Origin: an uncultured Colwellia sp.
Lineage (GTDB): Bacteria; Pseudomonadota; Gammaproteobacteria; Enterobacterales; Alteromonadaceae
Direction of reading: 5' to 3'
NCBI GenBank assembly: GCA_913049915.1
Contig: CAJWZC010000001.1
Coordinates: forward strand, 1-64,000
DNA length: 64,000 bases
Shown here: positions 1 through 64,000 of the stretch, one piece after another
How positions within the stretch are numbered: the first letter of the stretch is position 1
How the letters are laid out: each line of letters opens with the position of its first letter
The notes under the pieces: generated by a model
What the model saw: the letters and a program-made list of their open reading frames with translations, nothing else
What the model was told of the DNA's origin: nothing
Database searches by the model: none
Made by a program: the position numbers and the translations under genes

Positions 1-62
1 AAAATTAAAAATTAAAAATTAAAAATTAAAAATTAAAAATTAAAAATTAAAAATTAAAAATT
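1..62. repeat. 7-bp tandem repeat (AAAAATT)n, about 8 copies, truncated by the window edge
   Basis: Direct reading: aaaattaaaaattaaaaatt... period 7. Confidence 0.9.
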
Positions 63-472
63 TAGTTATCCACTGTTCCTGTGGGTAACTATGTGGATTA
101 AAATTTAAGTTTACGTTATTCATACGTTTTGACTGACGTGTCAATAAGTCAACATAAAAGAGATATGTTTTTAATTACATTAATTTCAATGCGTTAGGTG
201 AATATTATGTTTTATAGAGAAAGTTGGGTATTTTTTGAACGCCTGGTTTTTCGAATATTTAACTGTGCGTTATTTCATTAAACCATACCTTGTCTATAAC
301 CCTGTACGCTTTTTGTTCAGCAAAAGAATAAAGGGATATCTTACATAACTATTATTTCAATATTAATTAAAGTGAGCTTATCTGATCAATCTACACTAGG
401 TAAAAGTTAGTTAATCTTTTACAATGTATTTCTACATATTATTTACCCTAATAGAACCACAGATAATATTAA

Positions 473-1861
473 ATGACTAAAAAAAACATGGCCCGACATA
501 ATAGTAAACAAATTAATCTACTCGAAGACCCTGTTCCTAACACCCTAAAGCGTATGACTATTCCGATGATATATGGGATGGTGCTGCTAATGACGTTCAA
601 CTTAGTTGATACGTTCTTTGTTGGACTTTTAGGGACACAGCCTCTAGCAGCAATTAGTTTTACATTTCCTGTTACTTTTACAGTCCTTAGTCTAATGATT
701 GGTTTAGGTATAGGAACCTCTGCTGTTATCGCTAAGTTTTTAGGAAAAAAAGATACAAAGTCGGCAAAAAATGCTGCTACAGCGTCATTATATTTAGCTG
801 CGATTATTGTCGCCTGTTTATCAACAGTAGGGTATTTCATTACAGACCCTTTATTTACTCTACTGGGGGCACAGCCATCTTTATTACCCCTAATTCATCA
901 ATACATGGATATTTGGTATATAGGCAGTATTTGTTTGATTGGCCCTATGGTAGGTAATGCGATATTACGTGCATCAGGGGATACTAAAACACCCAGTATT
1001 ATAATGGGTAGTGCCGGACTCATAAATGCAGTACTGGATCCTATTTTTATATTTGGTTTTGGTCCTATTCCTGCGATGGGAATACAAGGTGCTGCAATCG
1101 CGACCTTAATTTCTTGGTTTTTTGGTTTAGGATTCGTATTGTACATATTAACTAAAAAACATGATCTCATTCATACGACTATGTTACCGATGAAAGACCT
1201 CATCACGGCCTGTCGACATATATTAAAAATAGGGTTACCTGCGGCAGGTGCTAATATGCTAACACCTATCGCTGCCGGTATAATGACTGCAATAGTTGCT
1301 ACATATGGTGAGTCAGCTGTTGCCGCTTTTGGAGTTGGCTCAAGACTTGAATCGATAGCTTGTTTGATCGTACTAGCTTTATCGATGACTTTACCCCCTT
1401 TTATTAGTCAGAACTTTGGAGCAGGGCAATTAAAACGCGTAGAAGATGCATATAAAGCTTCCATAAGGTTTATATTAGCTTGGCAAATTGTTATTTATAT
1501 TTTGTTAGCTCTTAGTGCACATTGGATCGCAAGTATATTTACTAAAGAAGCTGAAGTTGCTGATTTAATTAAACTATTTATTTGGATACTACCTCTAGGT
1601 TATGGGTTGCAAGGTATCGTTATTTTAACTAATTCATCATTCAATGCTTTGCATAAACCAATGATCGCTTTGGTATTAAGTGTTGTTCGACTATTTATTT
1701 GTTATTTACCTTTAGCGTATTTAGGTAGTTTACTGTTTGGTTTAGCAGGTCTATTTGCTGGTGCTTTACTTGGAAATATTCTAATGGCTATGATTTCGCA
1801 CCGATTATTTACTAAACAATTTGCGACTCATGACTCGACTGTACCGGAGCAGGTAATATGA
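473..1861 (+). CDS. MATE family multidrug efflux transporter
   Basis: 462 aa polytopic protein; N-terminal [45 protein letters not shown] is MATE-like. Confidence 0.9.
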
Positions 1862-3879
1862 AAAAGTTAACTATTTGTTCTGATTACACACCAAGTGGGG
1901 ATCAACCAACAGCAATAAAGCAACTTTTAGAAGGCATTGAATCGGGCTTAGCCCATCAAACGTTGTTAGGTGTAACTGGCTCAGGTAAAACCTTTACCAT
2001 TGCTAATGTGATAGAGAAGCTTAATCGACCCACCATGATGTTAGCACCCAATAAAACCTTGGCTGCGCAACTTTATGGTGAAATGAAAGAGTTTTTTCCA
2101 AACAATGCCGTGGAGTATTTTGTTTCTTATTATGATTATTATCAGCCAGAGGCTTATGTACCGACAACCGATACTTTCATAGAAAAAGACGCCTCAGTTA
2201 ATGAGCACATTGAGCAAATGCGTCTATCAGCCACTAAGGCATTGTTAGAACGTCGCGATGTTATTATTATTGCTTCAGTTTCTGCTATTTATGGTTTGGG
2301 TGATCCTGATTCCTATTTAAAGATGATGTTACATATTAGCCAAGGTGACATTATTAATCAGCGCGATATTTTACGTCGGTTAGCTGAATTACAATATAAA
2401 CGGAATGATATTGCTTTTGCACGCGCTACTTACAGAGTTCGGGGTGACGTTATTGATATTTTTCCTGCGGAATCAGATCGCCTTGCTTTGCGTGTTGAAC
2501 TATTCGATGAAGAAATAGAGCGGATAAGTCAATTTGATCCACTAACGGGACAAGTTGAAAGAACACTGCCTCGGGTGACCGTTTACCCTAAAACACACTA
2601 CGCCACGCCTAGAGAGAAAATTTTAGCTGCGATTGATAAAATTAAAATTGAGCTTAAGCACAGATCGCAACAACTTAAAGATAATAATAAATTAGTTGAA
2701 GAACAGCGACTAACCCAACGCACTCAATTTGATATTGAGATGATGACTGAGCTCGGTTATTGCTCCGGTATAGAGAACTATTCTCGCTACTTATCGGGGA
2801 GAGATGAGGGAGGTGCACCCCCTACATTATTTGATTATTTACCCGATGATGGGTTACTTATTATTGATGAATCACATGTTACTGTGCCACAAATTGGCGC
2901 TATGTATAAAGGGGATAGGTCGCGTAAAGAAAACTTAGTAGAATATGGCTTTAGATTACCCTCAGCCTTAGATAACAGGCCAATGAAATTTGAGGAGTTT
3001 GAAGCTATTTCTCCGCAAACAATTTATGTATCGGCAACACCGAGTAACTATGAATTAGAGAAATCTAATGGTGATATAGCAGAACAAGTGGTTAGACCTA
3101 CAGGTTTACTTGATCCACAAATCGAAGTGAGACCAGTAGAGACACAAGTTGATGATTTATTATCAGAGATACATAAACGTCTACCCTTAGATGAAAGGGT
3201 CTTAGCCACTACATTAACCAAGCGTATGGCCGAAGATTTAACGGATTACTTGGATGAGCATGGTATTAAAGCACGTTATTTGCATTCAGATGTTGATACG
3301 GTTGAACGGGTCGAAATTATAAGAGATTTCAGACTGGGTAAATTTGATGTTTTAGTTGGCATTAACTTACTTCGAGAAGGTTTAGATATGCCAGAAGTCT
3401 CCTTAGTAGCAATTTTAGATGCGGATAAAGAAGGTTTTTTACGTTCTGATCGTTCTTTAATTCAAACTATTGGTCGAGCGGCGCGTAACCTCAATGGTCG
3501 AGCTATATTGTATGGAGATAGAATTACGGGCTCTATGCGACGTGCTATTGATGAAACAGAACGACGTAGGGTAAAACAACATCAATACAATTTAGACAAC
3601 AATATTACTCCTCAAGGCGTTGTTAGACGAATTACCGATGTTATGGGTGTTGGTAACTACAGTGATGCTAAATCACTTGATAAAGTTGCGGAAGCGAATA
3701 CTAATTATCATATTAATCAGCAAGCAGATGAGCCCTTATTAACCACCAAACAGATTGATACTAAAATAGTCAAGTTTGAAAAAATAATGCAAGGGCATGC
3801 ACAAAACTTAGAATTTGAACAAGCGGCATCTGTCCGTGATAAAATCGCAAAACTACGAATACAGCAATTATCAACTTAA
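1858..3879 (+). CDS. uvrB: UvrABC system protein B
   Basis: [15 protein letters not shown] Walker [35 protein letters not shown]-terminal UVR motif; ATGA overlap with upstream gene. Confidence 0.98.
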
Positions 3880-3895
3880 GTAACCATAACTAAGG

Positions 3896-4108
3896 TTACT
3901 TAAGTTCCAGTATTGAGTAATGGCTTAGAATGCTAGCAACAGCATCACTACTACAATGGTTGAGATCACTAATATCTTCTATTATTCTGTCTTGAATATC
4001 GACAGGAAATAACATTAGTCGCTCCATGAAAAGGTGAGCTTGAGTTTCATTATTTGAATCTATCATCTGCTTCAAACGTCGTGCTTGATACTTCCAAGTA
4101 GTACTCAT
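3896..4108 (-). CDS. small hypothetical protein
   Basis: 70 aa ORF convergent to uvrB; plausible composition, family not recognised. Confidence 0.45.
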   Translation of the reverse strand: MSTTWKYQARRLKQMIDSNNETQAHLFMERLMLFPVDIQDRIIEDISDLNHCSSDAVASILSHYSILELK

Positions 4109-4217
4109 AAGACATTCTCAATTTTTCATGAATATCCTATAAGTCTAGGCGAAACAGGTCTTACTGATATAAACAATTTATCTTAAAATAGTTTTTAAGA
4201 ACGATTTTAATCTATAG

Positions 4218-4268
4218 AAAGATAAGTTATTAATAAGAAGTGTATTAATAACTTATCTTTTATTTTTT
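4218..4268. terminator. strong intrinsic terminator-like hairpin, perfect 18-bp stem with 7-nt loop then T-rich tract
   Basis: AAAGATAAGTTATTAATA-agaagtg-TATTAATAACTTATCTTT then tattttttttg. Confidence 0.8.
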
Positions 4269-4460
4269 TTGAACAAAAAAACAATTATCTTCCGCAGTTG
4301 AGAACACTTTTTTTGGTGATTTACCAATTTTAATGGTGTAATACTATGTTAAAAGTCCTCTTGAAAAATTTCTAACTTATCAACTAACCAATACAATTAT
4401 TTATAGTCTTTTTAGTCAATATTACCATTAGTTAATGGCAGTTTTATTTGACGAATAAGA

Positions 4461-4980
4461 CTATCTTATCGTTCTGAGCTCTTCTTCAAATATTTCTACT
4501 AACATGGCTGCGGGTAATGCAACGAACCCTAAACCAATAAGTATAATAATGATGAAAATTATTTTTTCGATGGGTGTAATTGGTATTACATAACCATAAC
4601 TAACAGTAATCATAGTTACAATAGACCACCAAAGAGAGCAAATAATACAACCAAAAGTACTTAGTTTAATTTTACCTTCAATGGCATGCTAAGTTAGCGG
4701 CGATGACAATGAGAAATATCATCACCATTATGACAGCCGTGATACTTTTAATTCTTAAGCTATAATAGAGATAAAGCCTTAAAATATTTTAAAGACAATG
4801 TGTTGAATTCTATAGACGTAACAGCCAAATAAGGCGATAGTAGAAAATACATACTTAACTCTAGCTGTACTTGGGGACAAGTGAACGTATTTTTTTGCTT
4901 TAACACAGCACCATAATGATAAAAATATTTAATAAAAAATAGATAGTCGAATAAACGTACATAGAGCAAACGCAACTAAA
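4461..4980 (-). pseudogene. degenerate voltage-gated K+ channel-like protein
   Basis: Minus-strand frame reads EGKIKLSTFGCIICSLWWSIVTMITVSYGYVIPITPIEKIIFIIILIGLGFVALPAAMLVEIFEEELRTIR*, the K-channel pore/S6 pattern; upstream part is in other frames with stops. Confidence 0.7.
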
Positions 4981-5198
4981 TATTACTCATAATAGTTGGA
5001 CTCTGATCCAAATATAACTGCAGTTACATTAGAAATAATAATTTCAATCAAAAAAATTGATAATTTTCTTAACATACTATATTAAAGTAGCCTTCTAGCA
5101 ACTGATATGCTTTAACTCTATATGAGTTGCTAGAGGTTTGGTTGCAGTAGTTACATCTATCTTTGATTCAGTAATAGCCTTACTTGTAACTTAGTATT

Positions 5199-5855
5199 TT
5201 ATTCGTATGTAATTGGATCTGTGACATTATTTTCTGCAAAAGCTTCTAAGCGCTCTTGGCATGAACCACATTTACCACATGCTTTATCTCGTCCATTATA
5301 ACATGTCCAAGTATTACTGTAATCTAGCCCCATCGCTATGCCATCAGCAAGTATTGCTGTTTTATTAACCGTTAAGTAAGGACTAAATATTTCAACACTT
5401 TCATAATTAGCAATTTTACAAACATCATTCATCTTTTCGACGAACTCAGGTCGACAATCTGGATAGATAGCGTGGTCGCCTGAATGCGCACCGTAGTAAA
5501 CTTGATCAGCACCAACGGATACCGCATAAGCAACAGCTAGCGAAAGTAAAATCATATTACGATTAGGTACAATCGTTGACTTCATATTATCTGCTTCGTA
5601 ATGACCTTCAGGAATATCAATATCATCTGTTAGGGAAGAACCCGCCAATAACTGATTAATAGCAGAAATATCAATTACTTTATGATTAACATCAAGTTCA
5701 GTACACACAGTACTCGCGCACTCCAACTCTTTTACATGGCGTTGACCATAATCAAAGGATAACGCAAAGACTTCTTTTCCATCTTTTTGAGCACGGTTTA
5801 GTACAGTAAAGGAATCCATGCCACCAGAATAAATAACAACAACTTTTTCAGTCAT
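5199..5855 (-). CDS. queC: 7-cyano-7-deazaguanine synthase
   Basis: [16 protein letters not shown]-loop; C-terminal CxxC zinc motif [15 protein letters not shown]. Confidence 0.97.
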
Positions 5856-5938
5856 TTGAAAGCTCTCTTAATTGATCTAAGGTATAATAATAAACAGCTA
5901 TTATTTTACTTGAAATAAGTAATAGGCTAAAGCAGAAA

Positions 5939-6664
5939 GTGAATACCGCGCCGAATAAAATAAACCATCATGCAGAAGAGAAAACTATAACACCGATGAA
6001 CTATAAAATTAATGAGCTATTTGAAACGATTCAAGGGGAGGGTTCCTTCACGGGCCAGCCATCAATTTTCATCAGATTACAGGGTTGCCCTGTAGGGTGT
6101 TCTTGGTGTGATACCAAGCATACTTGGGATATTGAACTTAAAGATCAAGTTAGTCCTGACGTTATGTTTAATAAAACAGAAGAAACGGTGCAATGGTCTA
6201 ATTTTACTGCTGAAGATATTCTAGCGTTAGTGAAAGATAAACAATTTCGAGCAAAACATATTGTTATTACTGGCGGTGAGCCTTGTATGGTTGATCTAAC
6301 GCCATTATGTGAAAGCTTTGAGCAAGAAGGTTATAGCATGCAAATTGAAACATCAGGTACATTTGAAATTGTCACCACGGAAAAATGTTGGGTAACAGTG
6401 TCTCCTAAAATCAATATGCGTGGTGGTTATGAGGTGTTAGCTAGCGCCATGTTACGAGCTAATGAAATAAAGCATCCGGTTGCAACAGAACAACATGTTG
6501 ATGATTTAAAAACGCTATTAGCTAAACATAAAATTGAAAATACCCCAATATATTTACAACCGATTAGTCAAAAGCAACGAGCAACTGAATTAGCAATAGC
6601 AACATGTATCGCTAATAACTGGCGGTTATCAGTGCAAGTTCATAAATATATTGGTATCGAATAA
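5939..6664 (+). CDS. queE: 7-carboxy-7-deazaguanine synthase (radical SAM)
   Basis: FETIQGEGSFTGQPSIFIRLQGCPVGCSWCDTKHTW; divergent from queC; GTG start here, ATG alternative at ~5995. Confidence 0.95.
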   Translation: MNTAPNKINHHAEEKTITPMNYKINELFETIQGEGSFTGQPSIFIRLQGCPVGCSWCDTKHTWDIELKDQVSPDVMFNKTEETVQWSNFTAEDILALVKDKQFRAKHIVITGGEPCMVDLTPLCESFEQEGYSMQIETSGTFEIVTTEKCWVTVSPKINMRGGYEVLASAMLRANEIKHPVATEQHVDDLKTLLAKHKIENTPIYLQPISQKQRATELAIATCIANNWRLSVQVHKYIGIE

Positions 6665-6679
6665 AAAAGTATCAGTAAG

Positions 6680-7792
6680 TTAAGTCGCAATGACTTTGGG
6701 AACACGTTTTGATACGCGTGTTAATAATTCATAATTAATGGTATCGCTGTTTTGAGCAACGGTATCAATACTTATATTTTTACCCCACAATTCAACAGTA
6801 TCTCCTATTATAATGTTACTAATATCACTATTGTCTAAATCCGTGTTAGTTAAATCAGTAATATCTACAGTGACCATATCCATTGAAACTCGACCAACCA
6901 GTGGCGCAATAGCACCTTTTATGAATACGGGTGTACCTGATTTAGCATTACGAGGGTAGCCATCAGCATATCCTATGGCAACGGTTGCTATAATAGTTTC
7001 GCGTTGAGCTTGCCAAATATCACCATAACCAACATATTCACCTGCTTTTACGGTATGTATAGCAATAATATTTGCTTGTAAGGTCATCACTGGAATCAGT
7101 GGTTGGCTTAATGGACTTTCACCAATGGGGGATAAACCATAAAGAGCTAAACCTAATCGGGTATGATCGCCATGACTCGTAGGCCAATTTAAAATACCAG
7201 CAGAGTTAGCCATACTAAATTTACAATCGTATTGTGAAACTAACTTCTTTAATTTATCCAGTTGCTCTAAAGGTTTCGTACTATTGAGCTGTTCAGCGGT
7301 CGAAAAATGTGAGCACAACACTAATTTTTTTATTTGCTGCTCGGTTAATTGCAACATGATGTCGTCAACTTGTTCAACATGAAAACCTAAGCGGTTCATT
7401 CCTGTATCTACTTTTAGCCATATATCACCTGAAAAATCAGGACTCATAGCGCTAAGCCACTCAATTTGATAGTCACTGTGTAACATGAGAGAAAAATTAT
7501 TTTCAATCGCTATCTGAAAGTCACTTTCTTTAAAAGGTCCTTCCAGAATAAGCACGGTATTATCAATGCCATCGCTTCGCAGAGCTAAGGCTTCATCAAT
7601 AAAACCAACGGCAAAAAGATTAACATATGCACTTAAAGCACGAGCTACTTTAGCAGCATCATGGCCGTAGGCGTCTGCTTTAATGACGGCAATAGTATTA
7701 CTGTTACTCGCCAGATTATCGATATACTGATAGTTTTTAACTAGTGCATCTAAGTCAATAACTGCTTGTGTAAGTCTAGAAGAATAATTCAT
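6680..7792 (-). CDS. alr: alanine racemase
   Basis: AVIKADAYGHD PLP-lysine motif; VGYGDIWQA; AIGYADGYPRN; GRVSMDMVTVDIT. Confidence 0.96.
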   Translation of the reverse strand: MNYSSRLTQAVIDLDALVKNYQYIDNLASNSNTIAVIKADAYGHDAAKVARALSAYVNLFAVGFIDEALALRSDGIDNTVLILEGPFKESDFQIAIENNFSLMLHSDYQIEWLSAMSPDFSGDIWLKVDTGMNRLGFHVEQVDDIMLQLTEQQIKKLVLCSHFSTAEQLNSTKPLEQLDKLKKLVSQYDCKFSMANSAGILNWPTSHGDHTRLGLALYGLSPIGESPLSQPLIPVMTLQANIIAIHTVKAGEYVGYGDIWQAQRETIIATVAIGYADGYPRNAKSGTPVFIKGAIAPLVGRVSMDMVTVDITDLTNTDLDNSDISNIIIGDTVELWGKNISIDTVAQNSDTINYELLTRVSKRVPKVIAT

Positions 7793-8023
7793 ATCTGTGG
7801 CTGATAATTACTAATAAATGATTTTTTGATAAATAAAGACAGAGAAATAAACATTATTGGACAAGTAAAAGTCGCTAATTTCTTTATATATTAACAGTAA
7901 TCAGTGTACCATGATAAATATTATGCGCCTTAGCTTAATTGTAATATTTATGATTAGTGACGAACATAATTAGCTGTAATTATGTTTAAGAAAAAGGCTA
8001 GTAAATTATAACGAGAGAATTTA

Positions 8024-8950
8024 ATGGATACGCAAGTAGACTTAGTTAATGAACTAAAAAACATCACCACCGAAGGACAAAATCCTAATACCCTAGATAT
8101 AGACTTACTGGATTCATTAGGAGTACTAAAAAAAATTAATACCGAAGATCAAACTATCGCTGCCATAGTAGGTCAACTAATACCTGAAATAGCCCAAGGG
8201 GTCGATTTCATCGTCGATGCCTTTGCTCGTGGTGGTCGTCTTATTTATATTGGCGCAGGTACCAGTGGCAGATTAGGTGTACTCGATGCGGTAGAATGCC
8301 CACCTACTTTTAGTGTGTCGAGTGAACAAGTTATCGGTATTCTTGCTGGAGGCGCTGGCGCTATGTATAAAGCGGTTGAAGGTGCAGAAGACAATAAACA
8401 GTTAGCCATTAATGATTTGAACGCAATCAACTTATCGAGTAAAGATGTTTTAGTGGGTATAGCTGCCAGTGGGCGTACACCTTATGTTTTGTCTGCAATG
8501 GCCTTTGCTAAAGAGCAAGGAGCTAAAGTTATTGGCATTAGCTGTAGTGCTAACAATATTTACGCACAAAACAGTGATGTTGATATCTGTGCGATAGTAG
8601 GAGCAGAAGTCTTAACTGGTTCTACGCGTATGAAATCAGGTACCGCACAAAAGCTTATTTTGAATATGCTCAGCACTGCCAGTATGATCCGCAGTGGTAA
8701 AAGTTATCAAAATCTCATGATTGATGTTAATGCCAGTAATAAAAAATTATACGCACGTGCTGTTAGAATTGTGATGCAAGCAACAGAATGTGACTTTATC
8801 ACGGCAGAAAAATCGTTGAAACAAGCAAATAATCAAACAAAACTTGCCAGTTTAATGGTCTTAACGGGCCTAGACAGTGCTCAAGCCGAAGCCGCGTTAA
8901 GCAGTAATAAAGGCTTTCTACGAAAAGCTGTTGAGCAACAAGGTTGTTAA
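8024..8950 (+). CDS. murQ: N-acetylmuramic acid 6-phosphate etherase
   Basis: YIGAGTSGRLGVLDAVECPPTF; GAEVLTGSTRMKSGTAQKLILNM. Confidence 0.97.
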   Translation: MDTQVDLVNELKNITTEGQNPNTLDIDLLDSLGVLKKINTEDQTIAAIVGQLIPEIAQGVDFIVDAFARGGRLIYIGAGTSGRLGVLDAVECPPTFSVSSEQVIGILAGGAGAMYKAVEGAEDNKQLAINDLNAINLSSKDVLVGIAASGRTPYVLSAMAFAKEQGAKVIGISCSANNIYAQNSDVDICAIVGAEVLTGSTRMKSGTAQKLILNMLSTASMIRSGKSYQNLMIDVNASNKKLYARAVRIVMQATECDFITAEKSLKQANNQTKLASLMVLTGLDSAQAEAALSSNKGFLRKAVEQQGC

Positions 8951-8960
8951 GGTCATATCA

Positions 8961-10151
8961 ATGAGGTTAGCTACTTTGGTTAAAGCAACAATCCTATTTT
9001 TTACCTTTACTATATACAGTTTTAGCTTGTCTGCGGGTGCTACTGCTAGTATCGAAAACTACATAACTGTGGGGGCGGAGCAAATTGAAAAATACTTACC
9101 CCAGCTAAAAGGAAAAAATATTGGGCTAGTGGTTAATCAAACCTCAAACGTGTTTGATGAACACTTAGTAGATATATTATTAAAAAATAATATCGATATC
9201 AAAATGATTTTTTCGCCAGAGCACGGTTTTCGAGGTAACAGAGATGCGGGTGAAAAATTTGATTCAAGTGTTGATACTAAAACGGGTATTCCACTTGTTT
9301 CACTCTATAGTAAAAACCGTAAGCCCTCCTTAACTACCATGAAAGAGCTAGATGTTATCGTCTTTGATATTCAAGATGTAGGTGTGCGCTTTTATACTTA
9401 CATCAGTACTATGCATTATATGATGGAAGCCGCAGCTGATGCGGGTGTTGAATTCATTATTTTAGATAGACCAAACCCTAATGGCTCTTTTGTTGATGGC
9501 CCTATACTGGAAAAAGAATTTAGTTCATTCGTTGGCATGCATCCCATTCCTTTATTACACGGCATGACTGTCGGAGAGCTTGCATTAATGATTATAGGGG
9601 AAGGCTGGTTAACAACTGAAAAAGAACTGGCTCTCAGCGTTGTTAGAGTAAAAAATTATCAACGATATTTAGCGTATGTTTTACCAATAAAACCAAGCCC
9701 TAATTTACCTAATACACGTTCAATTTATTTATACCCATCATTAGCATTTTTTGAAGCAACACCAGTAAGTATAGGACGGGGAACTGCTTTTCCATTTCAG
9801 GTGATCGGTCATGATAATATAACTATTGGAGACTTTAGCTTTACACCAATTTCGACCCCTGGTGCTGCGAGTAAACCTAAATTTATGAATATAATGTTGC
9901 AGGGTGAGGACCTTCGTCTAGTTGATAGTCAAGGATTAAATTTACGTTTTATTTTGCACTGGTATAAAGCATTTGCAGAGCAAAAGGTAACCTTTTTTAA
10001 TAGCCCACAATTTATGGATAAATTAGCAGGTACAGATAAATTAAGAAAAGCTATTATTGAAGGGCAAAGTGAAGAGCAAATTAAATTAAGTTGGCGAGCG
10101 GGTATTACTAAGTTTAAGCAAAAGCGACAACCGTATTTATTATATGACTAA
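8961..10151 (+). CDS. namZ: exo-beta-N-acetylmuramidase NamZ family (DUF1343), secreted
   Basis: GLVVNQTSN, FSPEHGFRGNRDAGE, FDIQDVGVRFYTYISTMHYMMEAA, RPNPNGSFVDGPIL; signal-like N-terminus; adjacent to murQ. ORF can start at TTG 8931, ATG at 8961 preferred. Confidence 0.9.
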   Translation: MRLATLVKATILFFTFTIYSFSLSAGATASIENYITVGAEQIEKYLPQLKGKNIGLVVNQTSNVFDEHLVDILLKNNIDIKMIFSPEHGFRGNRDAGEKFDSSVDTKTGIPLVSLYSKNRKPSLTTMKELDVIVFDIQDVGVRFYTYISTMHYMMEAAADAGVEFIILDRPNPNGSFVDGPILEKEFSSFVGMHPIPLLHGMTVGELALMIIGEGWLTTEKELALSVVRVKNYQRYLAYVLPIKPSPNLPNTRSIYLYPSLAFFEATPVSIGRGTAFPFQVIGHDNITIGDFSFTPISTPGAASKPKFMNIMLQGEDLRLVDSQGLNLRFILHWYKAFAEQKVTFFNSPQFMDKLAGTDKLRKAIIEGQSEEQIKLSWRAGITKFKQKRQPYLLYD

Positions 10152-10197
10152 CCCCCAAGTTAGTAGTATGAGTTAAGTATGGATTTGATATTAAAAA

Positions 10198-10426
10198 TTA
10201 AGCGGCGGCTGTGCTATTACTACTGGTATTTCTTGCTTTATATAACGCCATATTTGCACGAGAAATTAAACTATCAAGGTCCTCATTGTGCCTTTGTGCA
10301 ACATAAAAACTATAGGCTATTTTAATATTATTTGGCCCAGCATTATTCAGTATCGATTCTCTGATTTTATCAGCAACATCAACTGCAGGCGATATTTTCG
10401 TATCAGGACATACTAATAAAAGCTAG
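10198..10426 (-). pseudogene. C-terminal fragment of a GGDEF diguanylate cyclase
   Basis: Minus-strand translation LLVCPDTKISPAVDVADKIRESILNNAGPNNIKIAYSFYVAQRHNEDLDSLISRANMALYKARNTSSNSTAAA*; stop immediately upstream, no GGDEF motif retained. Confidence 0.75.
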
Positions 10427-10536
10427 ATAACTTTTTAATTAATGGCTTATTAGACAGTAACTATTACTTCCCAGTTTGAAAGTAAGACGTTAAACTTTCC
10501 CCCTTTCAAGCACTATTAAATTCGTTTAAATTTTAT

Positions 10537-11490
10537 ATGCAAAATACTAAAATGACTAAATACTCCACAAAAACTATCAATAAGGTTAGTTATACGTTTA
10601 TCACTGAAGAAATAGACGATGCGTTAAACGAGGCTGTAGATGAAGTAACAACAAAAAAACAGCTCATACTGACAAGAAAAACAAGTAAAGATAGTATTAT
10701 TGTTGAACAACCTTTGCAGATCACTTTATCTTGGTTAGAGCAGGGTAAAGTAAAAAGAAAAGTCTTCACTATTACCATGCGTACTCCTGGGCATGATTAT
10801 TTTTTGATTATGGGCTTATTGCATAGTGAAGGGGTAATAAAACAACTTAAGGATGTTGAAACAATAAAATTAGAATCAGGAGAAGTTACTGGTGAAGGTA
10901 AATATAATGAATGGTTAATAAAATTTACTAACGGTTTTATCCCTGACTTATCCTCATTAGATCGATATATGGTGAGCTACTCTAGTTGTGGCCTTTGTGG
11001 CACAACATCATTAAAAACACTGCAGTTAAAAACTGATATAAATTTATCTTATCCTGAGCATAAAAATATACTTATGGCGCAATCAATACTATTGTTGTCC
11101 AGTAAAATGCGGAACGAGCAAGGCCTATTTGATCAAACGGGTGGTGTACATGGCGCAGCATTATTTGACCAACAATTAAATATACAGCAATTATATGAGG
11201 ATATTGGTCGTCATAACGCAGTAGATAAAGTTATTGGTGCATTACTAGCCTTAGATAAATCGCTCCAAAAAGCGCCTTTATGGATATTACTCGTTAGTGG
11301 TCGAATAAGTTTTGAAATAGTGCAGAAAACTATTATGGCAGGTATTAGTATATTGGTTGGCGTTGGAGCCCCTTCTGATCTGGCAATACAAGCGGCCAAG
11401 CAATTCGACTTAACCCTGATAGGCTTTGCAAGTAATAAAGGCTTTAATGTTTACCATGGTGATTGGCGCTTAACTAATGAGACTAAATAA
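10537..11490 (+). CDS. fdhD: formate dehydrogenase accessory sulfurtransferase
   Basis: YSSCGLCGTTSLKTL CxxC motif; GGVHGAALF; EDIGRHNAVDKVIG; LLVSGRISFEIVQKT. Confidence 0.95.
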   Translation: MQNTKMTKYSTKTINKVSYTFITEEIDDALNEAVDEVTTKKQLILTRKTSKDSIIVEQPLQITLSWLEQGKVKRKVFTITMRTPGHDYFLIMGLLHSEGVIKQLKDVETIKLESGEVTGEGKYNEWLIKFTNGFIPDLSSLDRYMVSYSSCGLCGTTSLKTLQLKTDINLSYPEHKNILMAQSILLLSSKMRNEQGLFDQTGGVHGAALFDQQLNIQQLYEDIGRHNAVDKVIGALLALDKSLQKAPLWILLVSGRISFEIVQKTIMAGISILVGVGAPSDLAIQAAKQFDLTLIGFASNKGFNVYHGDWRLTNETK

Positions 11491-11589
11491 TAAGAACTAA
11501 GCCATAAATAAAAGAAACGTTGATTATCTTTTGATATATCCCCCAACCAATTGAATAAGTTATCTTAGGATAAGAACGTTGAATAGATA

Positions 11590-13905
11590 TTAAATCAAGG
11601 GTGGATTTTTAGCTTTACTGATAATTACCGCGACCGATTTAGAGGTTGGTGTATAAGAGCGATCACCATAGCTATCTAGTGGTACCAGAGGATTAGTTTC
11701 TGGGTAATACGCCGCTAGATTACTTCTTGGAATATCATAAAAGCAGAGTATAAAGTTATTTACTGTTCGATTTTTGTTATCAGACCAAATAGACGTGATG
11801 TCGACATAGTCTTCATTTTTAAAGCCTTGTTTCAAAGCGTCTTTTTTATTAATAAACAGCACGTTTCTCGCATTACTAATACCGCGGTATCTATCGTTCA
11901 TGCCATAGATAGTGGTATTGTATTGATCGTGAGAACGTAGTGATTGCAATGTATAAAGTGGCTGATTCTTGTTGTGAAGATCGTTTAGTTTATCTTCAGC
12001 TATGTTGATAATACTAGTAGGTAGACCATGGTCAGAAAACAACGCTTTTCCTTGCTGATTATTCCATTTAAGTTGTGCCGCACTATTACCGAGATAAAAA
12101 CCACCTGGTTGTTCAAGCTGTTGATTAAAATTGGTAAACCCTAAAATACTTTGTTCGATCAAATCACGAATTAGGTCATAATTTCCTTTTAACTGTTGCC
12201 ATTTAACAGTGGAGTTTTTCAGCGTTGCATCAGCGATGTCTGTAACAATGGCGGTTTCAGAGCGTAATAACGTTCCAAGAGGAACTACGCTGCCTTGCGA
12301 TGCATGCACCATGCTAAAAGTATCTTCGACGGTAATAAACTGTTCACCAGTATCTTGGTTATCTATTTCAGTACGGCCTAAACAGGGAAGTATAAGGGCG
12401 TCTTGACCAATACATAAATGACTACGGTTGAGCTTAGTACTTATTTGTACATTTAATTCGGTATTTTTTAATGCTTGATGGGTTTGTGTTGTATCTGGCG
12501 CGGCTTGCGCGATATTACCGCCTAAACAAATCAGTACCTTGCTAGTTTTCTCTAACAAAGCATTTAACGCATAATAAACGTTATGACCTTTTTCTTTAGG
12601 CAGAAGAGTATCAACGGCTAGCGACAGTTTATCAATAAAACCAGCCGTAGGTTTTTCATTGATACCCATAGTACGATTACCTTGCACATTTGAATGACCA
12701 CGAACAGGACACAAGCCAGCACCTTTTTTACCAATATTGCCAGACAACAACTGTAAATTAACAATTTCTTGAATGGTAGCGACTGAATGTTTATGTTGAG
12801 TGATACCCATTGCCCAGGTACAAATTACTTTGTCGGCATTTAAAAATACATCAGTTGCTTGCGACAATTGCTCAAACGATAACCCTGATTGTTGTTCGAT
12901 TTTTTTCCATGTAGTGTCATTAACTACTTGTTGATATTGCTCAAATTGCTGGCAATGTTGTTTGATAAAGTCATTGTCGATTATCGCAGGCTGACAATTT
13001 TTTATCTGCTCTTCGTTACGCGAGAATATAATCTTTACCATGCCACGAATGGCTGCCATATCACCGCCTAATTTAGGAGTGAAATAAGCATGACTGATAG
13101 TTGTTGCTTTGTTAGTAAGGAGTTCTATCGGATCTTGCGGGCTGGCAAAACGTTCGAGTGCAACTTCCTTTAAATTGTTGAAGCTCACTACTTTACAACC
13201 ATTTCGTGTGGCTTTACGCAGGGCATTCATCATCCTAGGGTGATTAGTTCCTGGATTTTGTCCAAAAACAAATATCGCATCAGCGTGATTAAAATCATCT
13301 AATATTACCGTACCTTTACCTATACCAATTGACTCATTTAATGCAACGCCACTTGCTTCGTGACACATGTTTGAGCAGTCAGGAAAGTTATTAGTACCGT
13401 AGAGTCGGCCAAATAGCTGATAAAGAAACGAGGCTTCATTACTAGCGCGACCAGATGTATAAAATTCTGCTTCGTCTGGAGAAGTTAAGCTTTTGAGTTT
13501 ATCGCCTATTAATTGATAGGCGTCTTGCCATTGAATAGGTTCATAATGGTCGGTTTTTTTATTGTATTTCATCGGCTCAATTAACCGGCCTTGATACTCT
13601 AACCAATAATCACTTTGTTTTTGTAATTGGCTAACACTGTGCTGCGCAAAAAAATTGCCACCTACTTTTTTACTGGTTGATTCCCAAGCAATGGCTTTGG
13701 CGCCATTTTCACAAAACTGTAGTAACTCTTCTTTTTCATCACCCCAAGCACAACCTGGACAATCAAAACCTTTGTCTTTATTTGCCTTTAATAAATTTTT
13801 GATATTATTTTGTGGTTGTTGGCTTTGGATTATGTGCTTTAAGGTTGAAGTTAATGACGAAAGGCCACCAGCTTTTTTAGGTTTTTTACTAAAATACTCA
13901 GACAC
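11590..13905 (-). CDS. FdhF/YdeP family molybdopterin oxidoreductase
   Basis: FDCPGCAWGDEKEELLQFCENGAKAIAWE; FYTSGRASNEASFLYQLFGRLYGTNNFPDCSNMCHEASG; next to fdhD. Confidence 0.9.
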   Translation of the reverse strand: MSEYFSKKPKKAGGLSSLTSTLKHIIQSQQPQNNIKNLLKANKDKGFDCPGCAWGDEKEELLQFCENGAKAIAWESTSKKVGGNFFAQHSVSQLQKQSDYWLEYQGRLIEPMKYNKKTDHYEPIQWQDAYQLIGDKLKSLTSPDEAEFYTSGRASNEASFLYQLFGRLYGTNNFPDCSNMCHEASGVALNESIGIGKGTVILDDFNHADAIFVFGQNPGTNHPRMMNALRKATRNGCKVVSFNNLKEVALERFASPQDPIELLTNKATTISHAYFTPKLGGDMAAIRGMVKIIFSRNEEQIKNCQPAIIDNDFIKQHCQQFEQYQQVVNDTTWKKIEQQSGLSFEQLSQATDVFLNADKVICTWAMGITQHKHSVATIQEIVNLQLLSGNIGKKGAGLCPVRGHSNVQGNRTMGINEKPTAGFIDKLSLAVDTLLPKEKGHNVYYALNALLEKTSKVLICLGGNIAQAAPDTTQTHQALKNTELNVQISTKLNRSHLCIGQDALILPCLGRTEIDNQDTGEQFITVEDTFSMVHASQGSVVPLGTLLRSETAIVTDIADATLKNSTVKWQQLKGNYDLIRDLIEQSILGFTNFNQQLEQPGGFYLGNSAAQLKWNNQQGKALFSDHGLPTSIINIAEDKLNDLHNKNQPLYTLQSLRSHDQYNTTIYGMNDRYRGISNARNVLFINKKDALKQGFKNEDYVDITSIWSDNKNRTVNNFILCFYDIPRSNLAAYYPETNPLVPLDSYGDRSYTPTSKSVAVIISKAKNPPLI

Positions 13906-14227
13906 GGAATATACCTTAAAATTATTTTACAGATAATTGTAAATTTCAACGACTATTATTATTTCAATTATATACGCAGGGGGAGTTCAGACGCTAGTAT
14001 TTCAAATTTTGGTGTATGATTAGTCCTGTTAGAATTAATATTTATGTGCTGAAATTAATACGGTTACGTTACGGCTAAAACTCGCTAGCTAATTTCCATA
14101 AATATCCTAGAACTTTAGTTAAAATCAGATAGTTTTTAGTGATGTATAGTTGATTATTTGCTAAAGCTTGTCTACTAACGTTGAATTAAAGTAGGCTAAA
14201 ATGAGTAAATAAATGAGCAAAGTAATG

Positions 14228-14962
14228 CTATTTCTTGCCATATAACTGCTCAGCCTTGTTATACATTAACCATGAAGTCACTACATATTTCTCATCAGAC
14301 AAAGGAATATGACCTTTGTGGGTATGAGTGAAACCAGCAGGAAAAATAATTAACGAGCCTTTTTTAGGTTTCATCTTTATACCCTGATAATGAAATTCAG
14401 TTTCACCACCTTCTTCAACATCATTTAAGTAGTATAAAAAGGCTAGTACTCTGTGTAAGGGTTTATTATGTGGTAGTTGTGGATAAATTTCAGAGTGCCA
14501 GTAATGATAACCACCAACGCCTTGTTCATATTGTTGAACGGTAAAATTGTCATAACAAAAAACGTACTGAATCAGTTGGTCCAAATAAGCAGTACCTAAA
14601 CGGTCAAAGTTTTCTTTAGTTACTGATACCGGCAAACCTGTTCCTGGGTCTGTTACTGTCGGATTTAATGCTGAAATTAACGCCATATAATGCTCAGTTA
14701 AATAAGCTTTTACATGGGGGTAGCTGGCATTGATAAGCTCAAGTTGCGAGGCTTGCCAGTCTTTGTCGGCCATAGTGACATCATGACTATCTTTTAAGTC
14801 GGTATTCACTCCACTACCTACACTACCTTTAACTATTTTGTCACTTTTTTGATGACCTTGTATTAGTTTGTCACAAAGTTCATCAGGCAAAGCGTTATCA
14901 AAAACTCCTATAAATTGGCTCATTAATTGTTCCAGTAATTTATCATCTATTGAATATGACAT
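14228..14962 (-). CDS. 2OG-Fe(II) oxygenase (prolyl 4-hydroxylase-like)
   Basis: YHYWHSEIY...LHRVLAFLYYLNDVEEGGETEFHYQGIKMKPKKGSLIIFPAGFTHTHKGHIP: HxD/E...H and jelly-roll pattern. Confidence 0.85.
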   Translation of the reverse strand: MSYSIDDKLLEQLMSQFIGVFDNALPDELCDKLIQGHQKSDKIVKGSVGSGVNTDLKDSHDVTMADKDWQASQLELINASYPHVKAYLTEHYMALISALNPTVTDPGTGLPVSVTKENFDRLGTAYLDQLIQYVFCYDNFTVQQYEQGVGGYHYWHSEIYPQLPHNKPLHRVLAFLYYLNDVEEGGETEFHYQGIKMKPKKGSLIIFPAGFTHTHKGHIPLSDEKYVVTSWLMYNKAEQLYGKK

Positions 14963-15158
14963 TTTTAGAGGGAATTTTCACTACTATTGATACTCGTTTG
15001 TAAATTTTATGTGACAAATTCGTCTGTAAACTTTGTTTAACAATTTCTATTGTAAATATTATGTGACAAAATTGTAATAAATACGATTTTAGTGCTATGT
15101 TGGAATTGCTTTGATGAAAATTAAAATAAATAATAATAATTAACGACTAGGAAAAAAT

Positions 15159-17513
15159 ATGTCAAATAATAAACGATTCAAATTACTGATCAATAAGACC
15201 ACAATAATAACAACAGTAAGTGTTTTGTCACTTTCTATCTCAACGGCACTTTATGCAGCGCAACCAGTAGGTGTACAAAATACAGATAACTTATTGTCTT
15301 CCGTTGAGAGTTCTACTTTACCAAAACGCTTTATTGTTAAATACAAGCAAGCAGGTAATAGTCAGGCGCTGATGAGTAATGTTCCAAGTATCAGTAATTT
15401 TTCTAGCCCTCAGGCTAATCTTCGTCTTGCAGCAGTGAGAAGGAAGTTAAAGAGTCTAGGTACTAAAAATAAAGCTGAATATCCAGAAATGAATATGATC
15501 AGTGCGGAATTATCGGAAGTAGATGCAATGAGTCTAATAACCGATGAAAACGTTGAATACGTAGAAGAAGATTTACAGCGTCGCTTTATGGCACAAAGCG
15601 TACCTTATGGTATTGGTATGGTTCAGGCCGACCAAGTTGATGACAGTGTTGCATCAGCTAATTCTGGTGGTAAGAAAGTTTGTATCATTGATTCAGGTTT
15701 AGACTTACCCCACGAAGATATGGGCGCACAAGGTGGTACTATCAATGGTACTAGTGATAGCGGAACTGGAAATTGGTTTGATCAAGGTGGACCACACGGT
15801 ACTCACGTTGCGGGTACTATTGCAGCGCTAAATAATGGTATTGGTGTTCGAGGCGTTATTGGTACTGATCCTAATTTACATATTGTGAAAGTATTTAATC
15901 AAGCTGGATGGGGCTATTCTTCTGATTTAGTAAGTGCTATTAACAAGTGTGTAAGTAATGGCTCCGATGTTATTAATATGAGTTTAGGTGGTACTGGTTC
16001 AAGTACTAGTGAGAAAAATGGTATTCAAGCCGCTTATGATGCCGGTATATTACTGATTGCTGCAGCCGGTAACGATGGAGTGGTAACTAATACCACAGAT
16101 ATAGAAAGCTTCCCAGCATCATATGATTCAGTAATGTCAGTAGCTGCTATTGATATCGATAAGGTATTAGCTGATTTTTCACAAAAAAATAGTCAAGTTG
16201 AAATATCAGGCCCAGGTGTTGATGTTTATTCTACTTATCCTGAGGGATTAGGCTCAGTAGTTGAAGTATCCGTTTCTGGTCTTAGTTACACTGCGAATGC
16301 GATGGAAAACCAAGGTAGTGCAACGGGCTTATTGTATAATTTTGCTACCGGTGAAGCTATAGATTCAGGTGCTAGTGGCAATGTTTGTTTAATCGAACGT
16401 GGGAATATTTCCTTCTATGATAAAGTGAAAGCTTGTCAAGACAGCGGTGGTGTTGGCGCTATTCTTTATAATAATGTCGCGGGCAGTTTTGGTGGTACTT
16501 TAGGTGATACTAACGTAACCAGTATTCCTAGTGTAACTGTATCTGATACTGATGGCGCCACCATGTTAGCTAATATCGGTTTAAGTGCTACGGTAAATAT
16601 TGGCGCGGGTAACTATGGTAAAATGAGTGGAACTTCAATGGCATCACCTCATGTAGCCGGTGTTGCCGCGCTTGTGTGGAGCCATCATCCAACCTGTACT
16701 AACGTCGAGATCCGTAACGTACTTAACGTAAGTGCACAAGATCTTGGTGCACCAGGCCGCGATGTTAAATTTGGTCACGGCTTAGCGCAAACTAAAGATG
16801 CGATTAATTACATAACTACTAATGGTTGTGACGGAAGTGGCTCAGGTGGCGATGGTACAACACCAGATGATACAGTGCTTAAAAATGGAGTCTTAAAATC
16901 TGATTTAACTGCTTCTACAGGTAATGACTTAGTTTTTACTATGGAAGTTCCTGCTGGCGCAACGGATATTAATATTGCTACTACAGGTGGTAGTGGTGAT
17001 GCTGATCTGTATGTTAAGTTTGGCGCTGAGCCAACTGACGGTGTTTACGATTGTCGTCCATACAAAGCAGGTAATGTTGAATCATGTGCAAGCACACAAG
17101 AAGGTGGCATTTATTACGTAAGACTTAAAGCTTATAGTGATTTTTCAGATGTTACTTTAACGGGTAGCTATACAGAGTCTAGTAATGGCGGTGGTGGTGC
17201 TGTTAATCCAATTGATAGTACTGTAAATAACGTAATGGTTGCTAGAAGATCTTGGACTCGTTATACACTTGATTTAGCTGAGGGTTATGCTGACTTGTCA
17301 GTTACTTTATCAGGCGGTAGTGGTGATGCAGATTTATATGTAACGCAAGGTAAGCAATCAACAACGTCTATTTATGACTGTCGTCCTTATAAAAATGGTA
17401 ACAATGAGACCTGTAACTTTACCAACCCAGCTAAAGGTCTTTGGTATGTTGATATTTACGGTTATTCAGCAGCATCAGGTATAACGCTTAACTTGAAAGC
17501 TACACCTCAGTAA
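15159..17513 (+). CDS. secreted S8 (subtilisin-like) serine protease with I9 propeptide, PA insert and two C-terminal PPC domains
   Basis: Catalytic D (KVCIIDSGLD), H (GPHGTHVAGTI), S (SGTSMASPHVAGVAALVW); two copies of GGSGDADLYV...YDCRPYK. Confidence 0.95.
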   Translation: MSNNKRFKLLINKTTIITTVSVLSLSISTALYAAQPVGVQNTDNLLSSVESSTLPKRFIVKYKQAGNSQALMSNVPSISNFSSPQANLRLAAVRRKLKSLGTKNKAEYPEMNMISAELSEVDAMSLITDENVEYVEEDLQRRFMAQSVPYGIGMVQADQVDDSVASANSGGKKVCIIDSGLDLPHEDMGAQGGTINGTSDSGTGNWFDQGGPHGTHVAGTIAALNNGIGVRGVIGTDPNLHIVKVFNQAGWGYSSDLVSAINKCVSNGSDVINMSLGGTGSSTSEKNGIQAAYDAGILLIAAAGNDGVVTNTTDIESFPASYDSVMSVAAIDIDKVLADFSQKNSQVEISGPGVDVYSTYPEGLGSVVEVSVSGLSYTANAMENQGSATGLLYNFATGEAIDSGASGNVCLIERGNISFYDKVKACQDSGGVGAILYNNVAGSFGGTLGDTNVTSIPSVTVSDTDGATMLANIGLSATVNIGAGNYGKMSGTSMASPHVAGVAALVWSHHPTCTNVEIRNVLNVSAQDLGAPGRDVKFGHGLAQTKDAINYITTNGCDGSGSGGDGTTPDDTVLKNGVLKSDLTASTGNDLVFTMEVPAGATDINIATTGGSGDADLYVKFGAEPTDGVYDCRPYKAGNVESCASTQEGGIYYVRLKAYSDFSDVTLTGSYTESSNGGGGAVNPIDSTVNNVMVARRSWTRYTLDLAEGYADLSVTLSGGSGDADLYVTQGKQSTTSIYDCRPYKNGNNETCNFTNPAKGLWYVDIYGYSAASGITLNLKATPQ

Positions 17514-17554
17514 GGGTAAATAGCTTACTCAAGTAAGCTTGAAAGTAAACTTTT

Positions 17555-17585
17555 AAAAGGGTAACGAAAGTTACTCTTTTTTTAT
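17555..17585 (+). terminator. intrinsic terminator of the S8 protease gene
   Basis: AAAAGGGTAAC-GAAA-GTTACTCTTTT followed by T tract. Confidence 0.85.
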
Positions 17586-17738
17586 TGCTTATCGACACTA
17601 GTCTGATACGGCTATTCTTATATTTGTAAGCAATCTAATGTTAATTACAGTCTTATCTGCTGCTTAAATAAAGTATTCTTAAATATTAATACAGAACATT
17701 TAAGCTAAAAAAAATGGGTTGAATAATCGGTAGAACCT

Positions 17739-17776
17739 AAATAAAGGCTTCTAAGTTTACTTAGACGCCTTTATTT
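17739..17776. terminator. terminator-like hairpin
   Basis: AAATAAAGGC...GCCTTTATTT inverted repeat with inner CTAAG/CTTAG. Confidence 0.6.
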
Positions 17777-17815
17777 TATATAAGTATCGCAAGTACTATA
17801 TATCTTAATAAATGG

Positions 17816-18893
17816 AAATCTAATCAAGTTGAAACACTTGCCAACCTTTTATCGCTAGAGCTTATCCATAAAGCCCATGCGTTAATGGATATGGTGACTT
17901 TTAGAAAAGGTAAGTTAACCTTAGAATCGATAGTGTCGTTACTTGTCGATATGGCTATCTACAAAGACAAATCAATGGCTGATATTGTTCACCAACTCTA
18001 TATTGTTGACCAAACAGGTAAAGCTTTTATTGTGTCAATTGCTTTAACACAAGGTAGAAAAATTTAGGTAAAGTGGTAATGAAAGTCTTATTTCAATGTA
18101 TTCAAGCATAGAGGTTTGAGCAAGCCAACTTACTACAAAATCAACCAGCCTTATCATATTGAGTGTCGATAGTTTTGTTTAGAGAGCCCCTGACTGTGAT
18201 GCTAATAATGAAGCACGACTGTACCCAAAAAACACAGTCTCTTCAAGTACGCATGGTGTGCCAAGACCTTATTACCGCCAGTGCCTTTGATGATTACGCG
18301 GTAAATGAAATGATCTTGGTAGAAAAGCTCATCGATATTTCACCTGACAATAGCTGGACAGTATTCGACAAAGCTTCATTCGCTTGGATTGCTACACCAA
18401 TGGTAATTAACAGGGACAGAGGACCACTGGCTTATTCTACTAAAATAATGTGCAGTATGAAGAAATCCCTAAGCTTGGACGTAATGACAAGTTGGTACGA
18501 TTATCCAGTAACCCTCATATTACAAAGCTATGGTCTACCTTACCTGATACAATCGTTGTACGCTTATTTTCATATGAAATCAAAGGGAAACAATACGATA
18601 TACTTACCTCAATAGTTGACCTAATGTATTTTCCATCGCGTGATATAGCGGATTTATACGGGTATCGCTAGGAAATAGAGCTTAGTTATCGAGAGTAAAA
18701 GCAAGATATGCTCGCCAACCAATTAACACTCAGGAGTCGGTTAGGAGAGTTAATGAAACAAGAATTATGGGGAATATTGCTAAGCTATAATATGTTCCAT
18801 TCTCAAATGATAAAAATATGTCGGACGTTAAAAGGAAATTATTTACCTGATCAGCTAAGTTTTAATGAGATATTAGCACACTTAAGGTGACTA
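17816..18893 (+). pseudogene. degenerate IS4-family transposase (several frameshifts/deletions)
   Basis: Fragments in all three frames: SLLVDMAIYKDKSMADIVHQLYIVDQTGKAF; FDDYAVNEMILVEKLIDISPDNSWTVFDKASF; GRNDKLVRLSSNPHITKLWSTLPDTIVVRLFSYEIKGKQYDILTSIVDLMYFPSRDIADLYGYR; LTLRSRLGELMKQELWGILLSYNMFHSQM. Confidence 0.85.
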
Positions 18894-19044
18894 CCTGTTG
18901 CTTTGCCGTACGTTATACTTAGAGCAGTAGCTATACAATTAAAGGATTTTTGTAATATGGCGAAAGCCTTATTTTATCGCCCTGGCTAGTAATAAAATTT
19001 CCTCGATAAGTTAAATTTAGACCAAAACGATATGCTAGAAATAA

Positions 19045-19075
19045 AAATGCCGCTCACCTTAAGTGAACGGCATTT
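19045..19075 (-). terminator. intrinsic terminator of gap
   Basis: AAATGCCG...CGGCATTT inverted repeat downstream of gap; T-rich on minus strand. Confidence 0.75.
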
Positions 19076-19142
19076 AGGTCATTGACCTAGTTTTATTGTT
19101 TTTATAATAATTTATTATTTAACTGTAGCAGATAATATATAT

Positions 19143-20195
<1,053 letters not shown>

Positions 20196-20402
20196 TTAAT
20201 ACAAGCTAAAGATACCTTTTATGACTAAAGATTTCATTATTTATGTTTTATTTTGACTTAATTACTAAACTTTATACTTCTAGTATAATTTTTTTTGCAT
20301 TTTGTATAATACTTTATAAATAGCATGGTAGAATGCGCGAAATTATCAATAATAGTCGACTGACTGAGACTATTGTTCTTATCTGACATAGGATAAATAT
20401 TT

Positions 20403-21935
20403 ATGACACAAAATAAAATATTGTGTGACATTGGCTTTATTGGCCTAGGTGTTATGGGTAAAAATTTGGTACTCAACTTAGCTGATAATGGCTATAATAT
20501 TGCAGCTTTTGATTTAAGTAATGAAAAAGTTCAAGCAGTTATTTCACAAGATGAGGTGGAAAACACTACCAATACTCCACGTGTTTATGGCTGTTCATCT
20601 TGTACTGAATTATTATCGCAACTTAAAGCACCACACCTCATTGTATTAAGTGTCCCTGCGGGTGCTCCTGTTGACCAAATTTGCGAAAACCTTATTGATG
20701 CAGGTATTCTGCCAGATGATATTATAATTGATACAGGTAACAGCCTGTGGATTGATACAGTCGCTAGAGAAAAGAAATATCAAAGTAACTTTTTATTGTT
20801 TTCCTCTGCTGTTTCTGGAGGAGAAGTTGGTGCCCGTTTTGGCCCTTCATTAATGCCAAGTGGCTCTCCTTATGCTTGGGACAGAGTTAAACCTATTTGG
20901 GAAGCTATTGCTGCTAAAGTCGATACAACTACGGGTAAACCAATAGAGCGGACACAGCCAGGACAAGTTATTACTGATGGTGAACCTTGCGCTACTTATA
21001 TTGGTCCAGCTGGAGCGGGTCATTATGTAAAAATGGTTCATAACGGTATTGAGTATGCGGATATGCAAATTATCTGTGAAGCCTATCATGTTTTAAAATC
21101 AGGTTTGAACTTAAACTGTGATGAAATAGCAGACATTTTTGCAGAATGGAATAATGGTCCGTTAGATAGTTATTTAATGGAAATCTCAGTTGAAGTATTA
21201 CGTCATAAATCATCGGATACCAATACACCACTTGTTGATTTGATTTTAGATAAAGCAGGGCAAAAAGGTACCGGACTTTGGACTGCAATGAGCAGTTTAG
21301 AGGTGGGTTGTCCAGCACCAACCATTGCACAAGCGGTTTATGCTCGCTCTATTTCTTCATTTAAAGAGCTAAGAACTCAGGCTTCATCATTATTTGGTAG
21401 CCCGCAGCAGGTAATTGTGTCAAAAGAAGAGAAGCAGCAAGTTGTTGAGCAATTACATGATGCCATGTATTGCGCTAAAATTTGTGCTTACGCGCAAGGT
21501 TTTCAGTTAATGAAACTTGCGGCTAAAGAACATGGTTGGACGTTAAATTTTGCTAGTATTGCTAAAATTTGGCGCGCAGGCTGTATCATTCGAGCTGCCT
21601 TCTTACAATCAATAGCCCAGGCTTATGAACGTAATGAAGATTTAGAAAACTTATTACTTGATGATTTCTTTGTCAAAGAACTTAATAGTCGTCAACAAAA
21701 CTGGCGCAAAGCTATTTGTTACGCAACAATGCAAGGTGTACCAATAGGCGCGTTGTCTTCTTCACTTGCTTATTATGATTCAATACGCAGTGAAACATTG
21801 CCTGCTAATTTATTGCAAGGTCAAAGAGATTATTTTGGTGCCCATACTTTCGAGCGCATTGATAAAGCTTCAGGTAAAAAATACCATGTAGAATGGTCAA
21901 CTAATGAGAGAAAAACTATTCTTGTCGATAGTTAG
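20403..21935 (+). CDS. gnd: 6-phosphogluconate dehydrogenase, decarboxylating
   Basis: IGFIGLGVMGKNLVLNLADNGY; VSGGEVGARFGPSLMPSG; HYVKMVHNGIEYADMQ; DKAGQKGTGLWT. Confidence 0.97.
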   Translation: MTQNKILCDIGFIGLGVMGKNLVLNLADNGYNIAAFDLSNEKVQAVISQDEVENTTNTPRVYGCSSCTELLSQLKAPHLIVLSVPAGAPVDQICENLIDAGILPDDIIIDTGNSLWIDTVAREKKYQSNFLLFSSAVSGGEVGARFGPSLMPSGSPYAWDRVKPIWEAIAAKVDTTTGKPIERTQPGQVITDGEPCATYIGPAGAGHYVKMVHNGIEYADMQIICEAYHVLKSGLNLNCDEIADIFAEWNNGPLDSYLMEISVEVLRHKSSDTNTPLVDLILDKAGQKGTGLWTAMSSLEVGCPAPTIAQAVYARSISSFKELRTQASSLFGSPQQVIVSKEEKQQVVEQLHDAMYCAKICAYAQGFQLMKLAAKEHGWTLNFASIAKIWRAGCIIRAAFLQSIAQAYERNEDLENLLLDDFFVKELNSRQQNWRKAICYATMQGVPIGALSSSLAYYDSIRSETLPANLLQGQRDYFGAHTFERIDKASGKKYHVEWSTNERKTILVDS

Positions 21936-22387
21936 TGGCTAAAGCTATGAAAGATAAAGGTCATTATAAAGACAAGTTAATCGATGTAGCTTATAAAGTA
22001 TATCGTTTAGCAGCAACTGAAGAGTCTTTTAGTGGCATTTATAATGATCATTAGTAGCAGAGATTATATCATTGTGTCTATTGTGAACAACTTTTTTCAG
22101 TAGTGAGAGAAAATTCAATACTGACTTTAGTTGGCTAAATTTTTTGCCTCGATTGAAACTCAAGTTGCCGACAAATTGGACGATTTATATCTAATTTAGC
22201 TCATAGAAGCACAATGAGATACCTATTACTCTTACCTTGGTCATTTTTTGATGATGAACTCAAACCCGCATATGAAGACTTTTGTGTTGATTCACTTAGT
22301 TTAAAATTCCAGCCAGAGTCAACTCACCTTATTTAGTAAAGCATTACGACTAATAATTATTCATTTCCTATCATGCGCTTTTTCAAG

Positions 22388-23278
22388 CTAGAAACTAGGA
22401 CTAGTAAATTGGCCTGCTTTAATTTTAGCTAGTGTACTGCTAGCGACTTTATCTAAAAAGTCCGTATCTAATGCGTTCTCTTGCTGATAACTATTAAGGC
22501 TAGTCTCGATCATCTCATTGGGTTCATCTTGTAATAGCTGATAAGTGCGTAACCAGATATAAGCCTGCTTATATTTTTTTATCTTAGTAAATATTGTTAC
22601 TAGTGATTGTAATATTTCAGGAGAGAGTTCAGTACCTGGTTGATGTAGTTCTAACGAGCGATATAACAACCCCAAGGTCTTATTACTGTCTCGTTTTATG
22701 TAATATGTTGCCAAATGATATTGTGCGGTTGAGTTTTCGAGAATGGGATCACCTTCTAACTGGAGAAACTCCTTTAAAGCTGAGTCGCTGGACTCTCTTG
22801 ACCAGTAATAATAAAGTAGGTGAGGGTGCTTAGAGTTAGCACTTTGCTCTATTAACTGTGATAGCTGGGCTGCAGCCTTTAACAAATTATCTTTTCTAAG
22901 AGTTGTTTTTTCTTTAAATTTTTTATGTTGTATCTGAGAAGCGAGTGACATACATTTTATGTAACCTTCATAAGCAATAAGTAATTTATATTTATCAACA
23001 TCAAGATTGTTGTTTTTTACTTTGATTCGATTTAGTACAACGTCTATCCGTTCAGTTTTACACCAACTATCCTTACCAAATTCATTACATATCTCAGTAT
23101 TTTCATTACAAAGTTTCTTTAAGTTAACTTTGTTATCGCAACCATTGAGGAGCAACACTAATAATACGGCAGTCAGCTTAACTGTACGAAATAGTTTTTG
23201 CTGTTTTATTTGTCTAAAAATAATCATAAAAATACCAAAAAGTTTTTTGTAACCTATAGAGAAATGTTTCATAGTCAA
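22388..23278 (-). CDS. putative lipoprotein with TPR/Sel1-like helical repeats (possibly DUF2989)
   Basis: Lipobox-like LLLNGC; helical repeat-like C-terminus; family assignment tentative. Confidence 0.65.
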   Translation of the reverse strand: MTMKHFSIGYKKLFGIFMIIFRQIKQQKLFRTVKLTAVLLVLLLNGCDNKVNLKKLCNENTEICNEFGKDSWCKTERIDVVLNRIKVKNNNLDVDKYKLLIAYEGYIKCMSLASQIQHKKFKEKTTLRKDNLLKAAAQLSQLIEQSANSKHPHLLYYYWSRESSDSALKEFLQLEGDPILENSTAQYHLATYYIKRDSNKTLGLLYRSLELHQPGTELSPEILQSLVTIFTKIKKYKQAYIWLRTYQLLQDEPNEMIETSLNSYQQENALDTDFLDKVASSTLAKIKAGQFTSPSF

Positions 23279-23380
23279 TTACAATGCGTGAGTAAATGCA
23301 CTCTTAATTAGCTATTATCGTATTTAGTACTTTATGATTGTAGCCTACTGTTTAATTGACTGAAATAAAAGGTTTAAGTA

Positions 23381-24832
23381 ATGACTTCTCATCTTGAGGA
23401 AACGTATCAAGCAAGCTGGCAAGAACGTCAAACGTTCGCTGAAAACATGCAACCAATTATTGGACAGCTTTTTCGCAACAAAGGCATTGAAATTTTAGTG
23501 TACGGTCGTCCACTATTAAATGCATCTTCTATTGATATTATTAAAGCACATAAATCAGTTGCTCTTCATGAAGAAAGTAAATTGCGTTTACGTGAAAGTT
23601 TCCCCTTTGTCGAAGCAATCAACAAAATGGATTTAGCACCTGCACGTATTGATGTAGGTAAGTTAGCTTATAGCTATTTATACCTCGGTCAAGCCAATGA
23701 TCTCTCTATTGAACAATATTTAGATAAAGAATTATCAGCAGAAAGTCGTGAAAATTCAGATCAAAAAAGCCAAGACGTTGTTCTTTATGGTTTTGGTCGA
23801 ATAGGTCGTCTTTTAGCGCGTTTATTAATAGAACGCGCAGGTCCAAATGCTAAACTAAATCTTCGTGCTATCGTTTTACGCCCAAGTAAAGGTGGTGATG
23901 ATTTAGAGAAACGCGCAAGTTTATTGCGTCGTGACTCAGTACATGGTGCTTTTAATGGCAGTATTACTATTGATAAAGAAAATAACGTAATTAAAGCTAA
24001 TGGTGCTTTTATTAAAGTTATTTATGCAAAATCACCAGCAGAAGTTGATTACACAGAGCATGGTATCAGCAACGCATTAGTTGTCGATAATACTGGTATC
24101 TGGACTGACGAAGACGGTTTAGGTCAACATTTACAATCAAAAGGTGTAGCTAAAGTATTACTTACTGCACCTGCTAAAGGTGATATCAAAAATATCGTCT
24201 ATGGTGTTAATCATGAAATGATTTTAGCGTCAGATAAAATTATTTCTGCCGCTAGTTGTACAACCAATGCGATTACACCCGTATTAAAAGCGCTTAATGA
24301 TGAATATGGTATTCGTAATGGTCATGTTGAAACTATACATTCATATACTAACGATCAAAACTTAATTGATAACTATCATCCTGCACCTCGTCGGGGGCGC
24401 AGCGCACCTTTAAATATGGTTATCAGTACTACTGGTGCTGCAAAAGCAGTAGCTAAAGCATTACCTGAGCTTAAAGGTTTACTAACAGGTAACGCGATTC
24501 GTGTTCCAACGCCTAATGTTTCAATGGCTATAATGAACTTAAACTTAAAGAAAGCGACTGACAAAACAGCGTTGAATGATTACTTACGTAATATTTCATT
24601 AAACTCACCATTACAAAATCAAATTGATTATACGGCTTCAGACGAAATAGTATCTACGGATTTAGTTGGCTCTCGTTATGCAGGTGTTGTTGATTCACAA
24701 GCGACTATTGTTGATGGTGATCGCGCTGTATTATACGTTTGGTATGACAACGAGTTTGGTTATAGCTGTCAAGTTGTTCAAGTGATGCTTGAAATGGCTG
24801 GTATTACCGTGCCGAGCTTACCACATAGATAA
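23381..24832 (+). CDS. GAPDH paralogue with ~130-aa N-terminal extension
   Basis: VVLYGFGRIGRLLARLLIERAG; SAASCTTNAITPVLKALNDEYG; VWYDNEFGYSCQVVQVMLEMAG. Confidence 0.93.
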   Translation: MTSHLEETYQASWQERQTFAENMQPIIGQLFRNKGIEILVYGRPLLNASSIDIIKAHKSVALHEESKLRLRESFPFVEAINKMDLAPARIDVGKLAYSYLYLGQANDLSIEQYLDKELSAESRENSDQKSQDVVLYGFGRIGRLLARLLIERAGPNAKLNLRAIVLRPSKGGDDLEKRASLLRRDSVHGAFNGSITIDKENNVIKANGAFIKVIYAKSPAEVDYTEHGISNALVVDNTGIWTDEDGLGQHLQSKGVAKVLLTAPAKGDIKNIVYGVNHEMILASDKIISAASCTTNAITPVLKALNDEYGIRNGHVETIHSYTNDQNLIDNYHPAPRRGRSAPLNMVISTTGAAKAVAKALPELKGLLTGNAIRVPTPNVSMAIMNLNLKKATDKTALNDYLRNISLNSPLQNQIDYTASDEIVSTDLVGSRYAGVVDSQATIVDGDRAVLYVWYDNEFGYSCQVVQVMLEMAGITVPSLPHR

Positions 24833-25011
24833 GTTTGATTATTTATGTTTCTAAAAGTGTATATTATTTAATAATATGCGCTTTTTAGTTTTAGTGGCTA
24901 GGCTGTATAGTATGTAAACTTTAGTTAATTGATGTTTTTTATCTTTAGGGCTTAAGTTATGAACAGTCTTGCAGATATATTTATATTGGTATTCAACGAA
25001 GAGTAGAGTTT

Positions 25012-25209
25012 ATGTCTATCAGCGTAGGTCAAAATGGTTCAGTTGCAGCGAAAGCAAGTTCAGGCGAAGAATTTCTCACCGCAGCAGTAGCTAAAAGCCA
25101 ACAAGAATTAGAAGGAAAAATGGCTTTACAGCTTATCCAAGCAGCAAATGTTATTAACTTACCTGCACCTTCAGGTAATATTGGCTTTGAAATCAACATA
25201 AAGGTTTAA
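25012..25209 (+). CDS. small protein, possibly YjfB-like putative motility family
   Basis: 65 aa, ELEGKMALQLIQAANVINLPAPSGNIGFEINIKV; weak family resemblance. Confidence 0.5.
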   Translation: MSISVGQNGSVAAKASSGEEFLTAAVAKSQQELEGKMALQLIQAANVINLPAPSGNIGFEINIKV

Positions 25210-25248
25210 TAGTTTTTATTTATCAATAATTTGAAAGTTTTTAGTGTT

Positions 25249-25587
25249 TTAAATACAGCGAGCTGGTTTTGGTAAGCCGGCATACTTTGTCGCTTGTTTT
25301 GCTGGCCCTTCAGGAAATAACTTATATAAATAACGGCTGCTGGCCTTTGCTTCACCAAATTCGGTTTTCATTGCTTTAGTCAAAGCACGGATAGCCGGAG
25401 AAGTATTATAGGTTAAGTAAAACTGCCTAACAAAATTAATAACTTCCCAATGAGCTTCTGTTAGTTCAAATTTATCATTTTTTGCCATAACTAAAGCTAA
25501 TTTTTCTTGCCACACAAGATGGTTAAGTAAGTAACCTTGTTTATCTGTAGCAATTATATTGTTCTCATACGATAAAACTATTGCCAT
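25249..25587 (-). CDS. tusE: TusE/DsrC family sulfurtransferase
   Basis: YLLNHLVWQEKLALVMAKNDKFELTEAHWEVINFVRQFYLTYNTSPAIRALTKAM...GLPKPARCI with C-terminal Cys. Confidence 0.93.
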   Translation of the reverse strand: MAIVLSYENNIIATDKQGYLLNHLVWQEKLALVMAKNDKFELTEAHWEVINFVRQFYLTYNTSPAIRALTKAMKTEFGEAKASSRYLYKLFPEGPAKQATKYAGLPKPARCI

Positions 25588-25874
25588 GTGATTACTTTAT
25601 TATGGTTAAAGGTTAATGCAACAACATCAGCCATGTCTATATGACTAACTTTTGCCATCGTTTCAATAGCTCTTGCCTGTGCGTGGCTTGAAATAATATT
25701 AATATTAATCGTACCATCTACTCGCTTGAGTAAACTATCCATCAATGAGTGTTTGAGGTTATAACAACCATCATCCATCAATACGACAGTATCTTGATGA
25801 TCCAACACACTTAAACACTGTGTGAAATCATTGGTAGCAAAAGCAGATTGCCTTACTAAATGTAAAGTGCTCAT
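25578..25874 (-). CDS. tusB: sulfurtransferase complex subunit TusB (DsrH-like)
   Basis: MSTLHLVRQSAFATNDFTQCLSVLDHQDTVVLMDDGCY; position in tusDCBE; start trimmed from ORF to internal ATG. Confidence 0.85.
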   Translation of the reverse strand: MSTLHLVRQSAFATNDFTQCLSVLDHQDTVVLMDDGCYNLKHSLMDSLLKRVDGTININIISSHAQARAIETMAKVSHIDMADVVALTFNHNKVITWQ

Positions 25875-25949
25875 GTTGTTTCCTTGAATAAACAGCTTTG
25901 AATATAAAGTATGAATTACCAATACCCTAAATATGAGTACCTGAAGGTA

Positions 25950-26348
25950 TTAAAACCGAAGTACATGTTGATGGCGATTAAGTGCTTTACTAAACTCAAT
26001 ACTTGTTAATACTTGCACATCATTAATATGAAATGTCTCATTAAGCTGACGATTAACTAAGGACTGTTGGCAAACATAGATGTCTTCAATATCGTAGAAT
26101 TCAAAAGCAGAAAATGTTTTTAAATAATCTTTAATTGAGACTAGACGACCATCCTGATTAGCAATTAATTGATAAACACCGTCACCTTGAAAAAATAGTG
26201 ATACCTTTTGTTCAAAGGAACCAAACATTAAGGCAACATCAAGGGCATCTTTACCGTCATTACTGCTAAAAGGCGCTTTACTATTGATAATGGCTAAGCC
26301 AAATCCTTTAGGTAAACTAGCGAGTGTTTGTTGCTCTATTGTCGTCAT
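25950..26348 (-). CDS. tusC: sulfurtransferase complex subunit TusC (DsrF-like)
   Basis: FSSNDGKDALDVALMFGSFEQKVSLFFQGDGVYQL. Confidence 0.9.
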   Translation of the reverse strand: MTTIEQQTLASLPKGFGLAIINSKAPFSSNDGKDALDVALMFGSFEQKVSLFFQGDGVYQLIANQDGRLVSIKDYLKTFSAFEFYDIEDIYVCQQSLVNRQLNETFHINDVQVLTSIEFSKALNRHQHVLRF

Positions 26349-26716
26349 TAAAACTGTACCAAGCGAGAAGCTTTTGTTGTTAACTCAACCAACTCACCTA
26401 ACCCAGAGACGGTAAAAGCTTTGTTTACTTGTTCGCTATCTATTGAGTCACATGTTATACCGCGCTTTTCAGCAGCAGTAATACAGATATGTAATGGTAA
26501 CTGATATTGTTGTTGTAATCGTTGCCAGTGCGCTATTGCTTGGTATTCATCACTGGCAATACTAATATCTTTATTCGCATGCATTGCACCATCTTGATAA
26601 AAAAAAACACCAATAACATTAATGCCAGCGACTAAGGCCGCCTCAACATACGTTAATGCTGTGATGGTTAAATGGCTATAAGGGGGAGTAGTTACTACTA
26701 CAGCAAGAGTTTTCAC
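26348..26716 (-). CDS. tusD: sulfurtransferase complex subunit TusD (DsrE-like)
   Basis: ALTYVEAALVAGINVIGVFFYQDGAMHAN; LPLHICITAAEKRGI. Confidence 0.92.
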   Translation of the reverse strand: MKTLAVVVTTPPYSHLTITALTYVEAALVAGINVIGVFFYQDGAMHANKDISIASDEYQAIAHWQRLQQQYQLPLHICITAAEKRGITCDSIDSEQVNKAFTVSGLGELVELTTKASRLVQF

Positions 26717-26767
26717 AACACATCCAAATTATAAAGGAAACAAAGATCATAAAGAGTAAAACAGCTC

Positions 26768-26800
26768 AAAAAAAGCCCCGCAATTGCGAGGCTTTTATTA
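26768..26800 (-). terminator. intrinsic terminator downstream of the Bax1-I gene
   Basis: AAAAGCCCCGCAATTGCGAGGCTTTT. Confidence 0.8.
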
Positions 26801-26842
26801 TAAAACATTATAACGTTTTTTTACGTAAATATTTAAGGTTTA

Positions 26843-27511
26843 CTAATCATCGTTGCCAAGTACACCTAATAAACTCAATAAATGTACAAAGATATTGTAG
26901 ATGTTTAAGTATAAAGAAACCGTGGCACGAATGTAGTTACGTTCACCACCATTAATTATACGGCTTGTATCATACAAAATTAAACCAGACATAATCATGA
27001 TAACTGCAGCACTAATAGCTAGTGAAAGGGCAGGGATTGCGAAGAAGAAATTAGCAACCATTGCTACTAATACAACAATTAAACCAACCATTAAAAAGCC
27101 ACCCATAAATGAGAAGTCTTTTTTACTGGTTAACGCATAACCTGAAAGTGCGAAAAATATTAATGCAGTGCCACCAAGCGCTTGCATTATCATCGCTGGT
27201 CCACCGGGCATTGCAGCGTATGCACTAAGCATAGGGCCTAATGATGCACCCATTAAACCGGTAAAAGCAAAAATCCAATAAACACCACTAGCAGAATCAG
27301 CTTTTTTGTTCACGACAAACATTAAACCAAACGCGACTAACATCATAATAAGCGCAGCACCGTGTGGTAGGTTCATTGCCATTGAAATGCCTGCGGTAAC
27401 GGCACTAAATGCAAGTGTCATTGATAACAGCATATAAGTATTTTTTAATACTTTATTAATTTCTATCGCCGAACTTTTAGTCGCCGTTTGAAAACCCATA
27501 TTAGATTGCAT
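26843..27511 (-). CDS. Bax inhibitor-1/YccA family membrane protein
   Basis: NKVLKNTYMLLSMTLAFSAVTAGISMA; LILYDTSRIINGGERNYIRATVSLYLNIYNIFVHLLSLLG. Confidence 0.93.
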   Translation of the reverse strand: MQSNMGFQTATKSSAIEINKVLKNTYMLLSMTLAFSAVTAGISMAMNLPHGAALIMMLVAFGLMFVVNKKADSASGVYWIFAFTGLMGASLGPMLSAYAAMPGGPAMIMQALGGTALIFFALSGYALTSKKDFSFMGGFLMVGLIVVLVAMVANFFFAIPALSLAISAAVIMIMSGLILYDTSRIINGGERNYIRATVSLYLNIYNIFVHLLSLLGVLGNDD

Positions 27512-27775
27512 AAAACTTCCTTAAGAATTTAATTCTATTTACTTGTTATAACTAAGATAAGGTTATTTTAGATAAGTTCAAGTTTTATATTATTAATATA
27601 ACTAAATAACTGACTTATACTAATTAAGTGCCTTATGACATATTATGGCATGGTGATTTTAAAAATACTACGCTTTGCTTTGTCTAAAAGTGGCAATTAA
27701 TTGTTTTATTTTGTAACAAGCAATTAAAAAGGTTTCTTCATTAAACCAATAAAGTGAACATTGAATGGCTATTAG

Positions 27776-28393
27776 TTAACATTGAAGCCATTCTAAGCCC
27801 AAAGATTGGTAACTGTTTATAATAGCTTGTTTTCTTTTACAGCTATTACTATGATCGTTGATCAAACCCGAGGCTTGTAGATAAGCATATACAGTGGTTG
27901 AGCCAAGAAACTTAAAGCCTCTTTTTTTCAAGTTTTTACTTAATACATCTGAAATAGTGGAGGTAGCCACATAGTCACCCAGATCATTTATATTACTGAC
28001 TTGTACTTTGTTATCCACAAATGCCCAAACATACTTAATAAAGCTACCAAACTCCTCTTGTATTGCCATAAAGCACTTAGCATTATTAACTGTTGCGGCA
28101 ATTTTACCTTTATGACGGATAATACTAGCGTCAAGTAGCAAGCGCTCTTCATCAGCTAAAGTATACTGTGCGACTTTAGCTACATCAAAGTTCGCGAACG
28201 CCTTTTTATAACCTTTACGTCTTTTTAATATAGTATACCAACTTAAACCTGCTTGAGCTGACTCAAGTACTAAGTACTCAAACATTTTATTATCTTCGAG
28301 AACGGGCACACCCCACTCCTTATCATGATAGCTAACATAGTCTATTTTAGTGATATCTAACCAAGGGCAACGGCAGGTCATGTCTACTGTCAT
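27776..28393 (-). CDS. tag: DNA-3-methyladenine glycosylase I
   Basis: CRCPWLDITKIDYVSYHDKEWGVPVLEDNKMFEYLVLESAQAGLSWYTILKRR. Confidence 0.96.
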   Translation of the reverse strand: MTVDMTCRCPWLDITKIDYVSYHDKEWGVPVLEDNKMFEYLVLESAQAGLSWYTILKRRKGYKKAFANFDVAKVAQYTLADEERLLLDASIIRHKGKIAATVNNAKCFMAIQEEFGSFIKYVWAFVDNKVQVSNINDLGDYVATSTISDVLSKNLKKRGFKFLGSTTVYAYLQASGLINDHSNSCKRKQAIINSYQSLGLEWLQC

Positions 28394-28575
28394 TGTATAA
28401 TCCTATTTTATTTATTTAGATTGTTTGAAAACAAGGCAAGCTGGCTATTTTTTTAGCAAACAAACCTAAAGTAGGCATAAATACTAAAATATTGCTTTAC
28501 AACGTACTAGAGAGACTTTAATATCCGCCTCGTTATCAAGCAAGCATTGTTTTACAAGCTTATTTGTTAACTTCA

Positions 28576-28666
28576 GGTGAGATGGCTGAGTGGTCGAAAG
28601 CACTGGTCTTGAAAACCAGCAAGGATTTGTAGTCCTTCTAGAGTTCAAATCTCTATCTCACCGCCA
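28576..28666 (+). tRNA. tRNA-Ser (anticodon TGA), CCA encoded
   Basis: GGTGAGA...CTGGT-CTTGAAA-ACCAG...long variable arm...GTTCAAATC...TCTCACCGCCA. Confidence 0.96.
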
Positions 28667-28761
28667 CATTAAAAGAAATGGCTAATAGCATTAGCGGTTT
28701 TTGTTTTACAAAGTTTAAAGATAGAAAAGAGAGAGATCTTTTTATCTATTTAATAGTCACA

Positions 28762-28852
28762 GGTGAGATGGCTGAGTGGTCGAAAGCACCGGTCTTGAAA
28801 ACCGGCAAGGGTTTGTAGCCCTTCTAGAGTTCAAATCTCTATCTCACCGCCA
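28762..28852 (+). tRNA. tRNA-Ser (anticodon TGA), second copy, CCA encoded
   Basis: Near-identical to 28576..28666 with compensated anticodon stem CCGGT/ACCGG. Confidence 0.96.
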
Positions 28853-28863
28853 CATTAAAAATG

Positions 28864-28897
28864 AAAAAAGCTGTTAATATTTAACGGCTTTTTTTAT
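28864..28897 (+). terminator. intrinsic terminator after the tRNA-Ser pair
   Basis: AAAAAGCTGTTAATATTTAACGGCTTTTTTTA. Confidence 0.75.
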
Positions 28898-29132
28898 GCC
28901 TGAAGGTTTTTAAATTAGTCCAACAGGATTGACTAAGACAATATACTTATTTGCCAGCACTCATTACATCTATTTTATCCGTATCTGTTTTTCAAAATAG
29001 TTAAAAAATAGAGGCTTTCCCTTTGACATAAAAATATCATTGCTTACTAAAGTTCGCCCGGTTACCACTAAACGAAATTTAGTTATTACTTTGGCTATAT
29101 TTGAATTGGTTAAACGTATAAATTAAGCAACA

Positions 29133-30089
29133 ATGCCTCAGGACTTCAAATCATCTTTGAATGAGCGTATTAATGAGTTACGTGAAGAGTTTGATTGTGA
29201 ATATCAAATTGCATTAAATATCACTGTACAGCCTACTAATGTCATCCAATACTTACCACAGCAATCAAATGTCAAAAAAGTGTTGCTAAACATGCTTTTA
29301 GATAGCTTTGTTGAATCTAAAAATGAAGAGCAAATTTTAGATTCAACAAAGCTATTGTCTCAACGAATCGAACATTTCATCAAATTTAGTAAGCTTAAAA
29401 AAGTTTCGGAAACAACGACGAGTAGTGTACTTAAGTATCGTGATTTGTTGTTAAGTCAAAAGAGAACTCACAAAACTAATAAAAGCTACTTAGCTGCCGC
29501 TTATCAATTTTTTAAGTAGTGCAGTTTAATGAACTATATCGATAAAAATACTTTTGATGGTATACCTCACTGGAATAACGAAGGCACTGGCTCATATTCA
29601 ACGCGGAGACGCTGGTAAACGAACGAATTAGATTTATTAATTCAAAGCGACGCCTGTAAAGCGAAAGATAAATATTTTCAATTGATAACATTAGTATTAC
29701 TTTATCAAGGATTGAGACCCAGAGAGACATGCCAGTTGTACACAGACGATATCATTGAAAAATGAGTGGTTAATCGTATCGTTACAATACATCCAACACT
29801 GTTAAAATTACACTTTGGAGACTTTGTTAAAGGCGTTCAATCCAAAAGGCCAAAGCCTTTGTTTAGTTGCAAACCAGGTGGGCAAGATGATGATTGGTCT
29901 AAAAATTATTATCAGCAATTATGCCGCTTATCAACTTCAATAAATTTATTACCCAATAATCGATCTTCGGCATACAGCTTTAGACATATGTTCATCGATG
30001 AACTCAGGCAACAAGAAGTAGACGAAGCAGTTGTAGCTTAGTTAGTTGGACATACGCATAAAAATCTTACTTATGTGAAAATAGCTGAC
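29133..30089 (+). pseudogene. tyrosine recombinase/integrase, four in-frame stops, no frameshift seen
   Basis: One frame: ...LITLVLLYQGLRPRETCQLYTDDI...YSFRHMFIDELRQQEVDEAVVA*LVGHTHKNLTY; stops at 29517, 29616, 29763, 30039. Confidence 0.85.
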
Positions 30090-30319
30090 TGTAATGGTTT
30101 AATGAAACTGGAAGGATTCTTTAGAAGCTTGAAGACAGAAAGGCTTAACAATATTACTTTTATAAATCACTCTTCAATTGTTGATGAAGTTGAAAGTTAT
30201 ATCAGGTTTTATAATTACAAGCGCCGATATTCAAGTATTGAGTATATGACGCTGCATTAGAAATATAATAAATTGAAAAACGTGGCTTAAGATCTTTCCA
30301 GTTTTAGTTGACCATTACA
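30090..30319 (+). mobile_element. internally deleted IS3-family derivative (~230 bp) with terminal inverted repeats and 3-bp GAC flanking direct repeat
   Basis: Left end TGTAATGGTTTAATGAAACTGGAAGGAT; right end reverse complement TGTAATGGTCAACTAAAACTGGAAAGAT; interior encodes EGFFRSLKTERLNNITFINHSSIVDEVESYIRFYNYKRRYSSIEYMTLH (IS3 OrfB C-terminus). Confidence 0.75.
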
Positions 30320-30350
30320 GACTTAATATTTTCATTAAGGACAATTTTGT

Positions 30351-31061
30351 TTAGTCATTAGCCATATAAAAGAAGGTAATAGCGAGTCTCTTCTCTCTTT
30401 TTTCTTTACCAAAATATCCGCTAGCACTATGGGCTATATTGCCTTTAAAAAGAATGAGTCGATTAAATTTGTTCTCAATATTGATATCTTCATACCAAGC
30501 ACTTGGAGGCAAGCTTTTTGTATTGAGAGCATCAACGAGATTTAGATAAGGATGATTGACGGTATTACCACCAGCAGCACCATTAGCATATTTTAAGCGA
30601 TAGAAAGAGGTACCTGATTGAGGTGCCGGTTGTTTATTAAGGTATAGTACAGCACCAAATCGGCATAATTTACGGTTATCTACATGAGGCCTTGCAGCAC
30701 CTTCTTCACCACCGACTAGGATCGCGGTGTTAGTATCAACAACTACATCATTTGACTCTGCAACCCAAATACTATCTTTAACAATTTGTTGTTTGATCCA
30801 TGCTTCTACCAACTCAAGCTCTTTTTTCTTTAATGCATTTTTAGAACGCATACCTGGCCATAGTTCACTGGTATAGGGCTTTCCTAATTTCCACTTTGAT
30901 TTATTATAACAGCGATTAGCAATATCTGTGGCTTGTTTATCAGTAAAAAATTTATCGGCAATCCAATAGTTTACATTTTCTTCAGGCTTCTCATATGGAA
31001 GAGTAGGCGAGTTTAAAGGAATATCGGGTAAGTCTAATTCTGTTGAATACTTGTCATGCAT
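30351..31061 (-). CDS. putative 2OG-Fe(II) oxygenase-like protein
   Basis: ARPHVDNRKLCRFGAVLYLNKQPAPQSGTSFYRLKY...RLILFKGNIAHSASGYFG: HxD...H pattern and jelly-roll-like core. Confidence 0.7.
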   Translation of the reverse strand: MHDKYSTELDLPDIPLNSPTLPYEKPEENVNYWIADKFFTDKQATDIANRCYNKSKWKLGKPYTSELWPGMRSKNALKKKELELVEAWIKQQIVKDSIWVAESNDVVVDTNTAILVGGEEGAARPHVDNRKLCRFGAVLYLNKQPAPQSGTSFYRLKYANGAAGGNTVNHPYLNLVDALNTKSLPPSAWYEDINIENKFNRLILFKGNIAHSASGYFGKEKREKRLAITFFYMAND

Positions 31062-31449
31062 AGAAAACTTCTCAATTAGGCGCGATAGAATGAATCATTT
31101 ATTATATTTTTAATCATATCATTATAACAAGTAGGTGGGGTTAAGGAAGTTTTTAATTGATTGGTTTTTATGATTATTCATACCTAAAGGTACAAATAAA
31201 GTTAAAAAATAGATCCTACTTTGGTATTATAAATTTTTATTTAAAACTTTATATAAAGGGGGCGCCTAGTCTAAGATAAACTTGTCAAATAAAGCTACAG
31301 GCACCACATTAGTAAATTTGAGGCAATGAGTGGTAACTTATAATCATGAACTATAACTAAAGTAATTTATCATGACACCCATAATAACTTATGCATATTT
31401 CAATCACTAATCTACACTTAATTTATCCTTATTAAGTGTGGTTATTGTT

Positions 31450-32420
31450 ATGGCTAAGCCTCGTTCACAACCAATCAGTTTACTTGATACCTAGTATTAT
31501 CAAATTTGTAGTCGTACGGTACGAAAGACTTTTTTGTGTGGGGGTAGATAAAGAAACAGGTGCTAGTTATGAGCATAGGCGTATATGGATTGTAAAACGT
31601 ATTTTTTAGCTATCTCAAGTGTTTGCTATTAATATTTACGCACATGCGGTGATGCACAACCACTTACACCTCGTATTGCATGTTGATGTTGAACAAGTAA
31701 AAACATGGTCAACAGTTGAGGTACTTGAGCGTTGCCACCAGTTATTTAAAGGGACTCATCTTACTTAGTAATACTAAAAGCAACGAACGTTAAATAAGTT
31801 TGAATTGGCTATGGTTGAAAGTACTGATGAAATATACAAACAGCGGTTAATAGATATAGGCTGCTTTATGCGCTCACTTAATGAGCCTATTGCCCGAAAA
31901 GCTAATAAACAAGATAAATGTAAAGGCCATTCTTGGGAAGGACGGTTTTACTCGCAAGCCTTGCTTAATAAAGGCACAATGCTTCCCTGTATGGTGCATG
32001 TTGATTTAAACCCAATACGAGTAGATATTGCTCAAACACCAGGAAAATCTGACTTCACTAGTATTTAACTACGCATAAAAGCAGCGATAAAAGGCGAACA
32101 ACCCACGGAATTATTAGTTTTACGGGTAATGAATACAAACAAATAAACACGGGTATTTGTTTTAGCTTACAATATTATCTAACCCTAGTTGATGAAACAG
32201 GGTGAGTGCTTAGAGAAGATAAACGAGATACCATCTCTTCTAAAGTAGCCAACTACCTATACGATTACAGATAAGTAATAAAAGCTGTTTAAAACTTACT
32301 ACTGACTTTGAAACTATTTTTATAGGCGCAGCAAAGAATTTAAGTAAATTTAGTGAGTATGTTGGTTTACAACGCGCTCATGGTATAGCTAATGCTAAAG
32401 TTTATTTAAATAGCATATAA
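31450..32420 (+). pseudogene. REP-associated tyrosine transposase (RAYT, Y1_Tnp/IS200-like) remnant
   Basis: MAKPRSQPISLLDT*YYQICSRTVRKTFLCG...INIYAHAVMHNHLHLVLHVDVEQVKTWS...GCFMRSLNEPIARKANKQDKCKGHSWEGRFYSQALL...VHVDLNPIRVDIAQTP; stops and frameshifts. Confidence 0.88.
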
Positions 32421-32535
32421 CGTCAAATATAGAATAAAAGAAATCAACAGTAATTGTATGTTTGTGTATTAATTCTTGTTGCCTGATAAGTATAAGTAAA
32501 TAGGTTAATTATTATTTTGTATTTTGTCATTGAGT

Positions 32536-34422
32536 TTATTTGAGCTCATTGGCTTTTCGGTATTTACCTTGATAATCAAAAAGTCTGTCTTTGATACGCC
32601 AGTAGAATTTTTGTTTTCTGGCAATGACAAAGTCAGGACAAGGCAATAGGTTAGCTAGCTTTAATGCTTGATCAATATTAGTCACTTCAAACGACTCATT
32701 AGAGCCCAGTTGAACACTGATTTTAGCGCTAAGGCGTTTAGAAAATATATCGTTGAATGCTTTAACCTGATTAGGCCTAGCGAAGTCAAAAGATTCGTTG
32801 AGTTCAGTGCCTTCTTCATCATAGTAAGTGATTTTTAACTTATCAGCTCCCTTATCACTCACTTTCGTCAAATTAAGACCTGCACAGCGAATAATTTTTG
32901 AACCTTTAAGTTTCAGTGCCTTTTTTAACATATCATCGGGGTCAACCAAGACTTCAAGGCACTGAAAACAATTACGAGCAGCTATGTCATTTTCACCACC
33001 GCAGTTAGGACATTCTTTAAATACAAAACGATAGTCACATTGACTCTCTGACTGTTGCTCTTCAGTAGGAGCATCGACGAGGCCTTTGCATCGTCGGCCA
33101 TAATGTTCCACTAAATAACCATCATTATCACAAATGCCCCAAAATACATTGGGAAATTCACAACTTGGGCAAACAACCTGAACCGGCTGACTTTTACTAT
33201 TAGGCTTTTTCTCACCGACTTCGGGATGATAGAGGTCAAAATCATTGCCTGTATAGTCAATCACTAAGCAATCTTTTTTGTTATCACTCAAGCGCAGACC
33301 GCGACCGATGATTTGCTGATAGAGACTAACTGATTGTGTTGGACGTAATATTGCAATCATATCGACATGGGGTGCATCAAAACCAGTGGTTAGTACAGAA
33401 ACATTAACCAGGTATTTAATTTCTTTACGCTTGAATGCCTTAATTAACTTATCGCGCTCAGTGTTGTCGGTAGCGCCAGTAATTAATGCACTCAATTTAG
33501 TAGGTAAATAACTAAATATTTCCTTTGCATGCTCAACTGTAGCGGCAAATACCATAATACCTTGACGTTTATGGCCTAAATCAATGACTTGCTCAATAAT
33601 ACTTTTAGTTACCCGCGGATTTTTGTTTAATAGATGATTAATATCCGTAGAACTATATTCACCAGAGGCGTTTGCTTGCAGGCTACTAAAATCATAGTGC
33701 TCTATGGTAGCATCGACTAAATTAGGTTCGGTTAAATACTGGCGTTTAATTAAGTAACGAATGGGTAGTTCATAAATACAGTGCTCAAAAGGTCGCTTTT
33801 CTTCACTTCGCATGAAACCACGATAATGTTTTTTATAAATCCAGCCCATACCTAAACGATAAGGGGTTGCGGTTAAACCTAATAATTTTACCTCGGGATT
33901 AACTTGCATCAATTTTTCAATGATTTGTTGATACTGATTACTATTAGACAGCTTACTTACTTTCTCTTGCGATTGTTCTTTTAGCTCGCTTTTAGCTTTG
34001 TCCTTAGTTTTATCTTTACACAGTTTATTAGGCAAGTCAGGGCTAGCTAAGTTAACTCTATGACATTCGTCAATAATAATTAAAGAGTAGGGATCACTAA
34101 AGTCATCTAGATTTCGAGCTGCCGATTGTATGCTAGCGAACGTGACTTGATACTGAGTTTCTTTCAGTTTTAATCCAGCAGAATAAATACCAGCGGTAAC
34201 ACCATAGCTTTCATATTTTTGATGATTTTGCTCGACCAATTCTTTCACATGGGTGAGTACTAGTATTTTTCTTTTTGCCAAGCGAGCAAGCTCGGCAATT
34301 ACTAGACTTTTACCTGAGCCTGTAGGTAAAACAATCACAGCAGATTCGTTAGTTTTTCGAAAGTGTTTGAGCACTGCAGAAACGGCTTCTTGTTGATAAT
34401 CTCTAAGTTGAAAAACTGCCAC
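32536..34422 (-). CDS. radD: RadD-type (YejH) DEAD/DEAH helicase with C-terminal zinc-binding motifs
   Basis: LRDYQQEAVSAVLKHFRKTNESAVIVLPTGSGKSLVIAELARLA; DECHR; GLTATPYRLGMGWIYKKHYRG; QQIIGRGLRLS; ECPNCGGENDIAARNCFQCLEVLVDPDDMLKKALKLK. Confidence 0.95.
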   Translation of the reverse strand: MAVFQLRDYQQEAVSAVLKHFRKTNESAVIVLPTGSGKSLVIAELARLAKRKILVLTHVKELVEQNHQKYESYGVTAGIYSAGLKLKETQYQVTFASIQSAARNLDDFSDPYSLIIIDECHRVNLASPDLPNKLCKDKTKDKAKSELKEQSQEKVSKLSNSNQYQQIIEKLMQVNPEVKLLGLTATPYRLGMGWIYKKHYRGFMRSEEKRPFEHCIYELPIRYLIKRQYLTEPNLVDATIEHYDFSSLQANASGEYSSTDINHLLNKNPRVTKSIIEQVIDLGHKRQGIMVFAATVEHAKEIFSYLPTKLSALITGATDNTERDKLIKAFKRKEIKYLVNVSVLTTGFDAPHVDMIAILRPTQSVSLYQQIIGRGLRLSDNKKDCLVIDYTGNDFDLYHPEVGEKKPNSKSQPVQVVCPSCEFPNVFWGICDNDGYLVEHYGRRCKGLVDAPTEEQQSESQCDYRFVFKECPNCGGENDIAARNCFQCLEVLVDPDDMLKKALKLKGSKIIRCAGLNLTKVSDKGADKLKITYYDEEGTELNESFDFARPNQVKAFNDIFSKRLSAKISVQLGSNESFEVTNIDQALKLANLLPCPDFVIARKQKFYWRIKDRLFDYQGKYRKANELK

Positions 34423-34801
34423 GCAGTGCTGCTGCCTTATAGGGAAAGGAAAGTAGCCATAATAGCAAAATAACGGTCAATTCTAAAATTTAAAGTCAAC
34501 TTTAAGACTTCATTAGTTTGAGCGGAATTTTTGCTTGCTGTAATTTATGTTTTAGGTTTACTTTATACATATTACCGAAGTGAGTGGATTTAAAACGCTA
34601 ACTTTCGCTGTCAACCGAGAAGAAAATCGCTAGGATAGTGTGGTAATAGGTATAGAGAATTCCTCTGTATTACGGCAGATTAATGATTATAGTTATTTTG
34701 ATTGAATGAATATTTTTATTCTAAGCATAAGGTGATCTGTTCATAATTAACCTGATACTTGAAACGTGTTAATAGCAGTCTCAATTTTGGATGGATATAA
34801 G

Positions 34802-35236
34802 TTATACAAAAGATTTATTAGGTGAATTATATAAATAATTCTGCAATTCATCCTTATTCGCCTTAAATGAATCAAATGGCAGTACCTGTGTAATAATTGG
34901 TTGATCAAAATCACTTTGTAAGGCATCTAAAGCCTTGTTAGCTTCTTAGTTTTGATCATCGTCATAGGTATATATTGCCGATCGGTATTTTTTACGCATA
35001 GAATGATTAGCTGTCGATGCATGAGTATATAGATGAATCTCAATCAACGTCTGCAAAGAAACCTTAGATTGATCAAAGTAGACTTCAATAGCTTCAGATA
35101 ATTCAGCATTATTATCAATTGAAGCAATCCACCCTTGATTCACTAATATAATACCGATAAGTGATTCGAAAACTCCTTCTGTACACCAATGGCAACCACC
35201 ATCTAAACTAATTTTGCTGAAGTGCTTAGTTCGCAT
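34802..35236 (-). pseudogene. MsrA-family paralogue with one in-frame stop
   Basis: MRTKHFSKISLDGGCHWCTEGVFESLIGIILVNQGWIASIDNN...HLYTHASTANHSMRKKYRSAIYTYDDDQN*EANKALDALQSDFDQPIITQVLPFDSFKANKDELQNYLYNSPNKSFV*. Confidence 0.8.
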
Positions 35237-35282
35237 AGTGTTATCTCTAGTTACTATTGGAGTTGATATTACTTTTATTAGC

Positions 35283-35783
35283 TCATTTTGTTGAAGGTAG
35301 TACCCAGTCACTTCGGGGAAAGTGACAAGTATAGCCATTAGGTATTCTTTGTAGATAATCTTGATGTTCTGTTTCTGCCTCCCAAAAATCACCTGCAGGA
35401 GCTAATTCAGTAACTACCGTGCCAGGCCATAAACCTGATGCATTAACATCGGTGATCGTTTGTATCGCTAAAGCCTTTTGTTCAGTTGAACAGTAATAAA
35501 TCGCTGAACGATATGAAGCCCCTTGGTCATTTCCTTGTTGGTGTTTTGTTGTTGGATCATGGATCTGAAAGAATAATTCAAGGATATGGCGAAAACTGAC
35601 AATATCAGGGTTGAATGATATTTCTATGCCTTCTGCGTGACTGCCATGATTACGATAAGTTGCGTTGATAACGTCTCCACCGGTATAACCCACTCTGGTT
35701 GACGTGACTCCAGGAAGTTTGCGTATAAGATCTTGCATACCCCAAAAGCAACCACCAGCTAAAATTGCGCGTTCAATTGTCAT
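35283..35783 (-). CDS. msrA: peptide-methionine (S)-S-oxide reductase
   Basis: [55 protein letters not shown]. Confidence 0.96.
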
Positions 35784-35785
35784 AT

Positions 35786-36259
35786 TTATATATTCTCCAC
35801 TTGATTAACGTATTCGGCATAACCATGAGTGACCATATCATCACGATGGATAAAACGAAGAGAAGCTGAATTAATACAATAACGTAAACCACCTTCACTT
35901 GTTGGCCCATCGTTAAATACATGTCCTAAATGACTATCCCCATGGCTAGAGCGAACTTCAGTTCGAATCATACCATGACCGTTATCATTAATTTCTTTGA
36001 CATTTTTTGATTCAACCGGCTTGGTAAAACTTGGCCAACCACAGCCAGACTCATACTTATCTGATGAAGCAAATAAGGGCTCACCTGAAACAATATCGAC
36101 ATAAATACCACGCGATGTATTATTAAGATACTCTCCGCTACCTGGTCGCTCTGTGCCACTTTCTTGTGTGACATGATATTGTTCTTGGGTTAGTGCCGAA
36201 ATTGCATCGGTAGATTTTTTATAGGTTGTCATAATTCTCTGTCCTCGGCGTTTTGTCAT
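35786..36259 (-). CDS. msrB: peptide-methionine (R)-S-oxide reductase
   Basis: [69 protein letters not shown]; probable start at an internal ATG. Confidence 0.96.
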
Positions 36260-36680
36260 CTTTCATTGTGACACTATAAGTATTTACTGTATGTATTAAT
36301 AGTACTCGTTAACTTATTTAATTTTTACATACCAACATGACCAATCAACAATATTGGAAGTATGATATTTGGAGTTTTACCTCGATCATAATGGGTAAAA
36401 CTTTATAAAAATGATCATGAACATAGCCATACTTTGTTGGGTTATAAAAGCTTCGCCACTATTTTAGATTATCGGTAACGAGAAACAAACATAATGATAC
36501 TAAGTCTTCTTAGACTAAAGTTAATATGAATAACGAGTAAGTAATAATTTGCTCATTCAGTTTGTATGGTATAGCAATAATGATAACAAGCCGTTAAGTA
36601 ATCCATTTCAATACTAAAGATAATACTCTAGTATAACATCCTTATCATAGCGTAGTGTGCCGATATTAGTTGATAACTCG

Positions 36681-37226
36681 TTATTTAGAGCTACCGTTTA
36701 ACACTTCTCTGTCTTTACATCCAAGTAGGATATGACAACCTAAGCACATCTGTGCACGACCTGATAAATCTACACCTTGATAGTTAATAATTCTCCCATC
36801 AGCATAATACTCCGCCCAAAACCAATCACTATTAATTGAGTCGTAGCCTTTTTTACGTTAAAACATAATCGTAAGCGCTTCATAATTATCGTCTTGATCA
36901 TCGCTATAGACTTTATGGGATGTCAGTGCTTTTTTAGCACCATAGTCATGCTTGACGATCAATTTTCCTTTATGACCCTCTATTTCAGCGTTAGTTGAGA
37001 TGATTTCTTGAATACTGCCATTTTCCTACAAAGGGATAACTACGGATACGTCCCTCACCCCCAATTTTTTATTAACCATGTATTGCCATACTTTAGTGGC
37101 ATATGCATTATCTACCTCTTTTCCTGATATATGGGACTTTTCGGCCATGGTATGAAAAGTTAGTAGTAAGGGTATGATGACAGCAATTTTTAATCGATTT
37201 AGGATATTAGTTAAAAATTTAAACAT
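36681..37226 (-). pseudogene. cytochrome P460-like c-type heme protein with two in-frame stops
   Basis: MFKFLTNILNRLKIAVIIPLLLTFHTMA... IPL*ENGSIQEIISTNAEIEGHKGKLIVKHDYGAKKALTSHKVYSDDQDDNYEALTIMF*RKKGYDSINSDWFWAEYYADGRIINYQGVDLSGRAQMCLGCHILLGCKD; CLGCH heme motif. Confidence 0.7.
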
Positions 37227-37336
37227 ATTTATCTCCGATAAGCGTTACTTATAAAGCTATAAAACGACAAGCTAACTTATCATTTTTTATTTAACAGGTT
37301 TAGGACTGTCAAAATGTCCACCACCCGCTTTCATTT

Positions 37337-37818
37337 TCATGCCTTACCCTGACTTAATACCGGGTAATATGGAGTAAAAATAAAATCATCTACGGCGGTA
37401 CCGGCATGACATGAATTACAAGACTTTAAAGGGAATGCTTTTTCTATTTTTGATAACGTTTTATGATCCTTACTTGAGAAATTAAAATATGCCCAGTTAC
37501 CTGGTTCATCTTTAAAGTATTTTTTACTTTTAATAGTCGCTTCAAGACCAATAAAGTTACCTATAAAATAACTATTCCTACTAACAGCAGATTTTGAGCC
37601 AACCAAAACGAGCTCTTTAATGATGATAGTACCATCACGAAATTCACCCTTTTTTTTCAATGTTGCCAGCTTTTAGGATCAATATACACATTATGAAGTT
37701 CAGGAAATGCAGCTTTACCATTTTTCATTACAAATGCTTCATTTGCATAAGTGAATCCTAAAAAAATGACTTGTAAAAATAGTAACGATACTGCTACTAA
37801 TACTTTATTCGCTTTCAT
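37337..37818 (-). pseudogene. cytochrome P460-family protein, apparent frameshift at an A8 tract
   Basis: MKANKVLVAVSLLFLQVIFLGFTYANEAFVMKNGKAAFPELHNVYIDPKSWQH* then shifted frame KKKGEFRDGTIIIKELVLVG...FPLKSCNSCHAGTAVDDFIFTPYYPVL; poly-T on + strand at 37650-37657. Confidence 0.78.
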
Positions 37819-37874
37819 AATATACTCTGCTTAATTTCGTGTAACGTAACTATAACAATCATTGTTATTAAACC

Positions 37875-38840
37875 TTGGTATCTGAAATACTCAAAAATGT
37901 CGCTCATCAACTCAAATATCCAACATCAGAATTTAATATCTTTGATGATGTCAACGATACGCTTCGTTTTCGGGGTAGTATATTCTTTCATTCAAGTCTT
38001 GCTGCGCCATGGGGAATGCCATTATCATCAATTTTAATGCCTAGATTTCATATTGCATTAGAAGTAGGTTTTTATGTTGGTGCACGAACTAGCAATATTA
38101 ATGTAGCGTCAATAGATATTGTCATGATCCCAGGTGGAGATATGCATTGGATAGCAGATGATATTGGCAGCGAACGGGTGCCCAGTGAACAAGCAGGTGA
38201 TGCTTGTGCTTTAGGTATGCCACTTTTTCAAAAAGGTGAAATCACCAATAAGATTATGTGTGGAATAATTGAATACGATGAGGCTATTGAGCATCCTATT
38301 CTCAGTATCTTACCTTCCATAATTAAACTTTCTAATATTTAATCAAATAATAATATTTGGATGACAGTAAAATTAATTGATACAGAAATAAACAGAACAA
38401 GTAACAAGAAGAATAGTATTATCGACCGTTTAACGGAGGTATTATTTATTCAGTTACTGAATAGTTTTATTGAGAAAAATGATCACCTGTCAGGTTTCTT
38501 ATCCGCGATTAAATAGCCTCGTTTAAATAAAATATTACAGCTCAACCATCAATATCCTGTAAGATAATGGACGCTAGATATTATTAGTGATGTTATCGGC
38601 ATGTCTTGTGCGACCTTACAGCCTAAATTTAAGGCTGCCATCGGTGTTTCTCCAATGGTTTATATAAGTCGTTGGCGTATGGCAAAAGCTTATCAATTAT
38701 TAAAAAATTCAAATTTATCACTAGAAGGAATTGCTGAAGTTATAGGATTTTCTGACGCTCGTACACTTTCACATACCTTCCAAGATCATTATGGTGACAC
38801 CCCTAGTCAATTCCGTAAGGAATTAGAGCGACAAATATAA
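37875..38840 (+). pseudogene. AraC-family regulator (cupin-type N-domain + AraC HTH), three in-frame stops
   Basis: Single frame: GSIFFHSSLAAPWGMPLSS...; HTH CATLQPKFKAAIGVSPMVYISRWRMAKAYQLLKNSNLSLEGIAEVIGFSDARTLSHTFQDHYGDTPSQFRKE; stops at 38340, 38514, 38565. Confidence 0.82.
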
Positions 38841-38975
38841 TTATTAATACTGTATTAACGCGTTGCGTTTTTTTACTATTAAATTTGATACTTTGAATGA
38901 TAACGGGAATAAGAAGTTTTAATATATAATATTCGGTATATATACCCTTAATTGATTATTTATCACGGAATTCAT

Positions 38976-39935
38976 ATGAATTTACAACAAGCTTTATTGG
39001 TAATAGGTAATGCACAAGGTAACGAATTACCTATTGACGCTCTCGAAGTGGTTAAAGAAAATTGGCCAGAATTTTATCCTGAATTAGTGCGGCTGATAGA
39101 TCAATTTGTTGCAGAAGATACCTCGTTAACCAACGAACAGCAGGCCATTTTATTTTTTGGTACCTTATTATTAGCAGAATTAAAATATTCACCCGCATTA
39201 GAAAAGTGTTTGCAGTTATTTGCACGTAGCGATACTTTTTTAACTCCTCTTGAATCCGTATTTGGCGATGCGCTTACTGAATTAACGCCGACCTTATTTT
39301 ATAATGTGGTCGATGGTAATACACAAGCATTGTGTAATTATATTGTTGATAGTCATCAGGCTATGTATTGCAAAGCATCTGCTATTGAAGCTGTATTTGC
39401 TCAGTACGAAGCAGGTATTATTGATCAATTCATATTAAGTACACATGTCACTCGATGGCTAACTGTATTTACGACTTTACCTAGTTCAACCAATAGCTTT
39501 TTAATTAGCGCGTTAGCCGATTATTGTATCGAATATGAACTTGATGATTTTAAAAGTCAGTTTATTAGCTTATGTGATAAAGATTTATTTGATGAAGACC
39601 GTTTTAAACAAGCTGAAGTTAAAGTTTGGAATAGGGTAGGCACGCCTAAGTTGATTGAATCGGACATGATTCAAACTCAATTTAATGTTGTTAGCACCTT
39701 AGGTGCTTGGGCTGATGATTATTCAGAAGATGAAAAACTTGACAATATATCAAATGAAGATTTTGACGACTTTGATTCGTTAATGGGAGAAGGTGGTTTA
39801 TTATCTAATATTTTGTACGACGAAAATACAATTTTAGAGAACAGTGTACCTGTTAGCTCATTACCTGCCGCTGGTCGAAATGATGCTTGTCCGTGTGGCA
39901 GCGGAAAGAAATATAAGAAGTGTTGTTTAAGATAG
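38976..39935 (+). CDS. DUF1186-like protein with C-terminal SEC-C zinc motif
   Basis: GRNDACPCGSGKKYKKCC at C-terminus; helical N-terminal region. Confidence 0.8.
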   Translation: MNLQQALLVIGNAQGNELPIDALEVVKENWPEFYPELVRLIDQFVAEDTSLTNEQQAILFFGTLLLAELKYSPALEKCLQLFARSDTFLTPLESVFGDALTELTPTLFYNVVDGNTQALCNYIVDSHQAMYCKASAIEAVFAQYEAGIIDQFILSTHVTRWLTVFTTLPSSTNSFLISALADYCIEYELDDFKSQFISLCDKDLFDEDRFKQAEVKVWNRVGTPKLIESDMIQTQFNVVSTLGAWADDYSEDEKLDNISNEDFDDFDSLMGEGGLLSNILYDENTILENSVPVSSLPAAGRNDACPCGSGKKYKKCCLR

Positions 39936-40247
39936 TTATGCAAACAGCAATGGCTTACTAAGCTTGAATAATGAGCTAACTGCATAGTTAAAGTATGTCT
40001 AAAATATAACACTAAGGAATAATAACTTTCTTATGGGAATGCAATTGAAGAAATTTCGCTAATCAAAATATTAGCGAAATATGGTTTTATCTTTAGCTGC
40101 TACTCTAGCCAATAAGTTTATTATCTATTGAATATGAGTTTAGCTGCATACATTGTAATTGAATAGCCTACTTAGCTTTTGTTTATCGCCGTTCAGATGG
40201 GCGTACAAGTCTTGTATCAATAAGTTAAAGTGGAACAATACATAAAA

Positions 40248-40733
40248 ATGAAAATATATTTACTTACCCATGAACGTGAATTGCATAGAGGAACCAATAC
40301 TGGCTCTCTTGCGATAAAATATTCTAATAATATTGTCGAACGTATACTTTGGGAAAGATTAAATCCTAATAAAGATCTTATTAGGTTAATAGAAAATAAT
40401 GAGGCGGTATTATTATATTCAAAGGACGAATCGTCACCTGAAGGCGAGTCATCATCGTTAGCATCTTCGATAATAATTGAAGAATATGAAAATATTATTA
40501 TTATTGATAGCACATGGCAGGAAGCAAAAAAAATATTTAACCACAGTACTTATTTAAAAAATGCTCCACAATTCACGTTGAAAACCGCAAATGATTCTTT
40601 ATATAAACTTAGGGCTAATCAACCTGAAGGTGGTTTATGCACCATCGAATGTATAATTGAAGTATTAAAAATTAAAGGTCAAGATAAAATAGCAACAGAA
40701 TTATCATTAAAATTTGTTCAATTTAATGGCTAA
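40248..40733 (+). CDS. DTW-domain protein (putative tRNA-uridine aminocarboxypropyltransferase)
   Basis: IIIIDSTWQEAKKIFNHSTYLKNAPQFTL; LRANQPEGGLCTIECIIEVL; alternative GTG start at 40230. Confidence 0.85.
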   Translation: MKIYLLTHERELHRGTNTGSLAIKYSNNIVERILWERLNPNKDLIRLIENNEAVLLYSKDESSPEGESSSLASSIIIEEYENIIIIDSTWQEAKKIFNHSTYLKNAPQFTLKTANDSLYKLRANQPEGGLCTIECIIEVLKIKGQDKIATELSLKFVQFNG

Positions 40734-41400
40734 AACAGAACAAAATAAATTAAAACATAAATGCCTTAAGGCTAAATGTTATGTGATATATTTAATGTTG
40801 GAAGAGGGTATTTTCCACTAAATTCTCTGAAAATAAGCTCTTTTGGCTTGCACAAATAATATGCCTGTTTCGATAACACCTCCAGGACTATTTTCTGCTG
40901 TTTGTTCAATTAATCGGATAACGTCAGTTGATGTTAAATTTGACAAAACCTCGTTTGTTGAAGTATATGTAGATAAAACTAAAAGTATTTATAAAATATA
41001 CTTCATTGAATGGCATCGTTTTTTGTATATTTAACGCCTAAAGAATCTAATAAATTAGAGCGAGTAGCCAGTATTTGATGGGTTACTTTTATTTGTTAGC
41101 AGTTGGGTAACTTCAGATTAAAGCTTACGATGTTTATCCAAAGATAGAATATATTGTGATTTTAATTTTTACCGCAGGGAAAGTCACTTGCAGCACTGTT
41201 GTTGTTGTTGTTCAGTAAATCAGAATTATCGGGATACAATTTAGCCAGATTATCTCTAACGCCAACAAGAACACTAAATACCTCAGATGTCATATTTCCT
41301 TTGAGATATCCACACTTCAAGTTGACACTGAAAATATAATTAGTAAAACCAACTGTAAATCCCCCTGATTTACTGACTTGTTATAGTAATTTAGAAAGGC

Positions 41401-41607
41401 TTACTGATGTTTGCTAACATCCTGTTTAGACGCTAAATATATTACATAGATAATACCTAGAACAGGTATTATTGAAAATACAAAGCCTAAAGCTGAAGCT
41501 TTTAAAGGGGAGTTCGTCTTACGTATCCCTAAAAAATAGCTAGTAACTCCAACGATTATCATCACAGATAAAATCATTAAGCCTAATTGTGTTGTGCTAA
41601 AAGTCAT
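41401..41607 (-). CDS. small two-TM membrane protein
   Basis: 68 aa with two hydrophobic segments. Confidence 0.5.
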   Translation of the reverse strand: MTFSTTQLGLMILSVMIIVGVTSYFLGIRKTNSPLKASALGFVFSIIPVLGIIYVIYLASKQDVSKHQ

Positions 41608-41959
41608 GAAGAATACTCATTTACATATAACAGTTTAATATGATAAAAAATCCCTTCTTTCTACAAGATAGGATTAATCGTTTATAATTTTTAATATCAA
41701 GAGATTACTTTATTATTATATTATAATCAATAAGTTAAAAATACAACTTAAAGTGGTTGATGTGTGAAAGAAGGTGGACTTTATGGATGTATGTAACGCA
41801 GTAAGTAGGGACATTGAGACTATTTTGTTATTAAAATCTATTTTTAGACGCGTTAATCCTTAGTTACCTAGAGCAAAAATACGAATTAGTTAGTAAGGGC
41901 CCATTCTAGTGAGATCATGATTTGTCAGTAGTAGTATATTCATAGGGTGGTAATTGCAG

Positions 41960-42808
41960 CTATATTTCTTTATAACCTAATAAGGGCAGGGTATCAAAAA
42001 AGCGTAATTGGTAATCGGTTTCTTGATTATCGGCTTTAGTTCTCAAAGATAAAGCAATACGGTGTTCTTGGTTTTTATCAATGGCTGCTGTTGGGTAAAT
42101 TAACCAGCTCCGCCAAATTGTGGGTTCATCAACTCTATGCTGGGCAAAGCTTAAGCTAATATCCTGCTTGATGGTAAACAAGTCTTTATGTTTATAGCTT
42201 TTATCGTTGATATTGAAGCTAAAGTCGGTAAGCGGTATTGCTAAACCTAACCCCCAGGCTTTGATATAGGATTCTTTTAAGGTCCAATAATCAAAAAAAC
42301 GATGTCGTTGCTCTGCTTCTGGTAGGGCGAAAAGCTCAGTACTTTCTTTTGGTGAAAAATAACGTTCAGCAATAGCTAATACATCATTACTTCGGCCAGT
42401 ATTCTCTACATCACAGCCAATATCATCTTCAAGTGTTACGGCACAAATAATCAGGTTTTTAGTATGACTAATATTAAAACACAGCGGTAATGGGCAGTTA
42501 ATCACTTCAGGTTTATCTTTAGAGCCTTTTTCAAACTGCCAATTTTGCGGTGATACATCAGCGTAATAGCTTAATAAATCACGTATAAAAGCGCGAGTAA
42601 TTAAAGCATCATGCCTGTCTTTAGAGAATTTATAACGTTGTTGCTTAGTTAGCTCTGTACTAGTGAGTAATGTTGAGTAGGTTGCTAATAATTCATCATG
42701 ACCAAGCAACTCTTCTGGCTTGGTCATCCATAGATGAATTTCATTGCTAGCGAGAGTAAGCTTTTGTTTTGATCGAGTAGAAAGATCAGATTGAGTAAAA
42801 AAGGTCAT
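41960..42808 (-). CDS. pfaE: 4'-phosphopantetheinyl transferase of PUFA synthase
   Basis: CFNISHTKNLIICAVTLEDDIGCDVENTGR; FFDYWTLKESYIKAWGLGLAIPL; beside pfa cluster. Confidence 0.93.
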   Translation of the reverse strand: MTFFTQSDLSTRSKQKLTLASNEIHLWMTKPEELLGHDELLATYSTLLTSTELTKQQRYKFSKDRHDALITRAFIRDLLSYYADVSPQNWQFEKGSKDKPEVINCPLPLCFNISHTKNLIICAVTLEDDIGCDVENTGRSNDVLAIAERYFSPKESTELFALPEAEQRHRFFDYWTLKESYIKAWGLGLAIPLTDFSFNINDKSYKHKDLFTIKQDISLSFAQHRVDEPTIWRSWLIYPTAAIDKNQEHRIALSLRTKADNQETDYQLRFFDTLPLLGYKEI

Positions 42809-43184
42809 ATAAGTATCGGTAGCTTGTATTGCTTATTTAACGAGTGATTAATGTATGGTGAGACATCATTTTATCATAAAGAGTGTGAGGGTAATTTATT
42901 TTTATGAATTTTTTAAAATTATTTATTAGCAATAAAGAAGACTAGTTACTGTTAACGTCGACTATTTAGGATAAATATATTGTTATAGTATCGATATTCT
43001 TCTAACTGGTCGAATAGCTGAGATATTACCTTAGCATATAAATTAGTAATGCGTGTATCGGGTGATTGTGTTGGGTTTGAAACCTGTGTATATTAGCCGC
43101 GTTATATCGTTAATTTACCTTTTTTTAGGTTGAAATGAACGGCTAATTATTTACGAAAAGTTATTTACTTCAAATAATAAACGG

Positions 43185-44057
43185 ATGAAAATGAGTAAAC
43201 AGCCCAAAAGTACTTCCACTCAACATGCTAACGCTACTACCACACCCGAAATGCGCGCATTTATTCATGAATCTGACTTACCTACAGCTGTGCTTGCACG
43301 GTTATTAAAAATTTCAGAATCTACCGTCCGTAAATGGCGTAAACGAGAATCCCTAAGCGATGCCTCGCACGTACCTAAACAGCTAAATACCACCTTAAGT
43401 GAAGCACAAGAATATGTTGTGGTTGAGCTTCGAACACGTTTACTGCTTTCACTGGATGAATTACTTGCTGTATGTAAGCAATTTATTAATACCAATGTAT
43501 CTCGCGCAGGTTTACAGCGATGCCTGAAACGCCATGGTGTTTCTCGTTTAACTGACATGCGCAGCGATATTGAAGGTAGCGAGCAAAGTTCTGATGCCGA
43601 TGCATCACCAACAGTACGCGTAGTACTAGAAGATACCCAAGCTCATCAGCAACTCACTTCAGAACTTTCCCCCAAGGCAATGCGTGAAGTATTGAATCGC
43701 GCTAACAGCTTAAATCAAGATGAAGTGGTACAAGTAAAAGTAACCCAAATTCCAAATTTTTCAGAACATTCTAAAAGCAAGTCAAAAGAACAACAGCATA
43801 AATGCCGTTTATTAATTGCCAATGATCCAACGTCAGGTTGGGTCTATGTCGATATTTACGATGGCAATGAAAGTGAAGCCGCTAGCCGTTACATGAGCTA
43901 CGTACTCACCAAAGCTCCTTTTCATATCCGCCGAATATTAGCGGGTAATTACAATGAATTCTTAAGTCGTTTTCGTTTGTTAAATGAAAGTCCTGATGAG
44001 GCAAGTTCTACTTTCTCATCAAAAAACTTTCAAGAGACTGATACTTCAACAGAGTAG
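43185..44057 (+). CDS. pfaR: PUFA cluster regulator PfaR; transposase-derived domain architecture
   Basis: Position directly upstream of pfaA; HTH LARLLKISESTVRKWRKRESLSDASHVPKQLNTTLSEAQEYVVVELRTRLLLSLDELLAVCKQFINTNVSRAGLQRCLKRHGVSRL. Confidence 0.88.
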   Translation: MKMSKQPKSTSTQHANATTTPEMRAFIHESDLPTAVLARLLKISESTVRKWRKRESLSDASHVPKQLNTTLSEAQEYVVVELRTRLLLSLDELLAVCKQFINTNVSRAGLQRCLKRHGVSRLTDMRSDIEGSEQSSDADASPTVRVVLEDTQAHQQLTSELSPKAMREVLNRANSLNQDEVVQVKVTQIPNFSEHSKSKSKEQQHKCRLLIANDPTSGWVYVDIYDGNESEAASRYMSYVLTKAPFHIRRILAGNYNEFLSRFRLLNESPDEASSTFSSKNFQETDTSTE

Positions 44058-44145
44058 ATGCCTAAACGAATAGCGAAAATGCAACCAGCAATGCAACCGA
44101 ACAATACAAGCAGTGCAACCAAACAATAACGGTAGAGTAACCACA

Positions 44146-47100
44146 ATGACTAAAAAGCAACAACCCATAGCTAATAACCCAGTATTGAGTGAAGCAGACG
44201 AAAAAACATTTAATTCACGTCTTCAAGAATGTCCAATCGCGATTGTGGGCATGGCTTCTATTTTTGCTGATGCAAAAAACTTAGAAGATTACTGGGATAA
44301 CATTTTTGAGTCAGTTAATGGCATTAAAGATGTGCCTAAAAGTCAGTGGGATATTGATGCATATTACGATAGCGACCCGACAGTAAAAGATAAAACCTAT
44401 TGTAAACGTGGTGGCTTTTTACCTGAAATTGATTTTGACCCAATGGAATTTGGTTTACCGCCAAACATTTTAGAGTTAACTGACATTTCACAGTTGTTGT
44501 CTTTAGTGGTTGCCCGTGAAGTACTTAACGATGCCGGTATTGGTGACGGCTCTGGTTATGACCGTGACAAAGTAGGTATTACCTTAGGTGTTGGTGGCGG
44601 ACAAAAGCAAATTGCGCCATTAACGTCTCGTTTGCAAGGACCAGTACTTGAAAAAGTATTAAAAGCCTCAGGCGTTGATGCTGAAGATCGAGCGATGATC
44701 ATTGAAAAGTTTAAAAAAGCTTACATCGGCTGGGAAGAGAACTCTTTCCCTGGCATGTTAGGTAACGTTATTGCTGGTCGTATTGCGAACCGTTTTGATT
44801 TTGGTGGCACTAACTGTGTAGTTGATGCTGCCTGTGCCAGTTCATTATCAGCCATCAAACTAGCCGTTTCAGATTTATTAGAATACCGTTCAGAGGTGAT
44901 GATTTCTGGTGGTGTTTGTTGTGATAACTCACCGTTTATGTACATGTCATTTGCGAAAACGCCAGCATTTACTACTAACGATGATATCCGTCCGTTTGAT
45001 GTTGATTCAAAGGGTATGATGATTGGTGAAGGCATCGGTATGATGGCCTTTAAACGTTTGGAAGATGCTGAGCGTGATGGCGATAAAATTTATGCAGTGC
45101 TTAAAGGTATTGGTACGTCAAGCGATGGTCGTTTTAAATCTATTTACGCACCAAGACCTGACGGGCAAGCAAAAGCGTTAAAACGCGCTTATGATGATGC
45201 CGGTTTCGAACCAAAAAGTTGTGGTTTAATTGAAGCACACGGTACAGGTACTAAGGCAGGTGATGCGGCGGAATTTAGTGGTTTATTGAAACACTTTTCG
45301 CATAACAACGATGCTACTCAACATATCGCCTTGGGCTCAGTTAAGTCTCAAATTGGTCATACAAAAGCTGCCGCTGGCGCTGCAGGTATGATTAAAGCGG
45401 TACTTGCTTTACATCATAAAGTATTACCAGCAACCATTAATATTGATACGCCAAACCCGGCGCTTGATATTGAAAATAGCCCATTGTATTTAAATAATGA
45501 AACTCGTCCATGGATGCCAAGAGAAGATGGTTTACCACGTCGTGCAGGTATCAGTTCGTTTGGTTTTGGTGGTACAAATTTTCATATGGTATTAGAAGAA
45601 TACCAAGCCAAAGCTGCAGGTAAGTACCGATTAAACGCGGTACCACAAACATTATTATTTAATGCCAAAGACGAATCGACATTAATTATCTTATTAAATA
45701 ATTGGCAAAGTAAATTGAGCGTCGGCTTAGAGGAACAAGTTTTCGTTTTCAATGCTTTAGTCACTGAAAATCAGTTAAAAACCCCAGCAGCGAATGAAGC
45801 ACGTTGTGGTTTTGTTGCTAAAAATGCACTTGAAGCATTAGACATGATTAAAATGGCATTAAAGCAATTTTCTGCAAATGCGAGCAGTGACGCTTGGTCT
45901 ATCCCTACGGGACTTTATTATCGAAAATCTGCCTTAGCGACGGCCGGAAAAGTGGTTGCTCTGTTCTCAGGTCAAGGCTCTCAATATGTGAATATGGGCC
46001 GTGAATTAGCCTGTAATTTCCCAACAGTTATGCAAGCTGCTAGTGATATGGATAGTCAGTTTTCTGATGCCGGTTTACCACAGCTTTCCTCGACTAGTTA
46101 TCCAATTCCTGTTTTTAATGTCGATGCGAGAAAAGTGCAAGATGAAGCTTTACGCTTAACACAGCATGCGCAACCTGCTATTGGTAGCTTCAGTGTTGGT
46201 TTGTATAAAACCTTTACTCAAGCAGGCTTTAAAGCAGATTTCACTGCAGGTCATAGTTTTGGTGAATTAACGGCATTATGGGCAGCAGGGGTATTGTCTG
46301 AACAAGATTATATGATGCTAGCACGAAGCCGGGGTCAAGCCATGGCTAAGCCAAGCGCTGATGATAACGGAAATGATAATACTGACTTTGATGCAGGCAC
46401 CATGGTTGCCGTTGTCGGTGAGCCGACAAAAATTACTGCTGTTATTAAAGACATTAACGATATATCTATTGCTAACTATAACTCGAACAACCAAGTGGTT
46501 GTTGCCGGTGTTACCAGTCAAATTGCTATTGCTACTGAAACCTTAAAAGCACAAGGTTATAAAGTTGTACCTTTACCAGTTTCAGCTGCATTTCATACGC
46601 CATTAGTTGCTCATGCTCAGAAGCCTTTTGCTCAAGCAATTGACCGCGCCAAGTTTACTGCACCATCAATTCCTGTATTTGCCAATGGCACAGGTAAAGC
46701 GCATTCAAATAAAGCGGCTGATATTAAAAATGCGCTTAAAAAGCACATTTTAGAATCGGTTCACTTTAATAAAGAAATTGAGAATATCTACGCTGACGGT
46801 GGTCGCGTATTTGTCGAGTTTGGTCCTAAAAATGTATTAACTAAATTGGTTGATAACATTTTAGAAGACAAAAACGATGTAGTGACCATTGCTGTAAATG
46901 CTAACGCTAAAAAATCATCAGACAAACAATTGAGACAAGCGGCGGTACAACTTGCTGTATTAGGTGTTAGCTTAGATGATATTGATCCACATAATGCGGT
47001 AAAACGTCCATTAGCTGCTGTTAAAATGTCGCCATTAGCGATGAAGTTAACTGGTAAGTCTTATGTTAGTGCTAAAACTGAAAAAGCATTTGCCGATGCG

Positions 47101-50100
47101 TTAGCTGATGGCCGAGTAGTAAAACAAGCAAAAGCTACATTACCTACAGTAAACTCACCTGAACGTATTGTCGAAGTTGAAAAAATTGTAGAGAAAATTG
47201 TTGAAGTTGAAAAAATTGTATACCTGAACGCTGATGGTACTGTCTCAGATAGAATGCCTGTTAACGCACAAACGACACACGCTTTACCTGTTATTCAGCA
47301 AACTTCAAATCAGCCAAGTACGTTAGCAGCAGATATCGAACGTAGTGTTAGCCAATTTGTTGAGCATCAACAACAAGTGCTCAATGTACATGAACAGTAC
47401 ATGCAAGGGCCAAAAGCGTATGCTAAAACAGTTGATACTGTACTAATCGCAGTTTCTGAGAAGCAAGTAGATGGTGAAGTACCTGAAAGTGTTGAGCGTA
47501 CGTTGAATATGTATCACGATTTTCAATCTCAAACGTTGCGTGTTCACGAGCAATACCTAAATAATCAAAGCGATAACATGACGACTATGCTATCGGAAAA
47601 TGCGTTACCGGGACATGTGCCATCGGCTATTGTTACACCAACGGTTATTGCACAGCCTTTTATTAACCAAGCTGTACCGGTAGCTAAACCTGTAGCAGTA
47701 CCAGTAGCTAAAGCTGTATCTAAGGCTTCGGCAGTTGAGACAGTGGCAATTGTTACAGCACCTACGACACCAGTATTAGATTTAGCACGTATTCAAACCG
47801 TGATGATGGAAGTGGTCGCTGACAAAACTGGTTACCCAACTGAAATGTTAGAACTTGGCATGGATATGGAGGCTGATCTTGGTATTGACTCTATCAAACG
47901 TGTTGAAATATTAGGTTCAGTGCAAGAAATCATTAACGACTTACCTGAGCTTAACCCTGAAGATTTAGCTGAGCTACGCACTTTAGGTGAAATTGTTACT
48001 TATATGCAAAGTAAAGTCAAAGCCTTACCTACAACACAAGTAGTAACAAGTGTCGCAACACCAGTACCAACAAAATCAGCGACTGCAGCCGCAGTTATTG
48101 ACCTTGAACATATCCAAACGGTAATGATGGAAGTGGTTGCCGATAAAACAGGTTACCCAACTGAAATGCTAGAGCTTGGCATGGATATGGAAGCTGACCT
48201 TGGTATTGATTCTATCAAACGTGTTGAAATATTAGGTTCAGTGCAAGAAATCATTCAGGACTTACCAGAATTGAATCCAGAAGATTTAGCCGAGCTTCGC
48301 ACCTTAGGTGAAATAGTTACTTATATGCAGAGCAAAGTAGCTGCCTTTCCTGTAACACAAGCAGTAACACAAGTAGCAACTACAGCTGAAGTGTTAGTAG
48401 CACCTGTTGCTATTGATCTTGACCATATTCAAAATGTAATGATGGAAGTGGTTGCTGATAAAACAGGTTACCCAACTGAAATGTTAGAGCTTGGCATGGA
48501 TATGGAAGCTGACCTTGGTATTGATTCTATCAAACGTGTTGAAATCTTAGGTGCAGTGCAAGAAATAATTGAAGACTTACCTGAGCTAAACCCTGAAGAT
48601 TTAGCTGAGTTACGCACTTTAGGTGAAATAGTCAGCTACATGCAAAGCAAAGTAGACGTCGTTCCTTCAACACAAGTAGAAACTACAGCTGAAGTCTTAG
48701 TAGCGACAGTTGCTATCGATTTAGACCATATCCAAAACGTGATGATGGAAGTAGTCGCGGATAAAACTGGTTACCCTACTGAAATGCTAGAGCTTGGCAT
48801 GGATATGGAAGCTGACTTAGGTATAGATTCTATCAAACGTGTTGAAATCTTAGGTGCAGTGCAAGAAATTATTGAAGACTTACCTGAGCTTAACCCTGAA
48901 GATTTAGCTGAGTTACGTACCTTAGGTGAAATAGTTAACTACATGCAAAGCAAAGTCGAAGCCTTACCGGTAACATCAGTAGCGGCGGAAGTTACTACAC
49001 AATTACAAACAACATCAGCTCCAGTTGCCATTGACCTTGATCACATCCAAAACGTGATGATGGAAGTGGTTGCTGACAAAACAGGTTATCCACCTGAAAT
49101 GTTAGAGCTTGCTATGGATATGGAAGCTGATCTTGGTATTGATTCTATCAAACGTGTTGAAATCTTAGGTGCAGTGCAAGAAATCATTGAAGACCTACCT
49201 GAGCTTAACCCTGAAGATTTAGCTGAGTTACGTACCTTAGGTGAAATCGTTAGGTATATGCAGGGGAAAGTGCAAAGTAAAGTAGTTGCATTACCTACGG
49301 CAGAATTAGCACAGACGACAACGTCTGTAGCGGTAACTAAAACGCCAGTACCTATCGATTTAGACCATATCCAAAATGTGATGATGGAAGTGGTTGCCGA
49401 TAAAACAGGTTACCCACCAGAAATGTTAGAGCTTGCTATGGATATGGAAGCTGATTTAGGTATCGATTCTATCAAACGTGTTGAAATTTTAGGTGCGGTG
49501 CAAGAAATCATTGAAGACTTACCTGAGCTTAATCCTGAAGATTTAGCTGAGTTACGTACCTTAGGTGAAATCGTCAGGCATATGCAGGAGAAAGTGCAGA
49601 GTAAAGCTCCGCCTTTACCGCCAACTAAACCTACAACACCACCGACATCTCCATCGTCGTCAAAAACTACAGTAACAGAGAAGTCACTAACATCAACTAG
49701 CACAGCTATCGCAGACCCGGCACCGAGTGCAACTGTTGCCTTACAGGCATTGTCGTCAGTAACTAAAATAGTGCAAGACTTCAACATTAATGGTCATGCA
49801 GAGCAACCCAATGCACTTGTCGTTGATGATGGCAGTGGCGCAGCAGTAGCGGTAAGTTCAAAGTTAGTTAAAGAAGGTTGGCAAGTTACGGTATTAAAAC
49901 CTAACTGGCTTGTTGAAAGTTCGAAAAAGACTTTTAACAAAGCGGTTAAGTTAGTTGAAATAGGCAGTAACGACAAAACGGTAGATGAAGAGCAAGTAAA
50001 ACGATTACTTGAACAGCACGCACAACTTGATGCGGTTATTTACTTGCAAGCACAGAACACCACTACCAATATTGATAATATTGGTAGTATAGAATTTCCA

Positions 50101-52548
50101 GAAGCGGCGAAACAAGGTTTAATGTTAGCGTTTGTTTTAGCTAAATTATGTCAGGTTAAATCGGCTAAAGTTGCTCGCGCTTCTTTTGTTGTAGTTACCA
50201 GACAAGGTGGAACACTCGGCTTTACGAACACTGGTAGTACCGGCGAACAAAACGTTAAAGCAGACTTACACGCAGATTTAGTGCAAGGCGGTTTAGCTGG
50301 CTTAGTGAAAACCCTTTCCCATGAGTGGCGAGCACAGGTAGATACTGACCTTGGCGTATTTTGTCGTGTTATTGATTTATCAGAAAAATTAGCGGCTGAT
50401 AAAGCGGCAACAATTATCTGTGATGAATTACTTGATGTGAACACCTCACTTATTGAAGTGGCACATGATACCGATAACCTAAGTAATGATTTGGGTAAAC
50501 GTTTAACACTCGTTGGTGTAAAAACTGACAGTTATACGTTAGAGCAAAAAGTTACGTTAGATAGCGATAAGATTGACAGCAACTCTATCTTTTTAGTGAG
50601 TGGTGGTGCTAAAGGCGTTACCGCACATTGTGTTATTGAAATAGCTAAGCAACATCAAGCAAAATTCATTTTACTTGGTCGTTCACCGCTTCTCGAAAGT
50701 GAAGCTGAAAATGAAGAAGACAGAGGTACTGAGCCAAGTTGGGCCAATGGTCATCACGATGAAGTAGCGCTGAAAAAAGCTGCTATGCAGGTATTAATTG
50801 CCTCAGGTGAAAAACCAACGCCTGTTAAGGTAACGCAATTTGTTCGTCCAATTTTAGCCAATCGTGAAATTGTTCAAACGCTAACTGCTATTAAAGCGGC
50901 TGGTGGACATGCACAATACGTTGCGGCAGATGTTACTGATAGTCAAAGTGTTAGTGATGCTGTTGCTCCTGCGTTGGCTGCTCTCGCTGGCATGTCAGCA
51001 GAATCGCCATTAACCATCACGGGTATTATTCATGGTGCCGGCGTACTTGCTGATAAATTTATCGAGCAAAAAACATTAGCTGAATTTGATGCGGTTTACC
51101 GTACTAAAATTGATGGTTTATTGTCATTGTTATCGGTATGTCAGCCAGAAAATATTAAACATTTGGTCTTGTTTTCATCAGCTGCAGGTTTCTACGGCAA
51201 CCCAGGTCAGTCTGATTATTCAATCGCCAACGATATATTAAATAAAACCGCATACCGTTTTAAGGCGCAACACCCTAACGCTCAAGTATTGAGTTTCAAC
51301 TGGGGACCTTGGGATGGCGGTATGGTTACTCCTGCACTAAAACGTATGTTCAATGCGCGTGGTGTTTATATTATTCCACTTGATGCCGGCGCTAAATTAT
51401 TAGTGAGTGAGTTAAGTGCTAACACTAACCGTTGTGCGCAAATTCTTGTCGGTAATGATTTATCTAGTCCATCATCTCCAACGGCAGCAGACAACGGCCA
51501 AGAAAAGCCAGTAGAGGAGTCTTCACTAAAAAAGTCACAAGTTAGTCGCTTACTCACCATAAACAAAGCGGCGCGTGTTATTAAAACACTGCAAGCGACT
51601 AACAATACTTTTTTAGCAGACCACGTTATCGGTAAAGAACAGGTATTCCCAACAGTTTGTGCCATCACTTGGATGAGTGATGCAGCGCAAAGTGTTTATC
51701 CTGAATATGTTTATCAAGGTATAAATGATTACAAGCTATTCAAAGGAGTAACCTTTGATCAAGCAACGTTAGCTAAGAAAAAGAGCAAAGACTTTTTTAT
51801 TGATATGAAAGTTGATATAAAGATCCAAGAAGATGGTAGCAATACCTTATTGATTGATAGCCAAATATCATCAGTCAATGACGCCGGTAAAACTGTCTTT
51901 CATTACAGCGGTCAAGTTGTCTTAGTTGCGCAAGCGAGTCAGCCTATTGAGGTGATTTCAGTAATAACGAGTGAATTAGCAGATAAGTTAACGACTACAA
52001 CCGCTAGCGAAGCTAAAGCGTTATACCAAAACGGCACCTTATTTCATGGTGAAAGTTTACAAGGTATTACCCACGTTATCGAGTGTGATGAAAAGGGCTT
52101 ATTGCTAGCTTGTAAAGTACCCGAAGTAGCCCAGCAGAAGCAGGGTGATTTCCCTATTTCGACAAGTAATAACTCAGCAAGTAATATTTTCGCCAACGAT
52201 CTCGCTTATCAAGCCATGTTAGTTTGGGCAAAAAGAGAATTGGGTCTAGGTAGCTTACCGTCAAGTACGCAAGCATGGCATGTTTATGCTCAAGTTGAGC
52301 TAGGTCAACGCTTTTACTTACAGTTAACTGTTGTGCAAAGCAATGGCAAAGGTGGTAAACGTGGCAAGTTAGTCGCAGATGTCAACTTTATTAGCGAAGA
52401 TGGTTTGTTACTCGCTGAAATGAAGTCAGCAAAAGTCACCGCTAGCGTGAGTTTAAATGACCTATTTTTATCTGCAGGCTCTGTCAATAATACAGCAGCC
52501 AGTGATGTAAAAGCTGTTGAAGCGAAAACAGCAGGAATAGCTAATTAG
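44146..52548 (+). CDS. pfaA: PUFA synthase subunit PfaA (KS-AT-6xACP-KR-DH-like)
   Basis: KS DAACASSLSAIKLAV; AT FTAGHSFGELTALWAAG; six LGIDSIKRVEILG ACP motifs; KR LVSGGAKGVTAHCVIEIAKQ. ORF extends upstream to 44113 (GTG); ATG 44146 preferred. Confidence 0.97.
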   Translation: MTKKQQPIANNPVLSEADEKTFNSRLQECPIAIVGMASIFADAKNLEDYWDNIFESVNGIKDVPKSQWDIDAYYDSDPTVKDKTYCKRGGFLPEIDFDPMEFGLPPNILELTDISQLLSLVVAREVLNDAGIGDGSGYDRDKVGITLGVGGGQKQIAPLTSRLQGPVLEKVLKASGVDAEDRAMIIEKFKKAYIGWEENSFPGMLGNVIAGRIANRFDFGGTNCVVDAACASSLSAIKLAVSDLLEYRSEVMISGGVCCDNSPFMYMSFAKTPAFTTNDDIRPFDVDSKGMMIGEGIGMMAFKRLEDAERDGDKIYAVLKGIGTSSDGRFKSIYAPRPDGQAKALKRAYDDAGFEPKSCGLIEAHGTGTKAGDAAEFSGLLKHFSHNNDATQHIALGSVKSQIGHTKAAAGAAGMIKAVLALHHKVLPATINIDTPNPALDIENSPLYLNNETRPWMPREDGLPRRAGISSFGFGGTNFHMVLEEYQAKAAGKYRLNAVPQTLLFNAKDESTLIILLNNWQSKLSVGLEEQVFVFNALVTENQLKTPAANEARCGFVAKNALEALDMIKMALKQFSANASSDAWSIPTGLYYRKSALATAGKVVALFSGQGSQYVNMGRELACNFPTVMQAASDMDSQFSDAGLPQLSSTSYPIPVFNVDARKVQDEALRLTQHAQPAIGSFSVGLYKTFTQAGFKADFTAGHSFGELTALWAAGVLSEQDYMMLARSRGQAMAKPSADDNGNDNTDFDAGTMVAVVGEPTKITAVIKDINDISIANYNSNNQVVVAGVTSQIAIATETLKAQGYKVVPLPVSAAFHTPLVAHAQKPFAQAIDRAKFTAPSIPVFANGTGKAHSNKAADIKNALKKHILESVHFNKEIENIYADGGRVFVEFGPKNVLTKLVDNILEDKNDVVTIAVNANAKKSSDKQLRQAAVQLAVLGVSLDDIDPHNAVKRPLAAVKMSPLAMKLTGKSYVSAKTEKAFADALADGRVVKQAKATLPTVNSPERIVEVEKIVEKIVEVEKIVYLNADGTVSDRMPVNAQTTHALPVIQQTSNQPSTLAADIERSVSQFVEHQQQVLNVHEQYMQGPKAYAKTVDTVLIAVSEKQVDGEVPESVERTLNMYHDFQSQTLRVHEQYLNNQSDNMTTMLSENALPGHVPSAIVTPTVIAQPFINQAVPVAKPVAVPVAKAVSKASAVETVAIVTAPTTPVLDLARIQTVMMEVVADKTGYPTEMLELGMDMEADLGIDSIKRVEILGSVQEIINDLPELNPEDLAELRTLGEIVTYMQSKVKALPTTQVVTSVATPVPTKSATAAAVIDLEHIQTVMMEVVADKTGYPTEMLELGMDMEADLGIDSIKRVEILGSVQEIIQDLPELNPEDLAELRTLGEIVTYMQSKVAAFPVTQAVTQVATTAEVLVAPVAIDLDHIQNVMMEVVADKTGYPTEMLELGMDMEADLGIDSIKRVEILGAVQEIIEDLPELNPEDLAELRTLGEIVSYMQSKVDVVPSTQVETTAEVLVATVAIDLDHIQNVMMEVVADKTGYPTEMLELGMDMEADLGIDSIKRVEILGAVQEIIEDLPELNPEDLAELRTLGEIVNYMQSKVEALPVTSVAAEVTTQLQTTSAPVAIDLDHIQNVMMEVVADKTGYPPEMLELAMDMEADLGIDSIKRVEILGAVQEIIEDLPELNPEDLAELRTLGEIVRYMQGKVQSKVVALPTAELAQTTTSVAVTKTPVPIDLDHIQNVMMEVVADKTGYPPEMLELAMDMEADLGIDSIKRVEILGAVQEIIEDLPELNPEDLAELRTLGEIVRHMQEKVQSKAPPLPPTKPTTPPTSPSSSKTTVTEKSLTSTSTAIADPAPSATVALQALSSVTKIVQDFNINGHAEQPNALVVDDGSGAAVAVSSKLVKEGWQVTVLKPNWLVESSKKTFNKAVKLVEIGSNDKTVDEEQVKRLLEQHAQLDAVIYLQAQNTTTNIDNIGSIEFPEAAKQGLMLAFVLAKLCQVKSAKVARASFVVVTRQGGTLGFTNTGSTGEQNVKADLHADLVQGGLAGLVKTLSHEWRAQVDTDLGVFCRVIDLSEKLAADKAATIICDELLDVNTSLIEVAHDTDNLSNDLGKRLTLVGVKTDSYTLEQKVTLDSDKIDSNSIFLVSGGAKGVTAHCVIEIAKQHQAKFILLGRSPLLESEAENEEDRGTEPSWANGHHDEVALKKAAMQVLIASGEKPTPVKVTQFVRPILANREIVQTLTAIKAAGGHAQYVAADVTDSQSVSDAVAPALAALAGMSAESPLTITGIIHGAGVLADKFIEQKTLAEFDAVYRTKIDGLLSLLSVCQPENIKHLVLFSSAAGFYGNPGQSDYSIANDILNKTAYRFKAQHPNAQVLSFNWGPWDGGMVTPALKRMFNARGVYIIPLDAGAKLLVSELSANTNRCAQILVGNDLSSPSSPTAADNGQEKPVEESSLKKSQVSRLLTINKAARVIKTLQATNNTFLADHVIGKEQVFPTVCAITWMSDAAQSVYPEYVYQGINDYKLFKGVTFDQATLAKKKSKDFFIDMKVDIKIQEDGSNTLLIDSQISSVNDAGKTVFHYSGQVVLVAQASQPIEVISVITSELADKLTTTTASEAKALYQNGTLFHGESLQGITHVIECDEKGLLLACKVPEVAQQKQGDFPISTSNNSASNIFANDLAYQAMLVWAKRELGLGSLPSSTQAWHVYAQVELGQRFYLQLTVVQSNGKGGKRGKLVADVNFISEDGLLLAEMKSAKVTASVSLNDLFLSAGSVNNTAASDVKAVEAKTAGIAN
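47782..49620 (+). repeat. six tandem ~300-324 bp ACP-coding repeats in pfaA
   Basis: Units begin near 47782, 48103, 48418, 48721, 49036, 49360, each encoding IQxVMMEVVADKTGYPxEMLELxMDMEADLGIDSIKRVEILGxVQEII. Confidence 0.95.
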
Positions 52549-55269
52549 ATGCTAACTAATGAAATAGCCATCGTTGGTATTGATAGTCAATTTGGCGAGT
52601 TTGCTAATATTGACCGCGTTGCCCGTGCCCTTTACGTAGGTAAACAGGTAGGTAAAGGGATAGGTAGAGGCTTAGATGAAGGCTTAGGCAATGAGATAAA
52701 CATAGCCAATACCACTATTAATGGTGTTACTAATGATTCTATAACGCGTATGCTTGGCGCACTCTCTTTTGGTAAACTAGCTCAGCAAGAAAAAAATAGA
52801 GTGCTAAAGCAACTGGATGTGATTGTTATCTGTGAGCAGTCACTTGATCTTGAAAGCAATGTTAAAGTTGAAGGTCATATCAATAGTGTGACCGTGGTTA
52901 GCCATTTAAGTGAAGCATTGAAGCTTGCACTACCGTTAATCGATAAAGGCAGATTTGTAGCGCTATCAGGATTAAACCTAGCTACGTCGAGTAAAGAAGT
53001 TGAGCAAAACACTGTTGAGAATACTGATCAGAACAATAAGACTATTAGCTTTGATGGTGATTTTAATGGCTATCAGTCCACTTCAGGTATTGCCAGTCTA
53101 TTACTTGCACCACTAGTAATAGCAAAGCAAAGTCAGCTCTCTATTTATGCTCAGCTCAATGGTTTATCGATTTCAGCGGTCAATGCTGATGCCATGAAAG
53201 CAGCGATACTTAAATCTTTAAAAAGTATTGACCAAAAGCAAATTTCGCTAATAGAAGTCTCAGCCCTTGAAGATGAATTTCACAGTGACTTAGAATCGTC
53301 TGTATTACTTGAGGCTTACGCCAACGCGTATGAAGGTACATATGCTGGAGACCCGCTAACGCGCGCTATTAGTTGTGCACGAAGCATTACCGGGGAGGGC
53401 GCTGGTTTCTCGCAAGTATTAGGATTACTGCGCACAGTTATTGCACTGCAGCAGCGTTATATTCCTGGCATTAATAATTGGCAAACACCAAAAAAAGAGC
53501 AACTTCCCTACGATATTAATAGCTGGAAAGCATCAAGTTTTTACTTCCCTACAGAATCAAGAACGCGTTATCCCAATGCTGATGGTAGCAAGCACAGTGC
53601 GGCTTATAGTTGTTTAACTCAAGACAGTTATTGTCATTTGGTGTTATCGGAATATGCTCTTACGAATCCAGATGAAGACATTCGTTTAAACGGATTTCTT
53701 GCTAGTAGTGAGCTGCATTTAGTACTTGTTAATGGTGAGGATGAAGCTGAGTTGCAACAAAAGCTTTTACAGCTAGCTTCGTTATTACCAGTAAATAAAG
53801 GCCACGATGATTTAAAATTGATGGCCAATCAGCAATATCAACAGTACTTAACAACGTCGACTAAAAAGTATTCTATTGCATTACTGGCTGAATCGAATGA
53901 AGAGTTAACAAAAGAAATTCAGCTGGCTCAACAAGGCGTAAAAAACGTTTTTGTTAATTTGTCCCAAGCTGAGCTAGGAAAAACCACTTCATCTACCTCA
54001 ACGCAATGGAAAACACCTAAAGGCAGTTACTTCAGTGCAGAGCCTGCAGCAACATCAGCCGAAAACAGTAACAATGTCTGCTTTATGTATCCAGGTATTG
54101 GCGCAACGTATGTTGGTTTAGGTCGCGATTTATTTCAGTTGTTTCCCGAGATTTATAGCGACGTTGCAAACTTAGCTGATGATATAGGTAGCAGTTTAAA
54201 AGATACCTTGTTGAACCCGCGCAGCATCAGTCGTGTTGATTTTAAAGCACTGAAACAACGTGATTTAGACTTACGTGGTAATCTTGCTGATATCGCCGAA
54301 GCAGGGGTTGGTTTTGCTTGTGTTTTTAGTAAAATATTTACCAAGGTATTCAAACTTAATGCCGATTTTGCCACAGGATATTCCATGGGTGAAGTCAGTA
54401 TGTATGCCGCATTAGGTTGTTGGCAACAACCGGGTTTAATGAGCGCACGTTTGGCAAACTCGGCTACTTTCAATGAACGACTTTGTGGTGACTTATTAAC
54501 GCTACGTGAGCATTGGCATCTACCACTAGCAAAGTCCAACACTGAAATGACCAAAGCGCCAATTTGGGAAACTTACACCATCAAAGCCACATTGGCTCAA
54601 GTTGAAGCCGTCTGTATTGGTGAAACACGGGTCTATTGCACCATTATTAATACCCCAGACAGTGTTTTGTTAGCAGGTTTTCCTGCAGATTGTTTACGGG
54701 TAATTAAAAAGTTAGGTGTTCGTGCCATGGCACTTAATATGGCCAACGCTATTCATAGTCCGCCAGCAAAAGCCGAATACGATGACATGGTGGCGTTATA
54801 TACCATGGCGGTAAATGCCCGCATTAATACCAAGTTGTATTCAAGTTCTTGTTATTTACCTGTCCCACAATTAAGTAAAGCAATAGCTCACTCTATTGCC
54901 AAGTGTTTATGTGACCGCGTCGATTTTCCGCGTTTGGTTAAGACACTTTATAACAACGGTGCTCGCGTTTTTATTGAAATGGGTCCCGGTCGCTCACTGT
55001 GTAGCTGGGTTGATAAAACACTAGCACATGAGAACAAGCAGTCTGAACATAAGCAGCAACATAATCATCAAGAAGTCACGCAAGTAAAAGACGGCAGTAA
55101 TAAAACCAGCGTATCAGTACCGGTAAATGCTAAAGGCGTTAGTGACGAATTAACGTATTTTCGTGCTATTGCGAAATTAGTCAGTCACGGCGTAAAGCTT
55201 GACCTTAATAGCTTGTTTTATGGTTCGATTGTCATGACGAGAAAAGTCCTGCAAGCCAGTGATAGATAA
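52549..55269 (+). CDS. pfaB: PUFA synthase subunit PfaB (acyltransferase)
   Basis: AT motif FATGYSMGEVSMYAALGCW; ATG directly abuts the pfaA TAG. Confidence 0.95.
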   Translation: MLTNEIAIVGIDSQFGEFANIDRVARALYVGKQVGKGIGRGLDEGLGNEINIANTTINGVTNDSITRMLGALSFGKLAQQEKNRVLKQLDVIVICEQSLDLESNVKVEGHINSVTVVSHLSEALKLALPLIDKGRFVALSGLNLATSSKEVEQNTVENTDQNNKTISFDGDFNGYQSTSGIASLLLAPLVIAKQSQLSIYAQLNGLSISAVNADAMKAAILKSLKSIDQKQISLIEVSALEDEFHSDLESSVLLEAYANAYEGTYAGDPLTRAISCARSITGEGAGFSQVLGLLRTVIALQQRYIPGINNWQTPKKEQLPYDINSWKASSFYFPTESRTRYPNADGSKHSAAYSCLTQDSYCHLVLSEYALTNPDEDIRLNGFLASSELHLVLVNGEDEAELQQKLLQLASLLPVNKGHDDLKLMANQQYQQYLTTSTKKYSIALLAESNEELTKEIQLAQQGVKNVFVNLSQAELGKTTSSTSTQWKTPKGSYFSAEPAATSAENSNNVCFMYPGIGATYVGLGRDLFQLFPEIYSDVANLADDIGSSLKDTLLNPRSISRVDFKALKQRDLDLRGNLADIAEAGVGFACVFSKIFTKVFKLNADFATGYSMGEVSMYAALGCWQQPGLMSARLANSATFNERLCGDLLTLREHWHLPLAKSNTEMTKAPIWETYTIKATLAQVEAVCIGETRVYCTIINTPDSVLLAGFPADCLRVIKKLGVRAMALNMANAIHSPPAKAEYDDMVALYTMAVNARINTKLYSSSCYLPVPQLSKAIAHSIAKCLCDRVDFPRLVKTLYNNGARVFIEMGPGRSLCSWVDKTLAHENKQSEHKQQHNHQEVTQVKDGSNKTSVSVPVNAKGVSDELTYFRAIAKLVSHGVKLDLNSLFYGSIVMTRKVLQASDR

Positions 55270-55284
55270 CAATAAGAGAAATAC

Positions 55285-58200
55285 ATGGAAAACATAGCCG
55301 TAGTAGGTATAGCAAATTTATTTCCCGGTTCAAGTGCACCAGAAGAATTCTGGCAACAACTGCTGACTAAGCAAGATTGTCGCAGTAAAGCCACCTATGA
55401 ACAAATGGGCGCGGATGTAGAAAAATACATAGGAAAAAAAGGTGATACTGATAAGTTTTATTGTGTCCATGGCGGGTATATTCGAGGTTTCAACTTTGAT
55501 GCCCAGTCTTTTTGTCACAGCAGTAATATTTCAGGCACTAAGGACTTAACGAGTAATGATTTAACTATTGAGTATCTAACGCAACTTGATGATTTAAACC
55601 AATGGTCTTTGTATGTAACACAACAAGCACTCGTTGATGCCGGATATTGGCGTAGTGATAAGTTAGCGAACTGTGGCGTTATTTTAGGTAATTTATCTTT
55701 CCCAACAAAATCGTCGAATCATTTATTTATGCCTTTGTATCACCAAGTGGTTGATGACACCTTAAAGCAAGTGATTGATAACGATTTTGAACTTACGCCA
55801 TTTTCAAAAGATGAATCTGAACAGCCAGTCCACGAAGGTTTAGTGCACGAGGATAATGCATTAGTTGCGGGTTATCCTGCGGCATTGTTAGCAAAAGCGG
55901 CGGGTTTAGGTGGCGCACATTTCTCTCTTGATGCTGCCTGTGCCTCAAGCTGTTACTCAGTAAAACTGGCTTGTGATTATTTGCATACCGGAAAAGCCGA
56001 TATGATGTTGGCTGGCGCGGTATCTGGCGCAGATCCTATGTTTGTTAATATGGGGTTCTCAATTTTTCAAGCTTACCCAGCGAATAATATTCACGCCCCG
56101 TTTGATAAAAACTCGCAAGGACTCTTTGCCGGTGAAGGTGCCGGTATGATGGTACTTAAACGCCATAGCGATGCTGTGCGAGATGGCGATAAAATTCACG
56201 CTATTATCAAAGGTGGCGCACTATCTAACGATGGTAAAGGCGAATTTGTGTTAAGCCCTAATACTAAAGGGCAAGTACTGGTCTATGAACGTGCTTATGA
56301 AAATGCACAAGTAAATCCAGCAGATGTCGATTACATAGAATGTCATGCTACAGGTACACCTAAAGGTGATAATGTTGAGCTGGCTTCAATGGAAACCTTC
56401 TTCTCTCGCTATGGTCTTTTTGGTGATAAAAGTGATGGCAATACCGAAGTTAAAAAACCTTTATTAGGCTCAGTTAAATCGAATTTAGGTCACTTACTTA
56501 CCGCGGCAGGTATGCCAGGTATGACTAAAGCTATTTGGGCGCTTAATCACGGAAAAATTCCCGGGACTATTAATCTGAATGAGCCATTAAGCTCGAAAAA
56601 AGGTTATTTTGGTGCTGCTCAAATGCCAACCCAAACTATTGATTGGCCAGTTAAAGCAAATAATTCACAAAAACCACGTACTGCAGGAGTTAGTGTATTT
56701 GGTTTTGGTGGCTCTAATGCCCATTTGGTTTTACAGCAGCCAACCTACACCTTAGAAACCGCAACGTTATCTGCAACAAAGACAGTAGCGAAACCTGCGC
56801 AACCTTTAGCGATTGTTGGTATGGACGCACACTTTGGCTCAGCGCATAATTTATCAGCCTTTAAAACATTACTCGACAAGAAAGCCACCACGTTTAGAGA
56901 GTTACCGCCAAAACGTTGGAAAGGTATTAATAACAATACCGCGGTAATGAATGCTTTAGCATTAAATAAAGCGCCAATGGGCGGTTATGTTGAAGACTTT
57001 GAACTCGATTTTTTACGCTTTAAAGTACCGCCAAACGAGCAGGATTGTTTGATCCCTCAGCAATTGATGATGATGAAAGTAGCTGACAATGCCGCGAAAG
57101 ACGCTAACTTAACACCCGGCAGTAATGTTGCGGTTTTAGTGGCCATGGGTATGGAGTTAGAGCTTCACCAATACCGTGGTCGTGTAAATTTAACCACACA
57201 AATTGAAGATAGCTTGTTGCAACAGGGTATAGAACTTAGCTTTGAACAACGCGAAACACTGACTAATATTGCCAAAGATGGCGTGGCTTTTGCCGCACAG
57301 CTTAACCAATACACCAGTTTTATTGGTAATATCATGGCGTCGCGTATTTCAGCTTTATGGGATTTTTCAGGGCCAGCAATTACTGTGTCAGCGGAAGAAA
57401 ACTCTGTTTATCGCTGTGTTGAATTAGCGCAGAACCTATTTCAAACGAGTGATGTTGATGCTGTTATTATTGCCGGTGTTGATCTTTCTGGCTCAATAGA
57501 AAATATCACCTTACGTCAACATTTTGGTGAAGTAGATTCAAGTAACCTTACACAGCATCTATCAGATAACGCATTGCTTGATAACTCACTACTAAATAAT
57601 AATCAATGGAAAGTAGGTGAAGGCGCCGCAGCCTTTGTGCTTAAGCCAAAAAGTAACGTTGACGAGCAGGGTGTTTATGCCACGATTGATGGCATTGCCT
57701 TTGTTAATGATAAAAGCGCACAAGCGATTGAAAAGGCGGCGAGTAACGCGCTTGCTCAAGCTAATATTAATGCCAATGATATAAGCCAAGTAGAAGCACA
57801 TAACAGTGGTTTTATAGCAGAGAATGAAGCTGAGAAAGCAAGTTTGCCTGCTTTGTATCAAGGTAAAACCATCAGCTCAGTGAAAAGCCAAATAGGTCAC
57901 ACCTTTAATGCCTCAGGTGCAGCCAGTATTATTAAAGTAGCACTGGCTTTATCTGCCCAAAGCAATACCAGCAGCATTACCTGTAGTAATCGTACTAACG
58001 GCAAAGAATACAGCGCGATTAATGGTCTAGGCAAAGACGGTAGTTGTGCACATCTTGTTTTATCATCAAGTGCTAATTCACGAGCCAAAGTAACTAACCA
58101 GTTAGAGAACGCTGTAAATCAAACCGCTGTTAAAAAAAGGCCTCAGTTAATAAAGACTATCGCGTTAGGTGGCAATGCCATTGATGAAACGATTATAAAA

Positions 58201-61200
58201 GCCAGTCAACAGCCGAATGTTAGCTCGTATCTTTCTGCTATTAAAGTAGCGTTCAATACTCGTCAATTATCGCTAATAGCGAATCCAAGCCATCCCGCTA
58301 AGATTGACCTTGCTCAAATAAAACCTAGATTTAGCCAAATGAAAAATACCGTACAAACAATGCAAATAACTCAAAGCAATGATGCTGAATTAACAGTTTC
58401 AAGCGGAGCAACAGTGAATAAATCAACTAATCCTAACGTTATTACTAAAAATAGTACCCAGACTTTACGTACACATATTAGCCAAGTAAGTAAAAGTATT
58501 AGCCAAGAGACAGCAACACATAAAGCGTTTTTAACTAACCGTCAACTTGCCCAAGAGCAAATTTGTAAAATGCTGACGCTACAAGTTGAAGCTTCTTTTG
58601 ATTCGGCTTTTAATTCGGTAAGTATCGGTAACGCTAAAGCCATACCAGTATTAATTCCAGCGTCAATGCAGCAACTAGTAGCTGTTTCAGCAGCAGAAAA
58701 TGTTGACTCGGGTATTAATAACTCTGTTCAAGGTTCCTTTAAAGTGAAAGGTCCCGCAGGTTATCAATACCCGCCTTTACAACTAAAAGAACGTTTCAAT
58801 CAACCGAGCGAAATCATCTGGGATACTGCAGACTTAGTTGAGTTTGCCGAAGGTGATATCGGTAATGTTTTTGGTGAAGACTACCGTATTATTGATAGTT
58901 ACTCGCGCCGTGTTCGTTTGCCGTCTACTGATTATTTATTGGTTTCGCGGGTAACAGCACTTGACGCCACGGTGAATGAATATAAAAAGGCATACATGTG
59001 CACAGAGTATGATATTCCACTTGATGCACCATTTTTAATAGATGGCCAAATACCATGGTCAGTGTCGGTAGAATCAGGTCAATGTGATTTACTGCTTATT
59101 GCCTATATCGGTATTGATTTTCAAGCCAAAGGTGAGCGTGTTTATCGCTTATTAGATTGTGAACTTACTTTCCTTGAAGAGATGGCGTTTGGCGGCGAAA
59201 CACTACGGTATGAAATTCATATTGATTCGTATGCTAAGAATGGCGAACAGTTATTATTTTTCTTTCACTACGATTGTTATGTCGGTGATAAAAAAGTATT
59301 AATCATGCGCAATGGTTGCGCAGGGTTTTTCACCGATGAAGAACTAAAAGACGGTAAAGGTGTTATTCATAATGACACCGATAAAGCGCAATTAACTAAC
59401 GCTAAAAAATCAGTATTTACGCCATTAATGCAGCGTAATCGTGATATTTATGATTATGCAGATATGATGAAGTTAGTTAATGGAGATGTCGGAGGTTGTT
59501 TTGGTAGTAATTACGACCAAAAAGGTCGTAACCCCTCGTTAAAATTCTCATCTAAAAAATTCTTAATGATTGAGCGTATTACTAAAGTGAATGCTGCTGG
59601 TGGACATTGGGGTTTAGGTTTACTTGAAGGGCAAAAAGATTTAGATCCACAGCATTGGTACTTCCCGTGTCACTTTAAAGGTGACCAAGTCATGGCTGGC
59701 TCATTAATGAGTGAAGGTTGTGGTCAAATGGCGATGTTTTATATGTTGTCACTAGGCATGCACAGTGGTGTTAATAATGCACGTTTCCAACCCATGCCAG
59801 GTGAATCTCAAACGGTTCGTTGTCGTGGTCAAGTATTACCACAGCATAATACGTTAACTTACCGTATGGAAGTAACAGAAATGGGCATGAAACCTTTCCC
59901 ATTTTTAAAAGCTAATATAGATATTATTCTTGATGATAAAGTTGTCGTTGATTTTAAAAACCTCTCGGTGATGATCACCGAGCAAGATGAAAATTCACCT
60001 TATCCAGTAACACTGCCTGATAACGTTAAACTCGTTCAAGGTATCAGTCAGTGGACTACTGAAAAGCAGTTAAGTGAGCAAGTAGTAGATTTGGCAGAGC
60101 TAGATGAGCGAGGAATAGCGCCGTTTAAACACGCACATCGGCCGTTAATGAAAGTGATGTCTGATTTAAGTTCGCCAAAAGAGAAGGGTGTAACCCCTAT
60201 TCAACATTTTGAAGCACCTATGGTCGCCGGACAAAATCGTGTCCCTAATCAAGCACCCTTTACGCCATGGCATATGTTTGAATTTGCTACCGGTAATATC
60301 TCAAAATGCTTTGGTCCTGATTTTGATATTTACTCAAATAAAGGAGCCAAAGGACGTATTCCACCACGTACCCCTTGTGGCGATTTACAAGTCGTAACAC
60401 AAGTGGTTGAAGTACAGGGTAAACGCTTAGATCTTAAAAAACAGTCAAGCTGTATTGCTGAATATTATGTACCAAGTGATGCCTGGTATTTTACCAAAAA
60501 TAGCCATGAAGGTTGGATGCCGTATTCATTGATTATGGAAATTGCTTTACAGCCAAATGGTTTTATTTCAGGTTACATGGGCACTACGTTAAAGTACCCT
60601 GACAAAGATTTGTTCTTCCGTAACCTTGATGGCTCAGGTGATTTAATAAAGCAGGTTGATTTACGCGGTAAAACTATCGTCAATAAATCAGTCTTGTTAA
60701 GCACAACCATGGCTGGCGGCATGATAGTACAAAGTTTCACTTTTGAGCTTTATGTTAAAAATGAAAACGTAGCCGTATCACTAGAAAGTCATGACCTAGT
60801 TCGGCATGAATTGTTCTATAAAGGTACCGCTGTGTTTGGTTATTTTGGCGCTGATGCACTGACCAATCAACTCGGTATTGATAACGGTAGAATTACCCAT
60901 GCTTGGTATGTTGATAATGAAACACCCGCAGCTAATATTGAGACCATTAATTTACGTGATGAGCACTTGTCTTTCTATCAAGCACCAGTAAATAAACCGC
61001 ACTATAAATTAGCGGGCGGACAAATGAACTTTATCGACACTGTTTCAATTGTTGAAGGTGGTGGCTCTGCAGGTGTTGCGTATGTTTATGGCGAAAGAAC
61101 CATTGACCCTACCGATTGGTTTTTCCGTTATCACTTCCATCAAGACCCAGTAATGCCAGGCTCTTTAGGTATTGAAGCGATTATCGAGTTAATGCAAACT

Positions 61201-61449
61201 TACGCACTTAAAAATGACTTAGGTAAAGCGTTTACTAACCCACGATTTACCGCACCAAATAGTGTGATTAAATGGAAGTATCGCGGGCAAATAACGCCGC
61301 TAAATAAACAAATGTCATTAGATGTGCATATTAGCGAAATCATCAATACAGCAGGTGAGGTACGTTTGATTGGCGATGCCAATTTATCTAAAGATGGCCT
61401 ACGCATATATCAAGTTAAAGATATTGTATTAAGTATCGTAGAAGCATAA
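55285..61449 (+). CDS. pfaC: PUFA synthase subunit PfaC (KS-CLF-DH-DH)
   Basis: KS SLDAACASSCYSVKLACDYL; CLF-like VSAEENSVYRCVELAQNLF lacking the Cys; DH motifs HWYFPCHFKGDQVMAGSLMSEG and DWFFRYHFHQDPVMPGSLGIEA. Confidence 0.96.
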   Translation: MENIAVVGIANLFPGSSAPEEFWQQLLTKQDCRSKATYEQMGADVEKYIGKKGDTDKFYCVHGGYIRGFNFDAQSFCHSSNISGTKDLTSNDLTIEYLTQLDDLNQWSLYVTQQALVDAGYWRSDKLANCGVILGNLSFPTKSSNHLFMPLYHQVVDDTLKQVIDNDFELTPFSKDESEQPVHEGLVHEDNALVAGYPAALLAKAAGLGGAHFSLDAACASSCYSVKLACDYLHTGKADMMLAGAVSGADPMFVNMGFSIFQAYPANNIHAPFDKNSQGLFAGEGAGMMVLKRHSDAVRDGDKIHAIIKGGALSNDGKGEFVLSPNTKGQVLVYERAYENAQVNPADVDYIECHATGTPKGDNVELASMETFFSRYGLFGDKSDGNTEVKKPLLGSVKSNLGHLLTAAGMPGMTKAIWALNHGKIPGTINLNEPLSSKKGYFGAAQMPTQTIDWPVKANNSQKPRTAGVSVFGFGGSNAHLVLQQPTYTLETATLSATKTVAKPAQPLAIVGMDAHFGSAHNLSAFKTLLDKKATTFRELPPKRWKGINNNTAVMNALALNKAPMGGYVEDFELDFLRFKVPPNEQDCLIPQQLMMMKVADNAAKDANLTPGSNVAVLVAMGMELELHQYRGRVNLTTQIEDSLLQQGIELSFEQRETLTNIAKDGVAFAAQLNQYTSFIGNIMASRISALWDFSGPAITVSAEENSVYRCVELAQNLFQTSDVDAVIIAGVDLSGSIENITLRQHFGEVDSSNLTQHLSDNALLDNSLLNNNQWKVGEGAAAFVLKPKSNVDEQGVYATIDGIAFVNDKSAQAIEKAASNALAQANINANDISQVEAHNSGFIAENEAEKASLPALYQGKTISSVKSQIGHTFNASGAASIIKVALALSAQSNTSSITCSNRTNGKEYSAINGLGKDGSCAHLVLSSSANSRAKVTNQLENAVNQTAVKKRPQLIKTIALGGNAIDETIIKASQQPNVSSYLSAIKVAFNTRQLSLIANPSHPAKIDLAQIKPRFSQMKNTVQTMQITQSNDAELTVSSGATVNKSTNPNVITKNSTQTLRTHISQVSKSISQETATHKAFLTNRQLAQEQICKMLTLQVEASFDSAFNSVSIGNAKAIPVLIPASMQQLVAVSAAENVDSGINNSVQGSFKVKGPAGYQYPPLQLKERFNQPSEIIWDTADLVEFAEGDIGNVFGEDYRIIDSYSRRVRLPSTDYLLVSRVTALDATVNEYKKAYMCTEYDIPLDAPFLIDGQIPWSVSVESGQCDLLLIAYIGIDFQAKGERVYRLLDCELTFLEEMAFGGETLRYEIHIDSYAKNGEQLLFFFHYDCYVGDKKVLIMRNGCAGFFTDEELKDGKGVIHNDTDKAQLTNAKKSVFTPLMQRNRDIYDYADMMKLVNGDVGGCFGSNYDQKGRNPSLKFSSKKFLMIERITKVNAAGGHWGLGLLEGQKDLDPQHWYFPCHFKGDQVMAGSLMSEGCGQMAMFYMLSLGMHSGVNNARFQPMPGESQTVRCRGQVLPQHNTLTYRMEVTEMGMKPFPFLKANIDIILDDKVVVDFKNLSVMITEQDENSPYPVTLPDNVKLVQGISQWTTEKQLSEQVVDLAELDERGIAPFKHAHRPLMKVMSDLSSPKEKGVTPIQHFEAPMVAGQNRVPNQAPFTPWHMFEFATGNISKCFGPDFDIYSNKGAKGRIPPRTPCGDLQVVTQVVEVQGKRLDLKKQSSCIAEYYVPSDAWYFTKNSHEGWMPYSLIMEIALQPNGFISGYMGTTLKYPDKDLFFRNLDGSGDLIKQVDLRGKTIVNKSVLLSTTMAGGMIVQSFTFELYVKNENVAVSLESHDLVRHELFYKGTAVFGYFGADALTNQLGIDNGRITHAWYVDNETPAANIETINLRDEHLSFYQAPVNKPHYKLAGGQMNFIDTVSIVEGGGSAGVAYVYGERTIDPTDWFFRYHFHQDPVMPGSLGIEAIIELMQTYALKNDLGKAFTNPRFTAPNSVIKWKYRGQITPLNKQMSLDVHISEIINTAGEVRLIGDANLSKDGLRIYQVKDIVLSIVEA

Positions 61450-61534
61450 ATAGCACTCGTCATTCCCACATTGTCTTAGTAGCACCCCTGTTCGCTGGAT
61501 GTATTGAAATAGGCATAACGCGAATAAGTGAAAT

Positions 61535-61646
61535 GGATACCCGATCAGATACTTCGGGTATGAGGTAAATAAGCAAAAATTTATTTATTGTTAAGGTATA
61601 AGCCTCGATGACGTCATCCTCGAGTTTACTTAATCGAGGATCCAGC
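61535..61646. repeat. inverted pair of REP-like hairpins (REPIN-like)
   Basis: ggATACCCGA-tcagatact-TCGGGTATga and opposite-orientation gacgtcATCCTCGA-gtttacttaa-TCGAGGATccagc. Confidence 0.8.
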
Positions 61647-61695
61647 TCTATGAACCAATTTAAGAATAATACTAAATAAAAGAACAGGAAATAAT

Positions 61696-63294
61696 ATGTC
61701 AAATATCGTTTTTAATACTGCCAGAGCCATTGATTGGGCATGGAAAGTTAACGCTAATGAAATTAACAGTGGCAACGCACAAATAAAGTCAGCGTTAATG
61801 GATTTAACAAAACCAGTATATGTCGCAAAATCGTCGACTGGCTTAGGTGTCGTCAGTGCTACCGCTACTTCAGGTAGTACTGATGTATTAGCTTTTGCCC
61901 AAAAGCTTACTCCTCAAGATTTAGGCGATGATGCATATAAAAAACAACATGGTGTTAAATACGCATATCATGGCGGTGCTATGGCTAATGGTATCGCCTC
62001 AGTTGAATTAGTGGTCGCTTTAGGTAAAGCTGGTTTCTTATGCTCATTTGGCGCTGCGGGTTTAGTACCTGATGCGGTAGAAGATGCGATTAAACGTATT
62101 CAAGCTGTATTGCCTAATGGCCCTTACGCGGTTAACTTAATTCATGCTCCAGCGGAAGAAGCTTTAGAGCGTGGCGCAGTTGAGCGATTTTTAAAACTTG
62201 GTGTTAAAACTGTTGAAGCCTCAGCTTACTTAGGTTTAACCGAACATATTGTTTGGTATCGATTAGCGGGTTTAAGCGAAAATAGTGATGGTAGTGTCAA
62301 TATTGGTAACAAAGTTATTGCGAAAGTATCTCGCACGGAAGTAGGACGACGTTTTATGGAGCCAGCACCGCAAAAACTCATTGATAAACTACTTAGTCAA
62401 GGCAAGATAACTCCAGAGCAAGCAGAGCTATCAAAACGCGTACCAATGGCTGATGATATTACTGCCGAAGCTGATTCTGGCGGCCATACCGATAATCGTC
62501 CCTTCTTAACTTTATTACCGACTATCATCGCACTTCGTGATGAAGTTCAGGCACAATATAACTTCTCTCCCGCATTACGTGTTGGTGCTGGTGGTGGTAT
62601 TGGTACTCCTGAATCAGCCTTAGCTGCATTTAATATGGGCGCTGCCTATATTGTACTTGGTTCAGTAAACCAAGCCTGTGTTGAAGCTGGCGCTTCAGAG
62701 CATACCCGTAAACTATTAGCTGATGTTGAAATGGCTGATGTGACAATGGCTCCTGCCGCTGATATGTTTGAAATGGGTGTTAAGTTACAAGTCGTTAAGC
62801 GTGGTTCAATGTTCGCTATGCGTGCGAAGAAACTTTATGAGCTATATATTAACTATGACTCAATTGAAGGTATTCCAGCAGAAGAGCGGATTAAGATTGA
62901 AAAACAAATATTTAGGTCTAATCTCGATGATGTGTGGGCAGGAACTGAGGCCTTCTTTGCGGAACGTGATCCTGAAATGTTAGCACGAGCACAGTCTAGC
63001 CCAAAACGTAAAATGGCGTTAATTTTCCGTTGGTATTTAGGCTTAAGTTCGCGTTGGTCAAATACCGGTGAAAAAGGCCGTGAAATGGATTATCAAATTT
63101 GGGCTGGTCCAAGTTTAGGCGCATTTAATAGCTGGGTAAAAGGTACGTACCTAGAGGATTACACTCGCCGTTACGCCGTTGATGTTGCTTTGCATATGTT
63201 GAAAGGTGCTGCCTACTTACAACGAGTAAACCAGTTGAAATTACAAGGTGTTACACTAACTACGGCTTTAGCAAGTTATCATAGCGAAGACTAG
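61696..63294 (+). CDS. pfaD: PUFA synthase enoyl reductase PfaD (2-nitropropane dioxygenase-like)
   Basis: FCSFGAAGLVPDAVEDAIKRIQAVLPNGPYAVNLIHAP; ADSGGHTDNRPFLTLLP; VGAGGGIGTPESALAAFNMGAAYIVLGSVNQA. Confidence 0.97.
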   Translation: MSNIVFNTARAIDWAWKVNANEINSGNAQIKSALMDLTKPVYVAKSSTGLGVVSATATSGSTDVLAFAQKLTPQDLGDDAYKKQHGVKYAYHGGAMANGIASVELVVALGKAGFLCSFGAAGLVPDAVEDAIKRIQAVLPNGPYAVNLIHAPAEEALERGAVERFLKLGVKTVEASAYLGLTEHIVWYRLAGLSENSDGSVNIGNKVIAKVSRTEVGRRFMEPAPQKLIDKLLSQGKITPEQAELSKRVPMADDITAEADSGGHTDNRPFLTLLPTIIALRDEVQAQYNFSPALRVGAGGGIGTPESALAAFNMGAAYIVLGSVNQACVEAGASEHTRKLLADVEMADVTMAPAADMFEMGVKLQVVKRGSMFAMRAKKLYELYINYDSIEGIPAEERIKIEKQIFRSNLDDVWAGTEAFFAERDPEMLARAQSSPKRKMALIFRWYLGLSSRWSNTGEKGREMDYQIWAGPSLGAFNSWVKGTYLEDYTRRYAVDVALHMLKGAAYLQRVNQLKLQGVTLTTALASYHSED

Positions 63295-63376
63295 TATTAT
63301 AAAAGTATTAGGCTAGTTACAGACTTTATTTAGCCTAATATTAGAAATTCTGATAATAAATAAACAAGGAAATATT

Positions 63377-63679
63377 ATGTCAACATGTACTGAGTTTGCA
63401 GTTTTTAAGGTTAAAAAAGCTAACTTAGCGCGTATTGTCGCGTTAAGTGAGTCACTTTTTCTTGAAATTAATGTAGATAATAAAAATATTATTGCTCATG
63501 AAATATTAGTAAAAACTGATAATGAAGAAGAGATATGTTGGCATTTAACGTGGGCTAATATTGAAGCCGTAGAGGCAAGTTCATACAAGTGGTCAACTTA
63601 CCCAAGTGCTTCAGAAATAGAAAGTTTAGTAGGTAAAAAACTCTATTATGGCCATTTTGTTGCTGTTTTTGCTAATTAA
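63377..63679 (+). CDS. hypothetical small protein, possibly dimeric alpha-beta barrel
   Basis: 100 aa ORF downstream of pfaD with RBS-like aaggaa; FAVFKVKKANLARIVALSESLFLEI... fold guess only. Confidence 0.6.
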   Translation: MSTCTEFAVFKVKKANLARIVALSESLFLEINVDNKNIIAHEILVKTDNEEEICWHLTWANIEAVEASSYKWSTYPSASEIESLVGKKLYYGHFVAVFAN

Positions 63680-64000
63680 TAGTAACCCAAAACATAAGGA
63701 AGGTACCGAGATTAGCTATCAGTCTTAAGGACCTTCTCTTACAACTTATTTTTATATCGCTAGTGTTAGGTAACTACCTTGGTATAAGTAGTACGGACAA
63801 TATCAACCACTTCTACCGAAATAGAACAGGCCTTAAACCATAGTTCTTCTAATATTGAAAGTACCAAGTTTGCTAATATGACCTTCTGCTGAATATTATG
63901 CTCAGACAATACCTTCAACGTCACGTGAATAAAATCTAGCTGATCAGAGCAGCTTTGTAAAACGACGGTCTGGTATTAAATAAATGGTATTACGTACTTT

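Follow-up and report, generated by a model that had tools for sequence, protein, structure and literature searches.

PfaR, a catalytically dead relative of IS481 transposases, and a conserved, predicted operator-promoter block resembling insertion sequence ends upstream of the pfaR-pfaA genes

The window analysed here, a 64-kb stretch of DNA from an uncultured Colwellia sp., carries on its forward strand at 43185..44057 the gene pfaR, which its open reading frame, profile matches, orthologue alignment and phylogenetic tree identify as a dead derivative of an IS481-type transposase. As the preliminary description had it, the reading frame is intact at exactly these coordinates, encoding 290 amino acids with no internal stops, and it lies directly upstream of the gene for PUFA synthase subunit A (44113..52548, + strand; likely start ATG at ~44146, with an alternative GTG at 44113). 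We take this downstream gene to be pfaA on the strength of that description and of established knowledge of pfa clusters; by the same established knowledge, the gene at 41960..42808 on the − strand, divergent from pfaR, is presumably pfaE, encoding a phosphopantetheinyl transferase. A search of the 3.8 Mb genome returned a single copy of pfaR.

The association with pfaA extends well beyond this genome. In an order-level sample, pfaR matches were detected in 69 of 395 genomes, ten of which carry remote relatives that do not adjoin pfaA. Among the distinct pfaR loci, pfaA follows directly downstream on the same strand in every case (41/41), usually after a gap of 0–90 nt and in some clades with the two genes overlapping, and this position is fixed across six family codes. 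Thus the hallmarks of a mobile gene, several copies at varying sites, were not seen: pfaR is single-copy and occupies a fixed site next to pfaA. PfaR was not found outside the order in a class-level sample, where the matches examined were IS481 transposases or fragments of them. At two loci (L006 and L007), the beginning of the pfaR coding sequence is repeated in degenerate form just before the gene.

Alignment of the DNA upstream of pfaR revealed one strongly conserved block, which here spans 43055–43094 and reads GTATCGGGTGATTGTGTTGGGTTTGAAACCTGTGTATATTA from 43055. Its first part, GTATCGGGTGATTGT at 43055..43069 (+ strand), resembles the left terminal inverted repeat of IS481 elements and is the predicted PfaR operator; this 15-mer has a single exact copy in the genome. 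Overlapping it is a deeply conserved segment, read by eye as the predicted promoter of a pfaR-pfaA operon (43066..43094, + strand), with a weak −35 box TTGTGT (43066–43071), a 17-nt spacer and the −10 box TATATT (43089–43094). A scan for strict consensus promoters did not list the TTGTGT/TATATT pair. In family f6 the block reads GTCCCA..TGATTGTATCG, and the −35/−10 spacing is the same as in the block here.

The preliminary description had proposed that PfaR controls the pfaA promoter. A regulatory role stands, but the likely target lies upstream of pfaR rather than between pfaR and pfaA, because the gap between the two genes is mostly 0–90 nt and vanishes where they overlap. Since the conserved, predicted promoter and operator precede pfaR itself, the two genes seem to form a single autoregulated operon. 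Further operator-like sequences were observed at individual loci. At L016, a second perfect GTATCGGGTGATTG occurs on the − strand ~330 bp upstream of the pfaR NATTT codons; it faces pfaE, and therefore PfaR may also control pfaE there. Five loci (L029, L035 and L040–L042) have extra, weaker operator-like copies (GTCCCA...GATT) between the main site and pfaR. In the window, a degenerate operator-like sequence, GTATCGGTAGCTTGT, lies beside the pfaE start at 42813–42827 and is partly conserved in related genomes; it carries three mismatches, a level at which about one match per 64-kb window is expected by chance.

The NCBIfam model for IS481 transposases (NF033577) matches PfaR over residues 26–264 with E=1.7e-24 and 86.8 bits against a curated cut-off of 224, so that on this profile evidence PfaR is related to IS481 transposases and is not a member of the family by NCBI's cut-off rule. 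The same model matched nine of nine diverse PfaR orthologues (alignment A1). Among named elements, ISGlo3 (35% identity) and ISKpn27 (32%) come closest, over 88–94% of PfaR. A maximum-likelihood tree of 54 proteins groups the PfaR sequences in a single clade of one origin (support 100/100), whose placement beside ISKpn27 and L092 received only moderate support (80/78). The similarity covers both halves of the protein, in agreement with the earlier assignment of the N-terminal half to IS481-type helix-turn-helix domains: residues 12–122 (43218..43550, + strand) form a DNA-binding half with two predicted HTH segments, and residues 179–266 (43719..43982, + strand), which are homologous to the first part of the catalytic core of IS481 transposases, form a truncated RNase H-like half. 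Sequence searches of the PDB with PfaR gave nothing useful, and an AlphaFold model built without an alignment had a pLDDT of 41.7. Together, the sequence comparisons support descent of PfaR from an IS481 transposase of the ISKpn27/ISGlo3 type.

To locate the active site, the catalytic columns were set by alignment to D142, D203 and E253 of ISKpn27, and 44 PfaR orthologues were compared. Neither catalytic aspartate is retained in any of them (first 0/44, second 0/44), and the region that would hold the glutamate is missing from all 44, confirming that the protein ends before the third acidic residue. The positions of the first and second catalytic aspartates of intact IS481 transposases are occupied here by K185 (codon 43737..43739, + strand) and G254 (43944..43946, + strand), respectively, whereas D214 (43824..43826, + strand), a non-catalytic aspartate of the fold, is present in 44/44. 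The substitutions of lysine and glycine reported in the preliminary description are therefore right for this protein; what did not carry over to the orthologues is the identity of the replacing residues, which vary at both the first column (K18/Y7/N4/R3/E3/S3/M3/V2/A1) and the second (G22/R9/K5/A5/E3). The conserved feature is the loss of the catalytic aspartates and not the residue that replaces them. The closest intact IS481 controls retain the triad wherever their sequence is complete, while the two most distant controls were misaligned at the first aspartate. ISGlo3, ISKpn27 and ISRme14 are thus homologous to PfaR in the N-terminal HTHs and the first part of the DDE core, and their terminal repeats resemble the pfaR operator; but these elements have D, D and E and both ends, with relatives that are multicopy per genome, none of which is true of PfaR.

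The pfaR footprint was found before any IS481 ends were examined, and the ends were afterwards located blind by a search for inverted repeats. Their consensus is TGTCRGGTCCCGGRTGATT. A scoring matrix was built from the core positions of 30 IS481 ends, with no pfaR sites in it; a first matrix using all 21 repeat positions had been weak, because the outer TGTCRG bases are not retained in pfaR sites, and the restriction to the core was chosen after that result. The core matrix places its best match on the + strand, with a GATTG core, in 38 of the 41 pfaR loci. For the site at 43055, Monte Carlo simulation gave p=0.006 per 450 bp; when the 64-kb window was divided into 142 tiles, the best one contained this site. 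Shuffles of five footprint sequences attained the observed score in 1–12 of 20000 trials. Up to 16 of 19 bases are identical between the pfaR operator and the left end of ISGlo3. Geometry agrees as well: left ends of IS481 elements mostly lie 67–115 bp before the transposase gene in the same orientation as the pfaR sites, which in most loci precede pfaR by roughly 85–150 bp. In most elements the right end overlaps the transposase stop codon; the corresponding coding end is missing from pfaR, and the end-like site observed at this locus is a left one, upstream of the gene. The 13 pfaA clusters without detectable PfaR (families f2 and f21, L170–L182) were used for comparison. A matrix score of at least 12 was reached at 34/41 PfaR loci versus 0/13 of the PfaR-less pfa loci (1500 bp upstream), a contrast for which the Fisher value of 7e-8 overstates the evidence, because all pfaR operators share an ancestor and the 41 loci are not independent tests.

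Several observations count against the match. Position 9 of the repeat is C in 30/30 IS ends and A in most pfaR operators, and the outermost TGTCRG bases are absent from the latter. Scores fall below 10 at four f11 loci and at L034, the matrix recognised no operator site at L018 and L038, and the ends of ISKpn27, which is the named element closest to PfaR in the tree, resemble the pfaR operator less than those of ISGlo3 do. The operator could accordingly be unrelated to IS ends, its likeness to them arising by chance or convergence as a dead IS481-derived PfaR adapted to a promoter that was already present; the shortness of the conserved core, together with the deviant position 9 and the missing outer bases, speaks for such a history. 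Against it, the block is picked out at most loci, with the orientation unchanged and the position similar, by a matrix derived from blindly detected ends; shuffled sequences rarely score as well, and the block is missing from the 13 PfaR-less pfa clusters. We regard this alternative as unlikely and favour derivation of the operator from an IS481 left end.

How PfaR would act at this site is suggested by the promoter. It is common for a transposase to repress the promoter of its own gene, an effect that left-end binding can have. PfaR might likewise be an autorepressor of the operon that does not activate pfaA, a reading in keeping with an operator that overlaps the −35 region. However, the −35 box is poor, as expected of an activated promoter, and the title of Wei et al. 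2023 (Appl Environ Microbiol 89:e0002123) calls PfaR of Shewanella putrefaciens a positive transcription regulator. Autorepression therefore seems distinctly improbable to us. With an operator core centred near −40 of the predicted start and overlapping a poor −35 box, activation by PfaR of its own operon is the likeliest mode of action, and binding of PfaR to the predicted block, like activation through it, is what we infer from this arrangement.

A match to the integrase core family rve (PF00665) had been expected, and in this the expectation failed: a Pfam search of PfaR returned no rve hit and only sub-threshold HTH hits. On these results alone PfaR could pass for an ordinary HTH regulator, with a coincidental likeness to an integrase core in its C-terminal half. 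The proposed correspondence of that half to the start of the DDE core was nevertheless borne out when the PfaR C-terminal half alone was compared, profile to profile, with intact IS481 cores (probability 98.8%, E=1.1e-16, 79 columns). Because this half matches on its own, the integrase-like part of PfaR is real, and with similarity spanning both halves a chance resemblance is very hard to credit.

Descent from a transposase gene raises the question of whether pfaR is still maintained. Pairwise dN/dS for the whole gene was 0.07–0.13, indicating strong purifying selection; by part, values were 0.015–0.06 between congeners for the DNA-binding half and 0.09–0.19 for the truncated core. Although PfaR is truncated and its active site dead, the idea that pfaR is a decaying, functionless IS481 remnant is scarcely tenable given this dN/dS, the intact frame, the adjacency to pfaA across six family codes and the conserved promoter block. 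Synonymous divergence is lower in the 3′ half of pfaR, a possible sign of an internal promoter, but this reading was set aside, as the signal differs from pair to pair and in some of them extends into pfaA.

PfaR therefore has properties expected of an exapted transposase, combining transposase descent with lost catalysis and purifying selection at a fixed locus. The non-transposing, DNA-binding role put forward in the preliminary description is accordingly favoured by IS481 descent, loss of the triad, purifying selection and linkage to pfaA, all of which point to a probable regulator, and the literature agrees.

The best explanation for these features, and in our judgement a likely one, is that the left half of an IS481 element became both the PfaR activator and its operator upstream of pfaA. 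In an ancestor of these marine Gammaproteobacteria, an ISKpn27-type element would have landed in front of pfaA. The right end of the element and the 3′ third of the transposase gene, including the catalytic glutamate, would then have been lost and both catalytic aspartates replaced, leaving a left half composed of the left terminal inverted repeat, the promoter and the transposase gene. PfaR, with its two-HTH half and truncated RNase H-like half, would bind the ancestral docking sequence, now the operator at 43055–43069, which would overlap the −35 region of the promoter driving pfaR and the abutting pfaA operon. PfaR would thereby activate the operon that encodes it, in the manner of a class II activator. 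According to this model the operator block is presumably the original left end, still where the element inserted, and not a copy acquired later.

Other dead relatives of IS481 transposases were encountered. In eight genomes of families f8 and f18 (L045–L048, L050–L053), a dead relative of 272–276 aa beginning ME/DIKLH.NATTTP adjoins, at the loci with listed ORFs, a gene for a cellobiose-type PTS EIIC and two more operon genes. These PTS-linked proteins have lost the second aspartate and the glutamate, the first aspartate being lost in 5/8 and kept in 3/8. In the tree they form a clade separate from PfaR, while the AU test neither favoured nor rejected a joint clade of dead IS481 proteins that unites them with PfaR (p=0.265). 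A search for operators resembling terminal inverted repeats at the PTS-linked genes found none, and no DNA-level match to the PTS-linked gene was found in E. coli genomes. A further dead IS481-type protein (L049:5609–6514) sits in an apparent type VI secretion cluster, judged by eye from TssK-like and FHA-like neighbours. We think it reasonably probable that the pfaR locus is a frozen IS481 left half, a module of protein plus site delivered by one insertion, and that the PTS- and T6SS-linked relatives may be further, possibly independent, domestications.

Part of this picture is not new. In the available portions of a 2016 study of Colwellia psychrerythraea 34H (PMC4744452), PfaR is predicted to be inactive and a regulator rather than a transposase, and is modelled on the DDE-type transposase MuA (4FCY), whose catalytic residues it does not conserve. 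Because those portions already call PfaR an inactive protein and a regulator, the central idea of the preliminary description was largely known; they contain neither the IS481 family, nor orthologue-wide residue counts, nor an operator derived from an IS end. In the open-access literature searched, we likewise did not find an IS481 assignment, orthologue-wide counts or an IS-end-like operator. The IS-end-like operator looks to be the new part.

For the regulator TldR, we know of no captured inverted repeat. Like PfaR, the nuclease-dead TldR is a transcription factor of bacteria that originated from an inactivated transposon protein, but it is an RNA-guided descendant of TnpB and PfaR descends from a DDE transposase (PMC13418256). 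CSB-PGBD3 is, like PfaR, a transposase-derived protein regulating nearby genes; it is eukaryotic and of piggyBac type, whereas PfaR would switch a bacterial operon from one predicted site (PMC3459987).

If this account is true, a single step can suffice to create a transcription switch in bacteria, with an insertion sequence bringing a DNA-binding protein together with its cognate site, and loss of the catalytic part would leave a regulator whose operator is already in place. For the PfaR regulator of omega-3 fatty acid synthase clusters in bacteria, it offers a testable operator and mechanism, and the operator may provide a handle for raising EPA/DHA production.
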